Positions 1 through 42,760 of a stretch of 42,760 nucleotides of DNA are shown piece by piece. This DNA comes from a virus. Location: the IMG/VR virus record IMGVR_UViG_3300043408_000022, positions 1 to 42,760 of that record; one strand, 5' to 3'. A model generated the notes under the pieces. The model was given only the letters and a program-made list of their open reading frames with translations, was not told the DNA's origin and did no database searches. Position numbers and translations under genes: made by a program. Position 1 is the stretch's first letter. The number at the start of each line of letters is the position of its first letter.

Positions 1-127
1 CAAAGTGTGGTTATACATGCCCGTAAAAGATAGCATTGTTCCTGTTGAAGCATTTGCTGGCTGAAAAACTTCTAACACAAAATCTTTGTGGTAACCAAGA
101 AACATCCAGTTAGTGCCTGTACTGTTA
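1..127. repeat. Terminal direct repeat, left copy (circular assembly overlap)
   Basis: These 127 bases are identical to 42634-42760. The tail-fibre reading frame continues perfectly through the junction when one copy is removed, so the simplest reading is an assembly overlap of a circular or circularly permuted genome of 42,633 bp. The round k-mer-like length also favours an assembly artefact over a biological terminal repeat. Confidence 0.9.
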
Positions 128-2058
128 CCAGCACCGTTACCGTTAGAACCAGACTGCGTATACCAGTTAGTGTACGTGTAGTTATTGCTGTTATTTTTAG
201 AGCCACCGCTACAAAGACCGATAGCCGCAATAGCACCGTAGTTAGTGTTGGCACTGCCCGAAGCGTTGAAAACAACTTTGTAGTTTTTATACGCAGAAGT
301 AAACACTCCGTTAATCATCGCGTCACCACAGCTACTTATTGTGACTAGGCCAGTGGTGGAGTTGTAAGAAGCAGAACCGGAGGAGTTAGTGACGGACGTT
401 GGAATAATTGGTACGAGACCGGCTCCCGTAGTTACGCCCGTTCCACCACGCGCCTTATCTAAAGAACCTGAGGTGATGTCGGAAGCTGCATGAGTGTGAG
501 AAGTGTTTGCTTTACCTGACAGTAAACTGTTTGTTTCTGTTTCGGTGTAGTACCTGTCGTCGTGAGTGTGGTTACCTAAAGATACTGTTGTTCCCGTAGT
601 CCCTGTGGGGATACGCGCAATATCAAATGTTCCAGAAGTTACGTCGGCAGTTGCGTGAGTATGTGAAGTATTCGCTTTACCTGCAAGGCCCGAAGTCAAA
701 GCAGACGTAGTAGCAATACCTGCGGTAGCTAAGGACTGGTTTCCCCATCCTGTAGAGGTCTTTACAAGCAGGTCACCAGTAGCTGCACTTCCGACAAATA
801 CATCGTGTAGCTCGTCAAGCTCGTAACCGTTTTGTACCTTGACAAAGATTTCTCCGTTGTTGGTCTGTACGCGGGTAACTACGCCGAGGTATACCGAGTT
901 AGCTGGCTCAGCCGGAGGAGCGCCATAAACAAAGCCTCCGGGAGTACTCGATAGCCACACAGACTGACCAGCGGTAGCGGTGTTAGTGTTTAGGCCAGCT
1001 ACCAAACCTTCAGTTACGACAAAGCCTTCAGCTCCATTAGAGATGTCGTTCTCGACAATACCCATTGTCTTAGAGCTAGTAGGCTCGGTATCTGCGTCTG
1101 CTAAAGCAGCCAGCATGTTTGTACCATTAGCACCAGAAATATAGATAACAGAACCCTTAGGAATAGTGCTACCAGTTTGGTTCATTACAAGGTGCTTTAC
1201 TTGACGAGCGTAGTTAGGAATCCACGTAGCGTCAAAGTCAGTAGCTGAGTTCTTAGCGAGAATTTCGCCCGCAGCTCCGCCCGTAGGGATACCGTTAGCC
1301 GCCGTAGGAGTTTCCCACGCAGTTGCGTAATCGGTAGAGTCTGAGGTTTTGGTCAGAACCTGTCCATCTAGTCCTCCGGCAGGAACTCCGGGTCCAGCGG
1401 GGCCAGTAGCTCCAGTAGCGCCGGTAGCTCCGGTAGGTCCAGTAGGGCCAACATCGCCTTGGACTCCCTGAGGTCCTTGGGGTCCCTGATCCCCAGTCGC
1501 GCCTGTAGCTCCTGTCGCGCCTGTAGCGCCAGTGTCGCCTCGTGGAATAGTGAAGTTGATGACATAGTTAGGGGCAGTTCCAGTGATCGTTATGACGACT
1601 GACGAGCCAGCAGCTCCAGTCGTGACAGTTCCAAGAGACAACGTAGGGGTAATACCGTCAGCTCCTGCGGGTCCGGTATCTCCAGTGTCACCTTTAGCTC
1701 CCGTAGATCCCGTAGCTCCCGTAGGACCCGGATCTCCTTGAGGACCAGCAGGACCAGTCAACCCAGTAGGTCCGGTTGGTCCAGTTGGACCTGTAGGACC
1801 TTGAGGACCTTGTGAAACAGTGTTCCAAGTGTCGCCGTACCAAACCTTCAGAATATCTGTAGTTGGGTCTACCCAACCATTACCAATTTCCATCTCACCT
1901 GTCGGAGTCTCTTCCGACACAATGATGTTAGTGGCGTACGGGTTTCCGTTAGGATCGAGGAACCATCCGCGCTTGTACACCTCGTACATGTAATCTGCCA
2001 TCGACAGACCAGCAGGTAGGTACGCTCCTTCTTTGAAGAACGGATACTGGTATTCCAC
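1..2058 (-). CDS. Collagen-like tail fibre, N-terminal 686 codons (continues at 42633-42532)
   Basis: Tail fibre of 719 residues once the circular junction is joined. The start is GTG at 2058, preceded by TTAGGAG five bases upstream; the overlapping TTG at 2060 opens only a short shadow frame. Residues 1-80 form a probable virion-attachment head. Residues 84-135 and 174-225 are Gly-X-Y collagen-like repeats rich in GPTGPTG and GATGATG. The middle is a beta-rich region, followed by two HTHA-type repeats of the kind common in fibre shafts. The last ~150 residues are Ser/Asn/Gly-rich and probably form the receptor-binding tip, ending in VYGYN. It follows the capsid gene after a terminator, so it may be separately controlled or reached by read-through. 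Trimeric collagen-like fibres are well known in phages; host specificity is inferred. Confidence 0.9.
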
Positions 2059-2070
2059 AAAAACTCCTAA

Positions 2071-2107
2071 AATAAAAGGCCCTATCCGATTGTACCGGAT
2101 AGGGCCT
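2071..2107 (-). terminator. Rho-independent terminator after the capsid gene
   Basis: A perfect 11-bp stem (GGCCCTATCCG at 2078-2088 with its complement at 2096-2106) encloses a 7-base loop. On the minus strand it is followed by TTTTATTTTA. It lies 17 bases below the capsid stop and just before the fibre start, and probably sets a higher capsid than fibre transcript level. Confidence 0.88.
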
Positions 2108-2123
2108 CTTAGTTGGCTATGGC

Positions 2124-3347
2124 CTAGGACTCAATGATGTCCGAGATCAAACCGTGGGTGTTACGGCGGTCAGTACCAAGTTCGTGGTACTCAACCAGAC
2201 GAGCGTAGTAAGCGTCGTAATCGCCGGAGCTGTCACGAACCTGCTTCCACATGCTTCCGTCACGGTCAAGCCAGTGAGCTTCCTGATCGCGGTAGAAGGT
2301 AAGAGCCTCTTCGTTGACGAAGTACTGCTTACCAAGAGGAGCGTCGACATCCGCAATAACTGGGATTTCGCCGTTGTCAGTGGTGAACGCAAGGCCGGTG
2401 AAACCACCCTTGAATTCCTGCTGGTTAACGGTGCTACGAGTCTGCGAAAGCAGGTTGAAGTAGCTACGACGCACACCGAGGGACTGGAAGATAACAGTGG
2501 TCTTACCGCCGCGGGTGCGGATACGGTCAGCCATCTGGATCATCAGACCTTCAGAAAGGGCACGAGCGGTTCCACCGTTAGCGGAAACCTCTGCGGTCCA
2601 TTCAGGCTCGGATGCTGGGTCAATGTTGTACAGCGAACCGGAAGCTGCGATGATCGCACCAAAACCGGTGATTTCGCGGTTACCAGAAGCCGAAGGACCA
2701 GAACCGGTACGAACAAGGATCTGACCGGTTGCTACGTTGAAGGTAGCGCCCGACAGGGTTACAGTGTTTGCACCTGCGGTGAGGTCGATCGCAGTAACGG
2801 TACGAGCTGACACAGCAACGGTAGATGGAAGGGTTACAACGTCAACAACTGCTCCGATCTGGAACAGACGAGCGTCTGCTACAGGAACAATGTTAACGCC
2901 GGTGCCGTTCGCACGTACAGTGCCAATAGCGCCATCGCCGGAACCGTAAACCTGACGGTTCAGGTCCTTCTTCCAGTCGTTCTTCAGGCCTTCGATCTCG
3001 TTGTCGATAACCTTTGCGAAAGCCTTAGGGTCGGTGCTCGACATTGCGATAGCCTGACCGGTCAGCTGGATTCCACCGTACTGGTGCTTCAGGCCGATAC
3101 GAGCGGATGCGTGACCCTGCTGACCAGCAGCGGGGAGAGCTTCCATTTCGTTACGTGCGCCGAGGCCAGCGTTACGACGGGTGTGGACGGGGAAGGTTAC
3201 GTACTTGCCGCCAGTCTCGTTAGAAACACCCGAGGTGGAGCGCTCGATGCGCTTCAGTGCGGTGGTTTCGTTGTTGAGCTGCTCGCGGATACGGCCCTCG
3301 TACACCTCTTTGAGGAGAGGCGTAATGGTGGACAGTGTTGCTGCCAT
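2124..3347 (-). CDS. Major capsid protein (HK97-fold type)
   Basis: A 407-residue protein that forms the icosahedral head. It is recognised by its N-terminal helix ([18 protein letters not shown]), a conserved stretch around residues 45-100 typical of phage capsid proteins ([20 protein letters not shown], then [15 protein letters not shown]), and its position directly after scaffold and portal. The length fits HK97-fold proteins without a fused protease. ATG at 3347 follows AAAGGAAACGATA, and the 26-base gap to the scaffold suggests co-transcription. No head protease gene is seen nearby, so maturation may involve scaffold release without cleavage; that is inference. Confidence 0.9.
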
Positions 3348-3373
3348 TATCGTTTCCTTTGTTGGGGTTGGAG

Positions 3374-4198
3374 TTAGTCCTTGTTACTCTGCGACAGGAA
3401 AGCTGCAATCAGATCTTGAGTCTCGTTGCGAGACAGATCCCCTACAGATTTGCCCTGCTGCGCTGATGGGGATCCACCAGAGGTAGGGAGTAACTTCGGA
3501 GCTGAATCTCCGGGACGGGGTTGGGTGAGGATTCGTTCACGTAATGCGTCGAACTGGTCAGCTGCTACAGAGAGCGGGACTACCTTGTCTGACTGTGAAC
3601 TGAGAAAAGCAGCTGTACGGATGATCTCCTGCATATCATCCTTAGAGTACCCACGCGTAGATTCCAGATCTGCAATCTCTGCGTTGAGTTCGGACTCAGC
3701 CTGTGCTTGAATCTCTGCTTCCTGCTGGGCTTCAAGGAACTGACGAATCTGCTCCTGCCCTTGTGCGAGTTCCGCAATGCGCGGATCTTCGGAAGTTTCG
3801 GATTCTTCATCAATTTCATCAGCAATGTCTTGAGCTTCTTGCTTTGACGGCATACGACCGTTTTCCTGCAAGAAAGTTCCAAGAGCCTCGTACATGGCTT
3901 CAGGATTTGAATCCATCTGCTCAATTATGTTTTTGTAATTGGTCAGTTCCTCGGGAGTACCGAGTTCCTTGTACGGTGCGTACTGTTCATTGATGGACTC
4001 AAAACGCTTATTTACGCCTTGGTCCCACTTCGACAGTTCGCCTTGAATCAACTGAAAGTGAGCGTCGCCCAGCTTTTCTCTGATGGGTTCCCATGCGGGG
4101 TTAATTCCGCTATCGCTTTCCGGCCCTGTCGCTTCTTGTTGAATATCTCCGCCGAGATCTTCAACTGGCGCTGTACCTTCAGTCTCTTGGGTGTCCAT
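3374..4198 (-). CDS. Head scaffolding protein
   Basis: A 274-residue acidic, largely helical protein directly upstream of the capsid gene. The composition is typical of scaffolds: many Glu, Gln, Asp and Ala; a long predicted coiled coil at roughly residues 125-185 (around EEIDEESETSEDPRIAELAQ and the Gln/Glu-rich stretch after it); and a small C-terminal helical segment (ETQDLIAAFLSQSNKD) that could be the capsid-binding tail. It probably guides capsid assembly and then leaves the head. ATG at 4198 is preceded by AAGGAGAATAAAAAT, a strong ribosome site. The assignment rests on position and composition, because scaffolds diverge quickly. Confidence 0.85.
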   Translation of the reverse strand: MDTQETEGTAPVEDLGGDIQQEATGPESDSGINPAWEPIREKLGDAHFQLIQGELSKWDQGVNKRFESINEQYAPYKELGTPEELTNYKNIIEQMDSNPEAMYEALGTFLQENGRMPSKQEAQDIADEIDEESETSEDPRIAELAQGQEQIRQFLEAQQEAEIQAQAESELNAEIADLESTRGYSKDDMQEIIRTAAFLSSQSDKVVPLSVAADQFDALRERILTQPRPGDSAPKLLPTSGGSPSAQQGKSVGDLSRNETQDLIAAFLSQSNKD

Positions 4199-4275
4199 AT
4201 TTTTATTCTCCTTGCCGTACCTCTCACGAGGCCCTAGCTAGTTGGGGGTTTTTCCTATACTCAGTATATGACTGA

Positions 4276-4482
4276 TTACAGGCCTACGACAGAAATGCCG
4301 TGAGTCTTGCAAACGTAGATCAGGTCATCCTTGGTAGCTGCGTCAAGAAACGCTGCTGGGTAGGAAGCTGCTACGGCGTCACCTGCGATAGCTGCGCGAA
4401 GCGCTACGATTGTAGGCTTGGTGTTTGCTTTCTTGTTAACGAGGACAGGGGTGCTGTCAGCGTTTACGTCAAAGTTTGCCAT
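4276..4482 (-). CDS. Small head-region protein with SAP/HeH-like C-terminus
   Basis: A 68-residue protein between portal and scaffold, two bases after the portal stop. I do not recognise a named family. The last 22 residues (TKDDLIYVCKTHGIS preceded by an Ala-rich helix) follow the helix-extended-loop-helix pattern seen in HeH/SAP/Rho-N domains, which bind nucleic acid or protein. Small proteins in this position in other phages are often minor head or packaging-associated proteins. Its role here is unknown. A TATACT-G-AGTATA palindrome lies just after its stop codon. Confidence 0.7.
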   Translation of the reverse strand: MANFDVNADSTPVLVNKKANTKPTIVALRAAIAGDAVAASYPAAFLDAATKDDLIYVCKTHGISVVGL

Positions 4483-4484
4483 TG

Positions 4485-6599
4485 TTATGCTCCGGGGTTG
4501 GGGGTCATGTCTGGAACTTGTCCATTACTACTCATAGTAGCACCGGGGCCCTCTTCTGGGGCGGGTGCATTAGGGTCAGTTACGCCCATAGCCATTTGCT
4601 GCATAGCCTGTTGCATAGCGGCCTGTTGCAGCATTTGTTCGTGCATAGTTACGTGCTTGTCGAACTGATCCTTGAGCTCCTGTGGAAGGATCTCGTACTC
4701 TTGCGACATACGGAAGGTGTTGTGTACCTCGATGTGCTTTTCGTGAATATCGAAGTCGTCGACAGGAATGACGGGAGGGGCTTCTGGCATCCCCATCATT
4801 GGATCCATAGGCATCTGCGCCATCTGTAACTGGAACTGTAGGTCAGCTGACTGGATCTGCTGTGGGTTCAGCATCTTCATCTTGATGTTTTCACGCTGAG
4901 CCTTACGCTCTGCCACCTGCATAATGTCGAGGATCTTCTGAGCTCCACCAACCTCAAGGAGGCGAAGAGCGAGAGGCTGGTCAATCAGACCCATGCCGAA
5001 CATGTCCATGACACGAGCATCCTGAGCTGCCTTAGAGACACCGACAGATGATCCCTGCTGGATACGGATGTCTGTACCGTTCTTCAGATCTGCGCCAGTG
5101 AGGAGCATAGTGTCGAACGAGCCGTCAGCACCAATGGTCTTGATCTTGCGGCGGATGTCGACAAACTGTACAAAGTTCTCGATAGTCTGCTGAGCGATAC
5201 GGCTGTAGCCGTCCTCAATGTTCTGGTACTGAGGAGTACGGTACGAGTTGTCAGCTTCCTGCAAGAACGAAATAGCTGTACCGGCAGTAACCCCGGCAGG
5301 TGCGTTTCCACGTGAAACGTCGTGCTGACCGCCAATATCTTCAATATCAGTAAGAACACGATCCTGCTGATCTACGTAGTACTGAGGCAGAGGCGACAGC
5401 TGAATCGGGGTAGGAGCTGCAAAACCAGCCTTGTACTCGATAACCAGACCGGGCTCGTTAGTGATCTTAGAAGGAATAACAGATCCCTTCTGAGCCAACA
5501 GCTGAGGCTTAGCCATACGGTTTCCGGCTTCAGCGATCTGAGAACGCAAAGTGTTGTATTCGCGCTGGAGAGGGTTCAGGTCAACAAGTGGAGAATCGCC
5601 GTAGAACGTGCTGGTTGGAATGTGCTCAAACTTGGTGAATGGGTACTGGCCGTGGTTGTATGGCATGCCGTTCTGAGTCATCGATACAACGTAGTCGTCG
5701 ATCGAGATTACGACACCGCCCTCTGGCATGAGCTTGTGAGCGCCGGGCTTGAACCAAGTTTCATACACGATCACTGAGTCAGGAGCGTTGCTTACGCCGT
5801 TACTCAAGTTGAGGTAGCCCTCTTCAATGATCTGGTTAGCGGAGGTAACGCTAGGCTTCAGATCTACGCCCTTGAGAGTGTCACCGAAGTAGCGGTAGCA
5901 CCACGACACAGGCTTCGTATATGCGTTGATCACGAATGGTTGGTCATCAATGTCTTGTTCACGAAGATCTGGAACGAAAAGGTGGAATGGGGTTACGGCA
6001 CCGTACTTGATGACACCCTGCTGGCCGGATACCTTGTCGGTAGCGTCCTGATCCCACCATGTCTTGATGAAACCGTTACCTGTAACAGTGGTCCACCACA
6101 TTGCACGAGAGAAGTGGTAGCGGAGCTTCTGAGTTTCAGAGATCGACTGCCAGGCCTGCTCAGCAGCGTAGGCGGCCCTTACGTCTTCGTCCTCAGCGGT
6201 TGCGGGGACAGCTACAGCGTTAGGGATAGCTGAGAGGAACTGTGCGAGCTCTGAGCGCACGAAAGCGCGGGTACGGTTGATTACCTTGCGCTGGTTGTAA
6301 TAGGGCTTGTTAGGCATGACCAGACGGCCCTGCATGTCCTGTGGGTAGTTCTTGCCAGACTGCTGTACCCACTGCTGGCCATAAAAGAACGCCATGTTCA
6401 TGTACCACTGCGACTGACGCTGAGTACGGGCTTGCTTAGCCTTGGTGTATTCGCTCTTTACCCATGCGGCAAGCTTCGCAGCATCCTTAGACGCTGCGAA
6501 GCTCTTCATGTTGAGGCCGTCATCGACAGGCAGTTTAGTCGGGGTCGGTGAATTCTCCGCCGAGTCCAATTTCTGCGAGGAAGGAGTGCTCATACTCAT
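4485..6599 (-). CDS. Portal protein (podovirus type)
   Basis: A 704-residue dodecameric head vertex protein through which DNA is packaged and ejected. The core at about residues 50-330 (AFFYGQQW, NRTRAFVRSELAQFLSAIPN, WWTTVTGNGFIKTWWDQ, YPFTKFEHIPTSTFYGDS) matches P22-like and related short-tailed phage portals, as does the length (P22: 725). The C-terminal ~130 residues are Gln- and Met-rich and helical, like the barrel region of podovirus portals, and end in a Pro/Gly-rich tail. ATG at 6599 is preceded by AGAGGA. The first 22 codons overlap the end of the gene at 6535-6954. Confidence 0.93.
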   Translation of the reverse strand: MSMSTPSSQKLDSAENSPTPTKLPVDDGLNMKSFAASKDAAKLAAWVKSEYTKAKQARTQRQSQWYMNMAFFYGQQWVQQSGKNYPQDMQGRLVMPNKPYYNQRKVINRTRAFVRSELAQFLSAIPNAVAVPATAEDEDVRAAYAAEQAWQSISETQKLRYHFSRAMWWTTVTGNGFIKTWWDQDATDKVSGQQGVIKYGAVTPFHLFVPDLREQDIDDQPFVINAYTKPVSWCYRYFGDTLKGVDLKPSVTSANQIIEEGYLNLSNGVSNAPDSVIVYETWFKPGAHKLMPEGGVVISIDDYVVSMTQNGMPYNHGQYPFTKFEHIPTSTFYGDSPLVDLNPLQREYNTLRSQIAEAGNRMAKPQLLAQKGSVIPSKITNEPGLVIEYKAGFAAPTPIQLSPLPQYYVDQQDRVLTDIEDIGGQHDVSRGNAPAGVTAGTAISFLQEADNSYRTPQYQNIEDGYSRIAQQTIENFVQFVDIRRKIKTIGADGSFDTMLLTGADLKNGTDIRIQQGSSVGVSKAAQDARVMDMFGMGLIDQPLALRLLEVGGAQKILDIMQVAERKAQRENIKMKMLNPQQIQSADLQFQLQMAQMPMDPMMGMPEAPPVIPVDDFDIHEKHIEVHNTFRMSQEYEILPQELKDQFDKHVTMHEQMLQQAAMQQAMQQMAMGVTDPNAPAPEEGPGATMSSNGQVPDMTPNPGA

Positions 6600-6954
6600 T
6601 TACGGGATCCTCTACTAATCCGGGGTTACGTTCTTGAATTCGGGCAATTTCGCCTTCATCTGATGGGTCAAAGTCTTCAAATCCATCATACTCCTGAACT
6701 GGCGTCATTGCCGCTAACGCTTGGAACGTCATTGCGTCTTTGGCCGCTACGAGTTGAGATAATCTCTCTTCTCTACTTCCGCTTTCGGACAGGAGCTGCT
6801 TGTATGTCGAGAGGATCGCTATCTGCGACTCCAGATTCGCTTCCTGTGCTTGACGTAAGGTCAATAGCAGTTTCCACGCTAGTAGCGATAGCATCGCTAA
6901 AGGCAGGAGACATGCGGCTAATAATAGAGCTAAGTTTTCCAACGAGTTCCTCAT
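6535..6954 (-). CDS. Predicted membrane/coiled-coil protein overprinted on two neighbours
   Basis: A 139-residue frame that overlaps the upstream gene by 182 bases and the portal start by 65 bases. Residues 7-33 form a strongly hydrophobic segment (LALLLAACLLPLAMLSLLAW), residues 35-72 look like a coiled coil, and the C-terminal half is acidic (EYDGFEDFDPSDEGEIARIQ). It is the only frame that accounts for the 173 bases between the upstream stop and the portal start, which argues that at least its C-terminal part is real. The start at 6954 has only a weak AAGAG site. A shorter form from the ATG at 6732 is possible but lacks a ribosome site. Function unknown. Confidence 0.6.
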   Translation of the reverse strand: MRNSLENLALLLAACLLPLAMLSLLAWKLLLTLRQAQEANLESQIAILSTYKQLLSESGSREERLSQLVAAKDAMTFQALAAMTPVQEYDGFEDFDPSDEGEIARIQERNPGLVEDPVNEYEHSFLAEIGLGGEFTDPD

Positions 6955-7231
6955 TATCTCTTAGGCCACGAGCATAAGCTTCGTTAGCAATTTCTAGTTC
7001 GTGCAAGCTCAACTCTTGAGCGTTCTTGTTATTGAGAAGACCAGCAACCTCTGCCATCTCCTTAATTGTCTCTACCGACAGGTAAAGGCGGCCACGCTGT
7101 TCAAACGTGACATCCATACCGGTGTCGATGAATGGGCCGTTAGGTGACTTGGTAATAAAGTCCACAGCTGGCTGTAGAACGGGAGCATCGGTAATGCTCC
7201 AACGTCGTGCATCTTCGCCTTCAAAAGCCAT
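6773..7231 (-). CDS. Hypothetical protein between large terminase and portal
   Basis: A 152-residue protein whose ATG overlaps the terminase stop (TAATG at 7231), so translation is probably coupled. The sequence begins MAFEGEDARRWSITDAPVLQ and contains a helical region around residues 55-115 (ETIKEMAEVAGLLNNKNAQE), then a Ser/Asp-rich tail ending in RKRK. No family is recognised. Its place between packaging motor and portal suggests a head or packaging accessory role, which is inference. Its last 60 codons also encode the hydrophobic N-terminus of the next gene in another frame. Confidence 0.8.
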   Translation of the reverse strand: MAFEGEDARRWSITDAPVLQPAVDFITKSPNGPFIDTGMDVTFEQRGRLYLSVETIKEMAEVAGLLNNKNAQELSLHELEIANEAYARGLRDNEELVGKLSSIISRMSPAFSDAIATSVETAIDLTSSTGSESGVADSDPLDIQAAPVRKRK

Positions 7232-8802
7232 TAGTAATCTCCGTAGTAGGTGTCAGTGGACTCGTGGGTTTCCCACTGGGTCCGGTCGTCTAACTCGTCA
7301 ACAAACTGAACACTTGGATCGTTGCTCATTTTTGCTAGTAAGTCCATATATGGAATTGTAGTCGGTATTTTCTCGTTTGGTGCAAGTACGCGACCATCGT
7401 TGGGACGAAGATCGGGCATTAGAGTCATAAAGTAACGCATTGAATCAGCAGCGTGGTCATCCTTTTTATGGATTTCTTCCTGCTTATTCATGGCGTATGC
7501 CTGCTTGTCAGACGAGTACGTGGCCCAGCGAAGCTTCTTGAGCTCACGGATCAAGTTGTGGCAGTTCTCAGTCACAGTCCATGTAGGCGTACCGTTGGGG
7601 CGGATACGCATATATTCCTGCATCTTCTCGATACCAATCATTACGGCACGAGGAACACCATCGACAGCTATATAAATGCCTTGCTCAGCGTATGCCTGTA
7701 GCACAGACGTGCCAGTAATACCTGATGTCTGTTTGAGCGCTGGGTCGCCTGTGCGAATGTCGCACTCTTTGCCCCATGCCTTTTCACGTTCGTGAATAAT
7801 CGCAGCGTGTTCCGCAACGGTTGTCATTGACTTGTAGCTCTCAGCAAAAGTAACGATGTCCCCATTTGGAGCTACAGCGTGCCATAAAATCGCGGTGGGG
7901 TTATTCCAACCGTGGTCGATCGACATGTACCATTCCCAGTCCTTTGGCGGTAGGTACTGAGGCACAACATACTTCTCTGCTTGTTGAGCAAAGTTAGGGA
8001 ATACCAGACCGGATCGTGCTACGAAGCTACCCTTCTCACGTACCTCTCGCTCTTCCTTATCCATGCCCATCATGTAGAAATCCATATCGTCATCTTCAGC
8101 TTCGATGTACGGGTTTTGCTCAGCCGACAGCTGGAACGTGGCGATCTCCCCGTCAGGATTTTCTAGTGCAGGCTCCCAAAGCAGATCGTAGGTCCAGCCC
8201 ATACCCTTTGTCGGAGTAGCTGCAATAACCCACCAGCCGTTGTAGTCAATCAGACGCATCATCGACTCGTTAAAGATGTTCTGTGGAGGCTCTTCGTCAA
8301 AGAAGATCAAGTGACGAGGAACACCACCGAGCTTCATCATGTCCATACCCCAAGTTACGAAGTCGATGGTGGACCCATTAGAGAACGTAAATATGAAGTT
8401 CTTGGCGTCCCAACTTTTATCAAAACTTCCATCAACAAGCATGGAAGTCGTCGTCCATCTTTTAAGTTTAGGTAATACAATCTGTTCGATACCCTTAGCA
8501 ACATCAACGACGACAAATCGGATCTGGATCGGTCCTTTTCCCCATGATTCGGGACGAGGAATATACGGATGAGTATTCGTTGCCCACCATATTGCTTCGA
8601 CAACCTCAGCATCAGATTTACCGCCACGGTTTCCTCCCGACAAGAAGCGCCCACGCTTCGCAGTTTTGTGGAATCGTTCTTGCTCAGGGTACGGCTTTTG
8701 TCCGTACGCAAGAATGTTTGGTTTACGTACCGAGTTGTCGATCTCTTCTACAGCTAAGTTGAAGAGATCTTCGAGAGTCGGTTCTGGTTTTCCTCTAGCC
8801 AT
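7231..8802 (-). CDS. terL: Terminase large subunit
   Basis: A 523-residue packaging motor with an N-terminal ATPase and a C-terminal RNase H-like nuclease. Walker A is SGGNRGGKS (residues 55-63). Walker B with the catalytic acid is LIFFDEEPP. An ATPase coupling motif (AATPTKG) follows. Nuclease acids are seen in SIDHGWNNP and in DDHAADSMRYFM near the C-terminus. The frame is open up to 8865, but the ATG at 8802 is chosen because it overlaps the upstream stop (TAATG), the junction style used throughout this operon. It works with the small subunit, which here lies about 2.8 kb upstream instead of next door. Confidence 0.95.
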   Translation of the reverse strand: MARGKPEPTLEDLFNLAVEEIDNSVRKPNILAYGQKPYPEQERFHKTAKRGRFLSGGNRGGKSDAEVVEAIWWATNTHPYIPRPESWGKGPIQIRFVVVDVAKGIEQIVLPKLKRWTTTSMLVDGSFDKSWDAKNFIFTFSNGSTIDFVTWGMDMMKLGGVPRHLIFFDEEPPQNIFNESMMRLIDYNGWWVIAATPTKGMGWTYDLLWEPALENPDGEIATFQLSAEQNPYIEAEDDDMDFYMMGMDKEEREVREKGSFVARSGLVFPNFAQQAEKYVVPQYLPPKDWEWYMSIDHGWNNPTAILWHAVAPNGDIVTFAESYKSMTTVAEHAAIIHEREKAWGKECDIRTGDPALKQTSGITGTSVLQAYAEQGIYIAVDGVPRAVMIGIEKMQEYMRIRPNGTPTWTVTENCHNLIRELKKLRWATYSSDKQAYAMNKQEEIHKKDDHAADSMRYFMTLMPDLRPNDGRVLAPNEKIPTTIPYMDLLAKMSNDPSVQFVDELDDRTQWETHESTDTYYGDY

Positions 8803-9116
8803 TACGCTGTACTGTTGTCGTCCGCTCCGAGGCGCTTCAAAAGCGCGTTTACAGATAAGCGCCATGCATCGGTAGCACGAGATCCAGTGATCTCTAAACC
8901 GTCAAGAATTAGTGGAGAATTTCCGCCGTCATGGTTGTGGTTTCCTGGAGATGCTTGAGAAGGGCTAGACCCTAGCGTGTGGTGCTGCGACTCAGCGCGT
9001 AGGTCTACGTCAGAGTTCGTGTGAAATCGTTCGACTTCTTCAGTAGTTGCCTTTGTCGAGGCCATTGGATCTACACGATTTTCTGATTTTCCGTATTGCT
9101 TGATTTCCTTAACCAT
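8802..9116 (-). CDS. Small protein upstream of large terminase
   Basis: A 104-residue protein coupled to terL through TAATG. The middle carries LGSSPSQASPGNHNHDGGNS, a His-rich motif similar to those seen in phage virion and tail proteins, and the C-terminus (TDAWRLSVNALLKRLGADD) is a likely amphipathic helix. The position would suit a terminase partner, but there is no clear DNA-binding helix-turn-helix, and a better small-terminase candidate lies at 11592-12293. The ATG at 9116 has a weak ribosome site (CTAGTGAC), and it begins only 24 bases below a terminator. Confidence 0.75.
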   Translation of the reverse strand: MVKEIKQYGKSENRVDPMASTKATTEEVERFHTNSDVDLRAESQHHTLGSSPSQASPGNHNHDGGNSPLILDGLEITGSRATDAWRLSVNALLKRLGADDNSTA

Positions 9117-9139
9117 GTCACTAGCTTACCAAAGAAAAT

Positions 9140-9169
9140 CCCCCGGAGGCTTTTCAGCCGAGCCGGGGG
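9140..9169 (-). terminator. Rho-independent terminator between the lysis genes and the terL block
   Basis: The stem CCCCCGG (9140-9146) pairs with 9163-9169, with an inner GGCT/AGCC stem. Read on the minus strand it is followed by GATTTTCTTT. It would end transcripts of the lysis genes. Because the next ATG is only 24 bases further on, it could also act as an attenuator for the terL block. Confidence 0.82.
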
Positions 9170-9183
9170 ATCAATCTGTTACC

Positions 9184-9199
9184 GCACCCCTGCGGGTGC
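9184..9199. other. Second small hairpin
   Basis: GCACCC (9184-9189) pairs with GGGTGC (9194-9199) around a CTGC loop. There is no T-tract on the minus strand, so it is probably not a terminator on its own. It lies between the candidate -10 box and the terminator. Confidence 0.5.
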
Positions 9200-9203
9200 T
9201 TCC

Positions 9204-9232
9204 ATTATATTCTCAGTGAATTTCTTCGAGTG
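9204..9232 (-). promoter_or_regulatory. Possible minus-strand promoter
   Basis: The minus strand reads a perfect TATAAT (9209-9204), but the hexamer 17 bases upstream (CACTCG) is a poor -35 box. If used, its transcript would pass through both hairpins before reaching the small gene at 9116 and terL. This is a weak prediction. Confidence 0.3.
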
Positions 9233-9246
9233 ATACTAGAGAATTC

Positions 9247-9324
9247 TTACTGGCATGAATCGCACTGAAATGCGTCCATTGGATCTACTGGGCAAGCGTA
9301 CCCATCTACAACGTCGTTTTCCAT
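9247..9324 (-). CDS. 25-residue Cys-containing microprotein
   Basis: A tiny frame, MENDVVDGYA followed by CPVDPMDAFQCDSCQ, starting 8 bases after the endolysin stop with a strong site (AAAGGAAATA-ATG). It contains three Cys (C11, C21, C24), the last two as CDSC. It ends before the terminator at 9169, so it is the last gene of the lysis transcript. The very good ribosome site, tight spacing and compact Cys/Asp pattern argue for translation. I recall similar short peptides in other actinobacterial phages, but I cannot verify that here. Function unknown. Confidence 0.65.
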   Translation of the reverse strand: MENDVVDGYACPVDPMDAFQCDSCQ

Positions 9325-9332
9325 TATTTCCT

Positions 9333-10562
9333 TTATTTCTTGAGGTTGATATTAGCCATTGCAAGCGAGGCAAAAGCTGGAGCTATAGCAGTATACGCGC
9401 CAGTAGCGAAAATAAACCACTCAGGAGCAATCCACCTAGCAGCAGTCATTCCACCCATAAGCCCGATAATCGCTAAACCGGTTAGGCCAAATAATGCCCA
9501 TGTCCAGAAACGAGCTTTGGGGTTAGTGATGATATTTCCTAGATCAGCTGGTTTGAGGGGGGCTACAAGAGCCTGTTGAGCGTCTAGCTTTGCTTGAATT
9601 TCTTCTTTACTAATTGGAGTAATTGGTTCCACAGGTTTCTCCTTGTGTTCTTTATCTTCTGGCTTTACGTCAGGTTTGACGGGCTCTGGGGCAGGTACTG
9701 GGGCGGGCTCCGGTGTCGGAGTTACTGGAGGCGTAGGCTCTACAGGAGTAGGTACAGCAATCGCGTTTACTACGCCAGTGTCAAACGCCGCCCACACATA
9801 GCCGTCAGTAAACAGGTTGTTCCAGCCTGAGTATCCGCCGTGGTTCTGCGCCAACAAGAGCATACCGTAGACAAGATTCTTGTTGATTGCTCCGTCCCAG
9901 TAGGTTAGGTCGAAATAGCCGAGCTGGCCACAGGCCATCTTGATTGCGCGAACGGAAGCGTCTGAAGCAAGATCTCCATCGATAGGGCCAGAGTACAGTC
10001 CGCGTTCAAACAAACGTGACTGTACTGTCATCTGATCGTTAACGCCGGGTACCCAGTAGGTCCAGTCAGCGCCCTGACCGCGAATACCTTCGCCTTGAGC
10101 TCCGACAGAAGGTGCGGGGCTTGGAGCGGGAGCTGAGCCGTCAAAACTGTAAATGGTTAGTCCGCGTGGATCGATCCATCCGATGTCGTTGAATCGTGCG
10201 TTGTCGCGAAGCTCCCAGTGAAGGTGCGGTCCGGTACTGTTTCCAGCGCCCCACGTACCAGCTCTGCCACCAGTCAAACCAATAACCTGACCTGCTGTTA
10301 CGTAGTCTCCGTTAGAGACGTTTACCTGCGACAAGTGCCAGTTACGGATAACAATGCCATTGTCGTTAGTGATGTCTACACCTGTGCCGTGCCCGTTGTT
10401 GTCTAGGTAGACACGGATGCTTCCGTCGGTAGTTGCTCGTAGTTCAGTTCCCTGAGGCACAGCAAAGTCAGTACCCATGTGAATACCTGAACGAACGTCT
10501 GCATAGCCTCCACACCACTCGCTTACGCAAGAGGTGTCAAAGGGCCAATAGATGTTAGCCAT
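9333..10562 (-). CDS. M23 endolysin fused to a two-helix holin-like C-terminus
   Basis: A 409-residue lysis protein. Residues 1-135 form an M23/LytM zinc endopeptidase domain with the metal and catalytic residues H28-x3-D32 (HMGTD), H76 and H113-L-H115 (GPHLHWE), which cuts peptidoglycan cross-links. Residues ~160-255 resemble a peptidoglycan-binding repeat (DQMTVQSRLFERGLYSGPID). A Pro/Glu/Lys-rich linker covers ~272-325. Two hydrophobic helices follow at about 353-374 and 382-403, with a short NINLKK tail. Endolysins normally lack such helices, and a free two-helix protein of this kind would be called a holin. No other obvious holin lies next to it. The start overlaps the upstream fibre stop (TAATG). 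Confidence 0.9.
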   Translation of the reverse strand: MANIYWPFDTSCVSEWCGGYADVRSGIHMGTDFAVPQGTELRATTDGSIRVYLDNNGHGTGVDITNDNGIVIRNWHLSQVNVSNGDYVTAGQVIGLTGGRAGTWGAGNSTGPHLHWELRDNARFNDIGWIDPRGLTIYSFDGSAPAPSPAPSVGAQGEGIRGQGADWTYWVPGVNDQMTVQSRLFERGLYSGPIDGDLASDASVRAIKMACGQLGYFDLTYWDGAINKNLVYGMLLLAQNHGGYSGWNNLFTDGYVWAAFDTGVVNAIAVPTPVEPTPPVTPTPEPAPVPAPEPVKPDVKPEDKEHKEKPVEPITPISKEEIQAKLDAQQALVAPLKPADLGNIITNPKARFWTWALFGLTGLAIIGLMGGMTAARWIAPEWFIFATGAYTAIAPAFASLAMANINLKK

Positions 10563-11581
10563 TACTTAGCTACACCTACCCACTCAAGGCTAAAAACAGA
10601 GTAAGAGTCGCCAGTAAATTGAATAGCTGCTCCGTAGTTGTATACGTGAATACGTAACTTATCGTTAGCAGACAACTTAATAAGGTTGTGTCCTCCAGTA
10701 GCTGTGGTCCACGAAGTGTTTCCAGTATTTGCGGCCGAGAACAAAAGAACCGTATCTCCGTAGTTAGCTGCCGCGGAGGTGTTGTTTTTATCTACTACCC
10801 AAGCTTGAGGACCAGTAGAAGTTATGGTGTCTGTGTGAATCATTAAAGATACTCGGTAAACACCTGTTATAGGAGCTTTAAAGCAGCCGTCAGCAGATGT
10901 GGCGTAAAAATCGTCCATTCCAACAGGCGTAACATAAGAAGCAAATAATCCGCTTCCATTTAGTACTGACCAAGCGCCACCTGTAAGTGTCGTGTTTCCA
11001 GACTTAAGGACAGAAGCCTTAGGCATATTGCCTGATACGGGGTACCAGCCTGCTGGAGTCGCCCCTCCGGGGTTAGTGCTGGAATTGTAAAGGCCAAAAT
11101 ATCGCTCTTCCCAACCTTTATCGGTGCGCCAAACAGCGTTGCCTTGCACAGGAGAAGGAAACAGTGCATCACGAGCAGTTGCATCCGCAACAGTGTAAGT
11201 AGAAAAGTTCTTAGTCACAGCTTGGCTAACAACTTCCTGCCATGAGCTGCTTGCGTACACAAGAGTCTTGAAAGTGTTTGTCTCAAAGATGATCTGACCA
11301 GCGTAAGGAGCGCTAGGACGTGTCGACGAAGTACACACAGTCGCACCAGAAGCGATCGGAAGCCACGAAGTAGTAGACGAACGATACACGTAACCTGCGT
11401 TAGTGTCCGTTTCGTAAATGATCATTCCGTTCCATGGAGAGGACGGACGAGTAGCAGAGGTACATACGGTAGCGCCGACAGCTGCATCTAGCTTGTCAGA
11501 GTTCTGGTTCAGAACCGCAATGTCGACAAGATCGCTAGTATCAGGCTTAGTCAGCGCAAGTTTAGAGGTGGTAGTTGCCAC
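10562..11581 (-). CDS. Second tail fibre / receptor-binding protein
   Basis: A 339-residue protein starting at GTG (11581) after AAGGAG. The N-terminus (LALTKPDTSDLVDIAVLNQN) is the usual start of phage fibre proteins. Residues ~36-77 and ~79-119 are a tandem duplication, both beginning GATVCTS and containing TRPS-P--G-II-ET. The C-terminal ~140 residues (GCFKAPITGVYRVSLMI... FSLEWVGVAK) look like a C1q/TNF-type jelly roll, a trimeric fold often used for receptor binding. It lies directly upstream of the lysin in the late operon, far from the collagen-like fibre, so the virion may carry two fibre types. Confidence 0.85.
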   Translation of the reverse strand: MATTTSKLALTKPDTSDLVDIAVLNQNSDKLDAAVGATVCTSATRPSSPWNGMIIYETDTNAGYVYRSSTTSWLPIASGATVCTSSTRPSAPYAGQIIFETNTFKTLVYASSSWQEVVSQAVTKNFSTYTVADATARDALFPSPVQGNAVWRTDKGWEERYFGLYNSSTNPGGATPAGWYPVSGNMPKASVLKSGNTTLTGGAWSVLNGSGLFASYVTPVGMDDFYATSADGCFKAPITGVYRVSLMIHTDTITSTGPQAWVVDKNNTSAAANYGDTVLLFSAANTGNTSWTTATGGHNLIKLSANDKLRIHVYNYGAAIQFTGDSYSVFSLEWVGVAK

Positions 11582-11591
11582 GGGATGCTCC

Positions 11592-12293
11592 TTAAGAATC
11601 CAATGCTTCCAGTGTACCCTTCTTTAGTGAAACTTCACTCATAATGGCTCGCTTCACCTCAGGATCCTTCACATGCTTAATAATGGCCTCTACCAGCGCC
11701 ATAACGACAGTACGCGCATCTTCCACGCTTTGAGCGTTCGGATTCCATCGGCCCGAAATTTCGAGCACCTTCTCGATAGCGCGATCCTCGCCAGCAGCAG
11801 CTTTACCCGCCAACGCGGTAATGGCAGGTGCAACGGCTTCCTGTAACGCCATCTCAGCATTATCGTTAACCGCCTTCCGAAACAGTGGGTGTCGAAGCCA
11901 CGCTTGATAACGCGCCATAGGCACGCCCAACTCTTTCAACTTTACGCCCAAACTGCGGCGATCAGTAAAGTCCTGCAACATCAACAACACAGACTGCTGC
12001 TCAAGCGATAGGCCAGCCTCTTCATCCCACTCGATACCGCGATACGACAAAGCCGCCTTGAACTCGTCAGTTAGTAAAAGCGAGCTGTACGTTTTCGCTG
12101 TGATTGATCCATTGACCTTCACCAGATCAGTGACAGTGGGAAGCTTCCCTGTCTGACGATAATGCGTATACGTCGCAGCTACAGCGTTACGGAACTGAGT
12201 ATCAGTGAAGCCGTCAGGAGTAGCAACAGGTTTAAATCCTGCCTTAGGATCACGAACCAGAATCTTCCCCGGCTGCTCAATAAAGTTCTCCAC
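11592..12293 (-). CDS. Small terminase-like protein (phBC6A51-type homeodomain)
   Basis: Probably the DNA-recognition subunit of packaging. The core (EQQSVLLMLQDFTDRRSLGV, then KELGVPMARYQAWLRHPLF) follows the helix-turn-helix pattern of the phBC6A51-type phage terminase family, and a helical oligomerisation region follows (ALAGKAAAGEDRAIEKVLEI, SGRWNP). I place the start at GTG 12293, preceded by AAGGAG four bases away, giving 233 residues and a 17-base overlap with the upstream gene. An ATG at 12344 would give 250 residues but has no good ribosome site. It is unusual for this gene to be separated from terL by a fibre, the lysin and a terminator. Confidence 0.75.
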   Translation of the reverse strand: MENFIEQPGKILVRDPKAGFKPVATPDGFTDTQFRNAVAATYTHYRQTGKLPTVTDLVKVNGSITAKTYSSLLLTDEFKAALSYRGIEWDEEAGLSLEQQSVLLMLQDFTDRRSLGVKLKELGVPMARYQAWLRHPLFRKAVNDNAEMALQEAVAPAITALAGKAAAGEDRAIEKVLEISGRWNPNAQSVEDARTVVMALVEAIIKHVKDPEVKRAIMSEVSLKKGTLEALDS

Positions 12294-12816
12294 GACGCTC
12301 CTTCCACTCAAACTGGGCCTTCTCAAGCGAGTCAAGCCAGCCATAGTTGCACTCGATCAAAGCGTGACGAATACTCGAAGGCATCAGATCCTGCTCACCA
12401 CGCGTATATCGCAACAGCGTAGCAGGCGGAACCTTGATCACTTTCGCAAAACCTTGCACCGTACCGATCGTCTCCTTGACAAACTTCGCCATAGGAGCCA
12501 CATCATCCATTCCGTTATCTGGAATGTACTTGTTCACAATGGTGGTGGTGCGGGCTCGCTGATCTTTACGCCACGCCTCATACGCGCCCTGAACTGTCTT
12601 TTTACCGTATTCACGTTCGAGTTCGTGGTGAGGATCCACTCCTGCGTGGTAGCAGGCTTCTTCAATGGCGCGAACCATGCGATCCGACAGTTCCGGATAG
12701 GTGCCATGCTCGATCATAATAATGGTCTGCTTGGCGAATTCGTAGTCGTCGCAGAAGCGGCGCTGAACGTATCCGGCTTTCTTACGCAGATGTGCGTACG
12801 GGTTAGTTTCCAGCAT
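12277..12816 (-). CDS. Helix-turn-helix DNA-binding protein
   Basis: A 179-residue protein. Residues ~7-65 resemble an XRE-type helix-turn-helix (HLRKKAGYVQRRFCDDYEFA, KQTIIMIEHGTYPELSDRMV). A second HTH-like stretch is at ~128-155 (TVQGFAKVIKVPPATLLRYT). It could regulate transcription of the divergent arms or take part in packaging. The gene is co-linear with the small-terminase candidate and overlaps it, and its start overlaps the gene above by 14 bases. The helix-turn-helix reading is from pattern only. Confidence 0.75.
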   Translation of the reverse strand: MLETNPYAHLRKKAGYVQRRFCDDYEFAKQTIIMIEHGTYPELSDRMVRAIEEACYHAGVDPHHELEREYGKKTVQGAYEAWRKDQRARTTTIVNKYIPDNGMDDVAPMAKFVKETIGTVQGFAKVIKVPPATLLRYTRGEQDLMPSSIRHALIECNYGWLDSLEKAQFEWKERRGELY

Positions 12817-13078
12817 CCTTAACTACAATCACATCAATAGGTGTCGTTGCAACATCATTCATTTGCACATCACGCTTCAGCTTAGCGAACTGCTGCCACG
12901 CCTCTTCCTCAAAATGGTCCAAAGGAATCGAGCGAGGCACATGCACTTCGCAGGTTATACCGTCATGCTGAAAACCAATCCACGGATCCGGCAACATGCC
13001 CGTCTTGATCTCTGTCGCACGAGGGTAAAACTTGTGCGCGGTCTGTCGGAGGATGTACTCCTTAGCGTCAGTCATCAC
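12803..13078 (-). CDS. Hypothetical protein, 91 residues
   Basis: Starts at GTG 13078 or the adjacent ATG 13075; both are served by GGAGGA upstream, and the GTG shares a base with the preceding stop (TAGTGATG). The sequence (KEYILRQTAHKFYPRATEIK, then FQHDGITCEVHVPRSIPLDH) shows no family I recognise and no membrane segment. It overlaps the following helix-turn-helix gene by 14 bases, so the two are probably made together. Confidence 0.72.
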   Translation of the reverse strand: MMTDAKEYILRQTAHKFYPRATEIKTGMLPDPWIGFQHDGITCEVHVPRSIPLDHFEEEAWQQFAKLKRDVQMNDVATTPIDVIVVKDAGN

Positions 13079-13176
13079 TAGAATCCTCCAAGTTTGATAA
13101 CAAGCTCAACAAGCACCACAATCAGCAGTGACACTGACATGCCAACGGATAGGCCAGAGTAGAAGTCGCGGTTCAT
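13078..13176 (-). CDS. 32-residue single-pass membrane peptide
   Basis: MNRDFYSGLSVGMSVSLLIV is followed by a hydrophobic stretch ending VELVIKLGGF. Residues ~9-27 would span the membrane once. Its ATG overlaps the previous stop by four bases (ATGA), and its own stop overlaps the next start, so it sits in an unbroken chain of coupled genes, which supports it despite its size. A small membrane peptide far from the lysin could still be a lysis accessory protein; that is speculative. Confidence 0.65.
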   Translation of the reverse strand: MNRDFYSGLSVGMSVSLLIVVLVELVIKLGGF

Positions 13177-13505
13177 CGGATCGCCGTCAACAGTTGAATG
13201 AGTTCGTCAATGCGGGATTCAGGAATAATCAAAGGTGCAGGACCAACCCATCCGACAGGGGCGATACGTACCTGTGGAATACCGGTCAATGGTGCCAGTA
13301 CTTCTACGCGGTAGTTTTCGGACTGCTCATTGCGTGGGTAGCGGGCAGATTCGACAACTTCAACGATCTGGCTATCAACAGCAACCTTCTTGGTCTTCAC
13401 GTCACCATGCACAGGAACCTTAGCCTTCTTAGGCTGAACAAAAGTCTTTGCTTCCTCACGCACGATCTCAGGGGTAGGGGCGTCTTTCTTGGGGGTTACA
13501 GCCAT
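13173..13505 (-). CDS. First gene of the late leftward operon, unknown function
   Basis: A 110-residue protein with a strong start (AGAAGGAGAAGATC-ATG at 13505). The N-terminal half is rich in Lys, Pro and Val (PKKDAPTPEIVREEAKTFVQ). The C-terminal half (VEVLAPLTGIPQVRIAPVGW, then IIPESRIDELIQLLTAI) looks globular. No family recognised. As the promoter-proximal gene of the leftward operon it would be made first and could be a virion or regulatory protein. Confidence 0.75.
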   Translation of the reverse strand: MAVTPKKDAPTPEIVREEAKTFVQPKKAKVPVHGDVKTKKVAVDSQIVEVVESARYPRNEQSENYRVEVLAPLTGIPQVRIAPVGWVGPAPLIIPESRIDELIQLLTAIR

Positions 13506-13665
13506 GATCTTCTCCTTCTAGGGCTAACTTACCTCTAAAGATAGCACAAAGTATCCCATAAAGGGTTACTGTTGACATCAACTTACCGCATGTACGAGAC
13601 GTACGGGAAGTACGGATTAACTTACTAGAGGTTCGTGAAAAAACACACGAATTACCCCTTATACC
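13506..13665. promoter_or_regulatory. Divergent intergenic control region
   Basis: This AT-richer gap lies between the leftward late operon and the first rightward cassette. It holds GTTGA-CA-TCAAC (13571-13582), three GTACG pentamers spaced exactly 9 bases apart (13592, 13601, 13610), and TTCGTG/CACGAA (13632-13637 and 13646-13651), all of which look like protein-binding or RNA-hairpin sites. A possible extended -10 on the minus strand (TGGGATACT, about 13554-13546) could drive the late operon, but no convincing -35 is present. Confidence 0.45.
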
Positions 13666-13666
13666 C

Positions 13667-13758
13667 AAGCAAATGGACAAAGCGCGAACAACATCATTGG
13701 GGTTTAGACTTGGGGGGTCGGGACATCTGTCTCGATACAAACTAATGATTGGGTAATC
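13667..13758 (+). promoter_or_regulatory. Cassette element A upstream of the DprA-like gene
   Basis: First of five related elements. It begins AAGCAAATGGAC (13667-13678). Before the start codon come a hairpin (TCGGGA 13718-13723 with TCTCGA 13730-13735) and GATTGGGTAATC directly before ATG. The TGGAC core lies 85 bases from the ATG. There is no Shine-Dalgarno sequence, unlike most genes in this genome. It may be a promoter plus a structured leader. Confidence 0.55.
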
Positions 13759-14433
13759 ATGTCTACATTTGAATCGGTCACTATCGAACGTGACGACGAA
13801 GCACACTTCCCTGTTGGGTTGCTTGACCTGCCAGCCTCGGCAGTCCCTGAGCGTTTGCACGCGATTGGAAATCTGGAACTGTTGTCTGACCTGTCAACCT
13901 CCGGGCTTGTTGTCACAGGTAGCCGTGCGTCTACCGGATACGGTGAGCACATCACAATGCAAATCGTGTCTGACATCTTGCACGATAACCCCAGCACAAT
14001 CATCGCTTCGGGCGGGGCGTACGGTATCGAGGGCATGGCAATCCGTGCGGCTCTCGCTTGTGAGTCTCAGCCTGTCGTGTGGTTGTCTGGAGGCATTGGG
14101 GTTTTCTACCCCTCTGGCCACGACGTTTTGTTCCGTCGCGTGATTGAGGCGGGCGGTGTGGTTGTGTCTGCTCACGATGACAACACACCACCAACACGAG
14201 AGCAGTTCGCACAGCGTAACGAGTTCTTGGGTCTGGCAACCTACACTACGCTCGTGACTGAGGCGGGCTACCGTTCCGGTTCGCTCGTGGTTGCTGATGC
14301 GGCTCATGCATTTGGTCGTCATGTGTATGCGGTTCCCGGTCCAATCACCAGCGCCGCGTCTGCCGGATGCCACCACCTTATCCGTCAAGGCATTGCACAG
14401 ATTGCAACCACATCAGTGGATGTGATCCACTAA
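13759..14433 (+). CDS. DprA/Smf-like protein
   Basis: A 224-residue single-domain homologue of DprA, which in bacteria binds ssDNA and loads RecA. The Rossmann-like core is well preserved: GSRAST-YG (54-61), SGGAYGIEG (84-92), YPSGH (117-121), RNEFLG (153-158), TEAGYRSGSL (167-176), VPGP (192-195) and GCHHLI (203-208). It lacks the N-terminal SAM-like and C-terminal winged-helix domains of full bacterial DprA. It stands alone between its own leader element and a strong terminator, apart from the recombination genes at 22-24 kb. Phage roles could include recombination, replication restart or counter-defence; these are inferences. Confidence 0.88.
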   Translation: MSTFESVTIERDDEAHFPVGLLDLPASAVPERLHAIGNLELLSDLSTSGLVVTGSRASTGYGEHITMQIVSDILHDNPSTIIASGGAYGIEGMAIRAALACESQPVVWLSGGIGVFYPSGHDVLFRRVIEAGGVVVSAHDDNTPPTREQFAQRNEFLGLATYTTLVTEAGYRSGSLVVADAAHAFGRHVYAVPGPITSAASAGCHHLIRQGIAQIATTSVDVIH

Positions 14434-14435
14434 CT

Positions 14436-14467
14436 GAGAGGGGGCGCAAGCCCCCTCTCTTTTTTCT
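14436..14467 (+). terminator. Terminator of cassette A
   Basis: A perfect 10-bp stem (GAGAGGGGGC at 14436-14445 with its complement at 14450-14459) around GCAA is followed by TTTTTTCTTTC. It starts two bases after the stop codon, which makes the DprA-like gene monocistronic. Confidence 0.95.
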
Positions 14468-14474
14468 TTCTTCT

Positions 14475-14567
14475 AAGGAATCAAGTGGACTATCGCGCTG
14501 TCTGCACGCTTGTGCTTGAATTGACTTGTCGCACCGGGGAAGTGCCCCAGCGACAGATTGGGTAATC
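14475..14567 (+). promoter_or_regulatory. Cassette element B
   Basis: AAGGAATCAAGTGGACTATC (14475-14494) begins just after the terminator T-tract. A strong hairpin follows (TGTCGC 14527-14532 with GCGACA 14550-14555, plus an inner GGGG/CCCC stem). GATTGGGTAATC then abuts the ATG, identical to element A at that position. The TGGAC core to ATG distance is 82 bases. Confidence 0.6.
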
Positions 14568-14909
14568 ATGTCTGGATACACCGCGGACTTCACCGCACAG
14601 GAGAACGAGCCAAACGATGCGCTGGTCGCACAGCGTCTTTACGAGGCTATGAAGCGTAACGAGCACACGATGCGCCTGATGGCGGAGCTTCTCATTAGCG
14701 TCGCAGACGCTGAGGCCGACATGGGCTCTGTGTCTGGCACCATGTTCGAGGCTCTGGCCGACGTTCACGACTCGTTCATCGACGTTATGCCCGGCATCGC
14801 TCACGATGCTCGTGTGGCTCGCAAGAACATGCGTCAGACCGAATGGGGCGATGACCTTGGTTATCTCCACGAGTGGGACCTCGAACTCGATGAAGAGTGG
14901 CAGGAATAG
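14568..14909 (+). CDS. Acidic protein of cassette B, unknown function
   Basis: A 113-residue protein; the upstream in-frame TTG at 14526 is rejected because it falls inside the conserved leader hairpin. It is helical and acidic, beginning MSGYTADFTAQENEPNDALV, with a central helix (RNEHTMRLMAELLISVADAE) and a tail rich in Asp, Glu and Trp (WDLELDEEWQE). Acidic, single-gene cassettes with their own signals are often host-takeover or anti-defence genes (some act as DNA mimics), but nothing in the sequence proves that here. No family recognised. Confidence 0.8.
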   Translation: MSGYTADFTAQENEPNDALVAQRLYEAMKRNEHTMRLMAELLISVADAEADMGSVSGTMFEALADVHDSFIDVMPGIAHDARVARKNMRQTEWGDDLGYLHEWDLELDEEWQE

Positions 14910-14920
14910 TTCACCCAATC

Positions 14921-14952
14921 GGGGGCTCCTTCGGGAGCCCCCACCTTTCTTA
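14921..14952 (+). terminator. Terminator of cassette B
   Basis: A perfect 9-bp stem (GGGGGCTCC at 14921-14929 with GGAGCCCCC at 14934-14942) around TTCG is followed by ACCTTTCTTAA. It ends the transcript about a dozen bases after the stop codon. Confidence 0.93.
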
Positions 14953-14958
14953 ACTACT

Positions 14959-15046
14959 AAGGAAGCAAGTGGACTATCCTGCTTGCTTGCTATTTGCGCT
15001 AACTTTATTACTAGCCGGTTCAACCCCCGGCAGATTGGGAAATATC
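14959..15046 (+). promoter_or_regulatory. Cassette element C
   Basis: AAGGAAGCAAGTGGACTATC (14959-14978) matches element B with one difference. It is followed by a GCCGG/CCGGC hairpin (15014-15018 and 15027-15031), then AGATTGGGAAATATC against the ATG. Core-to-ATG spacing is 77 bases. A weak TTGCTT-17-TATTAC promoter-like pair falls within it. Confidence 0.6.
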
Positions 15047-15331
15047 ATGTCACGTCAGAAATTTGTCTTCCCTGAGGAAGACGTACGCCTTGAGGTTGTA
15101 TTCAACCGCGAGACGATTACCGTTGAGGGCTATGAGAATGTCATCTCATTGTCTGAGGATGAGGAAGACGGCACGTACCTTACTCACCTAGAGCACTATT
15201 CCGGTTACACCCTGTCCGAATGTCTCTGCAAGGCACTTATCGACATGGATCGGGCATCTGATTGGTCAGAGGCTATTTACATGGTTGAAGAAATTGGCGT
15301 GCCTTACGTATCGGACGGGGAGGAAGACTAA
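15047..15331 (+). CDS. Acidic protein of cassette C, unknown function
   Basis: A 94-residue protein beginning MSRQKFVFPEEDVRLEVVFN. The frame is open from 14969, but that extension runs through the conserved element, so ATG 15047 is used. The N-terminal half looks like beta strands (RETITVEGYENVISLSEDEE), and the C-terminal half is helical (YTLSECLCKALIDMDRASDW) with an acidic end (SDGEED). No family recognised. It is coupled to the next gene through TAATG. Confidence 0.78.
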   Translation: MSRQKFVFPEEDVRLEVVFNRETITVEGYENVISLSEDEEDGTYLTHLEHYSGYTLSECLCKALIDMDRASDWSEAIYMVEEIGVPYVSDGEED

Positions 15332-15561
15332 TGTCGCGCTCTGGCCTGCCCGGTACCTTATTTATCGAACTAGCCCGTCCCGGTGACACTATCGGGGCGG
15401 TGCTAGGCACGGATGCCATTTACTATGTCGACGGACGTTACGGACGTGAACGTGTCTTGAACGAAATATATGAGCGTTATAGCGACTATTTCAAGCACGG
15501 CTTTACCTTGCTAGGGTACACGCGCCCCGGTGACTACACAGGTAAGATACACAAACTTTAA
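15331..15561 (+). CDS. Second protein of cassette C, unknown function
   Basis: A 76-residue protein whose ATG overlaps the preceding stop. It begins MSRSGLPGTLFIELARPGDT and has a helix around residues 40-55 (RVLNEIYERYSDYFKHGFTL), with a basic C-terminus (GKIHKL). No motif recognised. Sharing one leader and one terminator with the acidic 94-residue protein suggests the two act together, but that is only context. Confidence 0.75.
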   Translation: MSRSGLPGTLFIELARPGDTIGAVLGTDAIYYVDGRYGRERVLNEIYERYSDYFKHGFTLLGYTRPGDYTGKIHKL

Positions 15562-15570
15562 CCCCTTACA

Positions 15571-15612
15571 GATACCCCCGCGCCCCCTAGGGCGACGGGG
15601 GTATCTTTATGC
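15571..15612 (+). terminator. Terminator of cassette C
   Basis: GATACCCCCG (15571-15580) pairs with CGGGGGTATC (15596-15605), enclosing an inner CGCCC/GGGCG stem, and is followed by TTTAT. Confidence 0.9.
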
Positions 15613-15635
15613 TTTGTCGAGCTCAAAAGCGCTCT

Positions 15636-15697
15636 CAGGAAGCAAGTGGACGATCTGCACGCATGCTTGGACTAAAAGTCTAGACTATTGGTCTAGC
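15636..15697 (+). promoter_or_regulatory. Cassette element D (no obvious gene)
   Basis: CAGGAAGCAAGTGGACGATC (15636-15655) matches elements B and C, followed by inverted repeats (GACT-AAA-AGTC at 15670-15680 and AGAC-TATTG-GTCT at 15683-15695). No ATG with the GATTGGG leader is found at the expected distance; element E begins instead. Confidence 0.5.
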
Positions 15698-15702
15698 GCC
15701 CT

Positions 15703-15735
15703 CAGGAAGCAAAGAGTGGACAAACGCGCTACGCG
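15703..15735 (+). promoter_or_regulatory. Cassette element E (no obvious gene)
   Basis: CAGGAAGCAAAGAGTGGAC (15703-15721) then AAACGCGC, which resembles element A (TGGACAAAGCGCG). An ATG lies about 83 bases after its TGGAC core (15800), but the frame there runs through a terminator-like hairpin and looks decayed. Confidence 0.45.
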
Positions 15736-15771
15736 CTTAGAACTTCGCGATCTCTGACGAATGACCGGTAT

Positions 15772-15797
15772 TTGCGAGATCTTGCGAGATCTTGCGG
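15772..15797. repeat. Tandem 10-bp repeats
   Basis: TTGCGAGATC occurs twice head to tail (15772-15781, 15782-15791), followed by a partial third unit (TTGCGG). Related CGCGATC words lie on both sides. Iteron-like in form; function unknown. Confidence 0.6.
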
Positions 15798-15837
15798 ACA
15801 TGATCCGCGATCACGTGGCTAGCGCCGGGCATGACAA

Positions 15838-15872
15838 AAGCCCCCGGCTTATCTGCTGGGGGCTTATCTTTA
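15838..15872 (+). terminator. Terminator-like hairpin
   Basis: AAGCCCCC (15838-15845) pairs with GGGGGCTT (15858-15865) around a 12-base loop and is followed by ATCTTTAT. It may end a transcript started at elements D or E. Confidence 0.7.
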
Positions 15873-15877
15873 TATCT

Positions 15878-15919
15878 ATTATTACGTGCTACCCTCCCTA
15901 GAGGGTAGCACGTAATAAT
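15878..15919. repeat. 18-bp perfect inverted repeat
   Basis: The arm ATTATTACGTGCTACCCT (15878-15895) and its exact complement (15902-15919) flank CCCTAG. It is much longer than needed for a terminator. It could be a two-way terminator insulating the early promoter, a protein-binding dyad or part of an origin. Confidence 0.75.
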
Positions 15920-15933
15920 TACTAGGGAAATAC

Positions 15934-16016
15934 AACTGTTTTTCAATACTGCAAGATCCGGAGCTAGACCCCAGGTGATTAGGGATAAAAAAATAAATAA
16001 ACTGTATTTCAATACT
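15934..16016. repeat. 17-bp direct repeat pair next to the early promoter
   Basis: AACTGTTTTTCAATACT (15934-15950) and AACTGTATTTCAATACT (16000-16016) differ at one base and start 66 bases apart. The second copy runs straight into the -35 palindrome. Likely binding sites for one regulator, or a promoter duplication with a decayed left copy. Confidence 0.6.
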
Positions 16017-16043
16017 TGACAGTACTGTCAAATACTGTATTGT
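16016..16043 (+). promoter_or_regulatory. Early rightward promoter with operator palindrome
   Basis: TTGACA (16016-16021) is a consensus -35 box, with TATTGT as a moderate -10 (16038-16043) after a 16-base spacer. The -35 is the left half of the perfect palindrome TTGACAGTACTGTCAA (16016-16031), so a dimeric repressor bound there would block the polymerase. It lies about 70 bases before the first gene of the early operon. Confidence 0.7.
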
Positions 16044-16050
16044 GATTTAT

Positions 16051-16089
16051 GCGGGTACTTCGCCCGCAAGTTCTCCCGCCGACACGGGA
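16051..16089 (+). other. Two hairpins in the early leader RNA
   Basis: GCGGG/CCCGC (16051-16055, 16063-16067) and TCCCG/CGGGA (16074-16078, 16085-16089) form two tandem hairpins just before the ribosome site of the first early gene. They could stabilise the transcript. Confidence 0.45.
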
Positions 16090-16109
16090 TCAACAAGTTA
16101 GGACACGTT

Positions 16110-16286
16110 ATGAAATTCTCAGACATGCAGACGATTCTAAAGTTTGCACAGAAATATGGGGCGAGCACTGTCACGCTCGAATTCGACTATGGCACTATGA
16201 CGTGCACCCCTAACCGGGCGCTAGAGGAATTCGACCGCATGGTTCTGAGTGACCCGTTCACCATTCACTCGATTTCATTCAACTAA
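16110..16286 (+). CDS. First early-operon protein, 58 residues
   Basis: Begins MKFSDMQTILKFAQKYGAST and continues through VTLEFDYGTMTCTPNRALEE to an end at HSISFN. The start follows TTAGGACACGTT, a recognisable AGGA site. It looks like a small alpha/beta protein without membrane segments, and no family is recognised. As the first gene after the strongest early promoter it is a candidate host-takeover protein, by position only. Confidence 0.7.
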   Translation: MKFSDMQTILKFAQKYGASTVTLEFDYGTMTCTPNRALEEFDRMVLSDPFTIHSISFN

Positions 16287-16298
16287 GGAAAACCGGCC

Positions 16299-16415
16299 AT
16301 GAAATACTCGACCAAACTTTACTATTGCCGGGCATGTGACGAACCTAGCCCCGACTTGACCTGTATCTATTGCGATACGTATATCCCCAGCTTGATCTCA
16401 CCCGACAACAACTAA
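16299..16415 (+). CDS. 38-residue zinc-ribbon-like protein
   Basis: MKYSTKLYYCRACDEPSPDL continues with a second Cys pair (CIYC), giving C-x2-C-x8-C-x2-C, a compact pattern that should bind one zinc. It starts after AAGGAAAACCGGCC. It is too short for an enzyme; small zinc ribbons in phages usually mediate protein or nucleic-acid contacts. Target unknown. Confidence 0.65.
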   Translation: MKYSTKLYYCRACDEPSPDLTCIYCDTYIPSLISPDNN

Positions 16416-16441
16416 CCGACACACAGAAATAGGACACTGTA

Positions 16442-16912
16442 ATGACTAACTACACCTTGCACCAGACCCCTTACGGCTCGATCGCGGTCACTGTACACGG
16501 CGACGGCTCCGGCTACTGTGTACCCGCTAAAGCGCTGGTCACTAATGCTGACGGCGTGAGCACCCCTAAGCCCCGTGAGTATGGCGAAGATCAAGAGACG
16601 ATCGAGATCAACGGCGTGAAATATAGCTACTTCCGTGTAGCTCTCAGCACTAGCGGGCGCTACGTGCTGGACACGCCCTACTCTGTCGACTTCTCTAAGT
16701 CTGCCCGGGCAAAACTCCAGCAGTGGATCGACGACAATTACGCAGAGATCGCTAACCCCTTGCGGGTAGCTGAGGCACAGCTCGAACAGGCACGTTACAC
16801 CGCCAGTAACTTAGAGCAGGAGTTCCTCAAGGCACAGCGCCTATGGCAAGATGCTGAGCGCGAAGCTAGCGAAGCGTACCAGCGTGTCGCTGATGCCAAG
16901 GTAGGTGCATAA
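16442..16912 (+). CDS. Early protein with C-terminal coiled coil
   Basis: A 156-residue protein with an AGGACACTGTA leader resembling that of the first early gene. Residues 1-100 look beta-rich (SIAVTVHGDGSGYCVPAKAL, then VDFSKSARAKLQQWIDDNYA). Residues ~105-152 are a clear heptad-type helix rich in Glu, Gln and Ala (EAQLEQARYTASNLEQEFLK). Dimerisation through that helix is likely. No family recognised. Confidence 0.75.
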   Translation: MTNYTLHQTPYGSIAVTVHGDGSGYCVPAKALVTNADGVSTPKPREYGEDQETIEINGVKYSYFRVALSTSGRYVLDTPYSVDFSKSARAKLQQWIDDNYAEIANPLRVAEAQLEQARYTASNLEQEFLKAQRLWQDAEREASEAYQRVADAKVGA

Positions 16913-16914
16913 CA

Positions 16915-17163
16915 ATGGCACGTATTGGTGATGTTGTACTGATCCCCCAGCTGGGGGATCAGCACCACGTAATTATTGGACAGGCACCTGTCGGTTACTG
17001 GGTACAGAACTTAATAACCGGGGCGCTACCTACTCAGACCGCGTTAGGCAGGCGTGAATGGTCACGTGTTGCCGGGCAGTGGATCTCGCCCGAAACGATT
17101 ATTGGATACCGCCCTAAAGAAATGACCGTGCTGGGGCGATCAATCGAATGGAGTAACAAATGA
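16915..17163 (+). CDS. Hypothetical early protein with SH3-like look
   Basis: An 82-residue protein two bases after the preceding stop. The short beta-rich pattern (ARIGDVVLIPQLGDQHHVII, GYWVQNLITG) resembles small SH3-like barrels, but this is an impression only. Its codons 9-16 contain a perfect 24-bp palindrome (16939-16962). The end overlaps the next start (ATGA). Confidence 0.7.
   Translation: MARIGDVVLIPQLGDQHHVIIGQAPVGYWVQNLITGALPTQTALGRREWSRVAGQWISPETIIGYRPKEMTVLGRSIEWSNK
16939..16962. repeat. 24-bp perfect palindrome inside a gene
   Basis: CTGATCCCCCAG (16939-16950) is followed immediately by its exact reverse complement (16951-16962), with no spacer. The centre is CAGCTG. It is too tight to form a normal RNA hairpin loop, which favours a protein-binding site or a cruciform. 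Confidence 0.8.
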
Positions 17164-17348
17164 GCTACGCACCTAAATCTCTGAGCTACCTTGACGGGAT
17201 AGCGCAGGCAACAATGAATATTGCGGTAGACATCACAATGGCGTATAACGCCTGCAATGAATCGACCGATCCAGCTGAGAACATCAAGGCACGCGGACTT
17301 CGTGAAGCGTTAGCCATTATCGAGAAACGAGTAAACAATGCAAACTAG
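17160..17348 (+). CDS. Hypothetical early protein, 62 residues
   Basis: Starts at the ATGA overlap with the previous gene. It is helical throughout (YLDGIAQATMNIAVDITMAY, then AENIKARGLREALAIIEKRV). No membrane segment and no family recognised. The next gene begins 11 bases before its end. Confidence 0.65.
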   Translation: MSYAPKSLSYLDGIAQATMNIAVDITMAYNACNESTDPAENIKARGLREALAIIEKRVNNAN

Positions 17349-17691
17349 GACTTATGATCTCAATCTCTACGTGATCGACGGGAGACTCAAAGTGCTCGCT
17401 CACGAGCTGGAGATCAGCTCGGCGGGCGATATTCAATCTCTCGGGGGTAACTTCCACGAGATCGTGAATATCCCAGTGCTACGGGGTAACGCCCGCCAGT
17501 GGCAGAATATCCTTGAATTCTTTGGCGAGGACGGGCAATATGACGAGCTTGACAGCTGGTGGACAGCTTCTGTCGAGGACTTCTCTACCCCGCTGGCAGA
17601 CTACCCGGCAGAAGAGCTCAAGGCTATGCCCGGTGAGATCCAGCTAGGACTTCGAGCTCTGCCCGCCTACGAGCCTGTGAGCTACGCATGA
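17338..17691 (+). CDS. Hypothetical early protein, 117 residues
   Basis: Begins MQTRTYDLNLYVIDGRLKVL. The middle is acidic and Trp-rich (ILEFFGEDGQYDELDSWWTA), and the end is YEPVSYA. Overlaps link it to genes on both sides. The mixed alpha/beta sequence resembles no family I can name. Confidence 0.7.
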   Translation: MQTRTYDLNLYVIDGRLKVLAHELEISSAGDIQSLGGNFHEIVNIPVLRGNARQWQNILEFFGEDGQYDELDSWWTASVEDFSTPLADYPAEELKAMPGEIQLGLRALPAYEPVSYA

Positions 17692-17846
17692 TTACACACA
17701 TACCGGACGCGCCACTGGCTCACGATCCGCAGACCGCGATCGTGGACAGTATCGAAGCGGTGTTATGGGATCATTACACCGGGCACCTAGGGCACATTCA
17801 GACAATCGCAACAATCGACGCAATGATCAAGGAGTACAGACAATGA
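17688..17846 (+). CDS. Hypothetical early protein, 52 residues
   Basis: MITHIPDAPLAHDPQTAIVD, then a helical stretch with several His and Ile (HYTGHLGHIQTIATIDAMIK). It starts at an ATGA overlap and ends at another, which supports translation. It is short for standard gene finders. Function unknown. Confidence 0.62.
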   Translation: MITHIPDAPLAHDPQTAIVDSIEAVLWDHYTGHLGHIQTIATIDAMIKEYRQ

Positions 17847-18196
17847 AAATACCAGTAACGATCGACATCGACATGCTCAAGCTGTGGGAAGCAGTGTGGG
17901 GATCAGACGGCGCGGGAAGCACGTATTGGTGCTCAGAGATCCGCGACATTGACGGCGAGAGTATCCACCTATGGACACCGGAGTGGAAGCCTAACCCGCA
18001 AGATTTCTGTGTCTACGATCACGAGGCAGAAGAGTGGCACGACGTTAGCCTCAAGCAACTAGCTAACGGCTACGCAAAAGCGCTCAATGAGAGCGCAGGA
18101 CACTGCGGTACCCGCCTAGACATCGAAGATCCAGATGCCTGTGTCGGTGACATTATCCTGCAATACGCAGTGTTTGGAGAGCTGACCTATGGCTGA
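17843..18196 (+). CDS. Hypothetical early protein, 117 residues
   Basis: The frame is open from 17765, but ATG 17843 overlaps the previous stop (ATGA) and follows AAGGAGTACAGACA, so it is the start. Begins MKIPVTIDIDMLKLWEAVWG. It contains Cys28, Cys56 and Cys96 and an acidic tail region. No family recognised. Confidence 0.72.
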   Translation: MKIPVTIDIDMLKLWEAVWGSDGAGSTYWCSEIRDIDGESIHLWTPEWKPNPQDFCVYDHEAEEWHDVSLKQLANGYAKALNESAGHCGTRLDIEDPDACVGDIILQYAVFGELTYG

Positions 18197-18281
18197 GAAA
18201 CTTCTCTGGGTAGCGGTAGCTATCGGACTTTACCTGATCATTCACCAGATGATCTTCATCAACTTTATCAAGGGGTACTAA
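18189..18281 (+). CDS. 30-residue single-pass membrane peptide
   Basis: MAEKLLWVAVAIGLYLIIHQ is followed by MIFINFIKGY, giving one hydrophobic span over nearly the whole length. It overlaps the previous gene by 8 bases, and its stop overlaps the next start (TAATG), so it fits the coupled-gene chain. Early membrane peptides in phages can block superinfection or adjust the host membrane; that is inference. Confidence 0.62.
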   Translation: MAEKLLWVAVAIGLYLIIHQMIFINFIKGY

Positions 18282-18745
18282 TGGCAACACACGTAAGTAA
18301 TAAGACAGTAGTAGCAGTAAGAGAGCTACTGCGCGTAGCTGGCACAGCTATGACAACTAAAGAGATTGCACTTGCGCTAGGTAAGAGCTACGAGGCCGTA
18401 CGTCAAGCGATAGTACAGGCCGAGCTGGTCACGATCGGACACGGCAACCCTAAGCATTATGCGCTAGGGGAACTCGACAATGAGCGCCGAGTGCAGAGCA
18501 AGAATGACGGGCTGGACTACACCGTGACCGGCACCACCAGCTCACAGATCAGTGCTGAATGGAACAAGAACCGTGAGGCTATTGTGTCGCTTCTTGCTAA
18601 GAGCGAGATCGCGCCGGGTGTGAGCCCCGGTGAGCTAGCGTTACGCTTTGGTACCGCTTCTGGCGTGCTGGCACAGCTCGCTTATGATCTCTACAATGTG
18701 GCAGACAAGCCTGATTGGTATGAGATCCTCACAGAGACAGAGTAA
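18281..18745 (+). CDS. Winged-helix-type DNA-binding protein
   Basis: A 154-residue protein. Residues ~8-60 read as a winged helix: helix (VVAVRELLRVAGTAM), recognition region (TTKEIALALGKSYEAVRQAI), then a wing (AELVTIGHGNPKHYAL). A second helical domain at ~95-150 (NREAIVSLLAKSEIAPGVSP, GELALRFG) could be another winged helix. It is a reasonable candidate for the factor that binds the palindrome over the early promoter, but no direct evidence links them. Confidence 0.75.
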   Translation: MATHVSNKTVVAVRELLRVAGTAMTTKEIALALGKSYEAVRQAIVQAELVTIGHGNPKHYALGELDNERRVQSKNDGLDYTVTGTTSSQISAEWNKNREAIVSLLAKSEIAPGVSPGELALRFGTASGVLAQLAYDLYNVADKPDWYEILTETE

Positions 18746-18776
18746 GCTAATGACAAACAGTAAAGGAAAAAAGATA

Positions 18777-19037
18777 ATGCCAAAGAAAATTGAGCCACTA
18801 GAAATTACTGATACCGGCGAGATCCCTACGATCAGTGTAGATATTCCTACAGACTATGAGGCACTGCTTCCTGATCCTGTACCAGCTACAGCGCACGTAG
18901 CAGAGCACTGGCAACCTATGTCTATCGCTCCACGTAGATACGAGAACATGCTTCCTATTGTGGCTACAGTGCTAGCTTCTGTCGTCACCGGTGCTGCTTT
19001 GATCGCTACCGGCATGATCATTGGAGCAGGACTATGA
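18777..19037 (+). CDS. Small protein with C-terminal membrane anchor
   Basis: An 86-residue protein starting at ATG 18777 after AAAGGAAAAAAGATA; an alternative ATG at 18750 would add nine Lys-rich residues. The N-terminal ~55 residues are acidic and soluble (LEITDTGEIPTISVDIPTDY). The last ~28 (MLPIVATVLASVVTGAALIA and on to GAGL) form one membrane span. Probably a tail-anchored protein facing the cytoplasm. Function unknown. Confidence 0.68.
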   Translation: MPKKIEPLEITDTGEIPTISVDIPTDYEALLPDPVPATAHVAEHWQPMSIAPRRYENMLPIVATVLASVVTGAALIATGMIIGAGL

Positions 19038-19216
19038 GCACATTCAAATTCTGGGCAATAGAAAACTACGAAGGCAACAAGTCAAGCACCCTATTCGAGC
19101 TCGAAGCGATCACGTTTGCAGAAGCATGCTACATAGCTCAAGAGAACGAGATCAATGACGCGTTCGAGCAAGAGCGTGAGCCTGAGATCTATGACGAATT
19201 CAAGCTAGTCAAATGA
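19034..19216 (+). CDS. Hypothetical early protein, 60 residues
   Basis: MSTFKFWAIENYEGNKSSTL continues into an acidic helix (EACYIAQENEINDAFEQERE). ATGA overlaps link it to both neighbours, including the SNF2-type ATPase that follows. It is a compact alpha/beta protein with no recognised family. Confidence 0.68.
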   Translation: MSTFKFWAIENYEGNKSSTLFELEAITFAEACYIAQENEINDAFEQEREPEIYDEFKLVK

Positions 19217-21141
19217 CCGTAGAAGAGACACGTCAGAAACTGATCGAGCTCGAAGCTGAGCGCATCCGTATCGAGGAGCAACTAGCTGAGCAAACTAAAG
19301 AGCTCGATAAGATCCTCAAGGCACGTACCGACAGTGACCGCTATACGCAGATGATGCGCAAAGCAGTAGCTGACGCGCGTAAAGAACTCGAACGTGAAGA
19401 AGCACTAGAAGCTTCGCGTGAACAGGCCGAGTATGTCTCAGCTCAAGCTGAGGAGCTCAAAGCTAAGTTCGAGCGCATGGCACAGGGGCGTGTGTGGTGG
19501 GACGGGATCCTGCCACACCAGAAGAAAGGCGTAATGTTTGGCGCTGTCGCTCAGCGCTGGGTATTAGGTGACGTGCCCGGACTAGGTAAGACGTGGCAAT
19601 CGATCGGTTGGCTCGATCTTGTCGAAGCTAAGCGTGTGATCGTTGTCGTACCTGCTGACATCTGTGACCAGTGGGCGGGAGAAGCTATGACGCTCGCTCC
19701 ACACCGTCACGTGATCTCGCTCTACAAGAAGACACCTAAGCGTAGGCACGAGATGCTTGACGAGATGCTGGCACGTGACGAGGGCATGATCGTTGTCAAC
19801 TATGAGATCTGGCGACGAGACACTGACGTGCTTGCCAAGCTCATGTGCTGGCAGGCAGATGCCCTGATCGTCGATGAAGCTCACGCGCTCAAGAACACGC
19901 GCTCTGCTAACTTCAAGTCAATCAAGATGCTCACGTTTGCAGACAACACCTGCCCTGCATGTGACAACCACATCAAGGGGATCTACGAACCACAGAAGCA
20001 CAGCCTCGATCGACGTATCCTCAAGCCTTGCCCGCACTGCGGTTGGAAAGCTGGCGACCCTGTGGATAAGTCATACACAAACCCGCTTGAGGAATTCCTT
20101 AACACCAAGTCAATCAAGTACACCCTGTTTACGACAGGTACCCCTATCCTCAACAGCCCCGAAGACATTTACGCACTGCTTCACCTATGTGACCCGATCC
20201 TATTCAAGAGTGTCAATCAATTCTTATCCACATACTGCAAGGAGAACTACCACACAGGTAAGTGGGAATTCCGTCCCGGTGCTGTGGCTAACCTGAAACC
20301 CCTGATCGAAGGCCGTTTCTTAGCACGTACCTACGAGGATGCAGGCGTAGTGATCCCCGATCAGCACGTGCACGTGATCCCTGTCGATCTCGACAAGCAC
20401 GCCTACCCGTTGCAATGGCGAACCATTACCCAGCTGTCGAAAGCTGCATCGATCCTGCTTGACAGCGGTCAGCGCATGACCGTCATGCACTTGATCGCGT
20501 TGGTCACACGTAAGCGTCAAGCAAACGTATGGCCGGGAGGTATCGAGATGAAGGACGAAGACGGCAACGTAGTCTTCTCAGTAGGTGACGAAGTACAGGA
20601 GAGCGCCAAGATGGATCGCTTGATTGAGAACCTCAAGATCCACCACATTGACGGCCACCGACAGGTAGTGTTTAGCCAATTCAAGACAGCACTTGCTGAG
20701 CTGGAGAAGCGCATCGCTAAAGAAGGCCTACGTGTAGTACGTCTTGACGGCGACACACCTACCGATCTTCGATCCGAGATCAAGACAAACTTCTACCGTG
20801 CCAAGGGCGAAGCACCTAAGTGGGACATCCTGCTATGCAACTACAAGACCGGCGGTGTCGGCCTCAATTTGACCAGCATCACCAAGACACACATCCTTGA
20901 CGAGGAATGGAACCCCGGCAAGCGCGACCAAGCCTACGCACGATCAGCTCGTATGGGTCAGAGCGAAGAGACAGACGTATATGTGTACCGCATCCCCGGT
21001 ACCATTGATACGTGGATGTCTAACACCATCTACCGTAAAGAACAGCTCATTGGAGAATTCACCGACACAATGATCGACGAACCTAAGGAAGATGTTATGA
21101 CCAACCTACGTGAGGCTATCGAAAGCGGAGAGATCCTGTAA
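19213..21141 (+). CDS. SNF2-type helicase/ATPase with zinc insertion
   Basis: A 642-residue superfamily 2 DNA translocase. Residues 1-90 form a coiled coil. Motif I is DVPGLGKT (120-127), where most relatives have DEMGLGKT. Motif II is DEAH (221-224). A zinc-binding insertion follows (CPAC 247-250 and CPHC 273-276), then motif III (TTGTP). The C-terminal RecA lobe includes VVFSQF, RLDGDTP, GGVGLNLT and the arginine-finger motif QAYARSARMGQ. Phage SNF2 proteins probably remodel or unwind DNA during replication or recombination. It heads the replication block and overlaps the next gene through TAATG. Confidence 0.92.
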   Translation: MTVEETRQKLIELEAERIRIEEQLAEQTKELDKILKARTDSDRYTQMMRKAVADARKELEREEALEASREQAEYVSAQAEELKAKFERMAQGRVWWDGILPHQKKGVMFGAVAQRWVLGDVPGLGKTWQSIGWLDLVEAKRVIVVVPADICDQWAGEAMTLAPHRHVISLYKKTPKRRHEMLDEMLARDEGMIVVNYEIWRRDTDVLAKLMCWQADALIVDEAHALKNTRSANFKSIKMLTFADNTCPACDNHIKGIYEPQKHSLDRRILKPCPHCGWKAGDPVDKSYTNPLEEFLNTKSIKYTLFTTGTPILNSPEDIYALLHLCDPILFKSVNQFLSTYCKENYHTGKWEFRPGAVANLKPLIEGRFLARTYEDAGVVIPDQHVHVIPVDLDKHAYPLQWRTITQLSKAASILLDSGQRMTVMHLIALVTRKRQANVWPGGIEMKDEDGNVVFSVGDEVQESAKMDRLIENLKIHHIDGHRQVVFSQFKTALAELEKRIAKEGLRVVRLDGDTPTDLRSEIKTNFYRAKGEAPKWDILLCNYKTGGVGLNLTSITKTHILDEEWNPGKRDQAYARSARMGQSEETDVYVYRIPGTIDTWMSNTIYRKEQLIGEFTDTMIDEPKEDVMTNLREAIESGEIL

Positions 21142-21749
21142 TGGAAATCGAGACATGCTGGGCGTGCATCACAGGTTTGCATGAAGAGTGCTACGATCTC
21201 ACCCCGATCGAAGCAATGTACAAGTGTTGCTGTCTAGAGATCCGTGAGACAGAAGTAGCGATGGGTCGAGAGATCGGTCGCCCAGTATCCGCTCCAGAGG
21301 ATATAAACGATGTACTGTCGGCCGGACGTAAACGAGCTGCGATGTTGTACCCGATCTTCGATGGCATGATCTGCGAATGGGCGGGACTCAAGAACGCTGG
21401 TGGCGGTGTCGTACCCATTATCGGATGTGATAACAACAAACTATCCTCAAAGAAAGGTGGCGAAGGTGAACTTGTACAAGGTGACGTACACCACGGCCCT
21501 GACAAAAACACGTTGGAGAATTCCCCCGGTAACGCTCATAGAATATGTGCCTATTGTCACCACAGATGGCACGCCGCGAATGACAAGTTCTACGGTAAGC
21601 GTCCAACACGTGACGATGGAAAGATCGACGGAACAAAGACATTCCTACCCCTGCCTGAGCACGAATGGACAAAGCATGACCCCGAAACTTTGGCTACAAA
21701 AGACGAAATTGAAGAAAATGAAATCTTTTGGAGCACAAAGAACAAATAG
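21141..21749 (+). CDS. HNH-type nuclease-like protein
   Basis: A 202-residue protein. The N-terminus is Cys-rich (CWAC at 6-9, then CCC at 29-31), possibly a metal site. Residues ~115-150 carry an HNH pattern: the His pair in GDVHHGPDKNTLENSPGNAH, the Asn in SPGN, and CAYCHHRWHAAND. It could be a homing or host-DNA-cutting nuclease, but its place inside the replication operon, coupled by TAATG, suggests a working phage function. The C-terminal ~50 residues are acidic and charged. Confidence 0.8.
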   Translation: MEIETCWACITGLHEECYDLTPIEAMYKCCCLEIRETEVAMGREIGRPVSAPEDINDVLSAGRKRAAMLYPIFDGMICEWAGLKNAGGGVVPIIGCDNNKLSSKKGGEGELVQGDVHHGPDKNTLENSPGNAHRICAYCHHRWHAANDKFYGKRPTRDDGKIDGTKTFLPLPEHEWTKHDPETLATKDEIEENEIFWSTKNK

Positions 21750-21789
21750 TATGGTAAGTTATTCATAGGCACTTCATTGGCCTCCTTTC

Positions 21790-21827
21790 GCGGGGGTCGG
21801 ATGTCCCCCAATCCGTCCGACCCCCGC
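21790..21827. other. Strong hairpin between HNH and Orn-like genes
   Basis: GCGGGGGTCGGA (21790-21801) pairs perfectly with 21816-21827 around a C-rich 14-base loop. There is no T-tract on either side, so it may be a partial terminator, RNA stabiliser or processing site rather than an intrinsic terminator. Confidence 0.6.
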
Positions 21828-21874
21828 CTCCTCAAATAAAAAGATAAAAGTAAAAGTAGAAAGAAGAACCGACA

Positions 21875-22411
21875 ATGTTACTCTGGATCGATTTAGAAAC
21901 CACCGGTCTAAGCCCAGTAGATGATCACATCCTCGAAGTTGCTTGGACAATCACCGACAACTCTCTCGTCACTATCGATGACGTATACACTCACGTGTGC
22001 CAGATCTCCCCATCCGCATGGGTACAGCTGACACAGACACCAGAAGTGTTAGAGATGCACCGTAACTCTGGCCTCCTAGCTGAGATCGACGAAGCAAAGA
22101 CGCTTATGCGACTCGAAGACATCGAGGATCAGATCATGGCACAGCTCAATGAGACAGGCCTCGAAGAGATCATCATGGTCGCTGGCTTCAGTGTCCACTT
22201 CGATCTGGGCTTCATCAACGAGCACATGCCACGTCTGGCACGCCTCCTGTCGCACCGTACCTACGATGTGACCACACTCAAGACCTTCTTCAACTCGGTG
22301 TACATTGATCACCACGTAGAGAACTACGGTAAGCACCGTGCACACTACGACATTGTAGAAGCGCTATCTGTAGCTCGTGAGTACCGCGACTACGTACTGA
22401 AGGGAATCTAA
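21875..22411 (+). CDS. Oligoribonuclease-like DEDDh exonuclease
   Basis: A 178-residue DnaQ-fold 3'-5' exonuclease. ExoI is WIDLETTGL (D6, E8), ExoII is FSVHFDLGFIN, and ExoIII is HRAHYDIVEAL, with the spacing and the HRA start typical of oligoribonuclease. Orn degrades 2-5 nucleotide RNAs; in a phage it could recycle nucleotides or clear short signalling oligonucleotides, which is inference. Full length for the family (about 180). The leader ends AACCGACA-ATG, the same 8 bases as before the primase gene at 24803. Confidence 0.88.
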   Translation: MLLWIDLETTGLSPVDDHILEVAWTITDNSLVTIDDVYTHVCQISPSAWVQLTQTPEVLEMHRNSGLLAEIDEAKTLMRLEDIEDQIMAQLNETGLEEIIMVAGFSVHFDLGFINEHMPRLARLLSHRTYDVTTLKTFFNSVYIDHHVENYGKHRAHYDIVEALSVAREYRDYVLKGI

Positions 22412-23289
22412 TGCCATCTGTAAGCCACTCAGAAGTTGACAGCTACCTGCTCTGTCGCCGTAAGCACTACTACGGATATACCAAAAGCCTCCAGCGCGTA
22501 CGTGAATCAGCCGCGCTTGCTATGGGTACCGCTGGCCACAAGATCCTCGAAGTGTTCTACAAGAACATCCTCGATGGCCAGAGCTTTGATGTGTCGCTTG
22601 CAGTTGCTAAGGCAGAAGCTGACGAACTACGTCAACAGGTAGACATCCCTGCCAACCGTGCAAACATCTTCGACACACTCTTCGACATCTACTTCCCTAA
22701 CGAGCCCCTCGTAAAGGAAGGCTGGGAGATCCTAGGCGTAGAGAAAGCGTTCAATCTTGAGTACGATCCCGACACACAATCGCAGTACCCATTTGTCGTA
22801 GATATCCTTGCACGCTCACCAGAAGGCAAGATCGTTGTCATCGACCACAAGTTTGTCTATGACTTCTACAACTACGAAGCATCGATCATGCAACCACAGA
22901 TCCCCAAATACATCGGTGCCCTACGTGCACTGAACTACAAGGTCGATCACGGCGCTTACAACATGATCCGTACCCGTAAGCTCAAAGAACCTGACGCAGA
23001 GTCAATGATCCAGTGGCTTGATGTCAAGCCTGAATCAGCACGAGTTACTCAGGTCTTCCGTGAGCAGATCGCGGTAGCAAACGACATCATGGCTATCAAG
23101 TCCATGAGCGAAGAACAGCAGGACGAGCACGCTTACCGTGTCGCTAACAAGATGGTGTGTCAGTCATGTTCATTCTTGGACATCTGCCGTACCGAATTGT
23201 CCGGCGGTAACAGTAAGCTAATGATCGAAACAGAATACAAAATCAGAGAACGTAAATCGTTTGAGGTATCAGAGGAAGTAGAAAACTAA
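22411..23289 (+). CDS. RecB/Cas4-like PD-(D/E)XK exonuclease
   Basis: A 292-residue nuclease of the PDDEXK_1 family. The nuclease core is FVVDILARSPEGKIVVIDHK (Asp and the D-x-K pair), then QPQIPKYIGAL. One Cys near the N-terminus (SYLLCRRKHYYGY) and three near the C-terminus (CQSCSFLDIC) match the four-Cys iron-sulphur pattern of AddB/Cas4 relatives. It probably resects DNA ends to give single strands for the recombinase encoded next. Coupled to both neighbours by TAATG. There is no CRISPR array here, so a spacer-acquisition role is not indicated. Confidence 0.9.
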   Translation: MPSVSHSEVDSYLLCRRKHYYGYTKSLQRVRESAALAMGTAGHKILEVFYKNILDGQSFDVSLAVAKAEADELRQQVDIPANRANIFDTLFDIYFPNEPLVKEGWEILGVEKAFNLEYDPDTQSQYPFVVDILARSPEGKIVVIDHKFVYDFYNYEASIMQPQIPKYIGALRALNYKVDHGAYNMIRTRKLKEPDAESMIQWLDVKPESARVTQVFREQIAVANDIMAIKSMSEEQQDEHAYRVANKMVCQSCSFLDICRTELSGGNSKLMIETEYKIRERKSFEVSEEVEN

Positions 23290-24203
23290 TGGCTACCAAG
23301 TCAAAACTCGACATGCTCTTCAGCCGCATGTCAGACCTAGAACACCAAACAGTAGACAAGAACTTCATGGGAATGTTGTACGGCCCTCCCGGTGTCGGTA
23401 AAACCACCCTTGCAATGGGCTTGGCTCACAAGCTCAGCAACGGAGGCAAAGTACTTTATGTCGACTCAGCAGATGGCTGGGTGTCACTTGAAAACATCCC
23501 CGCACTATTGCACAATACCGTCCGAATTCCATTCGAGGAATACGGAGATCTCCCCGCACTCGCATCCGCTCTACGAGACAACCGCAAGGGTGTTCTTGAA
23601 GGTGTTAATGTCATCGTCATTGACGAGCTATCATCGATCGCTAACGACGTACTCGACCGAGTACTCCGTGATCGCACCGGCACCAAAGACGACGAGATCC
23701 CAGACATCACCGCAGACTGGACTGACTACTACCCACAGAAGGAACTCGTACGCAAAGCAATCATTCAGCTACATGAGGTACCCGATCTCCACGTTATCCT
23801 TGTGGCTCACGCTAAGGAAAAAGTAGATCACCGCAAGGTCAAGGTACAGAAGCCTGACTTCCCAGACAAGTTGCTGGGCGAGCTCCAGAAGCTTATGCAC
23901 CTAACCGCATACTGCACAGCTGAGACATCCCTCAAGGGCGGAGAAGTAATCTACGCCCGACAGGTACAGTCACAGCCATCAGCTCTTGTCGAAGCCAAGT
24001 CACGTATTGGTGGCCTTGCTTACAAGACTGACTCCATCGATTTTGTCAACACTGTCTCCTCTTGGGTAAAGGGAGACCACATGGCATCCGATCTTGTCAA
24101 GGTAGAAGTTAACGACGACTTCGTACCTGACGAGCTTCCGACTGACGGCATCCCCGTTGCGGAAGAAATTGAAGAAGACGACGAACCGATCGTCGTCGCT
24201 TAA
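23289..24203 (+). CDS. Sak4-like RecA-fold ATPase (annealing/recombinase)
   Basis: A 304-residue P-loop ATPase. Walker A is GPPGVGKTT (32-40) and Walker B VNVIVIDELSS (about 106-116), with a sensor-like HVILVAHAKEK. The family (AAA_24/Sak4) replaces or helps RecA in phage homologous recombination. The acidic C-terminal tail (EEIEEDDEPIV) recalls the tails of ssDNA-binding partners. Its nuclease partner lies upstream and the ssDNA-binding protein downstream, a standard phage recombination trio. Confidence 0.9.
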   Translation: MATKSKLDMLFSRMSDLEHQTVDKNFMGMLYGPPGVGKTTLAMGLAHKLSNGGKVLYVDSADGWVSLENIPALLHNTVRIPFEEYGDLPALASALRDNRKGVLEGVNVIVIDELSSIANDVLDRVLRDRTGTKDDEIPDITADWTDYYPQKELVRKAIIQLHEVPDLHVILVAHAKEKVDHRKVKVQKPDFPDKLLGELQKLMHLTAYCTAETSLKGGEVIYARQVQSQPSALVEAKSRIGGLAYKTDSIDFVNTVSSWVKGDHMASDLVKVEVNDDFVPDELPTDGIPVAEEIEEDDEPIVVA

Positions 24204-24227
24204 CAAGAAAGATAAAAGGTAAATAAA

Positions 24228-24716
24228 ATGGCTAGTTTGCTAGAAGAATACAACGTAGATCTGTCAAACGTCGAGGCACCAGAAGGCTACGGCCGCCCCG
24301 CAGACGACATCTACGAGTTCGTAGTTGGAGATGTGTACATTCAGGAAGGTTCCAAGAACCACCCTGACAAGTCTTGGATCATCTTCAAGTACCTGATTGG
24401 TGACAACGGTAAGGACTACAGCGAACTGTTCTCACTTCCAAAAGACCCAACCAACCCAACTGATCAGGAAGCAACCCGTCTCGGTTTCTACAAGCAGCGC
24501 CTCGTGTCGCTGGGCGTAGCACCAGAAGATGCCAACACCGTAGGTCGTGACGATCTTGTCGGCATCCGTGGAACATTCGAGCTCCGCACCACGAAGGGCA
24601 AGGACGGTAAGGAATACCAGAACATCCGCAACTTCAAGGTTGCTGGATCTGACGGATCCCTACCAAAGGCAAAGGCAGCAGCTCCGGCTACTGCTGTCTC
24701 CAACCCCTTCGCGTAA
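24228..24716 (+). CDS. Single-stranded DNA-binding protein (DUF669-like)
   Basis: A 162-residue protein with a strong AAAGGTAAATAAA leader. The core (YEFVVGDVYIQEGSKNHPDK, then SWIIFKYLIG) and the later IRGTFELRTTKGKDGKEYQN look like the OB-fold region of DUF669-type phage ssDNA-binding proteins. It ends in an Ala/Pro linker and SNPFA, reminiscent of SSB tips. It directly follows the Sak4-like gene, its usual partner. Confidence 0.78.
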   Translation: MASLLEEYNVDLSNVEAPEGYGRPADDIYEFVVGDVYIQEGSKNHPDKSWIIFKYLIGDNGKDYSELFSLPKDPTNPTDQEATRLGFYKQRLVSLGVAPEDANTVGRDDLVGIRGTFELRTTKGKDGKEYQNIRNFKVAGSDGSLPKAKAAAPATAVSNPFA

Positions 24717-24725
24717 CATATACTG

Positions 24726-24786
24726 AGTGTCCCGCCCCATTTTATTCACAATAAGTATGGGAACTACGGGGCGGGACACTTATTTA
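24726..24786 (+). terminator. Long-loop terminator after the ssDNA-binding gene
   Basis: A 13-bp perfect stem (AGTGTCCCGCCCC at 24726-24738 with its complement at 24768-24780) encloses 29 bases and is followed by TATTTAG. It probably gives partial termination, raising ssDNA-binding protein expression relative to the polymerase genes. Confidence 0.75.
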
Positions 24787-24802
24787 GATTGGACAACCGA
24801 CA

Positions 24803-25345
24803 ATGGATCTTGCAACACAAGAGCTCAGTGACTTCTTCGACTACATCTGGTCAGACACTGAAGGCTTCGTGTATCTCCCTATTCAGCCCGAACCTTATGG
24901 CCCTACCGACTGGCAGGGAGCCATGTTCGAGTGGCCTCGACAGAAAGCAGGAGTGATCCGCTATGTCCTCAAGCACACCGCCCTCAAAGCAAACGTCTTC
25001 TACAGCCCAGCCATCTTCGCAAAAGCAAGTCCTAAAAAGGATTCAGTGCTGGGTAGCTGGGTGCTCTGGGTCGACTTTGACGGGAACGCTCCGGAGAACT
25101 GGGACGATAACGTCCCTCGCCCCACACTCATTGTGCAATCATCTCTTGAAGGTCATCAACACTGCTACTGGAAACTCAGCGAATTCCTAACAGACATCTC
25201 TATGCTCGAAGATCGCAACCGAGCAATCGCCTACGTACTCAACGCTGACACGTCAGGCTGGGACGCAGACCAACTACTGCGCCCAATCAAAACAACCAAC
25301 TACAAGCGTGGACTGCCCGTAATCATCAAGGAGTGGGATCAGTGA
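24803..25345 (+). CDS. Archaeo-eukaryotic-type primase (RepB/prim-pol family)
   Basis: A 180-residue primase catalytic domain. Metal-binding acids are in VLWVDFDG, the nucleotide-binding region is QSSLEGHQHCYWKL (Ser-x-x-Gly-x-His-like), and the third element is the WDADQLLRPIKTTNYK stretch. It would make primers for phage replication. The helicase in the next gene overlaps its stop (GTGA), so primase and helicase are split but coupled, unlike T7, where they are fused. Confidence 0.83.
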   Translation: MDLATQELSDFFDYIWSDTEGFVYLPIQPEPYGPTDWQGAMFEWPRQKAGVIRYVLKHTALKANVFYSPAIFAKASPKKDSVLGSWVLWVDFDGNAPENWDDNVPRPTLIVQSSLEGHQHCYWKLSEFLTDISMLEDRNRAIAYVLNADTSGWDADQLLRPIKTTNYKRGLPVIIKEWDQ

Positions 25346-26598
25346 AGACCTACAACCTAGACGACTTCGGTCACGTAACATCAGCCAAGGTAGTCGTATC
25401 TAACAAGGTCCTCGAAGAGGCCATGCCTACGATCGACGAGGTACGCACACTCGCTAAGTGGACAACAGACATGAATGATCTGTTCAACACCACACGTGAG
25501 CAAGCAATCATGGTCGACGACGATGGGGGCAAACTATTTGATCGCAGCACCGCGATGGCACGTATGGCCTACTACGGCGCTGAGCAAGGCTGGACCGATC
25601 CACAGATCATGGCTGTCCTTGTCGACATCGACAATCGCTGGGGCAAGTACACTGCCCGCCGTGATCGTGAGACACGCTACCTGATCCCGCTCATTGATCG
25701 TGCACGACAGAAGCACGGCTACTCAGGATCGCTCAGCGATCTAGCAATGTCGGCGCTCCTGCAACAGCAGAAACCTGTCGACGGTACCGAAGCAACCAAG
25801 ATGGTGTGGGGTTTCGACGACTTCATAAACACCGAGTTCAAGATCAACTGGATGCTCGAAGACCTATTCGCCACAGGAGGCTTCGGCCTGCTCGTAGCAC
25901 ACCCCGGTGTAGGTAAGACCACGCTCGCTATCCAGATGGGCGCACAACTCGCCCTAGGCCACGAGAAGTTCCTCAAATGGAATAACATCGGCGGTGCCAA
26001 GAAGGTGCTTTTGCTTAGCTTGGAGATGGGTAAGCCGCCTCTAAACCACTTCCTGAGCCTGATCGCTAACAGTTACCCCGACAAGAAGATGCTTAACCGC
26101 AACTTCCTCGTTGCCCCGTTCGGTACCCCGATTCCGCTGGATACTGAGCAGGGCCAGCAGTTCTTGTCCAACTTGATGGACGAGTACATGCCGGACGTGC
26201 TGATCATTGACTCGTTGCAGAAGATCAGCTCGAAGGAGCTGACAGACGAACAGGCAGTGAAGAGCTTGATCCATTACCTGTCGAACATTAGGGCTAAGTA
26301 CAACACTTCTCTGCTGGTGATTCACCACAACCGTAAGAAGCCTAACGATGCCCAGAAGAAGTCTGTCGAGCTGTCAGACGTGTACGGCTCGACCTACATC
26401 GCTACCGATGCAGACTTCGTGATGAACTTGCACGCCACAACGCAGGAGAACGTAGCTGTCACGATGATCAAGAACCGCCTCGGGCCTACGCCTGAGCCAT
26501 TCGAGATTCACCGTGACGAATACCTAACCTTTGGTATGGACTTTGACAAGCTTCAGCAACAGTTTGGAAGGGGAGACAATGGTCCTCTCAACATCTAA
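25342..26598 (+). CDS. RecA-fold replicative helicase (RepA/AAA_25-like)
   Basis: A 418-residue protein starting at GTG 25342 with AAGGAG eight bases upstream; the in-frame GTG at 25333 overlaps that site. Residues 1-170 form a helical N-terminal domain. Walker A is AHPGVGKTT (186-194), and Walker B is VLIIDSLQKI, followed by LLVIHHNRKK, typical of the AAA_25/RepA hexameric family. It probably unwinds DNA ahead of the polymerase. It overlaps the polymerase gene by 20 bases. Confidence 0.87.
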   Translation: MKTYNLDDFGHVTSAKVVVSNKVLEEAMPTIDEVRTLAKWTTDMNDLFNTTREQAIMVDDDGGKLFDRSTAMARMAYYGAEQGWTDPQIMAVLVDIDNRWGKYTARRDRETRYLIPLIDRARQKHGYSGSLSDLAMSALLQQQKPVDGTEATKMVWGFDDFINTEFKINWMLEDLFATGGFGLLVAHPGVGKTTLAIQMGAQLALGHEKFLKWNNIGGAKKVLLLSLEMGKPPLNHFLSLIANSYPDKKMLNRNFLVAPFGTPIPLDTEQGQQFLSNLMDEYMPDVLIIDSLQKISSKELTDEQAVKSLIHYLSNIRAKYNTSLLVIHHNRKKPNDAQKKSVELSDVYGSTYIATDADFVMNLHATTQENVAVTMIKNRLGPTPEPFEIHRDEYLTFGMDFDKLQQQFGRGDNGPLNI

Positions 26599-28318
26599 GG
26601 ACGACGATGTTCTTCGTGACTTATACGAAAACCCACGCGTACCAGTCGCAGTGGATACAGAAACCACAGGGCTCAACTGTGTCGGTGGTAAAGATCATTG
26701 TATTGGCATCTCCATTGCCGCCGTCATAAACGGTAAGCCAGTGTCTGCCTATTATCCGTTATGGCACGAGGTAGGAGAGAACATCTCACAGGAGACGTTC
26801 GACAAGCTCAAGTACGTACTAGAGATGCCTGAACGACAGTTCATATTCGCTAACGTACAGTTTGACGTACTTGCCCTTGAGAGCATTGGCATAGAAGTAT
26901 CTGACAATCAGTTCTGGGACATTCTGACAATGGCGAATATGGTCGACGAGAATGATCCGATCCAGAAGTCTTTGGCACAGTTATCAATTCGTTACCTTGG
27001 TGAGCAGGGGAAGATAGATACCCCTGAGATTAGCAAGGAGAAGAAGACAGGCTGGCGCAACACTACGCCTGAGATGATCTCTGACTATGCGATAGCGGAT
27101 GCTGTCACTACGTGGCGTATCTGGGATCGGTTAGTTCACCACGCTGAGTGGTACGCAATTCCTTTAGACGTGTGGGACGAGAAGCAGAAACTTATCCGGG
27201 TACTTATGCACATGCGTAGGCGCGGCATCAAGATCGATCAGCAACTGGCACAAAATATGGTGCAAGTAGGCGAGGCCCGGATCGAAGAGATCAAGGCCGA
27301 GTTAGGCGTAAACCCTGCAAGTAATAAAGACATGCACTACCTCCTTGTCGAGACACTCGGGCTACCTGTCGTAAAGAAATCTAAGAAGACAGGCAAGCCA
27401 AGCTTCGACAAGTTCGCTATGGAAGAGTACGAAGTCCTGCTGGAACAGATCGATAGCCCCGTAGCTAACCTGATCAAAGAATTCCGTGGCTGGTCAAAAG
27501 CCATCAGCGCCTCATACAAGCCTTATCTTGAGCTCGTTGATAGCGATGGTCGTCTGCGTTGCTCCTACAAGACACACGGCACCGTATCGGGTCGCCTGAG
27601 CTGCGCTGAGCCCAACCTGCAACAAGTACCCAAGCAATCAGACAAGCCGTGGAACGGTCAAGTCAAAGCCTGCTTCATCCCCAAGGACGGATACACCCTT
27701 GTCGAGTTCGACTACAGCCAGCTCGAACTACGCCTAGGAACCGCATACGCAGGAGAAGAAGCACTCAAGGCAGTATTCAACGAAGGCCGCGATATCTTCG
27801 ACGAAATGAGCGCACAGCTAGGCATGACCCGACAAGACACCAAGACCCTTGTCTACTCCATGCAGTACGGCGCAGGCGAGAAGCGCATCATGGCAGCGTT
27901 CGGTGTCGATCAGCCACGAGCAAAAGAACTACGAGAAAACTACTTCCGCACCTACCCACGATTCAAGAACCTGTCGGACGTAGCCACCTCACGAGCAGAA
28001 GAAAACGGCAAGGTACGGATCTGGTCCGGACGCTTCCGTCACTTCCCCAACCCCAAAGAGTCCTACAAGGCTCTCAACTCGATCATTCAAGGAGGAGCAG
28101 CCGACATCGTAGAACGAGTCATGGTACGAGCCTTCGAGCAGATCGACAACCCCGAATGTCGCCTACTCCTGCAAGTCCACGACTCGCTGGTGTGGGAGAT
28201 CAAAACAGAAAAGCTAGAAGAATACTCAGAACGTATCCTCAACTTGATGGAAGACGTAGAACCTAAGGACTTTGATGTAAAGTTCGCAGTAGAGGCAACA
28301 GTAAGAGAGAGAAGATAA
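26579..28318 (+). CDS. DNA polymerase, family A, with 3'-5' exonuclease
   Basis: A 579-residue replicative polymerase starting at ATG 26579 after GGAAGGGGAGACA. The exonuclease domain begins with VAVDTETTGL (D26, E28), with later FANVQFDVLAL and YAIADAVTTWRIW motifs. Palm motif A is FDYSQLELR. The O-helix reads RQDTKTLVYSMQYG, with Tyr at the position of E. coli Pol I Phe762. Motif C is QVHDSLVWE. There is no 5'-3' exonuclease domain, as usual in phages. The set of proofreading polymerase, primase and helicase suggests largely self-run replication. Confidence 0.95.
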   Translation: MVLSTSKDDDVLRDLYENPRVPVAVDTETTGLNCVGGKDHCIGISIAAVINGKPVSAYYPLWHEVGENISQETFDKLKYVLEMPERQFIFANVQFDVLALESIGIEVSDNQFWDILTMANMVDENDPIQKSLAQLSIRYLGEQGKIDTPEISKEKKTGWRNTTPEMISDYAIADAVTTWRIWDRLVHHAEWYAIPLDVWDEKQKLIRVLMHMRRRGIKIDQQLAQNMVQVGEARIEEIKAELGVNPASNKDMHYLLVETLGLPVVKKSKKTGKPSFDKFAMEEYEVLLEQIDSPVANLIKEFRGWSKAISASYKPYLELVDSDGRLRCSYKTHGTVSGRLSCAEPNLQQVPKQSDKPWNGQVKACFIPKDGYTLVEFDYSQLELRLGTAYAGEEALKAVFNEGRDIFDEMSAQLGMTRQDTKTLVYSMQYGAGEKRIMAAFGVDQPRAKELRENYFRTYPRFKNLSDVATSRAEENGKVRIWSGRFRHFPNPKESYKALNSIIQGGAADIVERVMVRAFEQIDNPECRLLLQVHDSLVWEIKTEKLEEYSERILNLMEDVEPKDFDVKFAVEATVRERR

Positions 28319-28665
28319 TGAGCAATAAAATATCCGACGTGCAAGTAACTAATTACTGCCGCCACCCACACATTGAAAGCTTTAGCACGACCTCAGCTAG
28401 ATGCTTAGATTGCGGAGAATGGCTTAGTTCTCCAGACACCAACGCTGTAGAAGATGTAGTGAATCATCCATCTCACTACACACGATTCAAAGGAATCGAA
28501 GTGATACAGCTGACAGAGCAACTCAACTTTTGTCGAGGAAATGCAGTCAAGTACATTGCACGAGCTGGAGCTAAAGACCCAGCTATGGAAATACAGGACC
28601 TAGAAAAAGCTGTTTGGTACATTCAGCGCGAAATTGAAAGGATTAAATCAGATGCCAACCTATGA
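28318..28665 (+). CDS. DUF3310 protein with N-terminal zinc ribbon
   Basis: A 115-residue protein. Residues ~12-33 have a Cys-rich stretch (NYCRHPHIESFSTTSARCLD, then CGEW) that could bind zinc. Residues ~48-110 are a clear DUF3310 domain (VNHPSHYTRFKGIEVIQLTE, then CRGNAVKYIARAG and LEKAVWYI). DUF3310 proteins are widespread in phages, often annotated as nucleotide-kinase-like, with no proven activity. TAATG couples it to the polymerase gene. Confidence 0.85.
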   Translation: MSNKISDVQVTNYCRHPHIESFSTTSARCLDCGEWLSSPDTNAVEDVVNHPSHYTRFKGIEVIQLTEQLNFCRGNAVKYIARAGAKDPAMEIQDLEKAVWYIQREIERIKSDANL

Positions 28666-28837
28666 CTATAAATGTAAAAATTGCGACAAAATTTTGACAC
28701 TTACGATTCCCCTAAATGGGAATCATGCACAGCAATGTCACACATGTGGGAAAGAAATGATAAAAAAGTTTGGAGCTGTGCCCACGTCCTTCAAAGGTGA
28801 AGGATTCTATACCACCGACAAATTCACAGATAGGTAA
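28652..28837 (+). CDS. FmdB-type zinc ribbon protein
   Basis: A 61-residue protein; ATG 28652 gives the usual family start (MPTYDYKCKNCDKILTLTIP). Two CxxC pairs (CKNC and CHTC) separated by about 20 residues form a zinc ribbon, followed by IKKFGAVPTSFKGEGFYTTD, the conserved tail of the CxxC_CxxC_SSSS/FmdB family. It overlaps the DUF3310 gene by 14 bases. The molecular role of such phage proteins is unknown. Confidence 0.85.
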   Translation: MPTYDYKCKNCDKILTLTIPLNGNHAQQCHTCGKEMIKKFGAVPTSFKGEGFYTTDKFTDR

Positions 28838-28841
28838 AACA

Positions 28842-29039
28842 ATGGAACATGCAGACTGGATCGAAGACATCGAAGATGTATCCGCAAAACGTCAGTGGCT
28901 CAAAGTAGGCTACGACAACGGTTGGATCAGTGACGCGTTCTGCCAGACACACGATGGTGTGCCTTGGACAGGCGAGGAAGAAGCTGAATGGGAAGACGGC
29001 GGAGACCCCTGCGCCCTATGCTTTAGGTTCTACGAATGA
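28842..29039 (+). CDS. Acidic Cys-containing protein, 65 residues
   Basis: Starts at ATG 28842, four bases after the preceding stop. MEHADWIEDIEDVSAKRQWL is followed by a Trp/Glu/Asp-rich region with Cys34 and a CALC pair near the end, so it might coordinate a metal with His36. Similar small proteins ending CALCxRxY are familiar from phage genomes, but without a known role. Confidence 0.7.
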   Translation: MEHADWIEDIEDVSAKRQWLKVGYDNGWISDAFCQTHDGVPWTGEEEAEWEDGGDPCALCFRFYE

Positions 29040-29134
29040 TGGAGTTCACACTAGCATCATTCGGATACCTGTCGCTAGCAGTAGCCATCGGACTAATCAT
29101 CTACGCTTGGAACAATCGTGATACTCGTCGTTGA
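29036..29134 (+). CDS. 32-residue membrane peptide
   Basis: MMEFTLASFGYLSLAVAIGL then IIYAWNNRDTRR, with one hydrophobic span and a basic cytoplasmic tail. It overlaps the previous stop (ATGATG) and the next start by 17 bases. Its form resembles the small peptide at 18189-18281. Function unknown. Confidence 0.58.
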   Translation: MMEFTLASFGYLSLAVAIGLIIYAWNNRDTRR

Positions 29135-29537
29135 TCCCGGAGACACAACCGGCTTTGCCTTGTTTCATAGCAACGGAGTGTTCGTAGCTAAAGACCAAGC
29201 AAAGTTCGATGAAATGCTTGGAATGTTGCGCGATTTGAAACATATCAAGCACATTGTCGTGGAAGACTATCGTCTACGTGCAGGTAAGCAAGCACAGCAA
29301 ACAGGCAGTCGCTTCCAAGCAGTACAGGTCATTGGAGCGCTCAAGTACCATGCGTTTCTGCATGATGTACAGTTTGAGCTGGCAACTGTACAAGCCAAAA
29401 CACTCGGCTCAATGTACTCAGGGATTAAGCCGCCAAGCAACCACAAACTAAGCCACGAAATAGATGCCTACAACATAGGAATTTACTGGCTTGTCGCTAA
29501 CAACATAATTGAGCCACCGACTCTAAAAGAGCTATAA
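29118..29537 (+). CDS. RuvC-like Holliday junction resolvase
   Basis: A 139-residue RNase H-fold nuclease starting at GTG 29118. Catalytic acids: Asp in VVDPGDTTGFALF (first strand), Glu in IVVEDYRL (strand 4), and a C-terminal Asp in the HEIDAYNIGIYWL helix. RuvC-like enzymes cut branched DNA; phages use them to resolve recombination intermediates and debranch DNA before packaging. It is the last gene of the rightward operon before the terminator. The ribosome site is weak, so it probably depends on coupling. Confidence 0.85.
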   Translation: MILVVDPGDTTGFALFHSNGVFVAKDQAKFDEMLGMLRDLKHIKHIVVEDYRLRAGKQAQQTGSRFQAVQVIGALKYHAFLHDVQFELATVQAKTLGSMYSGIKPPSNHKLSHEIDAYNIGIYWLVANNIIEPPTLKEL

Positions 29538-29565
29538 TTAGAACGTGCAGTAGTCCTAACTGTAA

Positions 29566-29606
29566 GGGCCCCCCGTGTCGGTTCGGGGGGCCCATTCTTA
29601 TTTCTT
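29566..29606 (+). terminator. Terminator between convergent operons
   Basis: A perfect 10-bp stem (GGGCCCCCCG at 29566-29575 with its complement at 29584-29593) and ATTCTTATTTCTT on the plus strand. The stem is symmetrical and could also slow leftward transcripts arriving from the late operon, although the minus-strand side has no T-tract. Confidence 0.9.
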
Positions 29607-29936
29607 AGCTACTCTACGAAGCTTCCCAGCTTGGCCAGTCAGACGGCTCTCATGGTCTGCCAACGTACCAAACACAGTACTGGAATCACGCTTATAGGTT
29701 TCAATGTGATCATCAAGCTTGTCATCGACATTAGCCACAAGGCTTGCGCTGGTGTCCAACTTGGCAAACACCAAAGCAAACTTCGCATCTAAGTCATCAC
29801 GCAAATGTTGCGGGTGTGAGTTAGTGATCTCTTGCTTAGTCTTCTTGATCTCTTTATTCAAGATCCAACCGACAACAAGTACAGCCACAGGGCCGATAAC
29901 GAACTGGATCAAAATAGTCCATACTTGCTCAGACAT
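29598..29936 (-). CDS. DUF2746-like membrane protein (possible holin or tail-associated)
   Basis: A 112-residue protein with an N-terminal membrane span (~residues 5-26, WTILIQFVIGPVAVLVVGWI), then the conserved-looking NSHPQHLRDDLD and a coiled coil. This arrangement matches DUF2746-type proteins of actinobacterial phages. It is the last gene of the late operon, coupled to the giant protein through TAATG. It might be a holin/spanin-like lysis factor or a membrane partner for DNA entry; neither is shown. Confidence 0.75.
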   Translation of the reverse strand: MSEQVWTILIQFVIGPVAVLVVGWILNKEIKKTKQEITNSHPQHLRDDLDAKFALVFAKLDTSASLVANVDDKLDDHIETYKRDSSTVFGTLADHESRLTGQAGKLRRVAKK

Positions 29937-32900
29937 TAGAATCCTGCACGTTGTACTCCTTCGCGGTTCCTCTTCTCAATCTCTGCAAGATCGATAAGGT
30001 TTTGTTTTGAGATGTTTCCTAGGCCTAGACCTGTCATCCAGTTTACAAAAGAAATAACCTTATCGCTGTCTTCCTTCGTACCCTTTTCAACAGCACGCTG
30101 AATATCTGGGCCTTGTCCTGACAAGATACCTGCAATAGATCCGGTAGTTGAGTAGCCAGAGATGTTAGAAACGTAGTTGATACCGGGAATGTTGGAATCA
30201 AGGTACTCAGAAACATCCTTGATCTTCGATCCAGTATCAAGCTTTGTTCCAGTAGCGAGCTCGACAGGCAAGCGAAGGATGGGCGAAATCATGCCAAGCA
30301 TCGCCTTTACTGGGTCTGTACCGAAGTCATTACTTACGTCGATGTTGGCAATACCGGGATTGATGGTGTAGTACTTACCATCGAACTGAGCAATAGGGCC
30401 GGTTGCTTGCTTAGTAATAAACTCAGGGAACAGCTGATCGTCAGGGAAAGGATCCGACAAAGAGTTAGGATCTACACCCATAGCTACAGCCATGTTGTAC
30501 GAAGCCTTAGGGAATACCATTGCACGGCCCGGACGGATCGCAGCCGACACAACAATCGCAGGCAAAGCGCCACGCAACCAGCTGTAGAACGGAATGATCG
30601 GACGCAGATACTTAGCCTCGAACGGGGTAAGCATAGAGCTGTCGGGGTGGTAACGCTTGACCTGCTTAGCCATAGCCTCAAACATTGCTTCCTTAGAAGC
30701 AAACTTAGGATCGAACTTGCCCGGCTTCTGCATCTTGTACATGTACTGAAGAGCGTGCTGGATACGGGCGTAGTGGTCACGGCCTTCTGAGATGGTACCT
30801 AGGAACTCTTCAGCCTTGCCTCCACGGAAGGAAACCTTGTCGAGTCCACGCTTCAAAGCGCCCTGAGCTGTCGCTTCAATATCTTCAGTGATGAAGAACT
30901 TAGGCAACAGACCACGCTTGTTGAGCTCTTCATAGAACTCGTCCATACGGACCTCGCCATACTTACCGTTGCTGATAACGTCAGCGTTGGTAGGAAGCTT
31001 GTCTACACCTTCCTTACGGAGAGCCGCAAGCAGGTCCATGTCAGTGTAGTTACGGCGACCGTACGCCATAACCTTGAACGCATCGACACCAGCCTTGTGA
31101 GCGTAACGTACGCCCTCAGCCATGAACGTAAGCGAAGCATCACCGATCATGTTACGAATGTGGTGACCGGGGCGAGGAAGTGTAATCAAGTACTTCCAAG
31201 TGTCCTGCAACGGGAACAGCGTCTTCTGAAGCCACTCACCTACAGGACCGCCAGCTACACGAGCCTCAGAAACAAACTCAGACATGCGCTGGAACTGGTC
31301 AGCCAGATCTTCACGAACAAACGTCTTAGAAGGAATGAAAGGTCCAAGCTTTCCGCCGTACTCGTCAAGGCGTACATATCCGGGAGTCTTCTTGTTTACG
31401 ACAGCTCCGGGAATCTCACGGAACTTAGACAACGCACCGTGCGCCAAAGCGCCATCAGTGTTAGCCATGATCAAAGCAGCCTGCCAACGACCCAAGAAAT
31501 CGATAGGATCCTTGATGTCCATCTGAGTCCACTCACGAGACATCGCGTCCCACATGTCAGTGGCTTCGCCGTCTTTGACCATCTTGTTGAACTTTTCAAG
31601 ATCAAAGATAGCTTCACGATCACGGCCAATAATCTCGTGCAGCTTTACCTGTCGAAGATAATCAGCAAATACGTCAGGTCCGAGACCGCCGATGCTCTGA
31701 AGGTCGCTCAGAGAGTTTGCCTTAGTGTGGTCAAACAGTTCAGAGATGACGTTCTCAAGATCTGCACGAAGAACCTCGTCCTCAGGAGAAGATTTCATGC
31801 CACGCTGAATCTCGTTGAAAACCTTAGAAATCTTAGACACACCAAAACCGTCAACAAGACCAGAGTGTTTCTTGTTCAAGATGTTTAGACGACGAGTAAA
31901 GTTACCGCGAAGTTCCTTGAAACCGACACTCATGTCGTGGATAACTTCGCTGATCGTCTCCATACCGTGATGACGGCTAAACATCGTCAGCAGCGGGTTC
32001 ATGCGGCGAATAACGTCGCCCATAACAGCGCCATGCGCCTTAGTCGATGCAGCTTCCTCAGCAGTCTCACGACCAAACTCAGAGTTGCTTTGGTACGCTT
32101 CATCAGAAACCTTAGCTGCCTCGTCAGCAGGAGCTTTCAGATCTTCCTGAACAGCCTTCTGCGTCTTAGCCGCCTTCTCCGCAGCAGGAGCCTTAGGAGC
32201 TTCCTTCTCAGCAGCTTGAGCAGTCTTACGCACACGAGTAGCTGCTTTGCCAGAAACCTCAGCACCAAATGGCAGACGTGTTGTCACACCGATCTTAGCT
32301 GCGATCTTCGACAGGTCCATAGCCCACTCAGACTTAGCGGCGTTGTCGATCTCCTTGACGTAATTATCAAGAAGTTTCAAAGCATCCGCAACCTTAAGAG
32401 GATCGTTCATAAAAGCAACAAGCTTAGTAATTACTTCGTTGCTAAGATCACTAGCTTCTTGATTGAAACGCTTTAGGTAGTTAGCTGCGTTGCTTGCGTT
32501 AGTAGCGCGGAGAGTATCTTTACCTTCACGCAGAACAGCAATCGTACGCTCTACGATCTTGTCAGCAGGCACGGTCTGGATACGGTTCTTAGTCTTAGCT
32601 CGCTCAGCCTTGTTAGCAAAGTGGTACTTACCTCCGCTAACAAAAGCGTTGTACACGCCTTCACCTTCAGACTTGCGGAGAATCGCTGTCAGCTCAGCGT
32701 CAGTAACATCATCCCCACGACGAACAATCTCAGCAACAGCGTCATAAATGTTTGTCGTAACAGTACGAGTACCAGCATTGAACAGAACCATGTTGACCAA
32801 ATCAGAGTCAAGCTCGTTCAAAATAGAGACAGCCTGAGTCATCGACAACTGAACACGATTAGCGCCAACGCCCATCCACAGAGGGATACCCATCTGGTCA

Positions 32901-34951
32901 AGCATTGCTTCAGTCATAGCCATACGGCGCATCACGTACTGCTTTACGTAATCAGCACGCTCACGGCCATACAGCTTACGGCCAAATTCATTCTTAGCAG
33001 AGTCAGCCAGCTCAGCAGCCTTGTTAGTAATAAGCTTCGTAACAGTCCACGCGTCACGAGTGTTGAACTCACGCTCACGCTTACCGATAGTGCCAGCCTT
33101 AGTCTTCTTCAAAGCTACGCCGGTAGCACTACGGCCAGCCTTATAGCCAGTAACGTCAGTAAACTTCTTCAGTACTGGAGCAATAAGCTTGGCAAGGTCC
33201 ATAGCTTCTTTGTCATTGAATCCAGCCAGACGGAAACCGTCCTCAGCAGTGAGGCCATTATCGACAGCATCCGCAATACGTGCGCCCTTAGCAGTACCGA
33301 CAGTAGAAACAGCCTGTCGGCGTGCAAGGTTAGTTCCAGCTACGTCAATGCCCAGCAGATCCATAACGGCACGGTCAATAGCCTGAATAGACTTGGCATC
33401 GACAAAGTTGTTCAAAGAACGCTGGTTGTTGAGAAGCTTTAACAGGCTCTGTACAGCCCCCTCAAAGGACCCAGCAGATCCGCCAGCACGTCGCTTCAAG
33501 TTAGCCGTCAACTGCTTACCAAGAAGCTTAGAAATCTTAGCGCCCTCAGCAGTCTCCAAAGTAGAACGGAAACGAGCACCAAAAGGATCAATCTTTAGTT
33601 CAGCCTTAGGAGTGACGCTTGTGGGTTGAGTAGCATACTTAGCCTGCATCGCAGCAAGCTCGTCAGGCATGTTCTTACTAACCTGACCAACAACATCTGC
33701 AATCTCAGAAGGAGCCGCCCCGCCACGAACCATCTTGGCGATGTCACCAGCAGTGATGTATTTCTCACCGATCTTGGCACCGACCCATGTCGGATCCATC
33801 ATTGCCTTGTACTCAAGGAACTGCCCGGCAGTAATACCGTCAGTATTGATCAGGCGGTTAGCCTCGTCAACACGGCCACCAGTCTTGCCATAAAGATACT
33901 GGAATCGGGCAAAGTGATCGTTTACAGCTTGCTTAGCCTTGAGGCCTGTAGCTGCCATAGCAGATGACAAAGGCTGCTCAATGTTGTCGATCTTTACAAG
34001 AACGTCCTCAGCGCCGTTAGCTACATTGTCAAGGTAAGAAGTCTTGTAGCCCTTCAAAGTCTTTACAGAGGCAGGAGCGGCAGCCTTAGCGACCTTCTCA
34101 GCAACCTTAGTGGGGGCCTCGTCAATAGGCTTGATCAAAGACTTGAGAGTCTGCTGAAGTTTCTTGTTCATAGGAGCCGCAGCGATCTGCTCGTCCACAG
34201 AAGCCGGAATAACAGGAGCCGGAGCCTCTTGCTTCACAGGCTTCGGGGCCTTAGCTGGAACACTTACCGATTCCTGTAGATCGCTAACTACCTGAGCCTC
34301 CGCCGGAGGGACAACTGTTGGAGCCTTGCCCTCGGTCTTAGCTACATCTGCCTGCTTAGAGATAGCCTCCGCCGCATCAATAACCTCAGGAGCAATCTCA
34401 CCAGTAGCCTTAGCCCCCTTAGCAGCTGCCAAACCTAGCTTTGTACTTGCTTTAGTAGCAACGGCAGCGATACCAGCCAAAGGAATATACGTAAGCGGGT
34501 CAAGAGCTACGTCACCAGCAAAACCGATAACGCCCTTAGCGACAGGATCTAAGTTGTCTTTAACGTTGACATACCCAGAGCGAGTATTACCCACAACATC
34601 CGTAACCTGCTCAATCAAGTCGCTAGTCATAGGCTTGTCATCTTTATTCGTAGAAAGAAGTCCACGAATAGGGGCAGAAATAGTCTTACCTACCTCGGCA
34701 GCTACGTCATAAGGCTCACCAGTCTGTGCCTTAGCCGCCCACTCAGCAGCTGACTGAATAGTCTCAGTAACTCCGTAAAGAGGACGCGAAGCAATATCTA
34801 TAGCTGTCGACAAAAAGTCTTCAGGCGTACCCTTTTTAGTTGCAGGCGCGTTAGCAATAGGCGTAAAAGTTTGCTTAGCCGGAGCGTTAGCAACGCCATA
34901 CTTATTCTTAGCTTCAGCTAAGTATTGAGAGAACGGTTTACGAGAGGCCAT
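29936..34951 (-). CDS. Giant putative internal virion / DNA-ejection protein
   Basis: A 1,671-residue protein, the largest in the genome, coupled downstream of two other probable inner-virion proteins. Residues 1-200 include PEDFLSTAIDIASRPLYGVT and a hydrophobic helix region (DPLTYIPLAGIAAVATKAST). Residues ~900-975 are a low-complexity Ala/Lys/Glu linker. The C-terminal ~400 residues contain many helices, including FPLQDTWKYLITLPRPGHHI and YLRPIIPFYSWLRGALPAIV. Podoviruses carry such large proteins in the head and eject them to form a DNA channel through the envelope. I see no lysozyme or transglycosylase motif. Confidence 0.75.
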   Translation of the reverse strand: MASRKPFSQYLAEAKNKYGVANAPAKQTFTPIANAPATKKGTPEDFLSTAIDIASRPLYGVTETIQSAAEWAAKAQTGEPYDVAAEVGKTISAPIRGLLSTNKDDKPMTSDLIEQVTDVVGNTRSGYVNVKDNLDPVAKGVIGFAGDVALDPLTYIPLAGIAAVATKASTKLGLAAAKGAKATGEIAPEVIDAAEAISKQADVAKTEGKAPTVVPPAEAQVVSDLQESVSVPAKAPKPVKQEAPAPVIPASVDEQIAAAPMNKKLQQTLKSLIKPIDEAPTKVAEKVAKAAAPASVKTLKGYKTSYLDNVANGAEDVLVKIDNIEQPLSSAMAATGLKAKQAVNDHFARFQYLYGKTGGRVDEANRLINTDGITAGQFLEYKAMMDPTWVGAKIGEKYITAGDIAKMVRGGAAPSEIADVVGQVSKNMPDELAAMQAKYATQPTSVTPKAELKIDPFGARFRSTLETAEGAKISKLLGKQLTANLKRRAGGSAGSFEGAVQSLLKLLNNQRSLNNFVDAKSIQAIDRAVMDLLGIDVAGTNLARRQAVSTVGTAKGARIADAVDNGLTAEDGFRLAGFNDKEAMDLAKLIAPVLKKFTDVTGYKAGRSATGVALKKTKAGTIGKREREFNTRDAWTVTKLITNKAAELADSAKNEFGRKLYGRERADYVKQYVMRRMAMTEAMLDQMGIPLWMGVGANRVQLSMTQAVSILNELDSDLVNMVLFNAGTRTVTTNIYDAVAEIVRRGDDVTDAELTAILRKSEGEGVYNAFVSGGKYHFANKAERAKTKNRIQTVPADKIVERTIAVLREGKDTLRATNASNAANYLKRFNQEASDLSNEVITKLVAFMNDPLKVADALKLLDNYVKEIDNAAKSEWAMDLSKIAAKIGVTTRLPFGAEVSGKAATRVRKTAQAAEKEAPKAPAAEKAAKTQKAVQEDLKAPADEAAKVSDEAYQSNSEFGRETAEEAASTKAHGAVMGDVIRRMNPLLTMFSRHHGMETISEVIHDMSVGFKELRGNFTRRLNILNKKHSGLVDGFGVSKISKVFNEIQRGMKSSPEDEVLRADLENVISELFDHTKANSLSDLQSIGGLGPDVFADYLRQVKLHEIIGRDREAIFDLEKFNKMVKDGEATDMWDAMSREWTQMDIKDPIDFLGRWQAALIMANTDGALAHGALSKFREIPGAVVNKKTPGYVRLDEYGGKLGPFIPSKTFVREDLADQFQRMSEFVSEARVAGGPVGEWLQKTLFPLQDTWKYLITLPRPGHHIRNMIGDASLTFMAEGVRYAHKAGVDAFKVMAYGRRNYTDMDLLAALRKEGVDKLPTNADVISNGKYGEVRMDEFYEELNKRGLLPKFFITEDIEATAQGALKRGLDKVSFRGGKAEEFLGTISEGRDHYARIQHALQYMYKMQKPGKFDPKFASKEAMFEAMAKQVKRYHPDSSMLTPFEAKYLRPIIPFYSWLRGALPAIVVSAAIRPGRAMVFPKASYNMAVAMGVDPNSLSDPFPDDQLFPEFITKQATGPIAQFDGKYYTINPGIANIDVSNDFGTDPVKAMLGMISPILRLPVELATGTKLDTGSKIKDVSEYLDSNIPGINYVSNISGYSTTGSIAGILSGQGPDIQRAVEKGTKEDSDKVISFVNWMTGLGLGNISKQNLIDLAEIEKRNREGVQRAGF

Positions 34952-34960
34952 TCCTCAATA

Positions 34961-35926
34961 CTACCGAATCTTAGCCACCTGAATAGCTTGATCAAGGCTA
35001 AGAGATGGGTTTGCCTTCATAATGTTGTTCAGAATAGCGCCCCCGTCAACACGAGTACTTTGACCTTGGTTAGCGAGCTTAGCTGCCGCGATCTCTGCGT
35101 TCTGGCCCATCTCCATCTCACGAAGCTTCAAGGTAGCGTAATCCTTAGCAGATAGACCGCCGCCTCCACCGCCACCGTAGTTAGTCATGGCTTGCTGCAT
35201 CTGAGCAACAGTCTGAGCAATCTGCTGATTGCCTTCACGAGTAGCTGCCTCAGAAGCAAGACGCTGGTTAGTAATAGCGTTGTTACGAGAAGCCTCGTTC
35301 TGTGCAAGCACAGCAGCACGAAGACGCTCAAACGATCCGACATCACTAGTCTGGTTACCAAAGCTCTGAGTAGGGGTTTGCTCAGTCATGCCAAGAGCCA
35401 ACAGCTGTCGAGTCTGCTCAGCACGAGCAGCGTCGTAAGACTTGTTTACGTTATCGACAGCAGTGTCGTAGATGCTGCCAAGGTTAGTAGCACCAGTTGC
35501 ATAATTGGTGTTGATGTTTCCCTGCTGATCAAGAATATCTTGTGCATAACGGCCATACAGCGCACGAAGCTTAGCCTCACTAGCGGCAACTTGCTCGTCA
35601 GAATAGGTACGGCGAGATCCTCCGCCACCGCCGCCTCCTATCATCGCAGCAAGCCAGTCCTCTTGAGACTGCCCATCTGTCGCAGCAGGTGCCTGAGAAC
35701 GACCATAAGAAGGACGACCCTTTTTAGACGCTTTAAGCGTACGCTCCATAGCATCCGCAGAGCCCATTGTACCCGCAGGACGCTTAGGTCCCTGTCCTCT
35801 TTTAACTACCTTAGCTGCCTCAGCAGCAAGAGGAGCAGGTACTCCAGCTAGGCCAAGTTGTTTCTGAGCACTACCGCCAAACAGCATTTGAGTAGTATTT
35901 GGGTACTTCTTATCCTTCTCAGCCAT
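34961..35926 (-). CDS. Putative internal virion protein with poly-Gly stretches
   Basis: A 321-residue protein rich in Ala, Gln, Gly and Asn. Two glycine runs (7 Gly near residue 100, 7 near 255) flank a long helical region (~115-245) with much Gln/Ala/Asn, including NINTNYATGATNLGSIYDTA. Composition and position between two other inner-virion candidates suggest an ejection protein of the P22 gp7/gp20 kind. No enzyme motif. It precedes the giant gene by 9 bases. Confidence 0.7.
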   Translation of the reverse strand: MAEKDKKYPNTTQMLFGGSAQKQLGLAGVPAPLAAEAAKVVKRGQGPKRPAGTMGSADAMERTLKASKKGRPSYGRSQAPAATDGQSQEDWLAAMIGGGGGGGSRRTYSDEQVAASEAKLRALYGRYAQDILDQQGNINTNYATGATNLGSIYDTAVDNVNKSYDAARAEQTRQLLALGMTEQTPTQSFGNQTSDVGSFERLRAAVLAQNEASRNNAITNQRLASEAATREGNQQIAQTVAQMQQAMTNYGGGGGGGLSAKDYATLKLREMEMGQNAEIAAAKLANQGQSTRVDGGAILNNIMKANPSLSLDQAIQVAKIR

Positions 35927-35928
35927 GA

Positions 35929-36633
35929 TTAAGCTCCCATTCCACCTAGAATTGCGGCACGAGCATCCGCCAAAGCCTGAGTACGCTCCTGTTCCTGCTG
36001 AGCCAACAACTGAGTACGAGCCTTCTGCTGATCCTCACCAAAAGTAGTCTTACCCTTTTCGATAAGACCCCGCTTCTCATTCAACTGGTTCTGGAAGATA
36101 TTACGAGCAGCCTGATAAGCACCCGACTGCAACATGCCACGAGCAGCGTAGTCATTAGCAAGAGCATTAAATCCCTTACCGGCCTCAGTAGCTCGCTGAC
36201 CAGACGACAACAGCTGACCGTAATCCCAGTTATTTGTGTCAGCCTGCCATCCAAGATCAGTCAAGTTCTTGTTGTAATTTTCGTTGTAACGAGAAAGATC
36301 AGTAGCTTGGTTAGCCCCAAACAGATCGAGGGCAGACTGAAGAGCCCGCTCACGAGCCATGTACTCAGCAGTCTTCTTCAGAGTTTCTTCGGTAACGTCA
36401 GGCTGAGCTGCTGCTATAGGAGTAGCGTCAGCTAGGTAGTTCGACACATTTGTGTCAGCTGCCGGAGTAGGAGTAGGGGTAGGAGTCGGCGTAGGTACCG
36501 CGTAAGAAGTCAAAGCTGCTTCTTGACGGGCAGCGGCAGCACGAGCACCGACATTCTTTACGTTAGTAGGAGCGGAAGGCTTGCTCAATGCAGCGTACTG
36601 AGCGCCACCGTATCCAGAAGTGTTAGTAGCCAT
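35929..36633 (-). CDS. Putative internal virion protein with Thr-Pro repeat
   Basis: A 234-residue protein. Residues ~48-60 are a perfect PTPTPTPTPTP run, which forms a stiff linker. The C-terminal ~150 residues are helical with many Gln, Ala, Asn and Arg (LSRYNENYNKNLTDLGWQAD, then YAARGMLQSGAYQAARNIFQ). This resembles small podovirus ejection proteins. It starts at a TAATG overlap with the small basic gene before it. Confidence 0.7.
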   Translation of the reverse strand: MATNTSGYGGAQYAALSKPSAPTNVKNVGARAAAARQEAALTSYAVPTPTPTPTPTPAADTNVSNYLADATPIAAAQPDVTEETLKKTAEYMARERALQSALDLFGANQATDLSRYNENYNKNLTDLGWQADTNNWDYGQLLSSGQRATEAGKGFNALANDYAARGMLQSGAYQAARNIFQNQLNEKRGLIEKGKTTFGEDQQKARTQLLAQQEQERTQALADARAAILGGMGA

Positions 36634-36791
36634 TACTTACCTGCCTTAGCTTTAGAGGCCAGAGCCTTCTTACGAGCCTTCACTTTTTCGGGAAGGTTCT
36701 TACCTTTCGGAGTTTCCTTAGCCCACTTAGCGGCAAGCTTAGGATCTGTCGCATACATGAAACGACGCTGAGCATCAGACTTGAAAGGCAT
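36633..36791 (-). CDS. Small basic protein (MPFKSxAQRRFM type)
   Basis: A 52-residue, Lys-rich protein: MPFKSDAQRRFMYATDPKLA followed by KWAKETPKGKNLP and a lysine-rich tail. The N-terminal pattern is common in small phage proteins encoded among virion genes. TAATG junctions on both sides support translation. A DNA-binding inner-capsid or assembly role is plausible given the charge, but is not shown. Confidence 0.78.
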   Translation of the reverse strand: MPFKSDAQRRFMYATDPKLAAKWAKETPKGKNLPEKVKARKKALASKAKAGK

Positions 36792-37006
36792 TAGTCCTCC
36801 TCAGGTACTTCGGGCATAGCCATCTTTGACAAAGCATCCTTACGCGCAGACGCTACAGCCTTAGCTGGTGCGGGCATTTTAGCGCCGCAGTCACAGCAGT
36901 ACTTGTCTTCAGCTTCCTGCATCGAGCCACACTTAGGGCACTCAACAGAGCCCTCTGATTCGCTTTCACCGCCCATTTCCAAAATGAGCTTCAATGCACC
37001 AGACAT
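36791..37006 (-). CDS. Zinc-ribbon protein in the virion operon
   Basis: A 71-residue protein. CPKCGS (23-28) and a second pair in YCCDCGAKMP (about 36-45) form a classic zinc ribbon, followed by an Ala/Lys-rich helix (PAKAVASARKDALSKMAMPE) and an acidic end. TAATG overlaps both neighbours. The C-terminal ARKDALSKM resembles the ends of the adjacent small proteins (ARRDALMRR, ARRAALLKG), hinting at a shared motif. Confidence 0.75.
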   Translation of the reverse strand: MSGALKLILEMGGESESEGSVECPKCGSMQEAEDKYCCDCGAKMPAPAKAVASARKDALSKMAMPEVPEED

Positions 37007-37236
37007 TATTTACGCTTGATTCCCTTCAAGAGAGCTGCACGGCGAGCGTCAGTGATAGTTTGGTTGGTTTTCTGAGTCATTGGATCAGGCTCCCCGACAA
37101 TGAATCCTTGAGGGTTCTTCATTCCGGGAGGAGGGTTCTTAGCTGCCTCACTCATAGGGATACGGTAAGGGGTAGGTTTAGGCTTAGGCTTATCCGCTAC
37201 CATCTTGCTAAATTTTGAGCTAGGCTTCATAGCCAT
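37006..37236 (-). CDS. Small basic Pro-rich protein
   Basis: A 76-residue, Lys- and Pro-rich protein (MAMKPSSKFSKMVADKPKPK, then PTPYRIPMSEAAKNPPPGMK), ending TDARRAALLKGIKRK. It shares the MKPS start and the ARRxALL-type C-terminal motif with the next upstream gene. It looks intrinsically disordered. TAATG couples it to the zinc-ribbon gene. Confidence 0.72.
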   Translation of the reverse strand: MAMKPSSKFSKMVADKPKPKPTPYRIPMSEAAKNPPPGMKNPQGFIVGEPDPMTQKTNQTITDARRAALLKGIKRK

Positions 37237-37451
37237 TACATTCCTCCAGAACGACGCATAAGAGCATCACGACGAGCAGCCATCTTGCCATCACGCATAG
37301 CGTAACCGGCCTTATTCTGCACCTTACCTAAATTAGGCATTGGTCGCCCGCCGCCATAAGACTTCTTTCCCGCAGCATACGAGCTAAAACCAGCGCCACC
37401 TTGAGGGGCACCGGCCGTAGCCATTTGATTCGTAAAACGTGAGGGTTTCAT
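37236..37451 (-). CDS. Small Gly/Lys-rich basic protein
   Basis: A 71-residue protein from ATG 37451 (MKPSRFTNQMATAGAPQGGA), with an ending (KMAARRDALMRRSGGM) similar to its neighbours. The frame is open to 37508, but that would overlap the nozzle gene by 41 bases and lacks the MKPS start shared with the next gene. It is likely disordered and basic; possibly packaged with DNA. Confidence 0.68.
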   Translation of the reverse strand: MKPSRFTNQMATAGAPQGGAGFSSYAAGKKSYGGGRPMPNLGKVQNKAGYAMRDGKMAARRDALMRRSGGM

Positions 37452-37467
37452 AATAAAATCATACCGC

Positions 37468-39024
37468 CTATGTGACAGTTTTCGAGACTCTTTGGTGAGA
37501 TCTGACATACGTCATCAAAGAGAACAAACGGACAGGGGCAGACGACACAGATCCGTCAGTGTCAAACTCCAAACGATAGTTCACCTGTCGGAAACGCAAA
37601 GCCTTCAAGAACTTTACGAACTTTCGCACAGCTGTACCGCTGGCAGTGTTTCTAACTGTCTGCACGTCAGCACCGGGAATAGCTGGCTGTGACCAGTCAA
37701 ACGCTGCGATAGATGCCCACGTGTACGAAGCTAACTGAGCCCACGTTACAGACGTGTTGAAGGTAATAGGAGTAACTGTAGCTGTCACAGTACCACGGAA
37801 AATAGCATCAACACCCCACCAGAACAAGCGCTTGTATGAAGAGCTTGACTGGTAATTGAAGTTTTTAGTTTGAGCTACACAAGTAAAAGCTTCTTGATCA
37901 GATCCGACAACATCAGACATGTGCAAAGTCTTCGCTACGCGGGACCCACCAGCAGGTACTACAGCGGAACTAAACAGGATAGCTTCCTCAAAATCATTGT
38001 CAGTAACAGCAGAGAAGATCTCACCGATCGAGCCCTGTGTAGGCGATTGCCACACACTCCATGTGCGGGTACGCAAACCAAACACGTACAGATAATTGAA
38101 GTAACTGAAGATGATTCGGTTATTGAATAGCGACACGGATCGTGCTTGAGACTCGTCAATACCGGTACGCGATCCCGACACAAACGGTACACGCTGATTG
38201 ATCTGCTGGGCGCGGTTGTTTACAAACTCGTATCCACGCTCGTCATACATGAAATAGATGTAGTTCTCGTACGCAACAAAAGACTTCTTATCTGACAAAC
38301 CAATGTTAGGAACGAGCAGCGAGATCGTACCTACACCGGGATCGCTCAAGAACTGGTAAGAATAGATCGAATTAGTACGGAAGATTACGAGCGAGTTATA
38401 GTACACAGCCAAACGCACAATAGCCTGACCGTCACCGGATCCGATCTTTACGGTGTTAGTTGTCGAGCTAAAGGTAGGCCAGAATGGAGCCGATCCAAGT
38501 ACGTTGGAGTAGTACATTGTCGTAGCATTGAGCAACGCGTCACGACCACCAGCAACCCACAGACGCTGCTTGTGAGCCACGATCGTGTCACCACGAGGCA
38601 TCTCAGTTTCAGCTACGAAACCGCCCGCAGGTTCCCAGTAACCGCCGGGGTTAGTTGATCCGTACGGTGCCAGCAGCCAAGCTTTGTTGTCGAACTGCGC
38701 CATTGAGGTCGCGGCAAACGTGTTGGTAATAAGAACCCACGCCGATCCGCTGAAATAGTACGTTTTCGACAAGCCATCAGAAGCAATAAGGTAGGGCACG
38801 TTACCGGGGCCGTAAAAGTACCCAAGAATGTTTGCGTTGCCCGAAGCACCCAAAGGCATATTAATGTTGCGGTAGGCAAAAGGAGGACGTGACTTTAAAG
38901 ATCCGTCGAGGTCTAACTCAAAGTTTTCACATACGACAAGCTCATTGTCAGCGATCGCAGTAGGGTCGCTGAACGTGTTGAGGCCGCCAGTAAACGGCCC
39001 GATCTGTATAGCCTCACCGGGCAT
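37468..39024 (-). CDS. Tail nozzle / stabilisation protein (beta-propeller type)
   Basis: A 518-residue protein. The N-terminus (IGPFTGGLNTFSDPTAIADN, then ELVVCENFELDLDGSLKSRP) is typical of podovirus tail-tube B / P22 gp10-like nozzle proteins. The body has repeated beta-strand units (RLWVAGGRDALLNATTMYYS, YYNSLVIFRTNSIYSYQFLS, ENYIYFMYDERGYEFVNN) expected of a propeller. The C-terminal part forms another beta domain. It would attach below the adaptor and close the DNA channel. It follows the adaptor gene by 8 bases. Confidence 0.87.
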   Translation of the reverse strand: MPGEAIQIGPFTGGLNTFSDPTAIADNELVVCENFELDLDGSLKSRPPFAYRNINMPLGASGNANILGYFYGPGNVPYLIASDGLSKTYYFSGSAWVLITNTFAATSMAQFDNKAWLLAPYGSTNPGGYWEPAGGFVAETEMPRGDTIVAHKQRLWVAGGRDALLNATTMYYSNVLGSAPFWPTFSSTTNTVKIGSGDGQAIVRLAVYYNSLVIFRTNSIYSYQFLSDPGVGTISLLVPNIGLSDKKSFVAYENYIYFMYDERGYEFVNNRAQQINQRVPFVSGSRTGIDESQARSVSLFNNRIIFSYFNYLYVFGLRTRTWSVWQSPTQGSIGEIFSAVTDNDFEEAILFSSAVVPAGGSRVAKTLHMSDVVGSDQEAFTCVAQTKNFNYQSSSSYKRLFWWGVDAIFRGTVTATVTPITFNTSVTWAQLASYTWASIAAFDWSQPAIPGADVQTVRNTASGTAVRKFVKFLKALRFRQVNYRLEFDTDGSVSSAPVRLFSLMTYVRSHQRVSKTVT

Positions 39025-39032
39025 TTAGGCTC

Positions 39033-39686
39033 CTACCACTCGTAGTCGTTGTAAACAGTAATCTTCTCGTACGTCATGTTCTGAGCGGTACGTTCTTCCT
39101 CAGACTTTTCATTCAGTGAAGCGTCAAACTGTTGAGCTTTGGCCTGAGAGTTGGCCATGTCTTCATCCATCTCGTACGCCTGCTGTAGGCAGTAACGTAC
39201 GACATCCTGATAATACTTGTCGGGAACCGATAATACGTCCGAAGTGGCATCTACAGGCGCTGGGCGCTGAGTGTAGTAAAGATCAATGGTTTTTACGTCA
39301 TTGGGGGCTGGCCAGAACGTGAAAGTTCCTGCCCATTCGTACCACAGCACGGGGATGCCGGTAGCGACAGCTAAAGGATCCGCTTGGAAGATGTGCTCCT
39401 CAGCTTCAGGGAAGCTCATGTTAGGAATACGCACACCGTCATAGTGGATCGACTCTACTTGGTGGATGTTATCGGATGGAAAAGTGTACGAACCCTGCTC
39501 AGCTACCGAAGGCGTAGAGCTTTTAGCCTTCAAAACCTTGTTTTTAGCAACAATAACGTCTTGTGCGTCGTTGATCCAACGGATCACATCCGCGTTTTCT
39601 AGCTGCACACCAGACTCGTCACCGAACTGGCGCTGTACAGCGGTAATAACCTCAGAAACGAGGCGGGTCTTAGCTCCATAGCTCAT
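39033..39686 (-). CDS. Head-tail adaptor (tail tubular A / gp4-like)
   Basis: A 217-residue protein beginning MSYGAKTRLVSEVITAVQRQ at the ATGA overlap (39686); the frame open to 39716 is not used. Helical segments (DVIRWINDAQDVIVAKNKVL) surround a beta insert (YEWAGTFTFWPAPNDVKTID, LYYTQRP), and the C-terminus is helical and acidic, as in adaptor proteins that ring the portal. Directly followed by the nozzle gene, the usual podovirus order. Confidence 0.85.
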   Translation of the reverse strand: MSYGAKTRLVSEVITAVQRQFGDESGVQLENADVIRWINDAQDVIVAKNKVLKAKSSTPSVAEQGSYTFPSDNIHQVESIHYDGVRIPNMSFPEAEEHIFQADPLAVATGIPVLWYEWAGTFTFWPAPNDVKTIDLYYTQRPAPVDATSDVLSVPDKYYQDVVRYCLQQAYEMDEDMANSQAKAQQFDASLNEKSEEERTAQNMTYEKITVYNDYEW

Positions 39687-40138
39687 GCTTGGTACTTCTT
39701 TCCGTTGTGCCACCACGTGTTCTTATTGGTTTTAGCCGCAAACTCAATAAGTTCCATGTGGTCAGCGAGTTCTTCTTCTTGCTTCTTCAAGTTCATCAGC
39801 TCTTCCGCAGCGCGTTTTGCCTCCATGCGGGCAAATACGTCGTCTGGGCGGTGCTTTGTAAGGTCGCCCTCAAAGATCCACGACAACACCTCAGCAGGCT
39901 TTTGCATCTCTTCATCGCTCATGTAGCGGATGATGTGAGGAGCCATGTTTGCGGGGCTATCGAGAATGGCCCACGGCTTTGTGTCTGTTTCGTCGCGGTC
40001 TTTGACGGGGATGTATACGAGAGATAGAGTCGGTTTGTAGTCCTGTAATACCTGTGCGAGGTGCGCGTGGGCATCACTAACGAACTCTCCAAGGTCGGAG
40101 TTCCAAACCGTTGACGAACGGTTGAGTGAAGTTTCCAT
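39683..40138 (-). CDS. Structural-operon protein with coiled coil, unknown function
   Basis: A 151-residue protein. Residues 1-100 look globular (TVWNSDLGEFVSDAHAHLAQ, VLSWIFEGDLTKHRPDDVFA). Residues ~103-135 are a Glu/Lys/Leu coiled coil (AKRAAEELMNLKKQEEELAD). The end (NKNTWWHNGKKYQA) is basic and aromatic. Position next to the adaptor suggests a head- or tail-completion or assembly role. No family recognised. Confidence 0.75.
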   Translation of the reverse strand: METSLNRSSTVWNSDLGEFVSDAHAHLAQVLQDYKPTLSLVYIPVKDRDETDTKPWAILDSPANMAPHIIRYMSDEEMQKPAEVLSWIFEGDLTKHRPDDVFARMEAKRAAEELMNLKKQEEELADHMELIEFAAKTNKNTWWHNGKKYQA

Positions 40139-40164
40139 ACTACGAGTGTATCGTAGCTTATACC

Positions 40165-40545
40165 TTAGATGGGTGTTCGCTTGCCATTCTGCATCAGGAA
40201 GAATTTTACTCCCGGCAACATAGGCTTCATAGCGGTGATGTGCTTAGAGTTGTTATCTGTGTAAGTGGCTAGGTGCAATCTACGCACAATGTCAGCCTTT
40301 TGTTTGTCGATGTCAGCGCCTGATACGTAGTACACCTTTCGACAGTTAGGCATGTTTTCCCGTACCCACTTGTCGGTAGCCAATTTGTCTGCCCTACTAC
40401 GGATAGATCGAGCAGTGATAATAACGAAAGGCGAGTCTGGAGTGTATATGACTGGAGCACTTGCATAAATATCGGATAGGTTCTTGAAACCTGCCTGCTT
40501 ATAGTTGACTGCTGCAAGAGTGTCATCGAGATCGTATCCATCCAT
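40165..40545 (-). CDS. HAD-superfamily phosphatase-like protein
   Basis: A 126-residue protein with the HAD motif I near its start (MDGYDLDDTLAAVNY: D5-L-D7-D-T), motif II as VIITARS, and a later conserved Lys (DKQKADIVRR) as motif III. The acid pair of motif IV is less clear. Such small HAD enzymes dephosphorylate nucleotides or other phospho-substrates. It follows the metallophosphoesterase gene by four bases, so two phosphatases are made together inside the structural operon. Confidence 0.78.
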   Translation of the reverse strand: MDGYDLDDTLAAVNYKQAGFKNLSDIYASAPVIYTPDSPFVIITARSIRSRADKLATDKWVRENMPNCRKVYYVSGADIDKQKADIVRRLHLATYTDNNSKHITAMKPMLPGVKFFLMQNGKRTPI

Positions 40546-40549
40546 AGTT

Positions 40550-41776
40550 CTATCTTAGAACCTCATAGCCGGTGAAACGAGATTCGGGTGTTACGACCCA
40601 GCTTGACATTCCTGAGGCTGCTGACTGTCCTGAGTAGTCCTCGAACTCAGGGCTTCCTCCATCCATGGCTGGATTCTGTACGAATAGGAGCTGCCCGAAG
40701 TTACGAATGACCTCATGGTGGTAGTGATTGCCCACGAGGACCGTAGCATCTCCGACAGGGTGGTGAGCAGCTGCCATGTTCTTGTACCAGTTGTACGCTT
40801 TGGATGCGGGGTCGCCTCCATTGCCTTTGCCGTAGATGCTTCCGTGTGTGAGGGCATAGATGTGTCCTTGAATATCGGTGGTCAGGGCTGGCTGATCGTA
40901 GGCAATGTTGAAGTTTACGTGCTCTAGTTTGGAGTCGCGGGTTGCTGCCATTGCTGTGGCTTCGGCGCAGAGCTGATCCATGTTGTCATGACGGTTGTTA
41001 CGTTTACCGTTGATACGATTTTCGCCATGGTTGCCGGGTACGGCTACGACACGTACTGTCGGAAACTTGGTTGCGAGCCTATCGAGGCTGTGGAGGAGGA
41101 TTCCGGTCATGGTTCGGATCTGTCCACGCATGTCCAAATCGATCTGCCATTGCTGGTTTGGATAGATCGAGCAGCCCTCAATGAGGTCTCCGCCGAGCAT
41201 AATGACCAAATCGCCTAATTGTTTCCGGTCATCGGTAATACGTGCCTCTGCAAGAGATAAGAAATGATCCATACGCTCTATAAGGGCTTCAGTGCCCCCT
41301 CCAGTGTCTTTACCTGCCTGCGTATCGTTTATATTCAGGACAAGTGTGTTCTCCCCGGAGACGGGCTTCTGTGACCTCGATTTTCGAGCCAAACTGTTCA
41401 AAATGGCAATACCGTCCACAGTCGGACTAGATGTGTCAGGTTCTATAACGAAACGGTAACGCCACGCTGGTTTGGTCGTTGCAAACTTCTGTTCCGGGTC
41501 ATCACGAGTCCACGCAACAGGATCAAAACGCATTTCTGCAATTCGCACACGATACCCGACAGGGACCTCGATACCCATGTCAGTAATCGCCTTAGCGAAA
41601 TCAACCTCACCCTCCATTGCAGGAAGGATATCCGTGGTCACATAACGAACCTCGTTATTATCCCACTTGACCCCCGGCTCCCAACCCTTAGGGTGTGTAG
41701 AGCGCTGGCGCGTAGCTAACGTAGGGGGAGGGGTTTTTAGATATTCAGAAAGGTCCACAAGTACGGCACATTCCAT
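40550..41776 (-). CDS. Calcineurin-like metallophosphoesterase
   Basis: About 408 residues from ATG 41776; starts at 41800 or further upstream are possible, and no site has a strong ribosome signal. The C-terminal ~280 residues carry the metallophosphoesterase motifs: NDTQAGK (Asp of motif I, with Gln in place of the usual His), MLGGDLIEG (GD), VPGNHGEN (GNH), THGSIYG and GNHYHH. The N-terminal ~130 residues are a separate domain. Phages encode such enzymes with unknown targets, possibly nucleotides or RNA ends. The gene overlaps the upstream HTH-like gene by 32 bases. Confidence 0.85.
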   Translation of the reverse strand: MECAVLVDLSEYLKTPPPTLATRQRSTHPKGWEPGVKWDNNEVRYVTTDILPAMEGEVDFAKAITDMGIEVPVGYRVRIAEMRFDPVAWTRDDPEQKFATTKPAWRYRFVIEPDTSSPTVDGIAILNSLARKSRSQKPVSGENTLVLNINDTQAGKDTGGGTEALIERMDHFLSLAEARITDDRKQLGDLVIMLGGDLIEGCSIYPNQQWQIDLDMRGQIRTMTGILLHSLDRLATKFPTVRVVAVPGNHGENRINGKRNNRHDNMDQLCAEATAMAATRDSKLEHVNFNIAYDQPALTTDIQGHIYALTHGSIYGKGNGGDPASKAYNWYKNMAAAHHPVGDATVLVGNHYHHEVIRNFGQLLFVQNPAMDGGSPEFEDYSGQSAASGMSSWVVTPESRFTGYEVLR

Positions 41777-41984
41777 TTCTGTGTTTGCGAAGAGTTTCAT
41801 CGCTGGTATGAAGCCCAAACTTGCGAAGGCCAATACACAGAGAAGCAATGCTCCACTCGGGATTCAAGAGAGCCTTAACAAAAGACTCACGAGACTTATC
41901 ATCCTGCTCTGAAAGCCACTTGCTTATATTGCAGCGACCTTCACTCTTAGGAGGATTGGACAGAAAATCGGTTAAATCAGTCAT
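41745..41984 (-). CDS. Small HTH-like protein, 79 residues
   Basis: Begins MTDLTDFLSNPPKSEGRCNI. Residues ~42-72 (NPEWSIASLCIGLRKFGLHT, then SDETLRKHRNGMCRTC) resemble a helix-turn-helix with a conserved-looking RxHRxGxCxxC tail seen in some actinobacterial phage proteins placed before a metallophosphoesterase. It may bind DNA or RNA. The stop lies inside the next gene's start region, so the two are probably coupled. Confidence 0.7.
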   Translation of the reverse strand: MTDLTDFLSNPPKSEGRCNISKWLSEQDDKSRESFVKALLNPEWSIASLCIGLRKFGLHTSDETLRKHRNGMCRTCGPF

Positions 41985-41993
41985 AAACCTAGT

Positions 41994-42266
41994 TTACTGC
42001 GAATCCAAGAACATTTGTCGAAGATCGTCAACAGCAAGCCTGCTATCAGGAATACCGAGTTCGATCGCGTAATACATGCGCTCACCAGTGTCGAGATCCG
42101 CATACCCTGTCTGAGCTTCGTAAAATGCTCGCATGTAGTCATTCAGCGACAGGCCATCAGCGAGGCCGGAGGCAGTCTTGAAGTATGCGTACATGTAATC
42201 GTCAAGAGCCAGCCCAAAGGGAAGCCCTGAAGCATCGCGGTAATACTCAATTAGATCTTTAGCCAT
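41994..42266 (-). CDS. Repeat protein related to the tail-fibre N-terminus
   Basis: A 90-residue protein starting at ATG 42266 (AGGAGAGTGCCTA before it; TAATG overlap). It consists of ~20-residue repeats: residues 14-33 (GLPFGLALDDYMYAYFKTAS) and 34-53 (GLADGLSLNDYMRAFYEAQT), with degenerate units before and after. The collagen-like fibre carries a matching unit at its residues 13-31 ([19 protein letters not shown]). This suggests the protein binds the same partner as the fibre head, or the fibre itself, perhaps as an adaptor or chaperone. Confidence 0.75.
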   Translation of the reverse strand: MAKDLIEYYRDASGLPFGLALDDYMYAYFKTASGLADGLSLNDYMRAFYEAQTGYADLDTGERMYYAIELGIPDSRLAVDDLRQMFLDSQ

Positions 42267-42523
42267 TAGGCACTCTCCTGTACAGGGTAAGGGTTGGCAT
42301 CTTTTACAGCTTGCACGGCATCTAACCATTCTTGCTCGGTAGCTTCGCCACGCTGATATTGCATAAAGATAGGGTCAGATATTTGCTGGTATCCTGCTTG
42401 TCGCTTTGACACTACAAAATCGTAAGCGAGTTGCTGGCTATAGATAGCCATTTGCTCACGGTCAGCAATTTCCTCAGGCGTAAGAGGAACAATGATTGAG
42501 GGTACTTCGTTATTGTCAGTCAT
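42266..42523 (-). CDS. Tail-fibre-associated protein (XkdW/assembly-type)
   Basis: An 85-residue protein encoded directly after the fibre gene (8-base gap). The C-terminal part (QISDPIFMQYQRGEATEQEW, then LDAVQAVKDANPYP) matches the short conserved pattern of proteins that follow fibre genes in many phages (XkdW-like or fibre-assembly chaperones). It probably assists fibre folding or attachment. Acidic, no membrane segment. Confidence 0.75.
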   Translation of the reverse strand: MTDNNEVPSIIVPLTPEEIADREQMAIYSQQLAYDFVVSKRQAGYQQISDPIFMQYQRGEATEQEWLDAVQAVKDANPYPVQESA

Positions 42524-42531
42524 AGCAATCC

Positions 42532-42760
42532 TTAGTTGTAACCGTAGACCTGAATTGTGCCGGAGTAAAAGTTGTTTGCAAACTGTAAGCCATCAAAGGC
42601 AGTATTTGCGTTGTAGCCGCCCATACCCAACATCAAAGTGTGGTTATACATGCCCGTAAAAGATAGCATTGTTCCTGTTGAAGCATTTGCTGGCTGAAAA
42701 ACTTCTAACACAAAATCTTTGTGGTAACCAAGAAACATCCAGTTAGTGCCTGTACTGTTA
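42532..42760 (-). CDS. Collagen-like tail fibre, C-terminal end
   Basis: The last 75 residues and stop codon of the fibre gene that starts at 2058. Bases 42634-42760 duplicate 1-127, so only 42532-42633 are new. The end ([20 protein letters not shown], then ANNFYSGTIQVYGYN) is beta-rich and aromatic, suiting a receptor-binding tip. On the circle the gene is intact at 719 codons plus stop. Confidence 0.9.
   Translation of the reverse strand, partial: NSTGTNWMFLGYHKDFVLEVFQPANASTGTMLSFTGMYNHTLMLGMGGYNANTAFDGLQFANNFYSGTIQVYGYN
42634..42760. repeat. Terminal direct repeat, right copy
   Basis: Identical to bases 1-127. Joining the ends through this overlap restores the tail-fibre frame and gives a 42,633-bp circle. 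Confidence 0.9.

What the first reader, a model, noticed from the sequence alone, without database searches (positions are those of the whole stretch)
13667..15612. Three tandem self-contained gene cassettes with a shared upstream element, hairpin and non-SD start leader
Each unit has: (1) an AAGGAAGCAAGTGGAC-like element beginning right after the previous terminator (for A, after the control region); (2) a stable hairpin with a different sequence in each unit (13718-13735, 14527-14555, 15014-15031); (3) GATTGGGTAATC (GATTGGGAAATATC in C) directly against the ATG with no Shine-Dalgarno; (4) one or two genes; (5) a strong intrinsic terminator. Core-to-ATG distances are 85, 82 and 77 bases. The genes differ (DprA-like; two acidic unknown proteins; a partner), so the signals, not the proteins, are conserved. 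This resembles the start-associated sequences known in mycobacteriophages, but with a different motif. It may be a modular platform for swapping in accessory genes.
Basis: partly seen in the sequence, partly recalled or inferred. Interest (0 to 1): 0.78.

Follow-up and report, generated by a model that had tools for sequence, protein, structure and literature searches.

The report
Genome-end sites repeated before gene cassettes
A bacterial virus carries a short DNA signal in front of each gene in a small cluster; cultured relatives show that this signal also marks the physical end of the virus genome, so the cluster is most likely the repeated end of the chromosome, where genes are swapped in and out behind copies of the end site.

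Summary
The repeated element is real and conserved, but it is not a start-associated sequence. The window is a complete 42.8-kb genome of an actinophage lineage related to Microbacterium phage Shocker and Arthrobacter phage Jasmine. About 14 related viral contigs carry the same one-strand array with different genes. In isolates with recorded ends, the direct terminal repeat (DTR) starts inside the first copy, one base before TGGA (Shocker, Jasmine, Adat; Casserole nine bases on). The other copies occur only inside the DTR, the last 136-279 nt before its end. In 11 arrays, the window's included, the last copy lies about 180-360 nt before a long inverted repeat; the window's (15878-15919, 19 perfect pairs) is its longest. 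I infer that the cassettes fill a DTR of about 2.2 kb (13673 to ~15899) and that the core is a cleavage or nicking site reused before every cassette. What the internal copies do is unproven; promoter or activator sites are the main rival. GATTGGGTAATCATG is private to this genome; leader hairpins are significant only as a class.

The parts
13645..13700 (+). Unit-A site: ACCCCTTATA, degenerate core CCAAGCAA|ATGGAC (13665-13678), ACAACATCATTG; predicted DTR start between 13672 and 13673
   Evidence: Aligned with unit A of relatives; strict pattern CAARTGGA-N5-20-ACAACAT occurs once in the window and once in Shocker, where it straddles the recorded DTR start
13759..14433 (+). Cassette A gene, DprA-like protein, 224 aa
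   Evidence: Pfam PF02481, E 2.4e-42
13747..13761 (+). GATTGGGTAATCATG at start of A (also 14556-14570 at B)
   Evidence: Exact, only two in the window; not conserved in relatives
14436..14459 (+). Intrinsic terminator after A
14477..14490 (+). Core before B, GGAATCAA|GTGGAC
14568..14909 (+). Cassette B gene, 113 aa, unknown
   Evidence: No PHROG or Pfam match
14921..14942 (+). Intrinsic terminator after B
14961..14974 (+). Core before C, GGAAGCAA|GTGGAC
15047..15331 (+). Cassette C first gene, 94 aa, unknown
15331..15561 (+). Cassette C second gene, 76 aa, unknown; start overlaps the stop of the first
15571..15605 (+). Terminator-like hairpin after C (GATACCCCCG...CGGGGGTATC)
   Evidence: Read from the sequence; inner part 15584-15601 found by scan
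15638..15651 (+). Gene-less core D, GGAAGCAA|GTGGAC
15705..15721 (+). Gene-less core E with AGA inserted at the cut point: GGAAGCAA-AGA-GTGGAC
15838..15865 (+). Terminator-like hairpin after the gene-less copies
15878..15919 (.). 19-bp perfect inverted repeat, loop CCTA; predicted far end of the DTR near 15899
   Evidence: Longest perfect inverted repeat (loop up to 15) in the window; same place as inverted repeats in ten relatives' arrays

Best explanation
The array (about 13673 to 15899) is the direct terminal repeat (DTR) of this phage and carries its end-proximal genes. GGAANCAA|RTGGAC is a two-half-site DNA recognition and cleavage core. In the first copy, which has extra flanks (ACCCCTTATA and ACAACATCATTG), it is where a phage nuclease (terminase or site-specific nickase) makes the genome end; strand-displacement synthesis from there towards the long inverted repeat would copy the DTR, as proposed for T7-type ends. 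The same core is repeated on the same strand in front of each later cassette and once more near the far end. With a terminator before it and a promoter after it, each copy would lie in an untranscribed gap. I think the internal copies are bound, and probably nicked, by the same enzyme, like the localized nicks of phages T5, tf and phiKMV. Shown: the repeat, its conservation and strand bias, the exchange of genes, and its coincidence with recorded DTR starts in cultured relatives. Inferred: the DTR of this particular genome, the enzyme, nicking of internal copies, and displacement synthesis.
For: The core is repeated on one strand in the same region of the window and about 14 related contigs; reversed-pattern control 0-1 per genome. 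Shocker's 484-bp DTR starts at GGTCAA|ATGGAATC..TTACAACATG, Jasmine's and Adat's at ATACTGG|CTGGAAC..GCAACATG, all one base before TGGA; TGGA[AC] starts at only 0.2-0.3% of early-strand positions. The strict unit-A pattern is unique in the window and in Shocker, 0 in shuffles. Shocker has an exact core inside its DTR, 136 nt from its end. In Jasmine, Casserole and Adat the group's own variant lies at the DTR start and at two internal DTR sites and nowhere else, so end and internal copies changed together. In 11 arrays the last core lies about 180-360 nt before a long inverted repeat, and in the Jasmine group the DTR ends inside an inverted repeat. In four relatives and copy E the last core carries an insertion exactly at the cut point. 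Known nick sites are likewise short, asymmetric and on one strand: tf TACT/RTGMC (PMC3517423).
Against: The physical ends of this genome are unknown. The recorded ends come from database records; Casserole's is nine bases off, and Jasmine, Casserole and Adat are one lineage. No nick has been mapped in any of these phages and no nickase gene was identified. Shocker's DTR ends at a short palindrome inside a gene, not at a long inverted repeat. Spacing from the core to ACAACATC varies between genomes. Extended -10 motifs at a fixed distance after the core in three genomes speak for a transcription role. A terminator directly upstream is clear for only part of the copies under a strict rule (16 of 36).
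Confidence: 0.5

Rival explanations
1. The core is a phage-specific promoter or activator site. Each cassette is its own transcription unit, and the core with the following ACTGNCTGCYTGC block binds a phage factor that brings host RNA polymerase to a weak -10. The genome end coincides with the first promoter because end formation is tied to it.
For: Copies lie between terminators and genes. TGnTAnnnT clusters about 50 nt after the core, 5 of 6 occurrences, not matched in 1000 shuffles. Leader hairpins as a class imply transcription starting before them. A candidate regulator with a weak Sigma70_r4 match exists at 18281-18745, with homologues in three relatives.
Against: The -10 cluster comes from only three genomes (L269, L270, L271), and no sigma-70-like site is found at the window's cores. 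It does not explain why the recorded genome ends cut through the core, or why the last copy precedes no gene.
Confidence: 0.3
2. The cores are repressor or stoperator-type operators of a temperate phage, placed in intergenic gaps to block transcription.
For: Asymmetric 14-bp site in one orientation relative to transcription, in intergenic gaps.
Against: Confined to the array, not spread over the genome. The window proteins scanned gave no integrase or immunity repressor, only weak HTH matches. It does not explain the genome end.
Confidence: 0.05
3. The core is the ribosome-binding site and start codon (RTG GAC) of a short leader peptide that ends at TAATC-ATG and is coupled to the gene.
For: In A and B the frame from RTGGAC is open and stops two bases before the gene's ATG; G/A at the first base of RTG fits a start codon.
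Against: In C the frame runs into the gene. In relatives the frame is not kept: ATG GAC TAA, 9, 11, 16, 21 or 28 codons, or fusion. Gene-less copies exist.
Confidence: 0.02

Closest known systems
Localized single-strand nick sites of phages tf (TACT/RTGMC), T5 (R/GCGCRGG) and phiKMV-like phages (CGACxxxxxCCTA/CTCCGG), PMC3517423
   Same: Short asymmetric site, repeated on one DNA strand only, with variants shared within a genome; phages with direct terminal repeats.
   Different: Here the copies are confined to the terminal-repeat region, stand before genes, and one copy coincides with the genome end in relatives. In tf the nicks are spread over the genome and the proposed terminase core (GATATCcc) is a different sequence. 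Nicks are not shown here.
Terminal repeats of Arthrobacter phage Jasmine and Microbacterium phage Shocker
   Same: Same lineage and anatomy: first core at the DTR start, further cores inside, last core 136-279 nt before the end, accessory gene inside (Lsr2-like in Jasmine).
   Different: Window array is longer, with more cores and other genes (DprA-like). The Jasmine description that was read (PMC5513430) notes the repeat and its Lsr2-like gene but not the repeated core.
T7-type DTR end formation (general knowledge)
   Same: One DTR copy per concatemer junction has to be duplicated by synthesis from a cut or nick; an inverted repeat at one boundary.
   Different: To my knowledge T7 does not repeat its end site in front of genes inside the terminal repeat.
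Mycobacteriophage start-associated sequences, SAS/ESAS (PMC3203893)
   Same: Short asymmetric repeat, mostly one orientation, before genes of different families, with species-specific variants.
   Different: SAS lies at the start codon in 11-19 copies across the genome; this core lies tens of bases or more away, only in one region, and also without a gene.

Membership tests
Mycobacteriophage SAS/ESAS | 13-bp consensus GGGATAGGAGCCC at translation starts | tested here: not met
   GGATAGGAGCCC and GATAGGAGCCC absent from both strands; the window's own core lies 86-94 nt before the ATG
Mycobacteriophage SAS/ESAS | Copies spread through the genome | tested here: not met
   Exact core copies only at 14476-15651; same clustering in relatives
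DTR terminus site of the Shocker/Jasmine lineage | Site straddles the recorded start of the direct terminal repeat | tested here: met
   Shocker, Jasmine, Adat in one register, Casserole nine bases off; tested in relatives, not in the window itself
DTR terminus site of the Shocker/Jasmine lineage | Window DNA itself has a direct terminal repeat from 13673 to about 15899 | not testable with these tools
   The record has only a 127-bp terminal overlap; needs read depth or end mapping
DTR terminus site of the Shocker/Jasmine lineage | Inverted repeat at the far boundary | tested here: inconclusive
   Met in the Jasmine group and an inverted repeat is present in 11 arrays; Shocker has only a short palindrome
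Localized nick (sci) sites | Consensus copies on one strand only | tested here: met
   Array copies all on the early-gene strand
Localized nick (sci) sites | Single-strand break in virion DNA at the consensus | not testable with these tools
   Needs virion DNA
Localized nick (sci) sites | tf consensus TACTRTGMC itself | tested here: not met
   No match on the + strand, one on the - strand of the window; the consensus differs between phage groups
Sigma-70 promoters | -35 and -10 hexamers at 16-18 nt | tested here: not met
   None at the cores; only 15494 (-) and 16016 (+) in the region, no more than in shuffles
Leader peptide | Conserved reading frame from RTGGAC | tested here: not met

The most novel reading that the evidence does not exclude
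Every copy in the array is a working break site of the enzyme that makes the genome end. The phage would then carry its terminus-forming site in front of each gene of its terminal repeat, and breaks there would let gene-plus-terminator cassettes be lost, duplicated or captured at the chromosome end: a packaging-driven cassette exchange system.
Probability: 0.2. Interest if true: 0.85.

Novelty: new variant of a known kind. Interest (0 to 1): 0.58.

Why it matters
If right, it gives a sequence rule for recognising the terminal repeat of this phage group in assembled contigs whose physical ends are unknown: the first core marks the start, and the last core lies some 140-360 nt before the end. 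It also links genome-end formation, the unexplained localized nicks of T5, tf and phiKMV-type phages, and the placing of accessory genes in one small module that exists in cultured phages (Shocker, Jasmine, Adat), so it can be tested directly.

Tried and rejected
Leader peptide starting at RTGGAC: attractive in A and B, rejected because the frame is not kept in relatives. Canonical promoters at the cores: none. Rfam, tRNA and tmRNA: none. DNA relatives of the array among deposited phages: none by blastn. The DprA gene as bait found no relative in viral contigs; DNA polymerase was the useful bait. Collection scans with 14-15 fixed bases gave mostly what look like chance hits; longer patterns found the same phages plus unrelated single hits. 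Two bacterial-genome hits look unrelated. Hairpin alignments A2 and A3 were misaligned and are not used as covariation evidence; by hand, stems such as GUCGGG/CCCGAC, GUCAGG/CCUGAC and GUCGGC/GCCGAC recur before the Shine-Dalgarno, but I picked them because they pair. A virion RNA polymerase reading the cores: the 1671-aa protein has no Pfam or PDB sequence match, so undecided. Contig ends of relatives did not fall at the core. Searches for papers on phiC31-type early promoters and T7 concatemer junctions gave nothing usable. A paper search on Shocker found none.

Full report
What the window is. The record is a 42,760-bp virus record (G000) whose two ends share 127 identical bases, which I read as an assembly overlap of a complete genome. 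It encodes a terminase, a P22-like portal and an SU10-like capsid protein, and DNA polymerase, helicases and an exonuclease. The nearest cultured phages are Microbacterium phage Shocker (45-51% protein identity), then the Arthrobacter Jasmine group and Cellulosimicrobium phage DS1. Jasmine is a podovirus with a 1330-bp direct terminal repeat (DTR) that contains an Lsr2-like gene (PMC5513430). In the window, structural genes run left from 13.5 kb, early genes run right from about 16.0 kb, and the finding lies between them.

Check of the observation. The core AGGAANCAAGTGGAC is exact at 14476, 14960 and 15637. Unit A carries a degenerate copy (CCAAGCAAATGGAC), and a fifth copy at 15705 has three inserted bases. 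GATTGGGTAATCATG is exact in A and B only, and A and B have no useful Shine-Dalgarno. The three window leaders do not fold better than shuffled sequence.

Relatives. DNA polymerase as bait found about 30 related contigs. Core copies were found in G002, G004, G005, G006, G008 and G009 and in G010, G011, G013, G021, G024, G025 and G026; several of the contigs without one are short fragments. The array copies lie on one strand, and the reversed pattern gives 0-1 match per genome. The core is nearly invariant, GGAANCAARTGGAC, with the caveat that sites were collected by that pattern. First copies are followed by ACAACATC, later ones mostly by ACTGNCTGCYTGC. Perfect GC-rich stems end within 60 nt upstream of 16 of 36 later copies, against 7.8% of random positions; stems with one mismatch cover many others. 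The leaders as a class hold RNA hairpins: 21 leaders, mean z -0.89, combined -4.1. In most relatives a GAAAGG Shine-Dalgarno stands where this genome has GATTGGG, so point (3) of the finding is local.

Genes behind the cores. The unit-A gene belongs to one family in G004, G005, G008, G010, G024, G025 and G026, with a second related copy in G008; the window has a DprA-like gene instead. One pair of later cassettes is homologous between G005 and G010 and one is identical between G006 and G010; the rest matched nothing in the set. G011 carries an SSB-like and a clamp-like gene.

The genome end. Shocker holds an exact core at 45084 on the minus strand, present again in its other DTR copy at 137. 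Its 484-bp DTR begins, read on the early-gene strand, at GGTCAA|ATGGAATC..TTACAACATGATT, inside a unit-A site. The pattern CAARTGGA-N5-20-ACAACAT occurs once in the window and once in Shocker and never in shuffles. Jasmine and Adat begin their DTRs at ATACTGG|CTGGAAC..GCAACATG, in the same register, one base before TGGA; Casserole's is recorded nine bases further on. TGGA[AC] starts at 0.2-0.3% of early-strand positions, so agreement in two separate lineages is unlikely to be chance. DS1, a circular record, has GAGTGGAATC..GACAACATC at its divergence point. In Jasmine, Casserole and Adat the group's own version of the site, GATANATACYG[GC]NTGGAA, occurs at three places only: across the DTR start; after a terminator-like hairpin or gap before the Lsr2 gene; and after that gene with no gene following, 277-279 nt before the DTR end. 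The end copy and the internal copies therefore change together, which points to one factor that reads them all.

The other end. In Jasmine, Casserole and Adat the DTR ends inside an inverted repeat (CCCCTCTACC..GGTAGAGGGG). In 11 arrays, the window's included, a long inverted repeat follows the last core at about 180-360 nt, and several share the loop GCTCCTTGATGGAGC. The window's is 19 perfect pairs, the longest in the genome. In L229, L231, L268 and L232 the last core has one extra base, and copy E of the window three, exactly between CAA and RTGGAC. L231 and L268 are near-identical there, so these are three or four independent cases. This suggests two half-sites around the cut and perhaps an uncut variant at the far end. 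I predict the window's DTR at about 13673 to 15899.

Mechanism. Shown: a conserved one-strand array, a terminal copy at the recorded genome start in cultured relatives, joint change of end and internal copies, and exchange of the genes between them. Inferred: the core is a cleavage or nicking site; displacement synthesis from the break towards the inverted repeat copies the DTR; internal copies are bound or nicked by the same enzyme. The nearest known sites are the localized nicks of tf (TACT/RTGMC, 14 on one strand), T5 and phiKMV-like phages, whose function is unknown (PMC3517423). The main rival is a promoter or activator site: extended -10 motifs cluster about 50 nt after the core in L269, L270 and L271. 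Both may hold: a terminator before and a promoter after each core would keep the core free of transcription.

Verdict. What is added is that the module most likely is the chromosome end and that the repeated signal is the end site.

Noticed in passing
window 15638-15870: Two gene-less cores are followed by about 120-190 nt of apparently noncoding sequence ending in a terminator-like hairpin; a small RNA is possible.
   Followed up: partly
L230 4552-4582, L229 5347-5377, L269 4849-4893 (reverse-complemented coordinates) and others: Inverted repeats after the array share the loop sequence GCTCCTTGATGGAGC in many relatives; the window, L233, L234 and L270 have different ones.
   Followed up: partly
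window 18281-18745: 154-aa protein with a weak Sigma70_r4/HTH match; homologues at 37-40% identity in G002, G009 and G011; Shocker gp57 (HTH) lies at a similar place but shows no clear similarity.
   Followed up: partly
L269 (G011 array): The cassettes of this relative encode an SSB-like protein and a sliding-clamp-like protein.
   Followed up: yes
window 16016-16043: Sigma-70-like promoter TTGACA-16-TATTGT just beyond the inverted repeat, possibly the start of the early operon.
   Followed up: no
L278 (Shocker) 45410-43170, minus strand: CCTGTAAAGG recurs several times before genes in and near the Shocker terminal repeat.
   Followed up: no
window 29936-34951 (-): 1671-aa protein with only an unknown-function PHROG match and no Pfam or PDB match; Jasmine and Shocker have a giant gene at the same place.
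   Followed up: partly
window 13673-13756 and 14485-14565: Open frames from RTGGAC to a stop two bases before the ATG in A and B look like leader peptides but are not conserved.
   Followed up: yes
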